Shown: positions 1 through 41,711 of the stretch, in pieces
Layout: each line of letters starts with the position of its first letter
Position numbering within the stretch: position 1 is the first letter of the stretch
Origin: a virus
Strand: one strand, 5' to 3'
IMG/VR virus record: IMGVR_UViG_3300037234_000192
Location: 1-41,711 of that record
Length of the DNA stretch: 41,711 nucleotides
Notes under the pieces: model-generated
Told to the model about the DNA's origin: nothing
The model's database searches: none
The model's input: only the letters and a program-made list of their open reading frames with translations
Translations under genes and position numbers: made by a program

Positions 1-417
1 ATTCTTGTGCTGAAGTCAATGACCTATCTAAAATAGCTCGTATTTGTTTAACTTTAGGTCGTAACCAACCTGGTAAAGTATCTAAACTAACTCTCTTATT
101 AATGGCTTGTGCTATAAGAACTCTATTTTTATGATTAACGCCGTGTAAAACTACATTAGTATCGGCAATGTCAATATTAGCGTTCTTTTGTGATCTGAAT
201 GCAATCTCTTTTAAATCACCTGAAACCTTTTTACCTGACTCTCCCATATTAGAGAATCGTGTAGTAGCTCTCTGGACTAACTTACCACTCAAAGATTTAA
301 CAGACTTAGCTACGTCTTTTACAGTTTTAACAGTTACTTCAGCAAACGTTCCGATTTCAGCAGCAGCGTCAGCTATAACAGCAGCCTGTCCAGCAGTCTT
401 TGGTAATGGTCTTTCTT
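1..417. repeat. Left copy of imperfect terminal overlap
   Basis: This stretch matches 41295-41711 with 11 substitutions and no gaps (about 97.4% identity). The differences lie at 37, 44, 47, 59, 92, 104, 143, 146, 175, 176 and 290. Positions 291-417 are identical in both copies. Both copies lie inside the same minus-strand reading frame, so joining them makes one continuous gene. The overlap shows that the contig is circular or circularly permuted. Confidence 0.95.
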
Positions 418-2665
418 GTGGAAGTACTTCAGTTGGTGCAATTTCTGCAACTACTGGCTCAACTTTTGTAGCTATTATAGGTTCTTTATTAAATATAACA
501 ACAACATCATGCGGATCATCTCCTTTAGCTAAATCTATCCTTGAATTTTTCCATATTATACCATCATGTCCGGCTTTTTCTAATAATTCCCTAAAAGCAT
601 CTAAGTATTTAGCTCTTTTTGTGGCTAATTCAGGATTAGTTTTCTTTGTTATTCCTTTGTCTTTAAATTCATCTAAGGTAGACATTGGTTCATTAGGGAA
701 TGTTTCTTTAAATAAGTTTTTATTACTAAAAAAGAAATCATCAAAATTATCAGTATGTGCCTCTAGTAGATTTTTCGGTGTCTGTTCTACTTTAAATATC
801 TTTGGTCCGAATAATAGTTTAGCTTTAGTCTTGTCACCAGTTGCCCATATTCCTATAGAATCTATCCCTTGAACCTCCCTTGGTTCAAATAATTCTATAT
901 TTCTATGCGTACCATGAAACCACTCAGCCTCTAATGTTTTTCCCAAAGGCTCAACTACAGCTTTAGGAGCTACCACAGGCTCTGTAACGGCCTCTTCTGT
1001 TATTTGTGGCTCAATAGTAGGCTTTTCTACTTTAGTCTCTCCCGGCTCTATTATTTTACCTTCTTCAGTTAATACAAGTGCTTCACCGTTCTTTTCGGCT
1101 ACCTTTGTTTTTGCTAAAGTTTCAAGGTTCTCTCTAAATGCTTCTTGGAATGTAACTTCACCTTCTTTGGATATATCAGCAGACTCATTGATAACTGCTT
1201 GCATTTCTTTTTTGGTTATACCAAGGTCTTCAACTAAACCAACTGTATCTCTAGCGGTCTGTTCTACTAGAGAAGGCTTGCCTATAATCTTCCTAGAACC
1301 TTCAAGTAATCCCATAGTTACAACTGTTTGCAAAGCTGTTTCATAAATAGTACTCTGAAGAGCATCAGGGTCTAAAGCGTTTGGGTCTACACCTGAATTA
1401 ACTTTAAATACAGCAGTACCAATAGCTATGATTTCCTCTTCTGTAAGTTCAGAAATAAGGTCTTTCCCTAACGTCTTACCAAATTGTTTCAACCCACCTC
1501 TTAAGGATTTACCGAAAGCATTTTCCATACCACCCAAGCCTATAGAACTCATTAAAGTAGTTACAACACCCTCTAATAAAGCTACATTCCTTGCGTATTT
1601 CTGCGCCTGCTCTTCTGGTAACCCTGCTTCTCTAGCCTCAAATAAAGCGTCCTCATGAGCCATTGCTGTAAATAAGACAATAGCACCAGCAGGGCCTCCT
1701 ACGGCTGAGCCAGTAGTAAGAAGCATTGCAGAGTCAAGAAAATTACCAAGTGACTGCCTAATTTTACCTGTCTCTTCTGTAGCACCTCGTTTTATTGATC
1801 TTGAATCTCTAAGCAGATTTCGACTAAATTCTTCAAATCCAAAATTGTAACCTATAGTCTTTTTAAGCTTTTTCCCTGCTACTTTAAACCCTAGAGCGGC
1901 TATAGGCCCGCCAGTGGATGCGCCTGCTACTAAAATATCACCTATTACTGGAACACTTATAAGTTTTTTACCTAATTCTCTCGTCTTTTGGTCATGAGGG
2001 AATGTATTAAAATATTCTAAATAATCTTCATAAGACTTTATAGACTCGTCTCTTTGGTAAACAGAAGAAACTACATCAAAAGGCATATCGCTTTTTGCGA
2101 CAGAATCTATAAATAAGACTCCGTTCTTAACATCTTTTTCAATAGCTTCAATATCTTTATCAAGTAAAAATGAATTTAATCTAGCTATCTCTCTCATGTT
2201 TCTGTAATGTTCTGTGGTTCTATTTGGGTCTACACCATATACATTAAACATCCTGTCAGCTTTAGCATCGTCCAAAAGCTTTTGCCCTTTAGTGTATGCA
2301 AAGTTAAATTCAGGAACTTTCTGTTTTCCAAATGCGACCTCTACAGGATTCTGCATATCTGCGAATATACTTTTTGCACCCTCTATATTCTTTTCTATAG
2401 CAACTTCTTTTTGGGCTTCCGGAAGTTCAATGCCTGTTTCAGTATGGAGTTTGAACTCTTCATCTGCTCTAATACCAGCCTCTACAGGATTAACGGGGAT
2501 AATTTGTAATCTCTGACCTGGTAATACATCTCCATCCTGCAAGCCTTTAAAGTAATCCTGACGTGTAATGCCGCCTTCAGGTGGAGACGTAGGAGCCAAG
2601 TTAAATTCTGCAAACTCGTCCTTAGATCCTTCTACTAAGCTAAATTCTGCAAATTCATCTGTCAT
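1..2665 (-). CDS. Giant polyvalent/internal virion (ejection) protein, N-terminal part, with ART-like domain
   Basis: This is the N-terminal part of a large phage protein. It runs off the left edge and continues in frame at 41541-38944; the joined protein is about 1,671 residues. The start at 2665 overlaps the upstream stop (ATGA). The N-terminus carries a tandem DEFAEF motif. Two hydrophobic, Gly/Ala-rich stretches (about residues 230-330) resemble the membrane-interacting segments of DNA-ejection proteins. At about residues 580-700 lie WFHGTHR, a G-I-W-A-T segment and HDGIIW...VVVIF. This pattern matches the ADP-ribosyltransferase-like (ART) domains found in phage polyvalent proteins. The last position in the structural operon suggests a large protein packaged in the head and ejected with DNA. 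The ART assignment is by motif only, and its target is unknown. Confidence 0.75.
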   Translation of the reverse strand, partial: MTDEFAEFSLVEGSKDEFAEFNLAPTSPPEGGITRQDYFKGLQDGDVLPGQRLQIIPVNPVEAGIRADEEFKLHTETGIELPEAQKEVAIEKNIEGAKSIFADMQNPVEVAFGKQKVPEFNFAYTKGQKLLDDAKADRMFNVYGVDPNRTTEHYRNMREIARLNSFLLDKDIEAIEKDVKNGVLFIDSVAKSDMPFDVVSSVYQRDESIKSYEDYLEYFNTFPHDQKTRELGKKLISVPVIGDILVAGASTGGPIAALGFKVAGKKLKKTIGYNFGFEEFSRNLLRDSRSIKRGATEETGKIRQSLGNFLDSAMLLTTGSAVGGPAGAIVLFTAMAHEDALFEAREAGLPEEQAQKYARNVALLEGVVTTLMSSIGLGGMENAFGKSLRGGLKQFGKTLGKDLISELTEEEIIAIGTAVFKVNSGVDPNALDPDALQSTIYETALQTVVTMGLLEGSRKIIGKPSLVEQTARDTVGLVEDLGITKKEMQAVINESADISKEGEVTFQEAFRENLETLAKTKVAEKNGEALVLTEEGKIIEPGETKVEKPTIEPQITEEAVTEPVVAPKAVVEPLGKTLEAEWFHGTHRNIELFEPREVQGIDSIGIWATGDKTKAKLLFGPKIFKVEQTPKNLLEAHTDNFDDFFFSNKNLFKETFPNEPMSTLDEFKDKGITKKTNPELATKRAKYLDAFRELLEKAGHDGIIWKNSRIDLAKGDDPHDVVVIFNKEPIIATKVEPVVAEIAPTEVLPQERPLPKTAGQAAVIADAAAEIGTFAEVTVKTVKDVAKSVKSLSGKLVQRATTRFSNMGESGKKVSGDLKEIAFRSQKNANIDIADTNVVLHGVNHKNRVLIAQAINKRVSLDTLPGWLRPKVKQIRAILDRSLTSAQE

Positions 2666-4146
2666 CGTTCCATTATCCTACCGTCTGGGGTTCTAAATTT
2701 AGTTCCTACTGGTAACTTCCTAGCCTCGGCAGCAGTTTTTATGTCAACTATCTCACGTTGCTTCCCTAGAGCCGTATCTATTTGAAGATTTAAAGCTTCA
2801 ATTCTTTTATCGAATTTAGCCTGTTCTTTTTTCCCCTCTTCTATTAACTTTTCTTCTGCTCGTTCATCTTCGGTTCTCAACTCTCCAAATCTCTCACGAG
2901 TATATTTATAAAACTCACTAGGAGAAGGTTTTATTCCATGTTTGCCTATATATTCTTCTATAAAGCTACGTGAATCCATTTGGAACTGTACTCTATCATC
3001 TTTAGCAATTTTATCAGATACAAATCTATCATTATATGTCTTTAGAGTATCAACAAATTGCTTATCAATAACATTTCTTTTAACATTATTAAGTTTTTCA
3101 AGGTCATTAGTAGATAATTTGGATTCGTTTTTTGTTATAGAATCATTAATAGCATCTACAACTTTTCGTGTGCTTCCTGTATGAATAGAAGTAACTCTAT
3201 CCATAAGAGTTTTAAATACTGCTTGATTAGTGGTTGAATCCTGTCCGTTAACCCATAGGTTAAACCGCTTCATATTTGCGCCAAAATTGTCACCATCAAC
3301 ATTAGCGTCATCCAAAATATTAATAAATTCAGTTCTTTTAGACTCTCTTTCTACAACATTTAATTCTCTATTACGTTCCATCCAAGAGAGCATATCATTA
3401 AGCCCTTGGTTATTATTTTGTTTCTGTTGCGTTTTAGCTTTTAAGTTTAAATCATGCTTCTGTTTAAGTTGGTCTGCAGTCAATGACTTATTAGGTAACT
3501 TTTCAAGCTCTTCAATAGTCTTTTGTGGCTCATTAGTATTAAAGAACATTCCTGCCCTTGTAAGACCTATTTCACCGTCTATCTCTGACTTGCGTTTATC
3601 GTATTCACCTTTAGGGATAATATTATTATTAAACTGTATATCTAATTGCTCTAATGCTAAGTCCTTTTGTCCGTTCTCTATAAAACCCTGATAAAGAGCA
3701 TCTGACCTGGATTTAATATCCCTTCTCTGAAAATTAAGCCTTTGAGCTACTCTAGTTCTAGCTACAGTGTCAGCACGGCTATTACGATATTTATCAAGAG
3801 CTTTTTGTACCTTTGGGTTATCTGATCTTATTTCAACGCTCTTCTTATCAAATGCCCCCCAAACAGAATCTAATTCTTCGATAGTTTTAGCTTCATTAGC
3901 TGCGCTTTGAGCGTCAACTACAGATAAATCAAACTCCTTCTTCTTTTCCGATTCTTCTACAGATGTATCAGCTTCCTTAATGTTGCTCTTAATTAAATTA
4001 GTTAAAGAACTAGCCATACTAGCTACCCCTTTAAAAGCCTGAGCCTGCATTCTTTCAACACGACCAAAATCCATATCGCCGGCTCTTACTGAACCTGAAA
4101 CTGTTGGAGGTGTTTTAGTTGCATGTCTTATTGGTATCTTTGCCAT
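2662..4146 (-). CDS. Internal virion/core protein, coiled-coil rich
   Basis: This is a 494-residue, strongly charged, mostly helical protein with long heptad-like stretches, no signal peptide and no transmembrane segment. The N-terminus (MAKIPIRHATKTPP) is basic and proline-rich, and the C-terminus ends in a G-T-K-F-R-T-P-D-G-R-I element. It sits between a small internal virion protein and the giant ejection protein, the place held by the internal core proteins (gp14/15/16-like) of T7-type podoviruses. The next gene overlaps it by 4 bases. I assign it to the ejection core mainly by synteny; sequence similarity to a named family is not obvious to me. Confidence 0.6.
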   Translation of the reverse strand: MAKIPIRHATKTPPTVSGSVRAGDMDFGRVERMQAQAFKGVASMASSLTNLIKSNIKEADTSVEESEKKKEFDLSVVDAQSAANEAKTIEELDSVWGAFDKKSVEIRSDNPKVQKALDKYRNSRADTVARTRVAQRLNFQRRDIKSRSDALYQGFIENGQKDLALEQLDIQFNNNIIPKGEYDKRKSEIDGEIGLTRAGMFFNTNEPQKTIEELEKLPNKSLTADQLKQKHDLNLKAKTQQKQNNNQGLNDMLSWMERNRELNVVERESKRTEFINILDDANVDGDNFGANMKRFNLWVNGQDSTTNQAVFKTLMDRVTSIHTGSTRKVVDAINDSITKNESKLSTNDLEKLNNVKRNVIDKQFVDTLKTYNDRFVSDKIAKDDRVQFQMDSRSFIEEYIGKHGIKPSPSEFYKYTRERFGELRTEDERAEEKLIEEGKKEQAKFDKRIEALNLQIDTALGKQREIVDIKTAAEARKLPVGTKFRTPDGRIMER

Positions 4147-4156
4147 ATTTATTCTC

Positions 4157-4651
4157 TTATTTTTTCAACAATTTAGGTGCTTCAAAGGTTATAGGTGCTA
4201 AAAATGAAGTCGGCTTAGAGAACGGTAAAAATATTTCTTTAATTATATCAGCCTGTTCACCCGCTTCATGTGCTAATCCTGCTTTAAATAAATCTAATTT
4301 AGCTTGACTTCTTGAACGTTGCGCACCAACTATTCCTTCGTAACCTATAAGAAGATTATCTAATTCAGATTGCTCAGCCTGTTCAGCTTGTATTAAGAGA
4401 GGTGTACCAACGTCTGAAACAGCACCAGAAGTACCTGCAATAGCCTGTTGTGTCGATCTTAGTCTATCTGCCTCTTGAGCCTGTAATCCTTGCTTAAAAC
4501 TAGCCGCTTGTCCTTGTGCTACAGCTTCACGTTCTTGAACTTTAGCATTATATAAATGTACAGCTTCTTCACCTCTAGCAGATGCAGCTTGCGCCCTTGC
4601 GCCTAAGCCCATGCCAACGCCTTGTCCTATTAATCCTATCATGCCAGCCAT
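4157..4651 (-). CDS. Small internal virion protein (gp14-like)
   Basis: A 164-residue protein. It has a hydrophobic Gly/Met/Ala-rich N-terminus (about residues 1-25, MAGMIGLIGQGVGMGLGARA) followed by a long Ala/Gln-rich helix. This composition is typical of the small internal virion proteins of podoviruses such as T7 gp14, which help form the channel for DNA ejection. A conserved-looking segment with GTSGAVSDVGTPLL lies near residues 73-86. The start overlaps the stop of the GNAT-like gene by one base, so the two are translationally coupled. The family-level call rests on composition and gene order. Confidence 0.65.
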   Translation of the reverse strand: MAGMIGLIGQGVGMGLGARAQAASARGEEAVHLYNAKVQEREAVAQGQAASFKQGLQAQEADRLRSTQQAIAGTSGAVSDVGTPLLIQAEQAEQSELDNLLIGYEGIVGAQRSRSQAKLDLFKAGLAHEAGEQADIIKEIFLPFSKPTSFLAPITFEAPKLLKK

Positions 4652-5058
4652 TAGTCAAACCTCACATAGCACAAAGCAGTTTTTTCATTAAAGAATTTAT
4701 GCATTTCAGATTCTTTCTTAAAACCTAGATGTTCTACAGTTCTTATAGCTTCAAGGAAATCGCATTCGATAAAAGCCATAGTTCTTTTTAACTCTAAATT
4801 ACGTATCATTTCTTCAAGCCACTCCCTTATTACTCGATAAGATTTAACCAAGTTATCTAAACCATGTTGTGTTAAGTCCATCCACACAATACCTGTATGT
4901 GTATTAAGTAGCTTTACACCACCAATTACAAGGATTTCTTCATCTTCAAGAGTGTAGATATAATCTAATCGTTCAGGCATATCACCAAAACAACCCCTAC
5001 TTACTGAGTTTTCAGCTAAGTAATCCAAATCAGATTGTATAGACTCTCGAAAGATCAC
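4651..5058 (-). CDS. GNAT-like acetyltransferase / virion-associated protein
   Basis: A 135-residue protein with the layout of a small GNAT domain. An N-terminal strand-helix (IFRESIQSDLDYL) is followed by central strands (EILVIGGVKLL, GIVWMDLT), a helix with Arg residues (about 70-85) and a C-terminal strand with LGFKKESEMHKFF. The classic acetyl-CoA loop R/Q-x-x-G-x-G/A is not clearly present, so catalytic activity is doubtful. Small GNAT-like proteins are often encoded between tailspike and internal virion genes in podoviruses. The start overlaps the tailspike stop (ATGA). Confidence 0.55.
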   Translation of the reverse strand: MIFRESIQSDLDYLAENSVSRGCFGDMPERLDYIYTLEDEEILVIGGVKLLNTHTGIVWMDLTQHGLDNLVKSYRVIREWLEEMIRNLELKRTMAFIECDFLEAIRTVEHLGFKKESEMHKFFNEKTALCYVRFD

Positions 5059-7031
5059 CTTACCTTAGCCTCCCAACTAAAATCTACGTCAGCGCCTGCA
5101 TTATTTGCTAATCTAATAAGGAAATTTGTAGCGTCTATATCGGCAGGGTCAACCCACCAATTTTCATTATCTGCAAGGTCTGTTTGTGGAGTAATCAAAA
5201 TATCTGTAGGTGCTGCACTTAGGCCGTGAGGAATATTAGGAGTAACAGCAGTACCAATACCTATAGTTGCTGTCCCCCAACTCTCTGTGATATAATCAAC
5301 GTTATTTCTTATTCGTGTTCCTGTTCCACCATCGGAAACATCTACAATCTTATTATTCATATACGAACTAAAAGAACTTAAAGCTCCAACAAGAACATCG
5401 AAAGAAGCTGACCCGAAAATAACATTGTTAGTGCATAGTGTATAATCAGCAGCGTCTTGTACGCCTACCGAAGAAGTAGTTATATGTGAGTTAACTAACT
5501 TATTACTACTGCCAGCAGAACCAAAGTCAATTCCAACTGTACAATTAGTCGCAATTATATTACTTAATGAATTTAATGAACCTGTGCAACTAACACCTGT
5601 AGCTAATGTATCTATACTCCCATTTTGAACCATAGCATATGTACAACCCATAGCTATACCTTTAGTACCAGTCGATGAACCTCTTATATTGAAGTTATTA
5701 ACAGTTGTATAATTAGCTCCTAATCCTGAACCATCTGTTACAGCTAAATTAATACCTATATCATTAGCCGGTAAATTTACAATTTCTATACCGTTAATCT
5801 GTATTGGACCTCTTACATTAAAACCAATATCTAAACAATCATCTAACACTATATTGTTAAAGAACATAGTTCTATTATTGCTAGATGTATTCTTAATTTC
5901 TATCCCATTACTTCCAGTATTTGTAACTTTCAAATTGTCAATAAACACATTGTGAATTGTTCCATCCTCAAAATGTAATCCATAAGCGAAAGTGTTTTGG
6001 ATTTTTACATTTCTTAATCTTAAGTTATTACAAGTTTGTATATTAATACCATCGCCAGCAGCTTGATTAATTCCATTGCCGTCAATCGTTATGTCTTCAA
6101 TAGCAAAATTGTTCTGATTAGCAATAGAAATAGCAGGTACATCAGAATCATCAGCTAAAATTATTGTAGTAGAACCTTCTGACGAACCCCTTAAAGTGAC
6201 ATTAGACACATTAATTGATAATCCACTTACTAAATATGTGCCAGCAGGTAAAAGAACTTCCCATCCACCAAAAAGATCAGCTGCAGTTAAAGCAAAATTA
6301 ATAGCATCTGTAGAATCGGAAACTCCAGTTGGGTCAGCTTCTGCTTGGTTAACAGCGTTTATTATACCAGATTGTGTATTTACATATGCTTTAACGCTAG
6401 ATTGAGTTGGCGGATAAAACTGCGATTCTGAACCAAGATCATTTTCGTTTAATATCCCAAGTGAGATCTGGGAAGTAATATCGCTTACGCTAGTTAAAAC
6501 AGTAACCCAATAAGGGCTTACTGATACTTCACCTGGAATTATATCGTCATCTGATACGCTAGGTAGACCGCTTCCGTCAAATACCATAGTTTTATTAGCT
6601 CTTTCGGCTAAAAGAGGCAATGTCATATCTTTATCTGATTCACCTTCAGGTAAAATCAAAGTTCTATCAAGATTATTCTTATTCTCGATAGTGATACGCA
6701 TGTTCTTATCGTATGCACTTTCTTGATTATCTGAGCTAAATCCACCACCTACAGTTAAATCAAGATTCTGAGTCGCTGCGGTATCTCTTATAACATGAAT
6801 CTCATTATCTTCTCCAGCAGCAGCTTTTGTCTCGACAGTTCCACCGCTATCGCCATTATTAACTAGCTCATAATCGGTGTCTTGTACAAATAGAGTCTGC
6901 ACTCCCGTAGCGGTTACTACTAGATATACCGTTATATCAGCATCGTTAAGTATTGGAAATGTGAAAGGAACTACCTGAGTTCCAGCCTCTCCTACTGCCG
7001 ATGTTCTATTTTCTTGTGAGGTTACTGTCAC
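5055..7031 (-). CDS. Tailspike / tail fibre with right-handed beta-helix
   Basis: This 658-residue protein is the likely receptor-binding tailspike. Residues 1-150 resemble the T7 tail-fibre attachment domain, with a TFPILNDADITVYLV-type strand pattern that docks the spike to the tail. From about 235 a pectate-lyase-like start (ADPTGVSDSTDAINFAL, then LLPAGTYLVSG) leads into repeated parallel beta-helix rungs with many Asn/Ile-rich coils up to about 575. The C-terminus (NIPHGLSAAPTDILITP ... WWVDPADIDATNFLI) matches a small beta-rich domain that often ends phage fibres and may trimerise them. Such spikes bind or degrade surface polysaccharide; no catalytic residues can be assigned by eye. It lies directly after the tail tube gene. 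Confidence 0.85.
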   Translation of the reverse strand: MTVTSQENRTSAVGEAGTQVVPFTFPILNDADITVYLVVTATGVQTLFVQDTDYELVNNGDSGGTVETKAAAGEDNEIHVIRDTAATQNLDLTVGGGFSSDNQESAYDKNMRITIENKNNLDRTLILPEGESDKDMTLPLLAERANKTMVFDGSGLPSVSDDDIIPGEVSVSPYWVTVLTSVSDITSQISLGILNENDLGSESQFYPPTQSSVKAYVNTQSGIINAVNQAEADPTGVSDSTDAINFALTAADLFGGWEVLLPAGTYLVSGLSINVSNVTLRGSSEGSTTIILADDSDVPAISIANQNNFAIEDITIDGNGINQAAGDGINIQTCNNLRLRNVKIQNTFAYGLHFEDGTIHNVFIDNLKVTNTGSNGIEIKNTSSNNRTMFFNNIVLDDCLDIGFNVRGPIQINGIEIVNLPANDIGINLAVTDGSGLGANYTTVNNFNIRGSSTGTKGIAMGCTYAMVQNGSIDTLATGVSCTGSLNSLSNIIATNCTVGIDFGSAGSSNKLVNSHITTSSVGVQDAADYTLCTNNVIFGSASFDVLVGALSSFSSYMNNKIVDVSDGGTGTRIRNNVDYITESWGTATIGIGTAVTPNIPHGLSAAPTDILITPQTDLADNENWWVDPADIDATNFLIRLANNAGADVDFSWEAKVR

Positions 7032-7046
7032 GTCAATACTCCTAAT

Positions 7047-9305
7047 CTATTTATTTTCTGTTATTGTTATTATAGCAACAATTGACCTTACCGTGCAAGG
7101 TGTTGGGTCAGAACCACTTATAATTAAATGAGTTTCAATATCGAACCCACCACGGAATGACGTTCTCTTATCTCCGGTATACATTTCAGGTGGATTATCG
7201 TAATTCTCATCTGTACGCCAATCATCAAATGGATATGTATCTCGATCATCACCATACAAAGCGTTAAAAGTATTATAGAATGAAACTATAATCTCACTTG
7301 TTATCTTCTTTTTACCCTTAGTTGTATCCTGTCCAATATCGATTCTCATAGGCTCTAACTTATATTCATAGCCTAAACCTATCATTGCCTTAGATACTGC
7401 GTTAGAAATCGTTACAGAGCCTCCTACGACTGTTTCTGAGCCTATTACAGCTCCATCACCGTAGATAGAAACCTCTTCCCGTTCCAAATGATCCAAACCA
7501 GTAAAAGTTGTAGTTGGCACACCATCATACTTAATTCCTCCATCGACAAAGTAAGCGTCTTCTTGAAGTCCAAAGTTTCTTGGTTGCATCTGCTCAATGT
7601 AAGTTAAATTAGACCCGTTAATCGTCCTGTTTACAGATAACCATACTTCGTCTTCGTCTGCTCCGGGTATAACACTGACATAATTAGCATTAATTCCCGG
7701 ATGAGACGCCCACGCTACTACGTTTTGATCTCTCTCATATGTTAACGAAAGTAACGTTCCATCTTCTAAAGTAACCCAAATTATAGAGTTAGGATTATTT
7801 TGATATGCAACTGACTTAATCTTGCCTTCGGTTATAACATCAGCAAATGCCGTCAAGTCAGGAGAAGTTAATTTCTCTGCCAAGTTATCATAAGTCATTT
7901 CCCTAAGCTTACGATTAACCGAATCTACAAACAATATCGCATTTCCTGCCCTCACAGGTTGAATAGGTGCGCTACCGTAATTAGTCTGACGGCGTACTGA
8001 AGAGTCAGTTGGTGTTATAGGCTTGTAAAGGTCACTAGCTGACATTTGCCACTCATCGCCAGAAGTACCTATAGCTAAAGAATTTAACGAAGCAAGCCAG
8101 AATATTTCATTCGTAGTTGTAGGACTTTGGATAAATGCATCTGAATCGTTAGTTCCTTCAAAGAAGTTATCGTAGTTACTTACCTCACTAAACCATACAG
8201 TTTGCAAGCCTTCCGCAGAGCCACCGTAAACAATTCTATCTGAATGGGAATCAACTGCCCTTGGGTAACCTCTAACCTCAGACCAAGCACCTTCAGCCCA
8301 TCTAATCGTGGCATCAGTAGAAGCTAATTCCTTCAAAACGATCATATCAACCAGAATAGTTGAGGTATATCCGGTTATTCGTACAATTCCTGTTTGTGTG
8401 GACTCTTCTAAGGTTATATCAGCATTAACTTTACCAGCGCCTGTTAGAGTAGCAGTTAAACGATATTTAACATTAGTACCGTTTTCAACTGCAGCTAAAG
8501 AAAAGTTATTATCATTCTCAGAATTGTAAGTTCTGTAAGTATCCCAATCTGCGTCCCCGTCCTTGCGTTCAATCTTTACAGTACCTATCCAAGTATTTCT
8601 AGTTATAAAGTTCCATGCCCCTTCAACTAAAAGTTCATCGCTTGTCGTAGTTCCTGCACCTGACTGCTCAACTGTTGTCTCAACATTTACTCTGGGTTGT
8701 GTTATAGCCCATATTGAATCGACGTGACCACTCTCAAATATCCCTGAAGAGGCTGTTAAAGTACCTGTGTCGTCTACTTCAGTTACACTTGGCGTTATCG
8801 TAATACCATCGTTATTTGAAATATCATTCCTAGTTAAGAATGGCCCACCGTCAAATTCAATAATATCTAATGAAAACGCAGTAGGTGTTGTTCGAGATAA
8901 AGTCCTTGTCGGATACAAAGGATGAACTAACCTCATTACATCGCCAATTTGCTTAACCTGTATCAACGGAACATCAGCAATCAAGTAAGGCGTTACAACT
9001 TCAACAGGAGAACCGCCCGACACTAGGAGTTCACCATTATAGTAGAATCTTATATATTGATCACCAAACTCACATTGATAAGCAATCTCAGATGAATATA
9101 TAAACCCAATCAATCGAACTTTCTCGTTAGGGTTCTTTGAACTATTTATATATAAAGTACCTGGTCTACGTTCTGCACCACCGTAAATAGTAGGAATCAT
9201 ATTATCAATAATACGACATCCCGAACTGTACTTCTCAGTATCACTTCTGCTATCTATCTTAGGTGATAAAAATCCAGCGTTAAATGATGTTATAAAGTAA
9301 TTCAA
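7047..9305 (-). CDS. Tail tubular protein B-like (T7 gp12-like nozzle)
   Basis: A 752-residue beta-rich protein. The N-terminus (FNAGFLSPKIDSRSDTEKY, then GCRIIDNMIPTIYGGAERRPG) carries the hallmark of the podovirus tail tubular B/nozzle family: the 'N..P...GG..rRPGt' signature followed by F-x-Y-S-S-E-I-A-Y-Q-C-E. In T7, gp12 forms the tip of the short tail and holds DNA until ejection. The length is close to T7 gp12 (794 residues). The start overlaps the stop of the gp11-like gene (ATGA), which supports coupled synthesis of the two tail-tube partners. Confidence 0.9.
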   Translation of the reverse strand: MNYFITSFNAGFLSPKIDSRSDTEKYSSGCRIIDNMIPTIYGGAERRPGTLYINSSKNPNEKVRLIGFIYSSEIAYQCEFGDQYIRFYYNGELLVSGGSPVEVVTPYLIADVPLIQVKQIGDVMRLVHPLYPTRTLSRTTPTAFSLDIIEFDGGPFLTRNDISNNDGITITPSVTEVDDTGTLTASSGIFESGHVDSIWAITQPRVNVETTVEQSGAGTTTSDELLVEGAWNFITRNTWIGTVKIERKDGDADWDTYRTYNSENDNNFSLAAVENGTNVKYRLTATLTGAGKVNADITLEESTQTGIVRITGYTSTILVDMIVLKELASTDATIRWAEGAWSEVRGYPRAVDSHSDRIVYGGSAEGLQTVWFSEVSNYDNFFEGTNDSDAFIQSPTTTNEIFWLASLNSLAIGTSGDEWQMSASDLYKPITPTDSSVRRQTNYGSAPIQPVRAGNAILFVDSVNRKLREMTYDNLAEKLTSPDLTAFADVITEGKIKSVAYQNNPNSIIWVTLEDGTLLSLTYERDQNVVAWASHPGINANYVSVIPGADEDEVWLSVNRTINGSNLTYIEQMQPRNFGLQEDAYFVDGGIKYDGVPTTTFTGLDHLEREEVSIYGDGAVIGSETVVGGSVTISNAVSKAMIGLGYEYKLEPMRIDIGQDTTKGKKKITSEIIVSFYNTFNALYGDDRDTYPFDDWRTDENYDNPPEMYTGDKRTSFRGGFDIETHLIISGSDPTPCTVRSIVAIITITENK

Positions 9306-9922
9306 CTTCCAAGCCTCGAATCTATACGTCCTGTAGCAACATTTACATTACGAGAATCGTTCCAAGTATTTCTATTAGCTCGACCTACGGTATTAGTTTC
9401 CTGCCTGTCTATGGTTCTTACCTGAGCCATTAAAGGTCTAAGTTCTTCCATAAGTAACTGCATCAATCTTTTATCCTGAGACAAAGGCATCGTTAAATTA
9501 ATAGCTAACCTAAGAATTAAAACCTCAGTAAACAACGAATCAAACTTAGCAGTATCATCAACCTTTTTAATATAAGTTATATCAATAGCAGATTCGTTAG
9601 TTAGAATCCTGTCGCCTTCAATAGAATAACTTAAATACGTAGGCCATCTGTCACCACTACTGTATACGTTTTTAAGCCTCTCAAAGTCAGTAGGTAAAAT
9701 GAACTGATTATCAAACCCGAATTCAGGACTTACCGTATCTTCAGATAAACTAGCTCGTTCAGTAGCGAACCTCCACCAATGAGACCTAATCAAAGAGTCT
9801 TTAGTCTGTTCGTAGTGAGTTCTGCACTCTATAGCTTCGACAGTTTTATCACTATCAAAGTTATTAATGCGTTTAGCACCAATCCTAGCTAATGACTGAT
9901 TACATAATGTAGTTATTGACAT
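9302..9922 (-). CDS. Tail tubular protein A-like (T7 gp11-like adaptor)
   Basis: A 206-residue protein that opens with a helix containing LCNQSLARIGAKRI. An R-x-x-Y-x-x-x-x-D-x-L-x-R-x-H-W-W-R-F-A element follows, the signature of the gp11/adaptor family that forms the dodecameric ring between portal and nozzle. T7 gp11 has 196 residues, so the length is full. It is preceded by a likely terminator (9934-9980) that separates it from the capsid genes. An AGAGG ribosome binding site sits right after that terminator. Confidence 0.88.
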   Translation of the reverse strand: MSITTLCNQSLARIGAKRINNFDSDKTVEAIECRTHYEQTKDSLIRSHWWRFATERASLSEDTVSPEFGFDNQFILPTDFERLKNVYSSGDRWPTYLSYSIEGDRILTNESAIDITYIKKVDDTAKFDSLFTEVLILRLAINLTMPLSQDKRLMQLLMEELRPLMAQVRTIDRQETNTVGRANRNTWNDSRNVNVATGRIDSRLGS

Positions 9923-9933
9923 AATTAACCTCT

Positions 9934-9980
9934 AAAAATGTGCGCCAGAGGCGGAAAGGAGGAAAACACCTCCAGCGCAC
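9934..9980 (-). terminator. Rho-independent terminator after the capsid genes
   Basis: On the minus strand, GTGCGC (9980-9975) pairs with GCGCAC (9945-9940). The stem is extended inward by about six further pairs, two of them G-U. The loop is about 17 nt and a run of five U follows. It lies between the decoration-like gene and the gp11-like gene, the same place as the T-phi terminator behind gene 10 in T7. It probably lowers tail gene expression relative to capsid. Confidence 0.75.
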
Positions 9981-9991
9981 GTACAACAAAC

Positions 9992-10771
9992 TTACGGAGC
10001 AATCTTCAAGAAGATCGGACCACATTCTGTAGTAGCAACTGTTGCCAGTGCATAACCTACAGATTCTACAATGACATCAGCAGTACGAGGGCCTACAGCA
10101 CCGGCAAGAGCTACAGCACGAATAACATCCGTACCAATAGTCAATGTACCAGTTACAAGCGCACTTACTTCACCGTATGTCTGCAACCAGAAATAGTTAG
10201 CAGCAGGAACAGCGATATGCGCTACACCAACAGTAGAACCACTAACAGTAGTTACAGGAGCCTGAATTACATTTGCATAAGGATTAGCAATCAAGCGAAC
10301 TGTAGTTGAAGTATCAGTAGCTGTTCTAAGGGCTTCCTGAAGAGGAATCTTATTACTTACTGAATGTGTCAGCAAACCGTGCGCATCGATTCGATACATA
10401 GTACCAAACCCAAGAGCAGCACTTTGATTTTCTACAACATACCAACCGTCACGGAAAGTATCCGCAGGTTGACTTGTAGTAGAAGGTGTTACGTAAGCAA
10501 ATTCATCACCAATTACGCCAGCAGTAGCAACAACCAATGAAGTCTGTGCGGTAGTAGTAGCACCAGCCAAAGTAGCCTGTTGAATCAGGTCACCAGCAAT
10601 AAGTGCAGTTCCACCAGCTTTAGCGTAACGGAATGTTTTACCATCAGGAGTACGCATTACAGTACCAAGAACGAATGCTTTTGTAGTACTTGTATCGTAT
10701 ATTCCAATCTTAGGACTCTCTGTGGTATTATTTAAGATACCACGTTCATAAGTAACTTTTTCAATAGTCAT
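9992..10771 (-). CDS. Putative capsid decoration/stabilisation protein
   Basis: A 259-residue, Ala/Thr/Val-rich, beta-strand-rich protein directly downstream of the major capsid gene. Near residue 37 it has LGTVMRTPDGKTFRYAKAG, then A-L-I-A-G-D-L-I-Q. This 'T.dG..frYakaG...l.aG.l' pattern recurs in proteins encoded next to capsid genes in environmental phages. There is no signal peptide and no transmembrane segment. The start has a GGAG site 7 bases upstream. A role in decorating or stabilising the capsid lattice is inferred from position and composition, not from a named family. Confidence 0.55.
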   Translation of the reverse strand: MTIEKVTYERGILNNTTESPKIGIYDTSTTKAFVLGTVMRTPDGKTFRYAKAGGTALIAGDLIQQATLAGATTTAQTSLVVATAGVIGDEFAYVTPSTTSQPADTFRDGWYVVENQSAALGFGTMYRIDAHGLLTHSVSNKIPLQEALRTATDTSTTVRLIANPYANVIQAPVTTVSGSTVGVAHIAVPAANYFWLQTYGEVSALVTGTLTIGTDVIRAVALAGAVGPRTADVIVESVGYALATVATTECGPIFLKIAP

Positions 10772-10783
10772 AATTATCTCCTA

Positions 10784-11716
10784 TTATGGTGTTCCTGCTT
10801 TAGTTGCCATGAGCGCTTCGTGAACCTTTGCACCTTCAAGACGCAAAGCACCAAGTGACATTTCAGAATAAACCTGAACACTATAATTCTTATCATCACG
10901 TTCGGAAATACGGGATTTAACACCTTCCGCAAGACCAAGTACAAGACCATCTTCAGCCCAAGAAAGAGTACGTGTAGTAGTTCCTTCAGTACTATCTAAA
11001 GCCAAACGATTAGTAAAGAACCATGTAAATCCAGCAAAAGATTCTACTTTACCAGCAGCCAGTGCTTTTACGGTATTGTAATCAGCACTTCCGATTTCTT
11101 CGATATTAAGCATTACTTCAATCTCATAAGGAGAAACAGCCCAATACTTAGTAATATCAGGGTCTACATCTTCTTCATTATACAACTGAAGCATTGCTAA
11201 AATCTTTGCAAGTGTGATTTGTGTTTGGGTTCCAGGTGTTGCAGCAGTACCTAGAGTTGTAAAATCACCGCCACCATTCATACTAACTGAATCATTAGCA
11301 AAAGTAACAGGTGTTCCACCGGCAACGCCAGTAGCAGCACTTCCATAAGCAGCAGCAATAACAATATCATCCATCTTACGGCCTAAACCGTTAAATTGTG
11401 CCATTGCATACTTATTTGTAGGTTCGATAAGCATCTTAAGGTCGTCTTGCTTATCAATCAGTGTCGCTGTATTCCAATCGGTAGGAACCAAAGCGCGACG
11501 GTCATTAGGAATCTCATTCAAAGGTGTATCACCATGACGAGATACAATCTGCTGTACTTCAGCAATTCCGAGTCTTTCGTAGTATTTAGTTTTAGCGTTT
11601 GTAACTGTGTCCATCGTGACTTTACCAGCGAAGCGTGAGCCTTTCTGCTGTGCAAGGTCATAGATGTTAGCCGTATACTGTTCGGTAAAGGCTACATCAA
11701 TTGTTGACATATCCAT
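10784..11716 (-). CDS. Major capsid protein
   Basis: A 310-residue protein of the HK97-fold capsid type, similar in pattern to the Phage_capsid_2-like family. Features include RFAGKVTMDTVTNAKTKYYE, RHGDTPLNEIPNDRRAL, then a helix with LIDKQDDLKMLIEP and ALMATKAGTP at the C-terminus. I chose ATG at 11716 (MDMSTIDV) because GGAG ends 7 bases before it; a TTG four codons upstream would place that site inside the gene. A structured 139-base leader precedes it and can hide the ribosome binding site. Neighbours are scaffold upstream and a decoration-like gene downstream, the usual head module order. Confidence 0.9.
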   Translation of the reverse strand: MDMSTIDVAFTEQYTANIYDLAQQKGSRFAGKVTMDTVTNAKTKYYERLGIAEVQQIVSRHGDTPLNEIPNDRRALVPTDWNTATLIDKQDDLKMLIEPTNKYAMAQFNGLGRKMDDIVIAAAYGSAATGVAGGTPVTFANDSVSMNGGGDFTTLGTAATPGTQTQITLAKILAMLQLYNEEDVDPDITKYWAVSPYEIEVMLNIEEIGSADYNTVKALAAGKVESFAGFTWFFTNRLALDSTEGTTTRTLSWAEDGLVLGLAEGVKSRISERDDKNYSVQVYSEMSLGALRLEGAKVHEALMATKAGTP

Positions 11717-11855
11717 GATAGTCTCCAAAATAAAATTAATTCTTATTTTCGGTATAGCTACCTCACACGAGACTATCCTGCATTTATAGTCTGTTAGACT
11801 TTGAGTTTAAAGTTCTCCAACTACTGACCTTACGGCTACCAGTTACCCACATGGG
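11717..11855 (-). promoter_or_regulatory. Structured leader with mutually exclusive hairpins at the capsid ribosome binding site
   Basis: Here is a 139-base untranslated stretch between scaffold and capsid. GATAGTCTC (minus 11777-11769) is perfectly complementary to GAGACTATC (11725-11717). The second strand contains most of the GGAGA ribosome binding site and touches the ATG. Two hairpins lie inside this stem (GGTA/TACC at 11762-11751, AAAATAA/TTATTTT at 11749-11727), making a three-way junction. A competing hairpin, GACTAT/ATAGTC (11791-11786 with 11776-11771), uses the same bases. Further overlapping hairpins (AGTCT/AGACT at 11788-11800, ACTTT/AAAGT at 11798-11813) extend the chain. This arrangement could control capsid translation. 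The function is inferred. Confidence 0.6.
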
Positions 11856-12701
11856 CTACTTACTTGGATAAGCAAGTTTATATTTTTCAGTAATATCTCT
11901 CTGAACCTTATTATAGTAATCTCTGTTTTTACTCTTCAGTTCACCTGTCATATAACCCTCAGTTGCTTTAAGTACGGCAATTGCGTCCAAGGCTTCAGCA
12001 GGTGTTTCTCTCAGAGTCTCTACACCTGTCATGATCTTGCCTTCCATGAACTTCTTACCGATAGTTGCTAGGAAATCAGCTATTCTAGGACTATTGCCTA
12101 TTTCACTTAAAAGAGCTTCTCTATTTTCCTCTGTAGTATTTTCAGTGATAACTCTTTCAGCAACATGAAGCCTTTCAGGGTAAGATGTACCCCATTCTTT
12201 ACGCAAAGCTTCTTCTGTCTCTTTTACAGAGTTTTCTGCATCTAACTTCTGGCCTTCAAGACCTTTAGCTATACGACTAGCTTCAAATGCCATCAAAGCA
12301 TCTGCCTGAGTTTTATTAAGACCTATCTTATGAAAAATACTTTTAGCTTCTGTCATAAGTTCTGGGTCAACATAGTCTTTAACTTCGTCAGGGAACTCAA
12401 CAATATAATCGTCTACTGTTTCAGGTCTTCCTAATGCTTTATAGGTTTCTTCCCATTCTTCAGGAGATGAATTCTCGTTAGGCAACGCAATCTTGTCCTT
12501 ACCAATAGCTTTCTGAGCATTTGTAAGCTGTTTCATTACGTCAGGAATACTCTTGACATTGTTAAGTCCTTTTTCACCCCTGATCTCTTCAGGTAATCTA
12601 TCTTTCCAACCTTCGGAAAAATTACCATCGTTATCAGTCCAAGTGAAATCCTCTGTAACCTCTGTAGTTACTTCTGTCTCAATAGTTTCTGTTTCGCTCA
12701 T
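11856..12701 (-). CDS. Capsid scaffolding / assembly protein
   Basis: A 281-residue acidic, helical protein encoded just before the major capsid gene. The acidic N-terminus (SETETIETEVTTEVTED) is followed by ALPNENSSPEEWEETYKALG and a helical region with IGLNKTQADALMAFE, a pattern common to podovirus scaffold proteins. The C-terminal part is basic and helical, as needed to bind the coat protein. It acts inside the procapsid and normally leaves before or during packaging. The start lies inside the end of the preceding 96-residue gene (23-base overlap). Confidence 0.85.
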   Translation of the reverse strand: MSETETIETEVTTEVTEDFTWTDNDGNFSEGWKDRLPEEIRGEKGLNNVKSIPDVMKQLTNAQKAIGKDKIALPNENSSPEEWEETYKALGRPETVDDYIVEFPDEVKDYVDPELMTEAKSIFHKIGLNKTQADALMAFEASRIAKGLEGQKLDAENSVKETEEALRKEWGTSYPERLHVAERVITENTTEENREALLSEIGNSPRIADFLATIGKKFMEGKIMTGVETLRETPAEALDAIAVLKATEGYMTGELKSKNRDYYNKVQRDITEKYKLAYPSK

Positions 12702-12969
12702 TACGTGTCCTTTCTTCTTCTTTCTGTTTTGAAATCTGTGCGTTCATAGCTTCTATATTACCGTTTATATTCTTGCGTATGTTCAACATCACATATCGCT
12801 TACCTTCATTAAAGGTTGTCAGCCTCTCATTATTTTCGTCAAAACATGACCGATGCTCACCACATAACCAAGATAAATGATCTAATACTACGTTGCCATA
12901 TTCAGATTCTTCAAGAGCTTTGAAAGCTAATGCAAGTTCCTTAACATGTTCTACTTGGTTTTTATTCAA
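12679..12969 (-). CDS. Small Bbp19-like head protein
   Basis: A 96-residue protein between portal and scaffold. The core (ESEYGNVVLDHLSWLC ... FNEGKRYVMLNIRKNI) resembles the Bbp19-type small proteins found next to portal/scaffold genes, with a G-x-x-V-L-x-x-L-x-x-L-C pattern and a G-x-R-x-V-x-x-x-I helix. The C-terminus is charged (KQKEEERTRNERN). It overlaps portal by 4 bases and scaffold by 23. The molecular role of this family is not known to me; capsid assembly is implied by position. Confidence 0.55.
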   Translation of the reverse strand: MNKNQVEHVKELALAFKALEESEYGNVVLDHLSWLCGEHRSCFDENNERLTTFNEGKRYVMLNIRKNINGNIEAMNAQISKQKEEERTRNERNRNY

Positions 12970-14585
12970 GCTAGAGCCTCCATAACCTCTCCAGCAGGAC
13001 TACCCGCTTCAGGAGCCTGATTGGTCTTTCCATAACCTTCAGCAGCCATTGCAGCCATCTCTAAAGCTTTCTGCTCTTGTAACTGTTGCGCCCTTGCTTC
13101 TCTCTTGGCTAATACTTCTTCTGCTGTAGCCATATCTTCAGGATTAACACCTAATATTCTACCTTGACGTCTTACGACCTTATCAAAGTTAATGTTATCC
13201 TTGACACCAGGTTCAATTTGTTCAATCTCGCCAACCATACCAACCCATGCCTGCGCGCCTTTAGCTTCCTGATTCTTAAGCGCCAATGCTAATTCACCTT
13301 CGTACTCAATACTTAGTACTTGGCCTTCAAGAACTTGAGGCGCAGGAGGTATCCTTCCATTGCGCATTAATAACATGAAACTTCTATCGATTGCTGGACC
13401 TAGCAACTCGGTCTGTATTCTATAAATAGGAAGACCTAATAGCCTTAGACCTTCTTTTAAAAGTTCAGAAATTTCTAATTGAGTTCTACGATCTCCTTTT
13501 AAATCAGATAACGCACGGAAAATATCTCTAAAGAATGCCCTATGTATTAATTCTTTCTGCTCATTCAAAGCTTCTACAGTAATCGGGAAATTACCTAACG
13601 CAGAGGTCTGAACGCCTTTTATAGTTCCTGTTTGCTGAACATAGTTCAAAGAACCCGGAGTTAAAGATACCTGTCCTTCAAAAGTTTCTAATACTTCTAA
13701 AGGTGGATTATTCCATCTATTAGAACATTCGTTAAAATCATACTTCATCTGGTTAAGCATCTTAACATCACTTAGAATCTCTGTACCTTGACCTCTGCCC
13801 CATTTCTCAGAACTTGACTTCATCCAACGAGCTACAGCGAATGGATTTTCATCAAAACCTTCTTCTCTTACAATATCCTGTCCCTTTTCTTCTACAATAA
13901 TAGATTCAAAAGGCATATTAAGATTATCTGATAAATTTGAGTTTCTTATCTCTCTTGGCTTTACTATGTGAATGAATTTAATCTTTTCATCACTTTGTGA
14001 TTCAGCCATTCTCTTAATGTCGTCGCTAATATTAGGGAATTCCTGTACAGCTTGCTTAGGAGTGAACTTAAAGCTCAAAATTACTGTATCTACAGTCCCT
14101 CTAGGATTCTCTAAGAATAAGTAATTAGCAATATCGTAATCTTTAAAGTTTAACTTACCTATCTGCGCATCCCATTCTGAAAACAAATTACCAGTACCAA
14201 AGACTATTAATGATCTCAAAGTCTCATTCAACTGAAGCATAAAGTTAGACTTAAATAATTCAGTGTGAGTTATACGAGTAACTTGTGATAACCATCTTTG
14301 AGCTTCATCTATAGAACTTATTTCTTCATTTTCAACAGTAAACCCAAAGAACTTCTGACCTGAAGGTATCATAGAACCAGACAAACCAGAAGCCATGTCA
14401 AAGGAGTCAAACACAGCAGTAGAATCATACCTTTTACGAGTCTTATCTTCACCTGGAGTTGTCTTATCATTAATCTGGTTCTCTCGAGGAAACATTAAAT
14501 CAGCCGTATCCTGCCATAAATCCCTGAAATTACTCTGAGCAGCATACTCTCGATCTCGTAATTTAATTATCTCTTTAGCATCCAT
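12966..14585 (-). CDS. Portal (head-to-tail connector) protein
   Basis: A 539-residue protein of the podovirus head-tail connector family (T7 gp8-like). The N-terminus carries RDREYAAQSNFRDLWQDTADLMFPRE, then S-T-A-V-F-D-S-F-D-M-A-S-G-L and TLRSLIVFGTGNLFSEWD. RFMK-like and RTQLEISELLKEGLRLLG segments follow. The Gln/Ala-rich C-terminus probably forms the barrel. Twelve copies would form the ring through which DNA enters and leaves. T7 gp8 has 536 residues, so the length is full. It lies between the terminase and scaffold genes in the standard order. Confidence 0.92.
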   Translation of the reverse strand: MDAKEIIKLRDREYAAQSNFRDLWQDTADLMFPRENQINDKTTPGEDKTRKRYDSTAVFDSFDMASGLSGSMIPSGQKFFGFTVENEEISSIDEAQRWLSQVTRITHTELFKSNFMLQLNETLRSLIVFGTGNLFSEWDAQIGKLNFKDYDIANYLFLENPRGTVDTVILSFKFTPKQAVQEFPNISDDIKRMAESQSDEKIKFIHIVKPREIRNSNLSDNLNMPFESIIVEEKGQDIVREEGFDENPFAVARWMKSSSEKWGRGQGTEILSDVKMLNQMKYDFNECSNRWNNPPLEVLETFEGQVSLTPGSLNYVQQTGTIKGVQTSALGNFPITVEALNEQKELIHRAFFRDIFRALSDLKGDRRTQLEISELLKEGLRLLGLPIYRIQTELLGPAIDRSFMLLMRNGRIPPAPQVLEGQVLSIEYEGELALALKNQEAKGAQAWVGMVGEIEQIEPGVKDNINFDKVVRRQGRILGVNPEDMATAEEVLAKREARAQQLQEQKALEMAAMAAEGYGKTNQAPEAGSPAGEVMEALA

Positions 14586-14587
14586 AT

Positions 14588-14782
14588 TTAGCCTAACAAT
14601 GTTTTCTTGCCAGTTTGAGGTGTTAAAGCACCCGCAAGAATAGTTTTACGGAATCCAGATTTCTTTCGAGCCGCTCTTTGTGCTGCAGTACCAGTTTCTT
14701 CGTCTACTTCAGGTATCGCCGCAGGGGGAGGAACTTTTGCTACTTCAGCCTTTTTAGGTTTTCCAAATATGCCACCCATCAT
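14588..14782 (-). CDS. Small conserved protein between terminase and portal
   Basis: A 64-residue basic, proline-rich protein. Its C-terminal segment (RRAARKKSGFRKTILAGAL ... GKKTLLG, approximate) follows the pattern of short proteins found between TerL and portal genes in many podoviruses, with a Gly-Lys-Lys-Thr-Leu-Leu-Gly end. No fold can be assigned. It overlaps the preceding gene by 4 bases and is separated from the portal start by 2, so it is part of the packaging/head operon. Two start codons in a row (MM) are possible. Confidence 0.65.
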   Translation of the reverse strand: MMGGIFGKPKKAEVAKVPPPAAIPEVDEETGTAAQRAARKKSGFRKTILAGALTPQTGKKTLLG

Positions 14783-14961
14783 TTACACCACTCAATCTTA
14801 TCAAAGTTTTCGTACCATTGGTCTGTTTTGGCAGCCATAAAGTGTGAACCTTTCCAATTTCTACTACGCCGTTCTTGAGGTATAGTTTTACCGGTATGGT
14901 CACAGACGCCACGTTTATAACCGTCTACAATCTTCTTTTTAATTACTTCTTCATTTTTCAT
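14779..14961 (-). CDS. Small hypothetical protein downstream of terminase
   Basis: A 60-residue, Lys-rich protein with the motif VCDHTGKTIPQERR and an aromatic C-terminus (DQWYENFDKIEWCK). It overlaps both neighbours by 4 bases (ATGA), a sign of translational coupling in the packaging operon. I recognise no family. Confidence 0.65.
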   Translation of the reverse strand: MKNEEVIKKKIVDGYKRGVCDHTGKTIPQERRSRNWKGSHFMAAKTDQWYENFDKIEWCK

Positions 14962-16556
14962 ATAAAAGACTTTCCCATTACAGCTTTCTGGAACTGCCTA
15001 GAACTTGAACCTACCTTAGCTACCTTGCCACCACTCGCAGCTAACAGGAAGTAATTCAATGCATGCCTGAAGTGGTCTCCGTAACTTCCGATCTTCCTAT
15101 AACGATAAATAGATGTTCCAGTTTTCTTATTAGTCTCTAAGACTTTAGCCATACAGCACATCTGATTAACAAAGTCGTCTACTTCAGCACTCTTACGAGG
15201 TATTACAACGTTCTTATTCTTCACTACCCTATGAGAATGGTCGCAAATTTCCGTCCTGTTAGCCTTCACTATACCTTTATCTTGATTGTAAACTGTACCG
15301 TCAACTGAGTTTTCGGTATACTCACATAAATATATTTTGTATTTTTCAGCTTTTTGGAACGCTCTTGCTGCATCCTCATAGGGCCGCGCGTCGATTACTG
15401 CACTCTTAACGTTATATCTTAATGCTAAGTCATGAATGTCATCCCATTCACTTACCTTAGTAGTCTTAATTATCTTGAAATGCTCGGTACCGTCTCTCAC
15501 TCCGATAACTACATGTTTTATCTTTCCAACGTCTACACCCATCGCACAAGGCCCTACATGGCTTGTAGGAGGAATATCGTTACAACAGCATTCATATACG
15601 TCACCCTGATTCAACTTGTCCTCAGTGGCTACGTAAGGCAGTCCTAAGCGTAATCTTAAAACATCACCTAAGTTACCCTGTGGCGGCTCATTGAAGTCTG
15701 TTAGAATCTCCCAAGGGTCATTAAGGTTCGAACTTAACTGGCTCCAATGGTAACCGTGCATGTATTCTGAATTCTCTTTCTTCTGTGGAACCCATTCAAT
15801 ATTTTCAATTCCTACAGGTTTTCCACATTTTGAACATCCTATATAACCTTTTCCGTCCTTCTGCTTAATACAACCTGGAAATTCCAAGTCAGCACTAAAC
15901 CAATGTCCGCAATCACATTTCCTGAATAAATATCTCTGATCACTTAAAGCGAATGTCTTATCAATTCCGAAGTCAGGCAACGTAGGGTTAGAAATATGAA
16001 TCTCTTGCTTGACGTCACTATGACCCATACGGCCTTTAGCCTTAGCCACAACCTGTTCATCCATTAAGTCGACTTCATCAAATACTACCCTATCTACAGA
16101 AATCGATCTCAACTTACTTGATTCCTTCTCACCAATACCGATACCCTGACTCAATCTAGCACCACGTAAGAAAAGAAAAGCGTTATGAATCTTCTTAAGG
16201 CTTGCAGTGTCTGTCTTCTTAACGAATCTACCAATAGTATGATGATTAGCCTGAATCAAAGGATTAAATCGTGACTTACTAAACTCACCTACATCGTCTG
16301 AAGTAGGGAACATATACAGAACACCTTTAGGAAACTTACCGTAAATCATTCCCCACAAAGACCTTAGAACTTCAAGTTCACTAAATCCGCCCTGAGTTGC
16401 CTTCATATAGCAAACTCTCTGAGACTTAGAACTCATCGGTTCCTTTTGATACTGATGGCCTTCAAATGAAAATTCACAAGCCTGAAGCTTAATCTTCATT
16501 AATTGCGCCCAATACGCGCAATTTACACTAGCAAGTTGTTCAGGAGTTAAGTTCAA
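14958..16556 (-). CDS. terL: Terminase large subunit (packaging ATPase/nuclease)
   Basis: A 532-residue packaging motor. The Walker A-like loop is KATQGGFSE (residues 52-60), of the deviant type seen in GpA-like terminases. Walker B is VVFDEVD (157-163). Cys pairs at 214/216 and 241/244 form a zinc-ribbon insertion. The C-terminal nuclease starts with MGVDVG (339-344, Asp342) and continues with VIDARPYEDA (Asp389), an RNase H-like pattern. It cuts concatemers and pumps DNA through the portal. The start overlaps the previous gene. A wrong start is unlikely because the aromatic/Leu-rich N-terminus (LTPEQLASVNCAYWAQL) looks native. Confidence 0.9.
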   Translation of the reverse strand: MNLTPEQLASVNCAYWAQLMKIKLQACEFSFEGHQYQKEPMSSKSQRVCYMKATQGGFSELEVLRSLWGMIYGKFPKGVLYMFPTSDDVGEFSKSRFNPLIQANHHTIGRFVKKTDTASLKKIHNAFLFLRGARLSQGIGIGEKESSKLRSISVDRVVFDEVDLMDEQVVAKAKGRMGHSDVKQEIHISNPTLPDFGIDKTFALSDQRYLFRKCDCGHWFSADLEFPGCIKQKDGKGYIGCSKCGKPVGIENIEWVPQKKENSEYMHGYHWSQLSSNLNDPWEILTDFNEPPQGNLGDVLRLRLGLPYVATEDKLNQGDVYECCCNDIPPTSHVGPCAMGVDVGKIKHVVIGVRDGTEHFKIIKTTKVSEWDDIHDLALRYNVKSAVIDARPYEDAARAFQKAEKYKIYLCEYTENSVDGTVYNQDKGIVKANRTEICDHSHRVVKNKNVVIPRKSAEVDDFVNQMCCMAKVLETNKKTGTSIYRYRKIGSYGDHFRHALNYFLLAASGGKVAKVGSSSRQFQKAVMGKSFI

Positions 16557-16869
16557 GGTCTAATCTTTCTCTTAAGCTTGAAGAATGTTCTATCTCTGCA
16601 TCACCCGATTGAAAAGCTGCGTTTACTTCATCAAGTAATTCTTGGCTTTCAGTAGTCAATGAATAAGACTTTTTGCCATCCACTATATTTCCTATAGTCT
16701 CAAGCCCGTAATACTTAATAACATATATTTCGTCTTGTTCTTTTGTTTTGACTTTTACACAATATTGTGCATCACCCTTTTTCATGTTCTTAAGTTTATC
16801 GTTTGGGGTCTTACCCTTCTTAAAAACACAAAAACAATCGATATGACTATTAATATATTTTACATTCAT
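16540..16869 (-). CDS. Hypothetical protein upstream of terL
   Basis: A 109-residue mixed alpha/beta protein with no recognised domain. It has two short beta segments (AQYCVKVKT, IYVIKYYGLETIG) and an acidic C-terminus. It overlaps terL by 17 bases and the LamG-like gene by 4. The position suggests coupled expression with packaging genes, but no function can be assigned. Confidence 0.6.
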   Translation of the reverse strand: MNVKYINSHIDCFCVFKKGKTPNDKLKNMKKGDAQYCVKVKTKEQDEIYVIKYYGLETIGNIVDGKKSYSLTTESQELLDEVNAAFQSGDAEIEHSSSLRERLDLELNS

Positions 16870-18305
16870 GCGAATCTCGCTTTCAATTCAGTTACTAATG
16901 TAGCTCTTTCATCACTATCAATAGCTCTATTGAGAATATAAGCTGCTGCTAAATTACCTTGAGACCCAACTACTCTATTATAAACAGGAGGGTCTGTAAT
17001 ACTGTTTGATATACTAGTCCATAAAATAGTATTATAAGTAGGGGTCGCGTTGTATGCTGAAACATCTGTTGCGCTTGTTTCTTCAGTTGAATCCCATCTT
17101 ACAATTAAATCAGCACCGTCTCTTACACCAATAAATACAGTAGGCTCTACTGCAGAATAAGCAGGGCTTGGTATACTTGCAGTTGTCCCAGCACCACCAT
17201 TGCGAAGGTTAAAAATTAAATCTAGTGATGTATTAATTGTGTATAGTGCAAATCCAAAATCTCCTATAGTATCTACCTCCTGATTATCAAAGAAGCATGT
17301 ATTAAGAGTAGCATCCGGCACATAGCCTGGCTTTAAAACTATAATAATACTAAAATTACCAGTACCAAAATCAAAATCAGACGGCTTTCCGCAATCAATC
17401 CCTTCAGATTCATCAACGAACATTATATTGTTTTTAAATGTTAAACCGTCTTCCCACCCACTTGCACCATCATCCTGCCTGAATGTCTGAGACGCGTTAT
17501 AACCAGCATCCCAGTCACCACCACCACCATCAGTCATCTTTAAATTAGAAGTAATAAAGTCATAGTCCTCGCAAATGGCTCCTGTACCCTCGTCCATCTT
17601 GAAAAAGAACTCAGAAGCTGTTATATCAGGACTCAAATATGCTGTTTTTGGGTTAATGTTAGCCAGATCATAAATACAGAAGTCTCTCATTAAACCAACC
17701 CAAGGGGCGAGAACCCCAGCAAACGCACCAACATAAGCTATCTTATTTACTCCAGACGCTAATGTACCGGTAAGGAAATTCTCTTCGTGGCTTCCATTTT
17801 TATAAATATCAATATCGTCAGTCTCACAACCAAAACATATACCCAAATGTACCCACGTATCATCATCAGTAAAAAAGGCTAAAGTAGTTACTATTTCGGC
17901 TTGAGCACCAGTGTTTAGCGTTATTGATAATTTCCCGTCGCTTTTTTGCTTTACAATTAATGCTGTGTTGCTATTATCCAAGATATATATGTCGCTACCA
18001 GGGGCGGCTACAACAGGTTTTAACCAGATACCTATGTAATCTCCGTCTTCTACATCGATTGGAGTACTTAGTGTGAAACCTTGTGCATCTGGATTTCCAT
18101 CAAACTTAAAAGCAAATCTACCTATAGTCTCACCGTCGTTACTTGTTGTTCCTCTATCTAAAATAGTACCCAATACAGAGTCATTATCTATAGGGTCAGG
18201 GAATTCGTAATGCAATACGCTACCGGCAATATCGTAAAACAATAACGAAGGATTATATATCAAAAATCCTGTCTTAGATTCACTTGATGGGTTATTTACT
18301 AACAT
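16866..18305 (-). CDS. Adhesin-like protein with two LamG/concanavalin-type domains
   Basis: A 479-residue beta-rich protein. Residues about 30-215 and 280-470 each follow the LamG-type jelly-roll pattern: F-x-F-D-G near the start, then W-V-H-L-G-I-C and an I-D-I-Y-K-N-G-S strand in the first repeat, and F-D-F-G-T-G-N-F-S-I-I-I-V-L and F-I-G-V-R-D-G in the second. Such lectin-like folds on phages usually bind glycans. It starts one base before the stop of the 234-residue structural gene. A virion fibre or tail accessory role is likely; it could alternatively decorate the head. Confidence 0.65.
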   Translation of the reverse strand: MLVNNPSSESKTGFLIYNPSLLFYDIAGSVLHYEFPDPIDNDSVLGTILDRGTTSNDGETIGRFAFKFDGNPDAQGFTLSTPIDVEDGDYIGIWLKPVVAAPGSDIYILDNSNTALIVKQKSDGKLSITLNTGAQAEIVTTLAFFTDDDTWVHLGICFGCETDDIDIYKNGSHEENFLTGTLASGVNKIAYVGAFAGVLAPWVGLMRDFCIYDLANINPKTAYLSPDITASEFFFKMDEGTGAICEDYDFITSNLKMTDGGGGDWDAGYNASQTFRQDDGASGWEDGLTFKNNIMFVDESEGIDCGKPSDFDFGTGNFSIIIVLKPGYVPDATLNTCFFDNQEVDTIGDFGFALYTINTSLDLIFNLRNGGAGTTASIPSPAYSAVEPTVFIGVRDGADLIVRWDSTEETSATDVSAYNATPTYNTILWTSISNSITDPPVYNRVVGSQGNLAAAYILNRAIDSDERATLVTELKARFA

Positions 18306-19009
18306 TATGCCTCTTGGACTGTTAAAACATTTCCACCACTTGCACTTATCGCACTAACTGCACCACTGTATAAATTAATCGTACTTATTGTATAACTACC
18401 ACCGTTAGCATTTAAGCGAATACCAGTATTCATCGCCGCTGTAGCCGCCAACTGCAAATACACAGACTCAGACCCGTCATTCACAAATGTAGCAAAATGC
18501 CTACTCGTATTAACAGCCAACACAGCAGTATTACCCGCACCTATCTCTACAGTCTCATCACTCACAGTACTACTTACCCGAGCTATAATACCCAACGTAG
18601 CCAGTAAACTCTGTATCGCAGTCCCGTCAGAACCACTAGCAAATGTCCCTACACAATACGCAGTCGTAGAACTCGCACATGTGGCTACCAATCGAATACG
18701 ATACTTACTTCCTATCGGAATCTCCAAATGAGCCACATCAGCAGCAGCCAATGTAGTTATATCCAACGAAGCACCAGCAGTATCCTTACAATCCAAATCT
18801 GCACCCAAGATATAATCGTACCACTCAGCGTCACTAATACAATCCTTCGCCTGCACCTTAAACCCTGTAAATGCAGCACTACCTGTATTTGTCACCTGTA
18901 TACTCGAAAATGTATAACCAGTAACCTCGTGATTAAAAATGTCAGTAAAAGCACTCGTCACCGTTACCGCATCGCCTAACGTACTCTTAAAATCTGTTGT
19001 CTTTGCCAT
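18305..19009 (-). CDS. Beta-rich virion structural protein
   Basis: A 234-residue Thr/Ala/Ser-rich protein with alternating short strands. The last 70 residues (SRHFATFVNDGSESVYLQL ... GGSYTI ... SGAVSAISASGGN) follow a small-barrel pattern seen in phage fibre or head proteins. The N-terminal half contains Cys residues spaced through an ACISD/ADLDCKD region. It lies upstream of the LamG-like gene and overlaps it by one base. The two may form one adhesin complex. The exact virion location is unknown. Confidence 0.55.
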   Translation of the reverse strand: MAKTTDFKSTLGDAVTVTSAFTDIFNHEVTGYTFSSIQVTNTGSAAFTGFKVQAKDCISDAEWYDYILGADLDCKDTAGASLDITTLAAADVAHLEIPIGSKYRIRLVATCASSTTAYCVGTFASGSDGTAIQSLLATLGIIARVSSTVSDETVEIGAGNTAVLAVNTSRHFATFVNDGSESVYLQLAATAAMNTGIRLNANGGSYTISTINLYSGAVSAISASGGNVLTVQEA

Positions 19010-19029
19010 AATTATTTCCTATCTGAATC

Positions 19030-19269
19030 CTAATAACATTTATATATACTTAGCATATTCTCGTATAACTCTGCTTTGTCTAAATAACCCTTACCTATCA
19101 TACTCACTCCACAAGAATCCAAATAATCCATTCCTGACTCATCGTAAGCAAATCCACAATGATTAGACTCTTTCGTAAATACACATCCCTCAAAATAATA
19201 ACCCTTTGCCGAATTGCCTAACAACTCATTCAACTCGTTACTCAAGATTGTTAATTCAAGGTTATCCAT
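19030..19269 (-). CDS. Small hypothetical protein
   Basis: A 79-residue acidic protein with five Cys residues and aromatic residues (GYYFEGCVFTKESNHCGFAYDE). It sits alone between the terminase small subunit and the structural genes, after a 133-base stretch without a gene in which I see no clear signal. No family is recognised. Confidence 0.5.
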   Translation of the reverse strand: MDNLELTILSNELNELLGNSAKGYYFEGCVFTKESNHCGFAYDESGMDYLDSCGVSMIGKGYLDKAELYENMLSIYKCY

Positions 19270-19402
19270 TCTATTCCTATTCGTCTACTGTAGTTAACTC
19301 AAAAACCAGTTACTTTAAAGAGGACTCTACTATGTAACAAGGCCGGTACCCTTTGGGGGTTAAGGGGGTCTGCTACACCAAATAATAGTTTTGTCCTATG
19401 AT

Positions 19403-20428
19403 TCATGCTACAACCCCGTGTTTCTCGGTACTATTATGATAGCTTTGTCCTATGATCTTACTATCTTGTATAGCCACATAGCCATCATTGCGAGCCATTG
19501 GGTCATCTGGTAGATGTATTGTTATCTCTGCCCTATCTTCAGTACCATGTACAATACTGCTATGATTCTCGGTGTTATCCCGTGATTCCGGGCATAAACA
19601 TGTCATATCCTGCTGCTCAGAAGGTGCTTTAACCGTTCTATTTCCTTCTCGCGAGCCTTTATCCTGGCTTCCAACACCCTTATTATCACCAACTGGACGC
19701 ATCGTACTGCTATCGAGAGCGCCAACAATACTATTAGCATCCCAGCCATCATCGTCACTATTTCCCATACTCGAAGCATTATTGTCTCCATTTACTGTAT
19801 TACCATTGTTATCAAAGCTCTCAGGATGCCCTGTAAGCTCGTTATATTCTTTCAAGGTACTCTGACTAGGGCAAATAGGACTTAATTCAACAGGGGTAGC
19901 CTTAATAAACGTGCTGTCAGCCCCTGATATACTGTCTATGATGGGTAATTGGTTGATTGTAGGCTCTTCTAGCATTCTATTGGCTAGTTGTTCTGCGATT
20001 AAAGTTTGCTCTTTATCCATTTGTTGGTTGAATACTTCTAGTGCATCTATGTCAATAGTTACTTCTTTGAATGCACCAACGCTCTTACCTAAGAGTTCAG
20101 TTGCTTTTAATTCGTTTGGTATATCGCCAAGCGTTTTGCACTTTGTTTGTATGTCTATTAAGTCATTTCTAACCCTTTGAACAGTGACTACTTCTCTTTC
20201 TATAAGGCGTTCATTTACTTCATGATCAAGCTCATCCATGTACCATTGTACTCTAGCCTTAAGGGATTTTGCGTTTCTGGCTAGCTTCTTTTTGCCTATG
20301 TCAGTTGATTCATCAAACTTGAAATTAGCACCCTTGTAAGCCTCAACTACGTCATTGTTGACTCTGTATAGTTTAACAAAGCGTTTTTGTCTATCGTTTA
20401 TCTTTTTATGTCTTGCATGAGTAGCCAT
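19403..20428 (-). CDS. terS: Terminase small subunit with long disordered tail
   Basis: A 341-residue protein. Residues 1-75 match the terminase small subunit pattern: NDRQKRFVKLYRVNNDVVEAYKGANF, with the R-Q-x-x-F-V-x-x-Y motif, then a helix with basic residues. Helical oligomerisation segments extend to about 150. It binds the packaging start site and delivers DNA to TerL. The remaining roughly 170 residues are low-complexity, Asn/Asp/Ser-rich and probably disordered, far longer than usual for the family. A second open frame coding for a membrane protein lies inside this tail (19603-19779). A pause of 133 bases separates the stop from the next gene. Confidence 0.8.
   Translation of the reverse strand: MATHARHKKINDRQKRFVKLYRVNNDVVEAYKGANFKFDESTDIGKKKLARNAKSLKARVQWYMDELDHEVNERLIEREVVTVQRVRNDLIDIQTKCKTLGDIPNELKATELLGKSVGAFKEVTIDIDALEVFNQQMDKEQTLIAEQLANRMLEEPTINQLPIIDSISGADSTFIKATPVELSPICPSQSTLKEYNELTGHPESFDNNGNTVNGDNNASSMGNSDDDGWDANSIVGALDSSTMRPVGDNKGVGSQDKGSREGNRTVKAPSEQQDMTCLCPESRDNTENHSSIVHGTEDRAEITIHLPDDPMARNDGYVAIQDSKIIGQSYHNSTEKHGVVA
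19603..19779 (-). CDS. Nested membrane protein candidate (spanin/holin-like) inside terS
   Basis: In the +1 frame relative to terS lies a 58-residue open frame. It starts at ATG 19779, seven bases after a GGAG, the same site/spacing as at the capsid gene. A short N-terminus (MLRVWEIV) precedes a 22-25 residue hydrophobic helix (MMAGMLIVLLALSIAV...), then a charged heptad helix (EARIKAREKEIERLKHLL). That is the topology of an inner-membrane spanin or a small holin. Placing lysis genes beside terS is common in phages. It may still be chance: shifting Asp/Asn codons by one base tends to give hydrophobic residues. No partner endolysin is recognised here. Confidence 0.4.
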   Translation of the reverse strand: MLRVWEIVTMMAGMLIVLLALSIAVRCVQLVIIRVLEARIKAREKEIERLKHLLSSRI

Positions 20429-20448
20429 GTTGTTATTTAGTGTCTCTG

Positions 20449-21234
20449 TTATGTTAAGTAATTGTTATCTACTAGCATTATTGTAAGGCTCCATGAAGCA
20501 CCTATCTCGGCGCTTACATCATCTACAGTACATACGAAGTCAGTCTTTTCTGGGAAAGGGAGAGGTAAAGGGAATACGGCTGATTTATAACTTGATCCTG
20601 TAGAGTTTAAAGAGAACTCATCTTGTACCCTGAAGACTTTACCTACCTCTCGAATGTTACCTGACATGTCGGCATTTTTAGCAGTTGCGCTTCCGCCTTT
20701 GGTTATACTAGCTTGATACTCCATTACATATGCTGTGAGTCCTGCTGGTACTGTGTAAATACATTGCAAAGTCTGCTGTTTAGCTATCGAGAAATAACCT
20801 CTCACAGTAGTAACGTCAGTTGGAACACCGGTGCTTATCGTACCATCTACGTAAACATATACATTGCCTAGAGTTGAAGTACCGTTTGAGTTGTAAACCC
20901 TGTTAACACGCATTAAGGGCGTATCTAAAGTGACTTTGTTTTGTCCGTCAAGAGCTTTCGATTGAATTACTAGTACATAATCACCGTCTAAGCCTTCAAT
21001 TGTGATGACTTCATCATCTGTACCATTACTTGAAGACATTGTGTCTATATCGGCTGTCGTTGAAAATGTATACTTCTCTGCACCCGATGTAATGCCATAT
21101 TCCCATACATCGGTTGGAGTAGATGTAGCAACCGCAGCAATAGAACCGAACTTTCTAATGAAGGTGTGTCCAGGTACTTTACCCTTTGCAACGTCTAAAT
21201 AGAAATTTGTATTGATACTTGGATTATTCGGCAT
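20449..21234 (-). CDS. Virion structural protein of the late operon
   Basis: A beta-rich protein of 261 residues when started at ATG 21234 (MPNNPSINTNF). Features are GHTFIRKFGSI, PTDVWEYGI and the run TIEGLDGDYVL ... MRVNRVYNSNG. This 'GLD.dY......f.RvnR' pattern is common in structural proteins of marine podoviruses. An ATG five codons upstream coincides with a promoter -10 box and is less likely. Neither start has a clear ribosome binding site, so the transcript may be leaderless. It is the first gene of the leftward late block, just before terS. Confidence 0.65.
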   Translation of the reverse strand: MPNNPSINTNFYLDVAKGKVPGHTFIRKFGSIAAVATSTPTDVWEYGITSGAEKYTFSTTADIDTMSSSNGTDDEVITIEGLDGDYVLVIQSKALDGQNKVTLDTPLMRVNRVYNSNGTSTLGNVYVYVDGTISTGVPTDVTTVRGYFSIAKQQTLQCIYTVPAGLTAYVMEYQASITKGGSATAKNADMSGNIREVGKVFRVQDEFSLNSTGSSYKSAVFPLPLPFPEKTDFVCTVDDVSAEIGASWSLTIMLVDNNYLT

Positions 21235-21250
21235 GTCATAATTATACATG
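21233..21250. repeat. Operator-like 18-bp repeat, copy 1
   Basis: The sequence ATGTCATAATTATACATG is a near-palindrome, imperfect by one base. It matches the copy at 21287-21304 at 17 of 18 positions, 54 bp away (about five helical turns). It covers the TATAAT -10 box of a leftward promoter and the start codon of the late structural gene. It is a candidate binding site for the HTH regulator encoded at 24337-24546. Confidence 0.55.
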
Positions 21251-21269
21251 TTTTAGACACACAAAACAA
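21241..21269 (-). promoter_or_regulatory. Leftward late promoter, proximal
   Basis: On the minus strand a weak -35 TTGTTT (21269-21264) and a perfect -10 TATAAT (21246-21241) are separated by 17 bases. The predicted start point is at or near 21234, which would put the ATG of the structural gene at the very 5' end of the RNA. Confidence 0.45.
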
Positions 21270-21286
21270 GGACTTACACAATTTTA

Positions 21287-21304
21287 ATGTCATAATTTTA
21301 CATG
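21287..21304. repeat. Operator-like 18-bp repeat, copy 2
   Basis: The sequence ATGTCATAATTTTACATG differs from copy 1 at one base. It covers the TAAAAT -10 box of the second leftward promoter. Conservation extends outside the -10 hexamer on both sides, which argues for protein binding beyond RNA polymerase contact. Confidence 0.55.
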
Positions 21305-21322
21305 CTCTATAATATTTTTCAA
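21295..21322 (-). promoter_or_regulatory. Leftward late promoter, distal
   Basis: On the minus strand -35 TTGAAA (21322-21317) and -10 TAAAAT (21300-21295) have a 16-base spacer. It is divergent from the rightward promoter at 21342-21369 and overlaps operator-like copy 2. It could drive the whole late block with a leader of about 50 bases. Confidence 0.5.
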
Positions 21323-21341
21323 CTTTTATTGAAGTTTATAC

Positions 21342-21369
21342 TTGATTATGTCGAATTAGAATATATAAT
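21342..21369 (+). promoter_or_regulatory. Rightward early promoter
   Basis: -35 TTGATT (21342-21347) and a perfect -10 TATAAT (21364-21369) are separated by 16 bases, about 40 bases ahead of the first rightward gene. The 19-base sequence around the -10 box is repeated at 21616-21634. Confidence 0.65.
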
Positions 21370-21407
21370 AAAAGTAGAAGTTAGAACATTACTTGAAAGG
21401 GAATAAA

Positions 21408-21623
21408 ATGATCAAAGTTACTAAAATACAGTTTAATAAATGTCAAGCGTATTTAAACGGCTCGGTATTAATCGTTGATATGTTCGGGCTACTTGTTACT
21501 TACCGTCCGGAGTTAGCCCGTATTATTGGTTACGATAATGTATGCAATAACAAGCGAACCACTATGACAGACGCGGAAGTTTTAACCGTTTTTTGTAATA
21601 ATGTATATTCAGATGATATATAA
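21408..21623 (+). CDS. First rightward-operon protein, hypothetical
   Basis: A 71-residue protein starting at ATG 21408 (MIKVTKIQ) behind GAAAGGGAATAAA. The N-terminal beta segments (AYLNGSVLIVDMFGLLVTY) and a short helix suggest a compact alpha/beta fold. It is directly under the rightward promoter, so it is likely one of the first proteins made. No family is recognised. Confidence 0.65.
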   Translation: MIKVTKIQFNKCQAYLNGSVLIVDMFGLLVTYRPELARIIGYDNVCNNKRTTMTDAEVLTVFCNNVYSDDI

Positions 21624-21634
21624 TAAAAGTAGAA
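21616..21634 (+). promoter_or_regulatory. Second copy of the early -10 region
   Basis: ATATATAATAAAAGTAGAA is identical over 19 bases to 21361-21379, the -10 region of the rightward promoter. Here it overlaps the stop of the first gene and precedes the second. No good -35 box lies 16-18 bases upstream, so promoter activity is uncertain; it may be a partial duplication of the promoter. Confidence 0.45.
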
Positions 21635-21659
21635 ATCAACTAACACGAAAGGAAATAAC

Positions 21660-21971
21660 ATGCCCCATAAATTCAAAACAGATAAAGAATATTTTAACTG
21701 GTGCGTTAAGTTGTCCCCACTGGAATATCAAAAGGAATGCGATAAAGAATATAGATACACTGAATTCGTCGTATCAGAAATAGTTGACGGCGAAATTGAC
21801 GATAGTAGTCATTACAAAACAAAAAAAGAAGCAGTTGCGTCCGCTCTTGAATTAATCCAGCAAGGCGGAAAAGTGAAAATGCAAAAACTCACAAGTATAT
21901 ACAAGGGTGTCGATTTGTTTTTAGTCGATAGAGAGTATAAGAAACTCAAATTATCTTTACTAACTAACTGA
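21660..21971 (+). CDS. Hypothetical protein of the rightward operon
   Basis: A 103-residue Lys-rich protein with a strong GAAAGGAAATAACATG start. The middle part (VVSEIVDGEIDDSSHYKTKKEAVASALELI) reads as a small beta-sheet with a helix, similar to short phage accessory proteins. No known domain. It lies 36 bases after the previous stop. Confidence 0.65.
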   Translation: MPHKFKTDKEYFNWCVKLSPLEYQKECDKEYRYTEFVVSEIVDGEIDDSSHYKTKKEAVASALELIQQGGKVKMQKLTSIYKGVDLFLVDREYKKLKLSLLTN

Positions 21972-21983
21972 AAGGGAATAACA

Positions 21984-22253
21984 ATGAGAATCTCAATTAC
22001 GAACTTAGAATCTATCGTGCGTATCATCAACCGTAAAGCCGGAACTCCTGAAACAAGTTACACAACAATTGACGGTAAAAGCAAACCAAACGAAGGAAAT
22101 TATCATTTAGATTGGGCTTACGGAGGCGTCAAACTCTGCCAAATGGAATCCGCAGGTTGCAGCGATGTTACAAGCTCCGGTTTTGTATCCAAAAAGACTT
22201 TATACTTTGAACTACGCGCCTTTATGGCAGGATTGGAAGCTAACAATGAATAA
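21984..22253 (+). CDS. Conserved small phage protein of unknown function
   Basis: An 89-residue protein with a GAAAGGGAATAACAATG start. The central motif YHLDWAYGGVKLCQME and the end TLYFELRAFMAGLE recur in small accessory proteins of many phages ('YHLdyAYGGvkL'). The biochemical role is unknown. It belongs to the rightward operon. Confidence 0.65.
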   Translation: MRISITNLESIVRIINRKAGTPETSYTTIDGKSKPNEGNYHLDWAYGGVKLCQMESAGCSDVTSSGFVSKKTLYFELRAFMAGLEANNE

Positions 22254-22320
22254 AGAATTCGAAGCGTACACCTGTTTAATATGTGCAATAGGTTTTATAC
22301 TAACTTTAATATTTTCATGA
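22246..22320 (+). CDS. Tiny membrane peptide
   Basis: A 24-codon frame (MNKEFEAYTCLICAIGFILTLIFS), starting 8 bases inside the end of the previous gene. The last 16 residues are hydrophobic, so it would sit in the inner membrane. There is no strong ribosome binding site; coupling to the upstream gene could serve. This is a weak call. Confidence 0.35.
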   Translation: MNKEFEAYTCLICAIGFILTLIFS

Positions 22321-22330
22321 AAGGGACGTT

Positions 22331-22528
22331 ATGTTTTTAGTTATCAGACAATTAAACGAGTTACCGATAGAGGCTGACCACTTCACTGATTACCCCAACG
22401 AGCTGATTTATAGTAGGCATAAGACGCTTAAAAATGCTTTCCTGTCATGCGAGGGGGCTAGGAAAAAAGGCAGGCGTACAGTCGTAGTTATCGAACCCGC
22501 AACTAGGCGCAAACTCATGAAGGCTTAA
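22331..22528 (+). CDS. Small basic hypothetical protein
   Basis: A 65-residue protein starting behind GAAAGGGACGTT. The C-terminal half is Arg/Lys-rich with a beta segment (GRRTVVVIEPATRRKLMKA). No family is recognised. Confidence 0.6.
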   Translation: MFLVIRQLNELPIEADHFTDYPNELIYSRHKTLKNAFLSCEGARKKGRRTVVVIEPATRRKLMKA

Positions 22529-22530
22529 CA

Positions 22531-22593
22531 ATGGACATATACTTTAGTTTTACGGTCCTAACTATTTATTTATTATTGAAAGGGAAATCATGA
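22531..22593 (+). CDS. Tiny membrane peptide
   Basis: A 20-codon frame (MDIYFSFTVLTIYLLLKGKS), with 14 hydrophobic residues and a basic end. It begins two bases after the previous stop and its stop overlaps the next start (ATGA). The AAAGGGAAA of the next gene's ribosome site lies inside it. It may mainly serve translational coupling. Confidence 0.3.
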   Translation: MDIYFSFTVLTIYLLLKGKS

Positions 22594-22769
22594 ATTTTAA
22601 AAGCGTAGAAAGCCGTAAGGCTTGGGTTATAATTAATAAGCTAGGTTTAAAGTATCTCCCCAAAAAACATATAACTAGCTTGTGTTCTTTCGGTAACCTG
22701 TTTAGAGGGATAATATTAACCTATAATCCAAAAAATAGTAAATGGACTTTAACTCACATTAGGGCTTAA
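22590..22769 (+). CDS. Small basic hypothetical protein
   Basis: A 59-residue protein (MNFKSVESRKAW ... WTLTHIRA), basic, with AAAGGGAAATC before its ATG. It ends one base before the next gene starts. No family is recognised. It lies in an unbroken chain of coupled rightward genes, which supports its reality. Confidence 0.55.
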   Translation: MNFKSVESRKAWVIINKLGLKYLPKKHITSLCSFGNLFRGIILTYNPKNSKWTLTHIRA

Positions 22770-22770
22770 C

Positions 22771-23124
22771 ATGAAAACAGAAGATAAGATTAAAAATTAT
22801 AAAGCTTTCCTTACTGCTAATAAGTTAGTTTTTAGGTCAAAACAAGGCTGTGACGCTGTAATAGGTTATGTCCAAAGTGGGAGTAAAAGACTATATATCA
22901 CTTTTAATTTTTATGACCTAAGACTTAAAAAGGAAAGAATAAAGGCGTTTATGGGGGATAAGTCAAAGGACGGCACTGTTTTTATAGGTGACTACACAGT
23001 CCATGAACTATCTATGTTGCCACCAGCGTATAAAAATTGTAAGCATAGAAAAGATATAACTTGTTTAGCGACAGAAGATTGCTCCCATTGTTTACACAAC
23101 CTTAAAAGAAAAACGAAAGGGTAA
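22771..23124 (+). CDS. Hypothetical protein with C-terminal Cys/His cluster
   Basis: A 117-residue basic protein. A beta-rich middle (GYVQSGSKRLYITFNFYDL) is followed by a C-terminal cluster NCKHRKDITCLATEDCSHC that could bind zinc. There is no upstream ribosome site beyond TTAGGGC, so coupling is likely. Nucleic acid binding is possible but unproven. Confidence 0.6.
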   Translation: MKTEDKIKNYKAFLTANKLVFRSKQGCDAVIGYVQSGSKRLYITFNFYDLRLKKERIKAFMGDKSKDGTVFIGDYTVHELSMLPPAYKNCKHRKDITCLATEDCSHCLHNLKRKTKG

Positions 23125-23125
23125 A

Positions 23126-23419
23126 ATGAAAACAGTATTAATTAGCGAATCTTGGATAGGCATGGAGCCAAAAATGGTAGCTACAGAGGAAGAATCGCCT
23201 GATAAAGCTATCTACAAGGCTCTAAGGCGTATACGTATACAGCTTAACCTTAAGATTTTAGACTCTCTTAAGATTGAAGTTTTTCAAGTGCCTGAACTTA
23301 ATTTTAAGCGCAGGATGGTTTTTGAGGTCGAGCCAAAGGAAAAATGCTGGGCTTTGATCGGTTTAACCATGTCAAAAGACGCTGTCAAAGTATTCACAGC
23401 AGAAATGAGAGAAGAATGA
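23126..23419 (+). CDS. Hypothetical protein of the rightward operon
   Basis: A 97-residue alpha/beta protein with a GAAAGGG site. It starts one base after the previous stop and overlaps the next gene by 4. It has an N-terminal strand, a helix (PDKAIYKALRRIRIQL) and C-terminal strands (RRMVFEVEP). No family recognised. Confidence 0.6.
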   Translation: MKTVLISESWIGMEPKMVATEEESPDKAIYKALRRIRIQLNLKILDSLKIEVFQVPELNFKRRMVFEVEPKEKCWALIGLTMSKDAVKVFTAEMREE

Positions 23420-23604
23420 GTAATATTTACGATTATATGGATAAGTTCTCTACAAAAAGCGGTAGTGAGTGTAATTGTAACGAAAGTGATTTTAATAAAC
23501 TTCTTGATGACTTTGATGATTTTGACGCAAGAAAGACCATGAAGGTTATTATTGCTCCAGAATGTTACGAATGCGTAAAAGAAATATGGGACGAAACAAG
23601 ATAA
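23416..23604 (+). CDS. Small acidic hypothetical protein
   Basis: A 62-residue protein using ATG 23416 (MSNIYDYM) behind AGAGAAGA. It has an Asp/Phe-rich segment (KLLDDFDDFDARK) and four Cys. A longer version starting upstream would overlap the preceding gene heavily and is less likely. Confidence 0.55.
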   Translation: MSNIYDYMDKFSTKSGSECNCNESDFNKLLDDFDDFDARKTMKVIIAPECYECVKEIWDETR

Positions 23605-23616
23605 TAAGGAGATAGA

Positions 23617-23907
23617 ATGAAACATACTAATGAGCCGTGGGAAGTTGAAGATCAAACTATGGGTATATTTTCTAAAAATGAATTCATTGGAGAATTATGC
23701 GACTGTGTAGGGTTGTTTAATGCAAAAGATCGAGCAAACTCCGCCCGTATCGTTGAATGCGTTAACGCTTGTGAGGGTATAGATAACCCTATGGAAGCAA
23801 TAAAGGAGCTTGTAGAGGCTTGCGAGGGGTTGATGAATGACGATACAACGTTGGTTGGCTCACTTCTCGCAGTACAGGATGCATTACAGAAAGTGAAAGG
23901 TGAATAA
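23617..23907 (+). CDS. Conserved phage accessory protein (NA-RIVxCVNAC motif)
   Basis: A 96-residue protein. The N-terminus (TNEPWEVEDQTMGIF) and the segment ANSARIVECVNACEGI are a recurrent pattern in small phage proteins of many tailed phages ('NArRIvaCVNAc'). The C-terminus is helical and acidic. The function is unknown. It has a strong AGGAGA site and its stop overlaps the next start. Confidence 0.65.
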   Translation: MKHTNEPWEVEDQTMGIFSKNEFIGELCDCVGLFNAKDRANSARIVECVNACEGIDNPMEAIKELVEACEGLMNDDTTLVGSLLAVQDALQKVKGE

Positions 23908-24071
23908 TGGCATATAGCATTGTAAAAAAGCTGACTATATTAAAGGATAGGACAGAAAAAGAAGTAAAACCTTTGGCTAAAAGTGATTATGACCGAGGGT
24001 TTTTAGATGGTTATGCAAGGGCTGTCGACATAGCACTTAAACTGGCACTGGAAGCAGAGGTTAAAGAATGA
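23907..24071 (+). CDS. Small hypothetical protein
   Basis: A 54-residue protein (MAYSIVKKLT ... ALEAEVKE). The C-terminal helix has a YDRGFLDGYARAVDIAL pattern. It overlaps both neighbours (TAATG upstream, ATGA downstream), typical of coupled phage genes. Confidence 0.55.
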   Translation: MAYSIVKKLTILKDRTEKEVKPLAKSDYDRGFLDGYARAVDIALKLALEAEVKE

Positions 24072-24304
24072 ACTTCCAGAAGAATCTTGGTGAGTTGAGG
24101 TGGACAGGGGCAGGAGGTGTTATGCTACTCGGTATACTGGCCTTGGTCGCCTTACTGCTACTACTACCCGAAGATGGTAGACCTACAGAAACATCAGCGG
24201 AGTTTAACGCTAAGTTGAAGAAAGCATCACCTGAAGAACTTAATAAGTATAAGCAACACTTAAAGAACGAAAGCGCGTACATGGAAGAGCTTTGGAGTAA
24301 CTAG
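24068..24304 (+). CDS. Small membrane protein, single helix
   Basis: A 78-residue protein. Residues 14-33 form one hydrophobic helix (GGVMLLGILALVALLLLLP), followed by a polar, charged C-terminus. It could be a membrane anchor or an early host-membrane modulator. Its first seven residues and their codons match those of the HTH regulator that follows. Confidence 0.6.
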   Translation: MNFQKNLGELRWTGAGGVMLLGILALVALLLLLPEDGRPTETSAEFNAKLKKASPEELNKYKQHLKNESAYMEELWSN

Positions 24305-24336
24305 CTACTTATAATTAATACAGAAATGGATATATA

Positions 24337-24546
24337 ATGAACTTCCAAAAGAATCTTAACGAAGCAATCGAGGCTGCTGGTATAACCCAAACCCAGCTTG
24401 CGCGTAGAATGGAGCGTCTGACCGGTAAAATCTACCAACCGTCACGGATAACAAACTATACAAGGTATAACAGGTGGCCTAATTTACATACTGCCTACCT
24501 TTTAGCGAAAGCGTTAGGTATACCTCTGTCTGAACTTGTCAAATAA
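24337..24546 (+). CDS. Cro/CI-type helix-turn-helix regulator
   Basis: A 69-residue single-domain DNA-binding protein. The HTH is at about residues 14-35 (ITQTQLARRMERLTGKIYQPSRITNY), and LAKALGIPLSELV closes the XRE/Cro fold. Gly15 replaces the usual turn in 'aGiTQtqLA'. There is no dimerisation or cleavage domain, so it is Cro-like in size. It is the last gene of the rightward operon, followed by a terminator. A natural target is the pair of near-palindromes at 21233-21304, which would let it control the late promoters; this link is inferred. Confidence 0.8.
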   Translation: MNFQKNLNEAIEAAGITQTQLARRMERLTGKIYQPSRITNYTRYNRWPNLHTAYLLAKALGIPLSELVK

Positions 24547-24551
24547 ACTAT

Positions 24552-24578
24552 AGCCCTGCTTAATTGTGGGGCTTTTTT
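24552..24578 (+). terminator. Terminator of the rightward operon
   Basis: AGCCC (24552-24556) pairs with GGGCT (24569-24573), loop 12 nt, followed by six T. It lies 6 bases after the HTH gene stop, at the meeting point of the convergent operons. Confidence 0.7.
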
Positions 24579-24783
24579 AATAGTCGAAATCATTACAAAC
24601 ACTGTCAGCATTTGATTCTTCGGAGTAATCATCTTCTAAATCCATAGGATTATATTCTACCTTAATTCCCTTTTGTCCTCTGCCCTTTCCGGCTAGTTGT
24701 TTATGTCCAGGTAAGGCGCATTTATAACATACACCAGATTTAGCCTCTGTATCACGTCCGCACTGTCTGCAATTTGTAGTCAT
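24577..24783 (-). CDS. Small zinc-ribbon protein
   Basis: A 68-residue protein with C-x-x-C ... C-x-x-C (NCRQCGRDTEAKSGVCYKC) at residues 5-22, a single zinc ribbon, then a basic linker (GKGRGQKG) and an acidic tail. It is the last gene of the leftward early block. A nucleic-acid adaptor role is plausible. It overlaps the preceding gene by 4 bases. Confidence 0.6.
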   Translation of the reverse strand: MTTNCRQCGRDTEAKSGVCYKCALPGHKQLAGKGRGQKGIKVEYNPMDLEDDYSEESNADSVCNDFDY

Positions 24784-25331
24784 TTCTCCCCCTGCATGTT
24801 TTCAAAGACTTTATCACGTACCTTTGGATTTCTCATTCTGTTTCTAAAGCACCTTTCCGTACCTTGGTTATTTTTTATAAGCGTTTCAATAGCTCCGTCT
24901 ATCAAGGCTCGCTTCTTATCTTGTTCAAATGAATCGAATTTGTCCCACATTGTAGGAACTTTGGTAGCCTTGAGTACCGGGTTCATAATAGATCGTAGCT
25001 CAGGAGGGCATGTAGGGGCGTCTTCTTTGATCGGAACTTCCAATTCCCATGTTTTGTTATTAATCCAAGCCTGAAACGACTTCCAGTTAGGGGTAAATTC
25101 TTTTACTTGCTTGGCTTGGTATCTCCATAATATCTGTCTTTTAACTGCATCGCACAATAAAGGTACAATTTGCTTATAGTCTACACCTCTGTTTTTAGTT
25201 GATTTCTTAAAGAAGTCCCATTCTGTATCGAGTCCGCACTTAGGTTTAGGGTATAGTTTTCTGAATCTATCGAACTCTGCTTTAAGATCATCTTCTTGTT
25301 TAGTTGTTTCTGTTTCACCGAATAAGTTCAT
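24780..25331 (-). CDS. Replication-associated (helicase-loader/initiator-type) protein candidate
   Basis: A 183-residue protein. The segment FRKLYPKPKCGLDTEWDFFKK, followed by a helix and FTPNWKSFQAWINNKTWE, resembles the C-terminal part of phage replication-initiation/helicase-loader proteins ('YP...g...a...w.k' then 'p.~~~tWlN.~rWe'). It is the only recognisable candidate for a replication protein here, since no polymerase or helicase is seen. The usual N-terminal winged-helix domain is missing, so the call is tentative. It overlaps its neighbours by 4 bases on each side. Confidence 0.45.
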   Translation of the reverse strand: MNLFGETETTKQEDDLKAEFDRFRKLYPKPKCGLDTEWDFFKKSTKNRGVDYKQIVPLLCDAVKRQILWRYQAKQVKEFTPNWKSFQAWINNKTWELEVPIKEDAPTCPPELRSIMNPVLKATKVPTMWDKFDSFEQDKKRALIDGAIETLIKNNQGTERCFRNRMRNPKVRDKVFENMQGEK

Positions 25332-26341
25332 TTTATTCCTTTTCTATTTTGGAAGCATTCCCGAGAACAATAAGTTTTCTTGGGGAGCTTACGTTCCTTC
25401 CTAGCTGTGCGATAAAACGTTTTTCCGCAAGCACAACACTTGTTATTGTGGGGTCTAACTGCTGTTATGCATTGGAATAAACGCATAGACCTTACAGGAT
25501 GATCTAGGGGGATAGGTTGGCAGTCATTAATTGTTTGTATGTACTGTTCATCATCACGCATACGATCTAAATTGCTCTCCAACGGCAATAAACCTTTATG
25601 TATAGCCTTATTCATGTCGCCTTGGGAACGAAAAACAAATAAGTTTTGAAGTGAGTTATTACCTTTATCACAATCTATATGCCAAACTTTTTCCTGATGT
25701 TCTAAAGGTCGTCCAATGTATTCCTCAACAGCTACTCTATGTTCTAAACGGTATCTAATTTCACCTTTTGATTTTCCGTCTTTGTATCTTTCTTTTGTAT
25801 ACAAAGCGATTCTACCGTCTCCATGCTTCGCCCGCCCACCCTTCCAACAGTGACTCTTCTCGCCAATCTTATGTTTATCCCTGCAAGACCTTGTACAAAA
25901 ATAATGCTCCGGTTTTAGGCGTTTAAAAGTTTTACCACAGTTGAGACACTTCGTAAAACCATTAACAGGGTATATAGTCTGATAAGCCCGCCAACATTCA
26001 GTGCTACAGAATACATGCTTATTATTTTTTGTTTTGCGGACTTTTTTGCCACATTGTTTACATTCAAATTGTTTCGCATTATGTTGATAACTGTTATGTA
26101 CCGTGCCTTTATTATGATCCCAGAAACATTTATGTGAACAAAATCTTCTGGGCTTGACCGATTTACACCCTCTTGCTTTGGCTTTAGTCGTTTCAAAAGG
26201 ATTTTTGCAATGCTCACAATTCAAGGTAACCATTTCACTTTTTACATAAGCGGAATAGCACGCTTGTGAACAATATTTACCAGGTCTACGGTTCTTTGCC
26301 CTAAACGCAACTCCACAGTTTTGACATACACAATCTTTCAT
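25328..26341 (-). CDS. HNH endonuclease with five zinc ribbons
   Basis: A 337-residue protein starting at ATG 26341 (MKDCVCQNC) behind AAAGGGATAACA. Four treble-clef-like ribbons of the type C-x2-C...C-x3-C stand in tandem (C6/9/24/28, C42/45/68/72, C94/97/112/116, C132/135/149/153). A fifth lies at the C-terminus (C302/305/325/329). An HNH nuclease sits between (E200-H201, then H221-x-D223 and NNSLQNL at 228-234), with the HNH_3 look of homing enzymes. Such genes are usually selfish elements that cut relatives lacking them. The ribbon array is unusually long and may widen target recognition. Confidence 0.75.
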   Translation of the reverse strand: MKDCVCQNCGVAFRAKNRRPGKYCSQACYSAYVKSEMVTLNCEHCKNPFETTKAKARGCKSVKPRRFCSHKCFWDHNKGTVHNSYQHNAKQFECKQCGKKVRKTKNNKHVFCSTECWRAYQTIYPVNGFTKCLNCGKTFKRLKPEHYFCTRSCRDKHKIGEKSHCWKGGRAKHGDGRIALYTKERYKDGKSKGEIRYRLEHRVAVEEYIGRPLEHQEKVWHIDCDKGNNSLQNLFVFRSQGDMNKAIHKGLLPLESNLDRMRDDEQYIQTINDCQPIPLDHPVRSMRLFQCITAVRPHNNKCCACGKTFYRTARKERKLPKKTYCSRECFQNRKGIK

Positions 26342-26343
26342 TG

Positions 26344-26499
26344 TTATCCCTTTCTCCGAATAACTAAGCACCTGTTTTTTATAAAGCTCTGTAGTTCAAG
26401 CACTTCTAACGCTAGTTTTCTATTCTCGATCTCTAAATGAGCGTTTTTTATCCTTAGTTCCCTGTTGTCTTTTACTGCTTTAGACCCGCCTCGCATCAT
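26344..26499 (-). CDS. Small basic coiled-coil protein
   Basis: A 51-residue protein (MMRGGSKAVKDN ... LVIRRKG) with a Leu/Glu heptad helix (ELRIKNAHLEIENRKLALEVLELQ, approximate positions 14-37). The start overlaps the stop of the zinc-ribbon gene, and it ends two bases before the HNH gene. No family recognised. Confidence 0.5.
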   Translation of the reverse strand: MMRGGSKAVKDNRELRIKNAHLEIENRKLALEVLELQSFIKNRCLVIRRKG

Positions 26500-26675
26500 T
26501 CACCCTCTATAAATAGCTTACTGCATTCAGGGCATGCATAGACTGTTTTCTGTGCGGTATAATAACCACGGTATTCGTTTGTTCGGTCTTCTAATCTTCC
26601 TACTTTGACTGGTAATGTATAAAATTCATTCTCACAATCATCTTCTGGCACGTATTCACAATGTGGACATTCCAT
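26496..26675 (-). CDS. Small zinc-ribbon protein, copy A
   Basis: A 59-residue protein with MECPHCE at the N-terminus and YACPECSKLFIEGE at the C-terminus, together one split zinc ribbon (C-x2-C, C-x2-C). It is a paralogue of the protein at 28326-28490, which has the same two ends. The start overlaps the preceding stop (TAATG). Confidence 0.6.
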   Translation of the reverse strand: MECPHCEYVPEDDCENEFYTLPVKVGRLEDRTNEYRGYYTAQKTVYACPECSKLFIEGE

Positions 26676-26923
26676 TATTCACCTTCCTTTAGTTGTTGGA
26701 GCTTCGCTATTAGCTTATACAGTGGATGAGCCAAAAAGGGGCTTGCATATTCGAGTTCAGCCAACAGCACATCTACACAATCACCAATAGCCTTGTTCCT
26801 TACCTTCCCAGCAAACTCGATCACATTTTCAGCCGAGTCATAATCTATCTCTGCATCAGCCCACAATTTCTTTTCTTCAGGGGTCATTTTATCAATAAAC
26901 TTTTGTGTTTCTGTATCATTCAT
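26675..26923 (-). CDS. Hypothetical helical protein
   Basis: An 82-residue acidic, helical protein (MNDTETQKFIDKM ... KLQQLKEGE) with TPEEKKLWADAEIDYDSAE in the first half. It overlaps the HNH gene end by 8 bases. No family recognised. Confidence 0.6.
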   Translation of the reverse strand: MNDTETQKFIDKMTPEEKKLWADAEIDYDSAENVIEFAGKVRNKAIGDCVDVLLAELEYASPFLAHPLYKLIAKLQQLKEGE

Positions 26924-27311
26924 TGTTTTCTCCTGTCAATCTCTCGTAATTTTCTTTGTAGTTGTGCTTTGGGTTAGTTTTTTTATCTATAGCTTCTAAA
27001 CAACTCCAATATAGCGTAGGTCTGTGGTCAGAAAGCCAATTCGTAAACCATAATGCATTCTTGTGTGCAGACTTACCACCAAACTTATGATGCGATGGAC
27101 AGAGAATGATACAATTGCTCTCAGTGTGCCTAAGATAAGCGTAATGTTCTTTAGGCAGTATATGGTGTAAGTGTAGGTTATCGGTGTTCTCACAGCCTTC
27201 TATAGAGCATTTATACCCGTCTCTCTTTAAGATTATCGGCCTTAGCTCTTTATCGGACTTGTTGCGCCAGTATTTACTATTAACTTTCTTCTTTCGTTGT
27301 TCTAGGTTCAT
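26916..27311 (-). CDS. HNH endonuclease-like protein
   Basis: A 131-residue protein with a complete HNH core: DGYKCSIEGC (C35, C40), LHLHHI (H49-H50), N66, then LCPSHH (C71, H74-H75). The four metal-binding positions and the catalytic His are present. Single-domain HNH proteins occur in phage recombination or packaging modules. Here it is within the early block near the recombination genes. The residues beyond 80 (NALWFTNWLSDHRPTLYW) may bind DNA. Confidence 0.75.
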   Translation of the reverse strand: MNLEQRKKKVNSKYWRNKSDKELRPIILKRDGYKCSIEGCENTDNLHLHHILPKEHYAYLRHTESNCIILCPSHHKFGGKSAHKNALWFTNWLSDHRPTLYWSCLEAIDKKTNPKHNYKENYERLTGENNE

Positions 27312-27314
27312 TTT

Positions 27315-27509
27315 TCATTCCCCTTCTAATTTTATGACGTGTTCAAGTTGTTCTATATTTACAATAGCTAATTCAATCCCACTTGCAATATAGACGTAAG
27401 AGGCAGCGGTTTGGTAGTCTCCTATAACTCCTTGTGTTCTTGCTTTTTGCTCAAAACATTCTTTTGTACTATTAAGCTTCTCTTTTACTATTTTTATATC
27501 AATCTTCAT
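27315..27509 (-). CDS. Hypothetical helical protein
   Basis: A 64-residue helical protein (MKIDIKIVKEKL ... VIKLEGE) that overlaps the upstream gene by 11 bases. It contains an Ala/Ile-rich helix (QTAASYVYIASGIELAIVNI), perhaps amphipathic. No family recognised. Confidence 0.55.
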   Translation of the reverse strand: MKIDIKIVKEKLNSTKECFEQKARTQGVIGDYQTAASYVYIASGIELAIVNIEQLEHVIKLEGE

Positions 27510-27837
27510 TTTGTTCTTCCTTTTGGTAACTTCCTAGGCCGTGAATCTTTCTCCAGTTATCACAGTCTGCAAATAGCCACTGCGCAATAATATCTTTATA
27601 CCCTTCGCATACATCTTGATTCCCGTCAGTTGAGGCTATGCGGTCAAGAAATGTTTGTGTCTCTGTTTCTAATCCTTTAATTACTCCATTTATATAAATT
27701 GCTTGTTCCCTGCGACTTAGTGAGGTAAAAACCCGTGCGTCTTTTCCATATCCATCCAGTGGATTAAATGACGCTTCTGACAACCTCTTAGCAGCTTTTT
27801 TCAATATCTCAATTACTTTATCTGCGTTAATGTTCAT
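27499..27837 (-). CDS. Hypothetical protein
   Basis: A 112-residue protein, helical, with LSRREQAIYINGVIKGLE in the middle and aromatic residues near the end (QWLFADCDNWRKIHGLG). It lies one base from the preceding gene, and its ATG follows GGAGCTAAC. No family recognised. Confidence 0.55.
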   Translation of the reverse strand: MNINADKVIEILKKAAKRLSEASFNPLDGYGKDARVFTSLSRREQAIYINGVIKGLETETQTFLDRIASTDGNQDVCEGYKDIIAQWLFADCDNWRKIHGLGSYQKEEQNED

Positions 27838-27838
27838 G

Positions 27839-28165
27839 TTAGCTCCTGTTTGTGTTTTGCTTCACAGATGCAGACAATAAGTATTTTTCACCCTCTAAAG
27901 TAACAGGTATTTCACAGGATTCAGCTTGCATAGAAAGAAGGTTCCTGCACAGTAAAATTGCGTATGTTCTACCCTCGATTAATATTTGTTCACTATTTAA
28001 TATTGTTTTCTCTTCTTGTCTTTTAAAAAAGTTTAAAAGAGTCGTTGATGAAATTAAAGGGTTTATTGCTTCTGAATAATCAATAACGGCTTTGTGGAGA
28101 AATGTTTGTATGTTTTCCAATTCCTTGATTATTTGGTCGTCTGATAGCTTCTTTGTTTCTTTCAT
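27839..28165 (-). CDS. Hypothetical helical protein
   Basis: A 108-residue, mostly helical protein (MKETKKLSDDQII...). The second half has EGRTYAILLCRNLLSM and a short beta tail. It shares the GGAGCTAACATG start with its neighbour at 27837 and overlaps the next gene upstream by 4 bases. Confidence 0.55.
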   Translation of the reverse strand: MKETKKLSDDQIIKELENIQTFLHKAVIDYSEAINPLISSTTLLNFFKRQEEKTILNSEQILIEGRTYAILLCRNLLSMQAESCEIPVTLEGEKYLLSASVKQNTNRS

Positions 28166-28317
28166 GTTAGCTCCTGTTTGTGTTTTCTGCGTATCCGCTT
28201 CCAGAATCTGCGCTTAACTCTTTTTAACTCTCGCTTGTGCCATGTTAAGTACTTGCGCCACTTAGTGAATGCATCATATTCACCTGCATTTACAAACTTC
28301 TCACGGGTTCCCATCAT
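28162..28317 (-). CDS. Small very basic protein
   Basis: A 51-residue protein, about one third Lys/Arg, starting MMGTREKF at 28317. The second half (HKRELKRVKRRFWKRIRRK) is a strongly basic helix, so nucleic-acid binding is likely. A longer version from 28362 would overlap the zinc-ribbon gene and lacks a ribosome site. Confidence 0.55.
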   Translation of the reverse strand: MMGTREKFVNAGEYDAFTKWRKYLTWHKRELKRVKRRFWKRIRRKHKQELT

Positions 28318-28325
28318 CGCTAGGC

Positions 28326-28490
28326 TCACCTTTCTATAAATAGTTTTCTGCATCCAGGGCATGCATAGGTATGTTTCTTTTCAGTAACACGTTCTCCACA
28401 CCCTCTTCCTTCTACTTCTCGCTCGACACAAAGTGGCATTTTATAAAAGTCTCCATCGTCAGCCCAGCAGTCACAGTGGGGGCATATCAT
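28326..28490 (-). CDS. Small zinc-ribbon protein, copy B
   Basis: A 54-residue protein with MICPHCD at the start and YACPGCRKLFIER at the end. It is a clear paralogue of the 26496-26675 protein, with the same Cys layout and conserved ends but a different middle. The start overlaps the upstream stop by 4 bases (ATGA). Confidence 0.6.
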   Translation of the reverse strand: MICPHCDCWADDGDFYKMPLCVEREVEGRGCGERVTEKKHTYACPGCRKLFIER

Positions 28491-29353
28491 GACTCTCTCC
28501 TGAATCTAACATGGGTAGCATGGCCAAAATTGCCATTAAAGCAGTGCTCTGTTGAAATGCCATCCTTCTCACCCTCTTTTTTCCATATGAACTGAAAGAA
28601 CTCTTCAAATGAGTTAGCTTCTGAAAGATTAAGTAGAAAGCCGTTCCATGCTACTTGTAGTAGTCCATTATTGTTGTGTACCTCTACATCCACAAATTCA
28701 GGTTCAGGCTTCTTCATCGTCTCACCGTCAAATGTCATACCCAGGAATTCTTCGGCTTCTGCTTGTGTGCAATCTTCGTTAGGGAATGCTTTGCCGTATT
28801 TATCCCATGTCATATCTCCGTTATCCCAATTACAAACTCTACCGCTTAAGAGGAATAGTGTGTATGTTTCACCATCAAGAGTTACTCTAACACCAGCATC
28901 GCCTTTTTTAAACTGAGGTAGTGTTACCTTCTCTAGGCAGTTATGGGTAAAGTGCCATCTATCTACTGAAATATATTCATCGTAAAGACGTGTTATTTCA
29001 TAAGTACGCCCCACCATTCTGGCCTTTTCTTGTGAATTATCACAGCATTGCGTAAGCTCAATTTCTTTCTCCGTTGGCACTCTCATTACCTTAACCATAT
29101 CACCTACCTTTGCACCTTCTTTCCATGCGTCAAATGATTTCTGGTGGGCTTCTGGGTCAGGTGTGAATATGGGCATGTTATAAGAAAAGTTACCAGTAGC
29201 ACCAATCGGCCAACGTGTCCATACGTTCAACTCTGTTAAATATAATTCATCTTTTTCTGGGCTTCGTTTCTCAAAATGACCTATCTTCATTCCCTCTGGA
29301 CAAGGGCAAGCGTCATATACTTCGTCACTTATTATTAATTTAACTTCTTTCAT
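28487..29353 (-). CDS. Large hypothetical early protein
   Basis: A 288-residue soluble protein, the longest unknown of the early block. A central part (TEKEIELTQCCDNSQEKARMVGRTYEI...) and a segment EDCTQAEAEEFLGMTFDGE near residue 200 can be made out. The latter recurs in the 186-residue protein at 31324-31884. No transmembrane segment and no named domain. The CTQAEAE block may be a shared protein-binding module. Confidence 0.55.
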   Translation of the reverse strand: MKEVKLIISDEVYDACPCPEGMKIGHFEKRSPEKDELYLTELNVWTRWPIGATGNFSYNMPIFTPDPEAHQKSFDAWKEGAKVGDMVKVMRVPTEKEIELTQCCDNSQEKARMVGRTYEITRLYDEYISVDRWHFTHNCLEKVTLPQFKKGDAGVRVTLDGETYTLFLLSGRVCNWDNGDMTWDKYGKAFPNEDCTQAEAEEFLGMTFDGETMKKPEPEFVDVEVHNNNGLLQVAWNGFLLNLSEANSFEEFFQFIWKKEGEKDGISTEHCFNGNFGHATHVRFRRES

Positions 29354-29495
29354 TTTCTTTCTCCCATTCTTCTGGTTGTGTGAAATCTGTTTCTTCTTCG
29401 TCGTCTTCTAACTTGCCTAAAGGATATAAATAAGGCTTACTCTTGTAATATTCTTCAAGTGTTGGGTTCAGTGCTTTATCTAATGATTTCCACAT
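29340..29495 (-). CDS. Small acidic protein
   Basis: A 51-residue protein (MWKSLDKALN ... EKENERS) behind GGGATAACATG. The C-terminal half is Glu/Asp-rich (LEDDEEETDF). It overlaps the 288-residue gene by 14 bases. It could be a DNA mimic or a simple acidic adaptor; nothing specific can be said. Confidence 0.5.
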   Translation of the reverse strand: MWKSLDKALNPTLEEYYKSKPYLYPLGKLEDDEEETDFTQPEEWEKENERS

Positions 29496-29496
29496 G

Positions 29497-29622
29497 TTAT
29501 CCCTTCATTATCAATAATATATCTTGAAGCAAATCAACAATGGTACTAAGTTCACCTACTATCATTCCTAAAATAATAGGAACTATAAGTAAAACACCAA
29601 GAATAAAAGATTGTGAGTTCAT
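29497..29622 (-). CDS. Small membrane protein
   Basis: A 41-residue protein (MNSQSFILGV ... LLIMKG) starting behind GAAAGGGATAACATG. Residues 6-22 and 27-38 are hydrophobic, so it has one helix or a hairpin in the inner membrane. Small proteins of this kind can be holins or early membrane modulators. It is the first gene after the structured RNA at 29636-29714. Confidence 0.5.
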   Translation of the reverse strand: MNSQSFILGVLLIVPIILGMIVGELSTIVDLLQDILLIMKG

Positions 29623-29635
29623 GTTATCCCTTTCT

Positions 29636-29714
29636 AAAAAGTTGCGGGTGGCTCTGCTACACACAGAACCGCAAGCAGACTGAATACTTACTTGTGTTTT
29701 CCTGCTTTGCCCGC
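29636..29714 (-). ncRNA. Three-way-junction RNA element in early leader
   Basis: Read on the minus strand. P1 is GCGGG (29714-29710) with CCCGC (29648-29644). P2 is CAAAGCAG (29709-29702) with CTGCTTG (29678-29672), with one bulged A. P3 is GGTTCTG (29670-29664) with CAGAGCC (29656-29650). The junction has only one unpaired base on two sides and none on the third. Five U follow (29640-29636), then the ribosome site of the membrane gene. The 23-nt loop of P2 is open. Such compact junctions with a U-run are typical of riboswitch or attenuator leaders. I match it to no known class. Confidence 0.55.
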
Positions 29715-29720
29715 TTAGTT

Positions 29721-29771
29721 TAAAAGATGGGAGGGGAGCTATCATTAAAACTCCCCGCCAAGTTCCCATCT
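29721..29771 (-). terminator. Long hairpin at the 5' end of the early transcript (attenuator candidate)
   Basis: AGATGGGA (29771-29764) pairs with TCCCATCT (29732-29725), and GGGGAG (29756-29751) pairs with CTCCCC (29738-29733). A 7-nt internal bulge and a 12-nt loop complete it. Only about four U follow. It begins at the predicted start point of the promoter at 29778-29806, so it would form at once in the RNA. It may act as an attenuator or a protective 5' stem. Confidence 0.5.
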
Positions 29772-29777
29772 ATGCTT

Positions 29778-29806
29778 ATATTAGTCTACATGTTTACAAT
29801 AGTCAA
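29778..29806 (-). promoter_or_regulatory. Leftward early promoter
   Basis: -35 TTGACT (29806-29801) and -10 TAATAT (29783-29778) with a 17-base spacer. The spacer carries GTAGAC next to the -10 box and CATGT, as in the promoter at 34625-34653. Confidence 0.65.
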
Positions 29807-29809
29807 GCC

Positions 29810-30016
29810 CTATTTAATATATTTTCTCACATCTACTGGGCCTACTGCTCCAAAGAGTAAAGTTTTAATAACATCTTCTTGTATTTTATCTATATCAACA
29901 GCTTTATTCATAATATCAGTCAGTGCCTTCTCGTATCTCTCTAATTCTTTAAGCTCGGCTGGCGTAGACGGGTCTTTGATCTCTTTTTTAATTGTGATCT
30001 TATATTTTACCACCAT
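29810..30016 (-). CDS. Small hypothetical protein
   Basis: A 68-residue protein: a Lys-rich N-terminal strand (VVKYKITIKKEI), a helix (AELKELERYEKALTDIM) and a C-terminal segment. It overlaps ninG by 10 bases. No family recognised. Confidence 0.55.
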   Translation of the reverse strand: MVVKYKITIKKEIKDPSTPAELKELERYEKALTDIMNKAVDIDKIQEDVIKTLLFGAVGPVDVRKYIK

Positions 30017-30417
30017 TTTTCTATACCTTTCTCCCGTAGGAACTCTTTAATCTGGTATTTGTACCCTTTAATCATATCTTCGTAGCCTGCTTTTGTGATC
30101 TTAAAAGGTGGACACGTGTTTTCAAGGTCTTCAACTACTCTTAAGCCGTATTCTTTAATCATTGCTGCCCGATACGCTTCGTGGTCACCGTCCTCAGCGA
30201 ATACATTACTGTCGGCGCTTTGAGGGTGTACGTTAATAGGGTTGTACCTGTGCTGTAAGTGTCTACGGTCTATGTAGTGACCTGCTTGTATCGTTCTAAC
30301 GTTTACTGACTCACCTGTTACAAAGCATTTACAATAACCTCTATGGTCACAGCTTTCTAGGCGTATCATTAAGGAGAACCACTTGTCAGCTCTTAGTTTT
30401 AAGTCGTTAAGCTTCAC
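30007..30417 (-). CDS. ninG: NinG/Rap-like recombination protein
   Basis: A 136-residue protein of the lambda NinG (Rap) family, which in lambda is a junction-specific endonuclease acting in Red recombination. Visible signatures are CKCFVTGE, then QAGHYIDRR, R-Y-N-P-I-N-V-H-P-Q, and YRAAMIKEYGLRVVEDLE. The usual 'QC..CN' zinc ligands are replaced by HPQSADSN, so the metal site may differ. The start is GTG 30417, 5 bases after AAAGGAG, overlapping the upstream stop. It works with SSB, ERF and NinB-like genes nearby. Confidence 0.75.
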   Translation of the reverse strand: MKLNDLKLRADKWFSLMIRLESCDHRGYCKCFVTGESVNVRTIQAGHYIDRRHLQHRYNPINVHPQSADSNVFAEDGDHEAYRAAMIKEYGLRVVEDLENTCPPFKITKAGYEDMIKGYKYQIKEFLREKGIEKWW

Positions 30418-30578
30418 ATCGGCTCCTTTTTAGCTTTAAGCAACGCTTGGTAGAGGGTTTTGCTTAGTGAAATTATGGTTCCTTTGTAACTGTAAACAGC
30501 AGCTAATCCATATTGGTTTGTATAAAAATAGTCTGTTTTTTCAATCCATCTCAGTAAACTTTGTAATGTTGGTTTCAT
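30414..30578 (-). CDS. Small hypothetical protein upstream of ninG
   Basis: A 54-residue basic protein (MKPTLQSLLRW ... KAKKEPM) with a strong AAGGAGACAAA site. It has a beta-like centre (YGLAAVYSYKGTIISL) and a C-terminal Lys-rich helix. Its stop overlaps the ninG GTG start. Confidence 0.55.
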   Translation of the reverse strand: MKPTLQSLLRWIEKTDYFYTNQYGLAAVYSYKGTIISLSKTLYQALLKAKKEPM

Positions 30579-30910
30579 TTTGTCTCCTTACATTTACAGG
30601 GAGTTACTTTCATCCTTGCATTTAGTAATTTCTTATCAAAGCTCAACTGTGGAACTAGTAATTCCTTGCCACATAGCTCGCATTCAGCCGTTAAATATAA
30701 AGCTTTATCGCCTAACATATCATTTAACCATTCAGCTACATCCAAAGCACCTTCAAGGCCATATATACAACCATGTAAATTAAGAACTGGTTCTCCTGCT
30801 TGGTTCTCTTCTATCTTTATCTTTTCAGAATATCTAAGCTTTTTAAACTCTTTAATCTTATTATTGTGCAACTTCGTTATTTTATTCAGAATAGTTTGTG
30901 CTTTGCTCAT
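30575..30910 (-). CDS. Hypothetical protein with zinc-binding C-terminus
   Basis: A 111-residue protein starting at ATG 30910 (MSKAQTIL) behind GGAGATAAC. The N-terminal half is a basic helix. The middle has INLHGC-like and LEGALDVAEWLND segments. The C-terminus has C-x2-C (ECELCGKEL) and C-x-C (TPCKCK), a likely zinc ribbon. It sits between ssb and ninG. Confidence 0.55.
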   Translation of the reverse strand: MSKAQTILNKITKLHNNKIKEFKKLRYSEKIKIEENQAGEPVLNLHGCIYGLEGALDVAEWLNDMLGDKALYLTAECELCGKELLVPQLSFDKKLLNARMKVTPCKCKETK

Positions 30911-30921
30911 GTTATCTCCTA

Positions 30922-31323
30922 TCAAAAAGGTATGTCTTCGTTTGGTTTATCAGGTAAGCTCTGGTTATACTCTTCCTTGGTTGGATTAGCCTCTTTCGGA
31001 GCTGTCAGGAACTGGAAATTACTTACATTAACTTTCAGCTTACTGCGTTTCTGTCCGTCTTGTTCCCATTGTGAGAAGTCTAGCTTCCCTTCTACGAGTA
31101 CTGAATTACCCTTAGTGACGTACTTATTAAAGTTTTCAGCCCCTTTACCGAATATAACACAATCGACATAATGAGTCTTTTCGCCTTTCTCTCCGTCTTT
31201 GGTTGTCCATCGGTCGTTTATTGCCATACCAAATTCACATATAGCTGTCTGCGATGGTGTGTAAGTTAGTTGGGGGTCACGAGTTAAATTTCCAATGAGC
31301 AAAACTTTATTTAAGGATGCCAT
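30922..31323 (-). CDS. ssb: Single-stranded DNA-binding protein
   Basis: A 133-residue SSB. It shows the classic OB-fold start (NKVLLIGNLTRDPQLTYTPS), FGMAINDRW, HYVDCVIFGKGAENFNKYV and G-N-S-V-L-V-E-G-K-L. It ends in the acidic tip NEDIPF, the conserved C-terminal tail that recruits replication and repair partners. It coats ssDNA during replication and with the ERF annealase. Its ATG follows GGAGATATAA. Confidence 0.92.
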   Translation of the reverse strand: MASLNKVLLIGNLTRDPQLTYTPSQTAICEFGMAINDRWTTKDGEKGEKTHYVDCVIFGKGAENFNKYVTKGNSVLVEGKLDFSQWEQDGQKRSKLKVNVSNFQFLTAPKEANPTKEEYNQSLPDKPNEDIPF

Positions 31324-31884
31324 TTATATCTCCAATGATTTTCTAAGTGCTTGTGCTGATTCTCTACTTATGAATGTTTCTTTACCGTCTATAGTTATTT
31401 TTACTTTTCTAGCGATAAACTCTTTACCGTCAAAGTCTGCTTTAAGGAATGCTTCTGCTTCGGCTTGGGTGCAGTCTCCATGCCCACATGTTTTTCCTGC
31501 TGTATGTATCTCCATATGTCGCACTGTCCATCCATTTAGGGAGTGCAACAAATCGTTATCGACCTGTGTAGTCTCTTTGTTATCCAACGAAAACCATACT
31601 GTGTATTTATCTTTCCAAAACCTGGGCTTTAGTTCAAGTCCGGGAGGGATTACCTTGCCAGAGATAACATCGTAAGGGTTAAGAAGGATAGTTTCTTGAT
31701 CTGAGTGTTTATGGTAATACCTATCTGATTTATTTAGACCCTTATTAGATAGCCATATTTCGTATGCGTCTGTATGTATTACTTCAGTCTCCCTATTACA
31801 CCACGATGCCCCAAGCTCAAACAACTTCTCTTGCAGCTGCCGATTCAGTTCTTCGTTTCCGTTTGTTATAAATACGTAGTTCAT
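31324..31884 (-). CDS. Hypothetical early protein with CTQAEAE module
   Basis: A 186-residue protein. An N-terminal Tyr-rich strand (NYVFITNGNEEL) suggests an alpha/beta start. GDCTQAEAEAFLKADFDGKEF near 140-160 repeats a block of the 288-residue protein at 28487-29353. It directly precedes ssb. No known family. Confidence 0.55.
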   Translation of the reverse strand: MNYVFITNGNEELNRQLQEKLFELGASWCNRETEVIHTDAYEIWLSNKGLNKSDRYYHKHSDQETILLNPYDVISGKVIPPGLELKPRFWKDKYTVWFSLDNKETTQVDNDLLHSLNGWTVRHMEIHTAGKTCGHGDCTQAEAEAFLKADFDGKEFIARKVKITIDGKETFISRESAQALRKSLEI

Positions 31885-31892
31885 GTTATCTC

Positions 31893-32099
31893 CTATTCCA
31901 ATAATAGTGTGTTAATTTGTTCTACTAGCTTAACTTGTGTGTCTCCACCGAAATACCAAGTCATTCCTTGGTCAAAGTTCACAGCAGCATCTTCGTTTAG
32001 TCTCATATACAACTCATCGTTATACAGGAAGAAGTCCTTTGCTTTCAACTCGCTGAAGCTTATTGGCTCTTTTTCTTTAATTTTTAGTTCGTAGTCCAT
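31893..32099 (-). CDS. Small phage protein, F-LYM type
   Basis: A 68-residue beta-rich protein (FSELKAKDFFLYNDELYMRL ... VKLVEQINT). The 'el..gd.F.y...lYmr' start and the closing Val-x-Leu-Val strand follow a pattern seen in many small phage proteins. The 72-residue protein at 33840-34058 has the same layout. The function is unknown. Confidence 0.6.
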   Translation of the reverse strand: MDYELKIKEKEPISFSELKAKDFFLYNDELYMRLNEDAAVNFDQGMTWYFGGDTQVKLVEQINTLLLE

Positions 32100-32115
32100 T
32101 GTTTACCCTTTCAAA

Positions 32116-32412
32116 TTATTTAGACTGGTCTATGTATAACCTTAACCTTATACGTTGCTCTTCTGTTAATATTCCTTTGCCCTCTTTAAGCTCTTTAAGT
32201 TTTGTTCCGTTGTTCATTGCTTTGATTATTGCACCATGCATATTATCTCCGTCAATAAGATATTGGTCCTTATTTAATACTTGGGCAACTCCCAATATTT
32301 TTACGCTTTTGCTTAGGTCAGAAATCTTATTACCCATCCACATATTAACAATAAACGACGTTAAAACTATTACTACAATAGAAATACTATTTATGATACT
32401 TGCTTTGTGCAT
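32116..32412 (-). CDS. Membrane-anchored small protein
   Basis: A 98-residue protein starting at ATG 32412 (MHKASIIN) behind AAAGGAGAAATA. Residues 5-24 are a transmembrane helix (INSISIVVIVLTSFIVNMW); the rest is soluble and basic. The start overlaps the stop of the NinB-like gene (TAATG). It might tether a function to the membrane; the role is unknown. Confidence 0.55.
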   Translation of the reverse strand: MHKASIINSISIVVIVLTSFIVNMWMGNKISDLSKSVKILGVAQVLNKDQYLIDGDNMHGAIIKAMNNGTKLKELKEGKGILTEEQRIRLRLYIDQSK

Positions 32413-32819
32413 TATTTCTCCTTTGTTGGCAAGGTTATCCACATAAACCCTTGGGTTCGTAGCCAATCTACGGAACCTTCGATCAACTCGTTCATCTTCT
32501 TACAGCTTAATTTAGTTATACTTGGAATAAATGTGTAAAGTATTCCCTTAATCTCGATTACTTCAGGTGTAAAATCGTCAGGCATAACGTTAAACTTCAA
32601 CATAGCTTCCCAATGTGCATCAGAATCGCCTGTTTCCTTGGCTAACTGCTTTAACAAAATACCTTTCCACCATGCGGTTTGCTTTAACGTTCGTTCCTTA
32701 GCGTCACTCCAAGCTTCTATCGTTACTTTACTTCGTTCATGCTTATTAAGTTCATCTTCAAAGGATGGACGATCAAAACAAGCTTCACCGTTTATCTTGG
32801 TTACCTGGAACTCTTTCAT
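32412..32819 (-). CDS. NinB-like recombination protein
   Basis: A 135-residue protein. RSKVTIEAW, then RTLKQTAWWKGILLKQLA, and later PSITKLSCKKMNELIEGSVDWL follow the layout of NinB (Orf) family proteins: 'rs..Qn...W..l..', 'mp..f', 'pS.t.m....'. In lambda, NinB assists RecA-independent recombination by helping Beta load on SSB-coated DNA. Here ERF and SSB genes are neighbours, which supports the call. It could also be an unrelated small helical protein. Confidence 0.5.
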   Translation of the reverse strand: MKEFQVTKINGEACFDRPSFEDELNKHERSKVTIEAWSDAKERTLKQTAWWKGILLKQLAKETGDSDAHWEAMLKFNVMPDDFTPEVIEIKGILYTFIPSITKLSCKKMNELIEGSVDWLRTQGFMWITLPTKEK

Positions 32820-32822
32820 TAT

Positions 32823-33179
32823 TTACCCTTTCGCTTTTTTTATTGCCTCTTGTATTCGCTGAATTCTATCAGGGTCATCTTCCCATGCGTAACCGTTTGC
32901 CAACATCTGCAATGCTTCTTCACATGCACTAATAATTTCTGAATTAATACATGTTTCTGGTTCACCTGCTAACTTTTTTCTTACATCCTCAACTGCGTCT
33001 ACTAGCGATTGTTCTCTTTTATTCATATCTTCTCTAGGCTTGTAGTCTTCTGGACTCATTATGTGGTCATAGAACCTAGAACCTGATGATATTTGAAAGA
33101 ATGTTGCTCCTACCGTTTTTTTGCTCTTTTCATCATAATAGAACTCCATACCAGTGATTGTTATTTTATCTCTGCTCAT
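32823..33179 (-). CDS. Hypothetical protein next to ERF gene
   Basis: A 118-residue protein with an N-terminal strand-rich part (KITITGMEFYYDEKSKKTVG) and a helical C-terminus (DRIQRIQEAIKKAKG). It has one gap base to the ERF gene, so it is in the same transcription unit. No family recognised. Confidence 0.55.
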   Translation of the reverse strand: MSRDKITITGMEFYYDEKSKKTVGATFFQISSGSRFYDHIMSPEDYKPREDMNKREQSLVDAVEDVRKKLAGEPETCINSEIISACEEALQMLANGYAWEDDPDRIQRIQEAIKKAKG

Positions 33180-33180
33180 T

Positions 33181-33843
33181 CTATTTATCCTTTCTCTTGG
33201 TATCCCAATCTACAATTGTGTCTACTCTTCCTAGAATCCAACTCTTTTGCGTATCGCTGAAATCTTTACAGCATGAATATGTAAACTGTTTATCCTGCTC
33301 TTGACAATAGTCTTTCATGTATTCAAATACTATCTTCTCTGTTAATGGGCTTCCAGTGGCTTTCAGGTCGTCTTTAAAGTTCTTCTTTGGTGCTTTGGGT
33401 CTATTATCCATAGTGTCAGCGTCCTTTGTGTCGTCTATGCAGAATAAGCCGTTTAGAGCGTATTTACGCGCGTAACTAGAGGTACTACCTGTTATTTGTG
33501 AAGCGTCCATACCCTTCTTAGTGAACGACTCTCTAGCGAACCCATTACATGAAATCTCTTCTTCACCGCATTTTATAGTTGCCGTAGCCTTAATATAAAA
33601 TCTTTCGCTTGACTCTATCTGTTCTGTTGTAACGCCTCTTTTATCTTTTACCTCTGTTACTATATCTCCACCGCTACCGCCAAGCACAAGAATTTCGTCT
33701 GATATGGTTAGTATGCCATCACCCAATAAAGGCTTAACGGCTTCCAGGATGTCTTCACAGCTACGATAATTGTAGTTACCGAAGTTGTTCTTTTGGGCTT
33801 TGTTGCATTTAAGCTCTTGTTGTATCTTGTTTAGTAGTTTCAT
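33181..33843 (-). CDS. erf: ERF-type single-strand annealing recombinase
   Basis: A 220-residue recombinase of the ERF superfamily. The N-terminal signature NNFGNYNYRSCEDILEAVKPLL, the strand pair GVTTEQ...FYIKATATIKCGEE, and the GSTSSYARKYALNGLFC motif match it. P22 Erf is about 204 residues. It anneals complementary strands and circularises or repairs phage DNA. The C-terminal 60 residues are basic and may bind SSB or DNA. SSB and NinB/NinG genes are encoded in the same operon. No partner exonuclease was recognised. Confidence 0.85.
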   Translation of the reverse strand: MKLLNKIQQELKCNKAQKNNFGNYNYRSCEDILEAVKPLLGDGILTISDEILVLGGSGGDIVTEVKDKRGVTTEQIESSERFYIKATATIKCGEEEISCNGFARESFTKKGMDASQITGSTSSYARKYALNGLFCIDDTKDADTMDNRPKAPKKNFKDDLKATGSPLTEKIVFEYMKDYCQEQDKQFTYSCCKDFSDTQKSWILGRVDTIVDWDTKRKDK

Positions 33844-34058
33844 TTTACCACCTTAAAAACAGAGGTCTGAGTTTGTTTAACCTTTTGAACTCGATCAGTA
33901 CCCCTGAGAGCATAAATATGTCCAGTCCCTATATCCATAGCACAGAACGGCCCATGAAATGTTTTCATTAGAATCTGATGCTTGTACAAAAAGCATTCTC
34001 CACCTTCTATCTCATCAAAACAACAATCGCCTTTCTCTTGATTAATATTATATTCCAC
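33840..34058 (-). CDS. Small phage protein
   Basis: A 72-residue beta-rich protein (KGDCCFDEIEGGECFLYKH ... ALRGTDRVQKV). It has the same layout as the 68-residue protein at 31893-32099 (charged start, aromatic strand, final V-x-K-V), so the two may be distant paralogues. It overlaps the ERF start by 4 bases. Confidence 0.55.
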   Translation of the reverse strand: MEYNINQEKGDCCFDEIEGGECFLYKHQILMKTFHGPFCAMDIGTGHIYALRGTDRVQKVKQTQTSVFKVVK

Positions 34059-34242
34059 GATCTGCCTCCTCGTCTTTTATTAGTTGCTTTATATTTTCAT
34101 ATAGCTCCTTATATCCTTCAGCAAGTTTGAATGATGATTGTGCTAGGCTTATTTTGCATGCAAATGTGTATGCTTTGCCTGTGCAATCGTGCATTCGTTC
34201 AAGGCCTTTAATTCTTTCGAGTATTTTATCTTCAATTTTCAC
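34048..34242 (-). CDS. Small helical hypothetical protein
   Basis: A 64-residue helical protein (MKIEDKILERI ... DEEADRGI), with charged heptads and two Cys. It overlaps both neighbours by 11 bases. No family recognised. Confidence 0.55.
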   Translation of the reverse strand: MKIEDKILERIKGLERMHDCTGKAYTFACKISLAQSSFKLAEGYKELYENIKQLIKDEEADRGI

Positions 34243-34474
34243 GTTGAGCCGCCTTTCCTAATACCGTTACCACTACGTCCTTTACCTTTTCCCATGCTTC
34301 TGATTCTTCAGTTAAAATAACTACTGGAAATTCAATCGATAAAGCGTTTCGTAACTTCCTTAACGATGCTACGTACTTATCAAGTGGCTCTTCAAGGATG
34401 ATATTGTCCTCATCTGTACCACTTATCTTACTAATTATCTTTCGTACTCTCTGTTCTATCTTTTGCGAGTCCAT
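34232..34474 (-). CDS. Acyl-carrier-protein-like protein
   Basis: An 80-residue protein whose length and pattern match an acyl carrier domain. Helix 1 is IEQRVRKIISKISGTDEDNI. A loop with EEPLDKYVASLRKLRNAL replaces the usual 'DDLGADSLD.VEL', and EFPVVI follows, then a closing helix. The serine that would carry phosphopantetheine seems to be kept (S37, A-S-L instead of D-S-L), but Asp and Gly are lost. It might be a true carrier, a decoy for host ACP or only a fold look-alike. It overlaps the gene on each side. Confidence 0.4.
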   Translation of the reverse strand: MDSQKIEQRVRKIISKISGTDEDNIILEEPLDKYVASLRKLRNALSIEFPVVILTEESEAWEKVKDVVVTVLGKAAQREN

Positions 34475-34601
34475 TGTAATCCTTTCCTATAGTGCTGATA
34501 ATTGCGTCTGTTGCAAGGTCTTCCATAGTAAATCCATGCTCCGCGCAGAATATCTTTAACATTCTGTGTGCTTCTTCTGAGATGTGTATTGCTTTTCTCA
34601 T
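34431..34601 (-). CDS. Ribbon-helix-helix-type small regulator
   Basis: A 56-residue protein (MRKAIHISEEAHRMLKIFC ... TKDN). The N-terminal strand, the first helix (SEEAHRMLKIFCAEHG) and the second helix (MEDLATDAIISTI) follow the Arc/CopG/ParD ribbon-helix-helix pattern. It is the first gene under the promoter at 34625-34653, whose spacer holds a near-palindrome, so autoregulation is plausible. Its end overlaps the ACP-like gene by 44 bases. It has an AGAAAGGAATAGC start site. Confidence 0.6.
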   Translation of the reverse strand: MRKAIHISEEAHRMLKIFCAEHGFTMEDLATDAIISTIGKDYNGLAKDRTESTKDN

Positions 34602-34624
34602 GCTATTCCTTTCTTGTTACCCTA

Positions 34625-34653
34625 ATGATAGTCTACATGTAAACATAAGTCAA
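34625..34653 (-). promoter_or_regulatory. Leftward early promoter with operator-like spacer
   Basis: -35 TTGACT (34653-34648) and -10 TATCAT (34630-34625), spacer 17. Inside the spacer, GTTTACATGTAGAC (34644-34631) is a near-perfect palindrome centred on CATG. The same GTAGAC/CATGT block is in the spacer at 29784-29800. It drives the RHH regulator and the recombination genes. Confidence 0.65.
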
Positions 34654-34664
34654 GTGTTAATTAA

Positions 34665-34889
34665 TTATTTTTGCAAATAAGCCTCACCTAAGCAATCGTG
34701 TCCGTATGCTTTCTTAAGGGCTGTGTTTAATTTTCTGATCACTTTGTTAGCCACATCTTCCCGCTGTTTAAACTCCAATGCACATGCGTTCCGATCTTCC
34801 CGAACATACATTACATGGACTCTATCCCTCTCTCTTCTGATAATGTCTCTTAAATCCCATAAATCCTTCTTGTTAATGTCTATCTTCAT
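34665..34889 (-). CDS. Small basic helical protein
   Basis: A 74-residue protein from ATG 34889 (MKIDINKKDLWDL) behind GAAAGGAATAACATG. It is Arg/Lys-rich and helical (RDIIRRERDRVHVMYVREDR). The role is unknown. It ends just before the 34625-34653 promoter. Confidence 0.55.
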   Translation of the reverse strand: MKIDINKKDLWDLRDIIRRERDRVHVMYVREDRNACALEFKQREDVANKVIRKLNTALKKAYGHDCLGEAYLQK

Positions 34890-34903
34890 GTTATTCCTTT
34901 CAG

Positions 34904-35137
34904 TTATTCTGGTAGCTCTTTCATTTCCCACTTGTATGTAGAAACAAAAAACCTACGTTTCTCTGTTCTCCTAATCAATTTAGTAGTACTTTTTTTACTG
35001 CCACAGCCCGGACAATACTTTAGGTTCCCCCTCTCGTATATATTCCAATGTACGCCACAATCATCACAAACTTCTCTCTCGTGCCAACCTAGTCCAATTC
35101 TCCCGCATTCCAGTCGCTCAAGTGATGAAATATACAT
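34904..35137 (-). CDS. Small zinc-ribbon protein
   Basis: A 77-residue protein with C-x2-C (VCDDCGVHW) and C-x2-C (KYCPGCGSKKS), one zinc ribbon, then a basic C-terminal strand (TEKRRFFVSTYKWEM). It is like the ribbons in RNA-polymerase or translation-associated proteins, but the partner is unknown. It shares one base with the preceding gene. Confidence 0.6.
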   Translation of the reverse strand: MYISSLERLECGRIGLGWHEREVCDDCGVHWNIYERGNLKYCPGCGSKKSTTKLIRRTEKRRFFVSTYKWEMKELPE

Positions 35138-35508
35138 TATTGACCTTTCTTTGGATAATTAATAACCGGACAGTTATAATGTGCGTCTATAGATTCCCAA
35201 ATATCCTTGGCACGCTTGTAATTGGCCTCGCAGCCATTTATATAAATTGTATAGATAATCATATTCTTAACTATCTCTGTAACATGTATCTTGTTACCAC
35301 TTAGATATACAGTGTATTCTATAAAACCCCAATTATTGTTCCATTTTTGTCTCTTGGCTATACAATCTTTAGTTGCCTTTTGGGACACTAATATGTCATA
35401 AAGACCATCTAAAAACTCATCGCTCTCAGTTTTTGGCTTAGTATCGGCATGGTTTATCGCTAAGTAAATCATTATCCCTATTAACGCTACTATTATAATG
35501 TATATCAT
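35137..35508 (-). CDS. Membrane-anchored hypothetical protein
   Basis: A 123-residue protein. Residues 1-19 are a hydrophobic helix (MIYIIIVALIGIMIYLAI), then a soluble beta-containing domain (WGFIEYTVYLSGNKIHVTEIV). Probably N-terminally anchored in the inner membrane. No family recognised. Confidence 0.55.
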   Translation of the reverse strand: MIYIIIVALIGIMIYLAINHADTKPKTESDEFLDGLYDILVSQKATKDCIAKRQKWNNNWGFIEYTVYLSGNKIHVTEIVKNMIIYTIYINGCEANYKRAKDIWESIDAHYNCPVINYPKKGQ

Positions 35509-35530
35509 TGTTTCCCTTTCTATTTAGTTG

Positions 35531-35902
35531 TTAGACTTTAAGTAAAAGAATCGAGCCTAAGTGTTCCTTTAATTCATCTAACTCTACTCCTAAAAAATCA
35601 AAGCATCTCCACGCTATACCTTCTTCTTTTATATTGATTATGCACTTTTCACCTGAATTGCTCATCCATAGGTCACCGTCTCTGTATTTCTTCCCGTCTT
35701 TCTCGATATAGAAGACAGGTAGATAATCGGCATATTCCTTGAAGTCCATATACTCAGTATACTTTCCGTTTGTCTCTCCTATTATCTTTAAGATTGCATT
35801 ATCTTTGCTTCTTCTTAAATATTCGCCCTCTACAAACTTTAAGCTCACGGTATCAAAGATGTCAAACTTCATTAACTCTTTTTTGTAAATTCCGTTCTTC
35901 AT
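35531..35902 (-). CDS. YopX-like protein, divergent copy
   Basis: A 123-residue protein. From residue 11, MKFDIFDTVSLKFVEGEY aligns with MKFDVFNT of the two proteins at 37136-37845, and YRDGDLW matches the family's 'yRdGDi' turn. The C-terminus (LEHLGSILLLKV-like) lacks the GNKYENPELL end. The GAAAGGAATAACATG site favours the longer start at 35902 with a 10-residue extension. YopX-family proteins are common in phages; their role is unknown. Confidence 0.55.
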   Translation of the reverse strand: MKNGIYKKELMKFDIFDTVSLKFVEGEYLRRSKDNAILKIIGETNGKYTEYMDFKEYADYLPVFYIEKDGKKYRDGDLWMSNSGEKCIINIKEEGIAWRCFDFLGVELDELKEHLGSILLLKV

Positions 35903-35912
35903 GTTATTCCTT

Positions 35913-36101
35913 TCAGTTATTTAGTATAAACTCTGGTATTCCTTCTTCTGCTGCGTACCTGGTTAAAAAATAGTTGTTTCCTTTTATTCTTAGTTCGTCT
36001 GTTAAATCGTTGCAGTCGTAAGTTACACATACTAATGGTCTTTTAAACATGCTTCCACGAATGTAGTAGTATCTTTCGCCTTCAGGTACTCTAATCATCA
36101 T
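35913..36101 (-). CDS. Small hypothetical protein
   Basis: A 62-residue protein beginning MMIRVPEGERYYYIRG at ATG 36101, 7 bases after GGAG. It is beta-rich and aromatic, and ends in EEGIPEFILNN. Its start lies inside the end of the upstream gene. No family recognised. Confidence 0.55.
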   Translation of the reverse strand: MMIRVPEGERYYYIRGSMFKRPLVCVTYDCNDLTDELRIKGNNYFLTRYAAEEGIPEFILNN

Positions 36102-36309
36102 CAATAGTCTCCGAAAACATTTCTTCTAATAATTCTCTCTTATAAACTACCATTGCGCCTATTGCAGCGTTTCTACCGCCAAAATAATAACAATCATCGA
36201 TACTGTCATCATTTGTTTTAGCTTCCGAAGTGAGTATAATCACTATAGCTTTATGTCTGTTCTTTAACTCTATTATCAACTCAGATGTTGGTACTAATTC
36301 TAATTCCAT
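36091..36309 (-). CDS. Small phage protein, ELIxELKxR type
   Basis: A 72-residue protein (LVPTSELIIELKNRHKAIVIIL ... YYFGGRNAAIGAM). The 'ELi.EL..R....v' helix followed by a strand and a G-G-x-x-A-A-I-G turn is frequent in short phage proteins of unknown role. It is the first gene left of the long non-coding stretch. Confidence 0.6.
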   Translation of the reverse strand: MELELVPTSELIIELKNRHKAIVIILTSEAKTNDDSIDDCYYFGGRNAAIGAMVVYKRELLEEMFSETIDDD

Positions 36310-36627
36310 GATTAACCTTTCTTTAACTTATTCAGGATTACTGTATGTCAGGGTATAAAGTGTCCTTACGCAACTACTCAATTGTTAGAATAATCACATA
36401 AGAACACTAATTTATTCAGTCTCACTTGTAGAGGTTCTGGTTTAAAAAGTTTAACGGTTGAGTCCATTTTTTGTAGCTGTGGGTTCCGTTAATATACACA
36501 CTAATTAAAGTGGCTAGGGTACAATTTCCCTAGTCTAACCATTTCTGGTGCTACGATGCTTCCGAGATTGCACGACGCTAGCAAGAGCGATTTGTTTCCC
36601 CTCAGGGCTATCTAACAAACAAGACAT
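36310..36627. other. Non-coding stretch with several hairpins
   Basis: No credible gene on either strand over 318 bases. It contains a perfect 6-bp hairpin CTAGGG/CCCTAG (36514-36519 with 36528-36533, loop 8) and a CGCT/AGCG hairpin (36576-36579 with 36586-36589). A weaker GTGC/GCAC pair encloses 36548-36573. It may be the leader of the downstream early genes, a second RNA or a replication region. Nothing decides among these. Confidence 0.4.
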
Positions 36628-36749
36628 AAAAAAACCGCTTGACAGATAACTCGGTGAAAATTTGGGATAAAGTCAAGATGATAAGTCTTGGCCGAGTTAC
36701 CCGTTAAACGGTTTCATTATTGTATTGTTTATCTATTTCACTTTATCCT
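36628..36749 (-). ncRNA. Pseudoknot-forming small RNA with own promoter and terminator
   Basis: A predicted RNA of about 120 nt. It starts near 36749 under the promoter at 36756-36784 and ends in a seven-U run (36634-36628). Outer stem: AAACCG (36714-36709) with CGGTTT (36637-36632). Inner stem: TAACTCGG (36699-36692) with CCGAGTTA (36654-36647). Inside it is a CAAGA/TCTTG hairpin (36690-36686 with 36678-36674). The 5' end, GGATAAAGT (36748-36740), is perfectly complementary to ACTTTATCC (36673-36665) in the inner loop, giving a pseudoknot. No reading frame fits. It could be a regulator, decoy or attenuator; I match it to no known family. Confidence 0.6.
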
Positions 36750-36755
36750 ACCCTA

Positions 36756-36784
36756 ATAATATACCTGTAGTCCTCAAATGTCAA
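36756..36784 (-). promoter_or_regulatory. Promoter of the pseudoknot RNA
   Basis: A perfect -35 TTGACA (36784-36779) and -10 TATTAT (36761-36756) with a 17-base spacer. It is nested in the end of the terminator at 36786-36815. Confidence 0.7.
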
Positions 36785-36785
36785 T

Positions 36786-36815
36786 AAAAAAAGCCCAAGA
36801 AATTAATCTCAGGCT
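36786..36815 (-). terminator. Terminator after the Tad2-like cassette
   Basis: AGCCTGAGA (36815-36807) pairs with TCTTGGGCT (36800-36792), including two G-U pairs; the loop is 6 nt and a seven-U run follows. The stem sequence is the same as in the terminator at 37884-37917. Confidence 0.75.
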
Positions 36816-36849
36816 CTTTGCCATTGTCGCGTAACTTAAACACTATCAT

Positions 36850-36877
36850 ATTATACTAGATTCTGTTAGTTAGTCAA
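36850..36877 (-). promoter_or_regulatory. Short-transcript promoter
   Basis: -35 TTGACT (36877-36872) and -10 TATAAT (36855-36850), spacer 16, overlapping the end of the Tad2-like gene. Its RNA would be about 55 nt long before the terminator at 36786-36815. Confidence 0.5.
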
Positions 36878-37124
36878 CTATAAACCAATCATCTGCTAGA
36901 AGATCATCGTTTTGTGGATTCCAAGGTGCATAATCTCTATTTTTATCTGGGCAGTCAAGTCCGTATCTACTGAAAAGAAATGGATTTTTAAATTTAGCAA
37001 TGCCTTTTTGTAGCATAAGTACCATAGGTAAATCTTCCCAAAGTTTCCTTGCTACCTTGTTTCCGAAGCCTGATTTAAGGTATTCTAAAGCCTCTCCAAA
37101 GTTCATAAGTTTCTCTTCTGACAT
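36870..37124 (-). CDS. DUF2829/Tad2-like protein (anti-Thoeris candidate)
   Basis: An 84-residue protein. MNFGEALEYLKSG (residues 7-19) and KVARKLW, then a Pro/Trp segment (YAPWNPQ) and LLADDWFIV at the C-terminus, match the DUF2829 pattern ('MnFGeAi..lk.G.kVaRkgWng', 'dmlAeDW.iv'). This family includes Tad2, which sequesters the cyclic ADP-ribose signal of Thoeris and so blocks the defence. A GLFGN-like insertion lies between the two N-terminal motifs. It is in a cassette with two YopX-like genes, bounded by terminators. Its ligand is unknown and could also be another nucleotide signal. Confidence 0.7.
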   Translation of the reverse strand: MSEEKLMNFGEALEYLKSGFGNKVARKLWEDLPMVLMLQKGIAKFKNPFLFSRYGLDCPDKNRDYAPWNPQNDDLLADDWFIVD

Positions 37125-37135
37125 AATGTTCCTTT

Positions 37136-37486
37136 CTATTTAAGTAATTCTGGATTCTCGTATTTGTTTCCTAATAGCTTACGGCCTTCCACATAGTGTA
37201 GCTCGTGAGCGTAACGATAGTCTTGTTTAGGCTCAAAGACATAAAAACCACTTTCAAAGTCGTATCCTATAGCCATTTTATCACCATACCATTCGTATAC
37301 ATCACCCTGACGGTACTTAACGCCCTCTTCCTCTATGTAATAGACTGGAATAAAAAATTCATCTGCTGGATAACAGTCATATTCTATAGTAAATCCAAGT
37401 TCACCACTTTGTGACATGTGAAACCATCTTGGATACCCTTCTTCTTCCCATTTCTTTTCTCGTGTGTTAAATACGTCAAATTTCAT
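37136..37486 (-). CDS. YopX-like protein, copy 2
   Basis: A 116-residue protein starting at ATG 37486 (MKFDVFNT) behind GGAGACAAC. It shows YYIEEEGVKYRQGDVYE, AIGYDFESGFYVF and the end LLGNKYENPELLK, the YopX-family pattern ('yreGDiv', 'eviGNiyenPeLL'). It is a close paralogue of the next gene upstream and overlaps its stop. The biochemical role of the family is unknown. It lies directly upstream of the Tad2-like gene. Confidence 0.75.
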   Translation of the reverse strand: MKFDVFNTREKKWEEEGYPRWFHMSQSGELGFTIEYDCYPADEFFIPVYYIEEEGVKYRQGDVYEWYGDKMAIGYDFESGFYVFEPKQDYRYAHELHYVEGRKLLGNKYENPELLK

Positions 37487-37845
37487 GTTGTCTCCAATAA
37501 TTCTGGATTCTCGTACTTGTTGCCGATTAGCTCGCATCCCCATAAATAACCAAAGTTTTGAGAATCTGAGAACTCTTCCCCGGGAGTATAAATACAAAAG
37601 CCTATCTCATAATCATATCCTATTGCATACTTATAGTTATACTTAGTATGTCCATATATATCTCCATCACGTAGCTTTTCGCCGTCATCGTCCATGTAAT
37701 AGACTATAATGCAGTCATCATCACCAGAAAAAAAGGCATATTCATTATTAACAAGATAAATAAGCTCTCCATAAATATTAATAAGCCATTCTTCGTCGAG
37801 TGTTACCCACTTCTTAGTCTTTGTGTTAAATACGTCAAATTTCAT
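37483..37845 (-). CDS. YopX-like protein, copy 1
   Basis: A 120-residue protein (MKFDVFNTKTKKWVTLDEE...) with YYMDDDGEKLRDGDIY, KYAIGYDYEIGFCIY and CELIGNKYENPELLE, the YopX pattern. It shares its start, middle and end motifs with copy 2 and with the divergent copy at 35531-35902. It is the first gene after the terminator at 37884-37917 and probably uses the extended -10 promoter at 37868. Confidence 0.75.
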   Translation of the reverse strand: MKFDVFNTKTKKWVTLDEEWLINIYGELIYLVNNEYAFFSGDDDCIIVYYMDDDGEKLRDGDIYGHTKYNYKYAIGYDYEIGFCIYTPGEEFSDSQNFGYLWGCELIGNKYENPELLETT

Positions 37846-37867
37846 TTGATTTCCTTTCTGTTAACCT

Positions 37868-37876
37868 ATTATAGCA
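37868..37876 (-). promoter_or_regulatory. Extended -10 promoter of the accessory cassette
   Basis: TGCTATAAT (37876-37868) is an extended -10 box placed just after the terminator. No good -35 box is seen. It would drive the YopX/Tad2 cassette. Confidence 0.5.
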
Positions 37877-37883
37877 TAGTTAA

Positions 37884-37917
37884 TAAAAAAAGCCCAAGAT
37901 TTTTAGGTCTCAGGCTT
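37884..37917 (-). terminator. Terminator upstream of the accessory cassette
   Basis: AAGCCTGAGA (37917-37908) pairs with TCTTGGGCTT (37899-37890), 10 pairs with two G-U; the loop is 8 nt, followed by a run of U. It has the same stem sequence as the terminator at 36786-36815. Confidence 0.75.
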
Positions 37918-37956
37918 TCCAACGAACTCTAACACTATCTAAGGAAGGGATACTTA

Positions 37957-37985
37957 TTTATATACCCTTATTAACTTAATGTCAA
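37957..37985 (-). promoter_or_regulatory. Strong promoter after the lipoprotein gene
   Basis: A perfect -35 TTGACA (37985-37980) and -10 TATAAA (37962-37957), spacer 17. The -35 overlaps the lipoprotein stop codon. The RNA reaches the terminator at 37884-37917 after about 65 nt, so it is either a short RNA or an attenuated leader. Confidence 0.65.
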
Positions 37986-38473
37986 GCACCATTTTCTTTT
38001 ATACTTTCAATGACGCCATCTTTACGCTTACTGTCTCTATGACGTCCAAATGCTAAAGCCAACGCACCAAGCGTTAAAGCAGAGTTAGCCGCCGCAGGGC
38101 CTGTTACACCGCCTGACATGACCGCTGAGACTGTAGCTCCTGTGAATTCAAGTATCTGTGCCTTAAACTCATCCTGTTTAGCTAAATCTGCATCTGCTAG
38201 AACAATCTTCTCGTTAGTGCATTTAATATCAGCGTTTAACTTAACTGTGTCAGCCTCTATCTGTGCCTTACGATCAGAGAAAGTACCCTTAAGAACTACA
38301 ATCTCACGCTCAAGTTGGGCGCCTGTAATGTCTTTGTTAGGGTCTACAATGCTCTGTGTTGTGCTACAGCCTGTGAATAACCATGTACATAGAACAGCCA
38401 CTATAACAAGTGAAATCGCTGTATTACGGTTATGGTCAATCCAATTAGTAAAACTGTGCCATAAATCTTTCAT
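37982..38473 (-). CDS. Lipoprotein-like protein (outer-spanin candidate)
   Basis: A 163-residue protein. A hydrophobic helix (residues 19-35) ends in LFTGC, a lipobox with Cys36, so it may be lipidated. A helical region (residues 45-110, coiled-coil-like, with KAQIEADTVKL) follows. A Gly/Ala-rich stretch (110-140, MSGGVTGPAAANSALTLGALALAFG) comes next, then a basic end. A lipoprotein with a coiled coil fits a spanin-type lysis role, but the Gly/Ala part is unusual. It lies downstream of two other small membrane proteins. Confidence 0.5.
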   Translation of the reverse strand: MKDLWHSFTNWIDHNRNTAISLVIVAVLCTWLFTGCSTTQSIVDPNKDITGAQLEREIVVLKGTFSDRKAQIEADTVKLNADIKCTNEKIVLADADLAKQDEFKAQILEFTGATVSAVMSGGVTGPAAANSALTLGALALAFGRHRDSKRKDGVIESIKENGA

Positions 38474-38529
38474 TTCTTTTTTCCTTTCGGTTTTCTTGGT
38501 TTCGGATGTTTCTTTCCTTTACACGGCAT
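38470..38529 (-). CDS. Tiny very basic peptide
   Basis: A 19-residue frame (MPCKGKKHPKPRKPKGKKK), more than half Lys/Arg. AAGGTGAGTAAC precedes its ATG and its stop overlaps the next start (ATGA). It could be a nucleic-acid or membrane-active peptide. Its length makes the call uncertain, but the ribosome site and the coupling are good. Confidence 0.45.
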   Translation of the reverse strand: MPCKGKKHPKPRKPKGKKK

Positions 38530-38531
38530 TG

Positions 38532-38717
38532 TTACTCACCTTTCTGACAAATCTTTATGCATTTATCTTTTTCTTGTTCAAGTCTTTCGTAGAACTCTTT
38601 CTTTCTAGCTTCTTCATCCTCGTCTATATTCCTATTACTGCTTACCATATTATAGATTATACCAAAGGCTATGAGAAAAGTTACAACTGAAATACACATG
38701 TTAGCCCAAAAATACAT
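38532..38717 (-). CDS. Small membrane protein with charged helix (inner-spanin candidate)
   Basis: A 61-residue protein. Residues 5-25 are a transmembrane helix (ANMCISVVTFLIAFGIIYNMV). The charged helix DEDEEARKKEFYERLEQEKDK follows. This N-in, charged-C-out layout resembles a short i-spanin (Rz-like). It shares one base with the upstream gene and may pair with the lipoprotein. Confidence 0.45.
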   Translation of the reverse strand: MYFWANMCISVVTFLIAFGIIYNMVSSNRNIDEDEEARKKEFYERLEQEKDKCIKICQKGE

Positions 38718-38944
38718 TACATCATTTCCAAAAGAGCTTTAAGAGCATGGCTACCTGAAGCACCTGAAATTATCAACAATACGCTAATAGCCGCAACGCC
38801 AGCCTTTAAGTTCCTGTAGCACTTAACAGCAGGACAGTTATATTGATGATGCTCTAATATCATAGGGCCGTAATGCTCCATAACCTCAAGCATCGTTAAT
38901 TTCATTTCCGCTATCTGTTGCTTACTAAATCCATCATTATTCAT
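38717..38944 (-). CDS. Small membrane protein (holin-like candidate)
   Basis: A 75-residue protein with a hydrophilic N-terminal half containing CPAVKC. A hydrophobic helix (residues about 48-68, AGVAAISVLLIISGASG) is followed by a short end. Its start overlaps the stop of the giant ejection gene (TAATG), and two more small membrane proteins follow. The place after the structural genes fits a holin, but no homology is evident. Confidence 0.4.
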   Translation of the reverse strand: MNNDGFSKQQIAEMKLTMLEVMEHYGPMILEHHQYNCPAVKCYRNLKAGVAAISVLLIISGASGSHALKALLEMM

Positions 38945-41711
38945 TATTCTATCCTATTCCAATCAGTAAATAATTTATCTGACCGCCTAGATAACGCCCT
39001 GTCTCTAGCTACCTCTTTCCTCAAAGTATCAGGTTCTCCGTCTGTACGGTTCATATTTTCTTCTAAGTATTTATTCATATCTTTAAGTGATGCGCCCATA
39101 GCCTTAGAGAAATCAACAATAAACTTTCTCTCTAATGGGTTCTTATCTATAGACTTACTAGATAACTTCTTAGCTAAATTACCAAGGTAGTCAGTCATGC
39201 CTGGTGTCTTCTTGCTCCATTTATCACTTGCAGCGGTAATAATTGCTTCGTTATACGTTCTAGTCCAGTCTTTCTGTGCTTGGGTAATCTCACCAACGTC
39301 AGGGACAGTCTTAAGGAACTCTTCCATGTCAGCATCTTTTACTGGGCCTAATGGAGACTTTCTATCACCGGAGCCTTTAATGCCTTTAATAGCTTTGGTT
39401 ATATCGTCAACTGAATTTATTTCTATATCTTCTAATATTCTACCTAAATGTTTAGCAGCATCGTCTATATCGCCTACAATTATCTGTCTAGCGGCTAATT
39501 CATAAGATAAAGTCTTTGCATTACGTTCAAACTCTGGTCTACCCATGAGGAACTCTTTAAGAGCCTTACCAACCTTTTTACCAGTTGTGGGTAATCTCTT
39601 ATCATCTTGCCAATCAAAAGCCTTCGATCTTGCCGGCCAATATTCAGCAGATAAGCTTCCTTCGTTATCTATTTGATCTATCTTAGTTAGAATTGACCTT
39701 ACCTGACGTATAGCAGAAGCTTCTCTTTCAGCTAGCTGTCCAAAGGCATCAGCGGCGTTAGATGGATTATCATAAACATCTGTAGTAAACCTACTAAAGT
39801 TCTTTAAGCTGTTTCCTGATACGCCTACAGCCCAATTAGTAAGCCCATAAGAGAAATCAGCAAACATACCTACTCCACCACCGTCAAAGAAGTCATTACC
39901 AAGTGCAAGAGCCAATTCTGATGGACTTTCACCTTCTACAGCCTTTTTAGTTATGGATTCGTCTCTATCGAACAGTAAGTCTCGTATCAGATTATAAAGC
40001 TCACCAGCTATAGCAGTTCCAGCCATCCATCTAACTAGCCTTGTAGGGTCACCTGTCTTTAGGGTATATTTCATTACGTCATTGTAAATATGTGCAGTCT
40101 GCTCTACAGGCCATGTTTTAAACTGTGCGAACACTCTCATTAATGGGGATTTATCCCACCATGAACGTTTAGTTGAAAGTATTACAGGGAATGTCTTATC
40201 TCTTACTGCTCTGTGAAGTATTCTTTCAAGCTGGTCTCCGGATACCTGACCACCATTATTAACCCATTCGTCAACTAATGACTCAGTACTTATTGTGTCA
40301 AAGTCTAAAGTTTCCTTTTCAAGTCTATATCTTAACTGCTTTTCAGAGTTACCCATAATAGCGTCTACTCTATCAAGGAACTTCTTAACTCTTGGATTCT
40401 GGTTATGTTTAGCAACTAATTTAGCTAAGTCTTTCTCCAATTGAAGTTTACGGACTAAAGCTATAAAGACCTGATTACCACGTTCTGATGATGAGAAAGG
40501 TTTACCAATAGCTACAGCAGTTCTTTGTCCTGCCTCTACGTCTGCACTAATAGCACCATGGCCGGAAATAGCACCGGCACGAATCATTTCATTTTCTATA
40601 CGTTGAGATTCTTTAATCCACTTATTAAGGAATGGAGGATACAAGGCAGTAGCTTTAACATTAGTTGATATATCACCAATAGTTAAGCCTTTAACACCTC
40701 TATCAAGCATATTCCTTACGATAGTCAATGGACTTAAAGCGACTTTAGAAACAAACTGTGCGCCTCTTATTGTCTTACTTAACTTAGATATATCAGCAGG
40801 GGCGCGTTCAGCACCAAAGCTAAACTTTATAAAGTCCTCTACTTCTTTACCTGAATCGCTACCTTGTTCTGCGTTTATATTTTCGATCAACTCGTTGGCT
40901 TTCGGGAAGGATTTGCCTTTCTGGTCATAACCCCATTGTCTTATAGCCTCAAGAGTTAGCCAGTTACCTTCAACTAAGTTAGGAAGTACTTTTTGAATAT
41001 CCCATTCAATGTATTCAGGTTTTAGTTCTACCCTTTCAGATTCTAAATATCTATTAATCCCTCTTAATTGAGTATCGCTGAATTGGCTCATCTTAGTAAT
41101 AGCTTCTTCAATGGTCTCTGCTTGGCCTGAATCAACTATATCTTTAGCCGCTTCAAAAACTCTCTTAGAATTAGCACCTTCTGCTCTAACTTCGGCAATA
41201 AATCTCTGTCCTTTTGTATTAAGAACCTGTGGATAAGCCTTACCACTTCCTGCAATACCAATCTTTTGGCCTTTAACAGTTCTCTGGACACCTAATTCTT
41301 GTGCTGAAGTCAATGACCTATCTAAAATAGATCGTATCTGCTTAACTTTAGGCCGTAACCAACCTGGTAAAGTATCTAAACTAACCCTCTTATTAATAGC
41401 TTGTGCTATAAGAACTCTATTTTTATGATTAACGCCATGCAAAACTACATTAGTATCGGCAATGTCAACGTTAGCGTTCTTTTGTGATCTGAATGCAATC
41501 TCTTTTAAATCACCTGAAACCTTTTTACCTGACTCTCCCATATTAGAGAATCGTGTAGTAGCTCTCTGGACTAACTTACCACTTAAAGATTTAACAGACT
41601 TAGCTACGTCTTTTACAGTTTTAACAGTTACTTCAGCAAACGTTCCGATTTCAGCAGCAGCGTCAGCTATAACAGCAGCCTGTCCAGCAGTCTTTGGTAA
41701 TGGTCTTTCTT
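38944..41711 (-). CDS. Giant polyvalent/internal virion (ejection) protein, C-terminal part
   Basis: This is the continuation of the gene at 1-2665 across the assembly junction; the frame is open to the right edge. It gives at least 922 residues here. A region around AQFVSKVALSPLTIVRNMLDR and a later W-W-D-K-S-P-L-M-R-V-F-A-Q-F-K-T-W-P-V-E-Q-T resembles the large polyvalent-protein-associated domains (LPD38-like) of phage ejection proteins. The C-terminal 150 residues are helical and basic. Translation of the joined gene would yield about 1,671 residues, the largest protein of the phage. Roughly 120 kDa or more of this probably rides inside the head. Confidence 0.75.
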   Translation of the reverse strand, partial: ERPLPKTAGQAAVIADAAAEIGTFAEVTVKTVKDVAKSVKSLSGKLVQRATTRFSNMGESGKKVSGDLKEIAFRSQKNANVDIADTNVVLHGVNHKNRVLIAQAINKRVSLDTLPGWLRPKVKQIRSILDRSLTSAQELGVQRTVKGQKIGIAGSGKAYPQVLNTKGQRFIAEVRAEGANSKRVFEAAKDIVDSGQAETIEEAITKMSQFSDTQLRGINRYLESERVELKPEYIEWDIQKVLPNLVEGNWLTLEAIRQWGYDQKGKSFPKANELIENINAEQGSDSGKEVEDFIKFSFGAERAPADISKLSKTIRGAQFVSKVALSPLTIVRNMLDRGVKGLTIGDISTNVKATALYPPFLNKWIKESQRIENEMIRAGAISGHGAISADVEAGQRTAVAIGKPFSSSERGNQVFIALVRKLQLEKDLAKLVAKHNQNPRVKKFLDRVDAIMGNSEKQLRYRLEKETLDFDTISTESLVDEWVNNGGQVSGDQLERILHRAVRDKTFPVILSTKRSWWDKSPLMRVFAQFKTWPVEQTAHIYNDVMKYTLKTGDPTRLVRWMAGTAIAGELYNLIRDLLFDRDESITKKAVEGESPSELALALGNDFFDGGGVGMFADFSYGLTNWAVGVSGNSLKNFSRFTTDVYDNPSNAADAFGQLAEREASAIRQVRSILTKIDQIDNEGSLSAEYWPARSKAFDWQDDKRLPTTGKKVGKALKEFLMGRPEFERNAKTLSYELAARQIIVGDIDDAAKHLGRILEDIEINSVDDITKAIKGIKGSGDRKSPLGPVKDADMEEFLKTVPDVGEITQAQKDWTRTYNEAIITAASDKWSKKTPGMTDYLGNLAKKLSSKSIDKNPLERKFIVDFSKAMGASLKDMNKYLEENMNRTDGEPDTLRKEVARDRALSRRSDKLFTDWNRIE
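41295..41711. repeat. Right copy of imperfect terminal overlap
   Basis: This is the counterpart of 1-417. Of the 11 differences, nine fall at third codon positions and are silent. Two fall at first positions and give Ala/Ser (position 37) and Ile/Val (position 175). That pattern is expected of two natural variants under purifying selection rather than of sequencing error. The last 127 bases (41585-41711) are identical to 291-417. Confidence 0.95.

Follow-up and report, generated by a model that had tools for sequence, protein, structure and literature searches.

A divergent Tad2-like domain (PF11195) protein with a replaced pocket loop encoded by a podovirus

Proteins matching the Tad2-like domain family PF11195 (DUF2829) tend to be labelled anti-Thoeris. 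Tad2 proper is a phage sponge, a homotetramer with two pockets between protomers, which binds gcADPR or His-ADPR and protects the phage from Thoeris. Structures are available for SPO1 Tad2 (gp34.65; 8sme, 8smf, 8smg, 8wje), ModTad2 from a Myroides odoratus prophage (9eib with His-ADPR, 8v3e apo), HgmTad2/AcrIIA7 (8kbi-8kbk) and SptTad2 (8wjd). According to a review, both protomers contribute their beta1-beta2 loop to the gcADPR pocket of Tad2, which further comprises the beta3-beta4 and beta4-alpha3 loops, strand beta4 and helix alpha3; CDNs are bound by Tad2 through a long insertion that separates beta2 from beta5 (PMC12043709).

Here we describe a Tad2-like protein of 84 amino acids from the IMG/VR record IMGVR_UViG_3300037234_000192. 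The whole stretch of DNA analysed, 41,711 nucleotides, is called the window, and the features discussed are collected in Table 1. The tad2-like ORF is intact and is accompanied by a ribosome-binding-site-like sequence and a terminator-like hairpin. The region 36770-36850 on the minus strand folds with -22.6 kcal/mol (z -4.4), and none of 200 shuffled sequences folded as well; a pattern scan for terminators listed none at the position of the hairpin. Promoter-like sites such as the one in Table 1 are as many in the region as expected by chance.

Table 1. Features of the tad2-like locus in the window
Feature	Position	Strand	Remarks
Promoter-like TTGACA-17-TATTAT	36756..36784	-	11/12 consensus; leads into the next (ERF/SSB) gene block
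Hairpin with T run, resembling a rho-independent terminator	36782..36819	-	about 50 nt past the tad2-like stop
Tad2-like (PF11195) ORF, LWEDLP replacing GWNGKG	36870..37124	-	84 aa; ATG 37124, stop 36870
Codons 29-34 (WEDLPM), within the altered beta1-beta2 loop	37023..37040	-	from alignments; counted from ATG 37124
Ribosome-binding-site-like AGAAAGGA	37130..37137	-	5 nt 5' of the tad2-like ATG; from sequence
YopX-like protein, 117 aa	37136..37489	-	directly upstream of the tad2-like gene; PF09643 16.8 bits, under cut-off
YopX-family protein, 120 aa	37483..37845	-	PF09643 24.5 bits against a cut-off of 22.4; 7-nt overlap with the next ORF

The first-pass annotation had proposed a DUF2829/Tad2-like gene at this place, and both the profile and the predicted fold agree with it. 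Residues 7-83 match PF11195 over its full length (profile positions 1-73 of 73) with an E-value of 4.4e-15 and 56.4 bits, where the curated cut-off is 25 bits; the match is thus far past chance, and the protein can be placed securely in the Tad2-like domain family. When the PDB was searched by sequence, ModTad2 (9eib, E 2.9e-6) and SPO1 Tad2 (8sme, E 1.6e-4) were found. Among the PHROG families the protein matches two that have no assigned function, phrog_1048 and phrog_872, and more weakly phrog_643, which is labelled transcriptional regulator. No match was obtained against NCBIfam or PADLOC.

A monomer was modelled with AlphaFold2 from an alignment of 50 rows (window, IMG/VR and genome loci), giving a pLDDT of 86.5 and a pTM of 0.78. 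Tad2 or AcrIIA7 chains fill the best 22 rows of a Foldseek search of this model against the PDB. The ten best VIA-align entries are likewise all Tad2 proteins (Z 9.3-10.9), including complexes with gcADPR, His-ADPR and cGG; the scores are 10.9 for SPO1 Tad2, 10.6 for SptTad2, 10.3 for the His-ADPR complex of ModTad2 and 10.1 for HgmTad2/AcrIIA7. The Foldseek and VIA-align results therefore support the Tad2 fold well, at the level of the monomer. The entry following the Tad2 proteins is a phage 812 neck protein (8qkh, Z 7.2), and all later rows have a Z of at most 4.1. This virion protein shows a Tad2-like domain, with 20% identity over 77 residues, a hint that the structural neck protein and the sponge fold may be of common origin.

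The protein departs from its homologues in loops that, going by the review-level pocket description (PMC12043709), serve Tad2 to hold its ligand. The beta1-beta2 segment G-W-N-G-K-G-M is conserved at 95, 100, 95, 99, 88, 75 and 76%, respectively, in 126 non-redundant homologues, a set which overstates WNG conservation since it was collected partly with a GWNG pattern. Here the segment reads L-W-E-D-L-P-M, so that the hallmark GWNGKG has become LWEDLP, with changes at G28, N30, G31 and K32. In the beta4-alpha3 loop the Ser at position 71, conserved in 91% of the same 126 homologues, is replaced by Q, and D stands at position 73, where most homologues have T or S. When patterns were instead taken from a WNG-less relative, 35 of the 40 non-redundant sequences found still carried WNG. 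The core invariants of the family are all retained (F9, G10, A12, R26, W29, W68, D74, L76, D79 and W80), and within the motif W.(A/P)S..D.LA.DW the residues W68, P70, D74, L76, A77, D79 and W80 are kept, S71 being the one replaced. This looks like a protein that has retained its fold and changed its binding loop, rather than one in decay. With its core residues intact, the gene is unlikely to be decaying.

Since the pocket loop of Tad2 proper was looked for and LWEDLP was found in its place, we keep the protein outside Tad2 proper, although it may work like Tad2. That it sequesters the Thoeris signal, as had been annotated, does not follow from homology alone, because the loop lining the pocket is replaced and the conserved Ser is Q. 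Altered ligand preference had also been suggested, from an insertion in the N-terminal helix region and a reduced middle part. The insertion is present but consists only of F20-G21, two residues located after helix 1 and before beta1, a site at which at most 3 of the 126 homologues have residues. The middle is indeed reduced relative to SPO1 Tad2, ModTad2 and HgmTad2, but this is common in the family (phages PaBG and IME346, loci L066 and L056) and recurs in many PF11195 proteins of IMG/VR. A change of ligand preference is still plausible, for a different reason, namely the replacement of the pocket loop together with the Ser to Q change.

The explanation we favour, with about even confidence, is that the protein is a Tad2-type sponge with a changed pocket, a divergent PF11195 member encoded in an accessory slot of a podovirus. 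From this slot it would be made during infection and would assemble as a small oligomer in the manner of Tad2. The oligomer would bind and hold a nucleotide-type immune signal, and with the signal held the host effector would stay off. With LWEDLP in place of GWNGKG in the beta1-beta2 loop and Q in place of Ser, the ligand is probably bound outside the standard Tad2 way, and a different signal may be involved. The family, the loop replacement, the gene order and the absence of the gene from a sister phage are observed and the monomer fold is predicted, whereas we infer the oligomer, the ligand binding, the anti-defence activity and the changed specificity.

A rather unlikely alternative is that the Tad2 fold has another job in this phage, as a virion or neck component, as a protein-protein adaptor or as a relic without ligand binding. 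It would agree with the phage 812 neck protein coming directly behind the Tad2 proteins in the fold ranking, although its Z of 7.2 lies in the middling range on VIA-align's own scale. It would also agree with the weak match to phrog_643 and its regulator label, and with the existence of WNG-less versions as separate small lineages. Furthermore, many relatives are encoded amid head and packaging genes; the tad2-like gene of the window, however, occupies a variable interval that is not part of the structural block, and the retained core residues make simple decay unlikely.

Many PF11195 genes of other phages are found inside structural or replication modules, beside terminase, portal or DNA polymerase III subunits. 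Three canonical DUF2829 genes among structural or DNA polymerase III subunit genes (L005 1501-1746, L004 1516-1788 and L002 1501-1734) are flanked by terminase and portal-like genes, flanked by minor head and scaffold genes, or neighbours of DNA polymerase III subunits. Because of such settings DUF2829 genes are not identified as counter-defence by their neighbourhood, and with many members lying within structural or replication modules PF11195 is not proven to be counter-defence throughout.

An ordinary Tad2, sequestering the Thoeris signal (gcADPR, or His-ADPR as in ModTad2) through the retained aromatic and acidic residues, is an unlikely reading. In its favour, ModTad2, which was solved with His-ADPR, is the best PDB match by sequence and shares with our protein the predicted fold (Z 10.2-10.3) and the motifs FG.AL...K...R..W and W.P...D.LA.DW; W29, W68, D74, D79 and W80 are all retained. 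Nevertheless, ModTad2 has the canonical loop GWNGKGM and a longer middle, where our protein has LWEDLPM and a short one, and all of G28, N30 and G31 (95-99%), K32 (88%) and S71 (91%) are altered, in a pocket to which the beta1-beta2 loop contributes from both protomers (PMC12043709). SPO1 Tad2 compares in the same way: 72 residues of 8sme are aligned at an rmsd of 2.3 (Z 10.9), but its loop is the canonical GWNGKNM and it has PSQTD where our protein has PQNDD.

The fold is also alike in HgmTad2/AcrIIA7 and SptTad2 (Z 9.3-10.6), and the alignments to 8kbi and 8wjd cover 72-74 of their 101-104 residues. The long insertion through which proteins of this type bind CDNs is absent from our protein, whose model has about 9 residues between strand 34-39 and strand 49-54. 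This argues against the CDN-insertion binding mode. The DUF2829 proteins of PaBG and Klebsiella phage IME346 resemble ours in the short middle and in a lengthened beta3-beta4 part (PYIFLSYPA.. and PFLSLIYPV..), but they carry a canonical GWNG(N/K)GM loop and are encoded beside replication or packaging genes.

No close relatives were found in IMG/VR with peptide patterns taken from the protein itself. The nearest relatives, at 48% identity, are WNG-less proteins of 66 amino acids from six IMG/VR loci (L065, L191-L195). They share with our protein the end PQxDDLLAxDWxIVD and the lack of a WNG loop, and differ in being shorter, in a RREWDSF loop, in lacking the YGLDCPDKNR stretch and in their gene neighbourhood. 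Our protein forms a long branch in the tree, with no close relative. It groups with these six loci with support 99/91, a grouping which joins long branches and may be false. A second WNG-less lineage with an MRLPxW loop (L126, L214, L248, L263) has a separate place in the tree. WNG may have been lost more than once, although the tree does not force this. It is an unlikely but notable reading that our protein and its WNG-less relatives make up a subfamily of sponges derived from Tad2, whose rebuilt pocket captures an immune signal that Tad2 proteins are not known to bind. In one 167-aa protein from position 3001 of L257, a canonical WNG Tad2-like unit is preceded by a fused WNG-less one (MNFGEALECLKNGLSVRRSHWAGYW...ASEDW), and L100 and L153 carry possible remnants of such a front unit.

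The ends of the window match: its first and last 20-mers recur at the opposite end, which fits a direct repeat of about 417 bp (1-417 and 41295-41711). The window therefore probably represents the entire genome of the phage, about 41.3 kb long. Its genes include a T7-like head-tail connector, a major head protein, a terminase, ERF, SSB and NinG, and the genome is that of a podovirus. The capsid and tail proteins are closest (31-42%) to those of Pelagibacter, Enterobacter and other podoviruses and of an archaeal-virus contig. No near relative of the terminase was found in about 400 genomes from each of two phyla, where matches were partial and reached at most 36 bits; against phage isolates, identity was below 30% among the matches listed. 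Rfam and tRNA scans of the window gave nothing. Positions 37982-38473 on the minus strand, flanked by the YopX genes and the structural block, encode a 163-aa protein that has a signal/lipobox-like LFTGC and a very weak likeness to Rz-type spanins (E 0.06), which hints at a Gram-negative host.

A sister phage, IMGVR_UViG_3300037234_000176 (L014), has a counterpart of the window's 865-aa protein with 81% identity. The two genomes share, in the same order, a 75-aa gene, YopX, a 63-aa gene and ERF. Although YopX genes are present in the sister phage, no PF11195 match was found in all 46 kb of it. Between YopX and the 63-aa gene it carries instead an HNH protein and a C5-cytosine DNA methyltransferase (5562-7144). 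An HNH protein with a C5-cytosine methyltransferase is cargo often tied to defence and counter-defence. The best PADLOC match of the HNH nuclease is PtuB. From the comparison of the window with this one sister phage, genes appear to turn over in the interval, with cargo of the defence or counter-defence type, and this gene context backs a counter-defence role of the tad2-like gene only indirectly, by association.

The tad2-like gene is the last in a minus-strand run YopX-YopX-Tad2. Its ATG follows the stop of the 117-aa YopX-like gene after 11 nt, and these two genes are probably in the same operon. Two YopX-like genes had been annotated here; the 120-aa protein passes the PF09643 cut-off, whereas the 117-aa protein fails it and yet is 43% identical to the former. 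A third YopX-like paralogue on the minus strand (35531-35902), missed by Pfam and lying beyond a 560-bp intergenic region, is 34-38% identical to these two, with E-values of about 1e-5 to 1e-6. An anti-defence role had been proposed for the YopX genes by association, and this association is weak. A recurrent YopX-Tad2 cassette is unsupported among 50 Tad2-bearing virus records, and a link between Tad2 and YopX may at most hold in the phage of the window. Searching the literature for YopX as an anti-defence factor yielded no usable result. That the three genes form a discrete anti-defence cassette in which both YopX-like proteins also counter defence, which is compatible with either reading of the Tad2-like protein, is very unlikely: the 11-nt and overlapping spacing on one strand suggests a single transcript with the tad2-like gene and a terminator hairpin follows that gene, but YopX passes the cut-off in only 6 of the 50 Tad2-bearing records and is adjacent in none, the sister phage has YopX without Tad2, and the third paralogue lies outside the group, past the intergenic gap.

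For the family, this protein shows that the pocket loop can be replaced even where the profile is matched over its full length and the Tad2 fold is predicted with confidence, and the name Tad2 therefore does not fix the ligand. If such variants do bind other signals, they would point to immune messengers not yet described.
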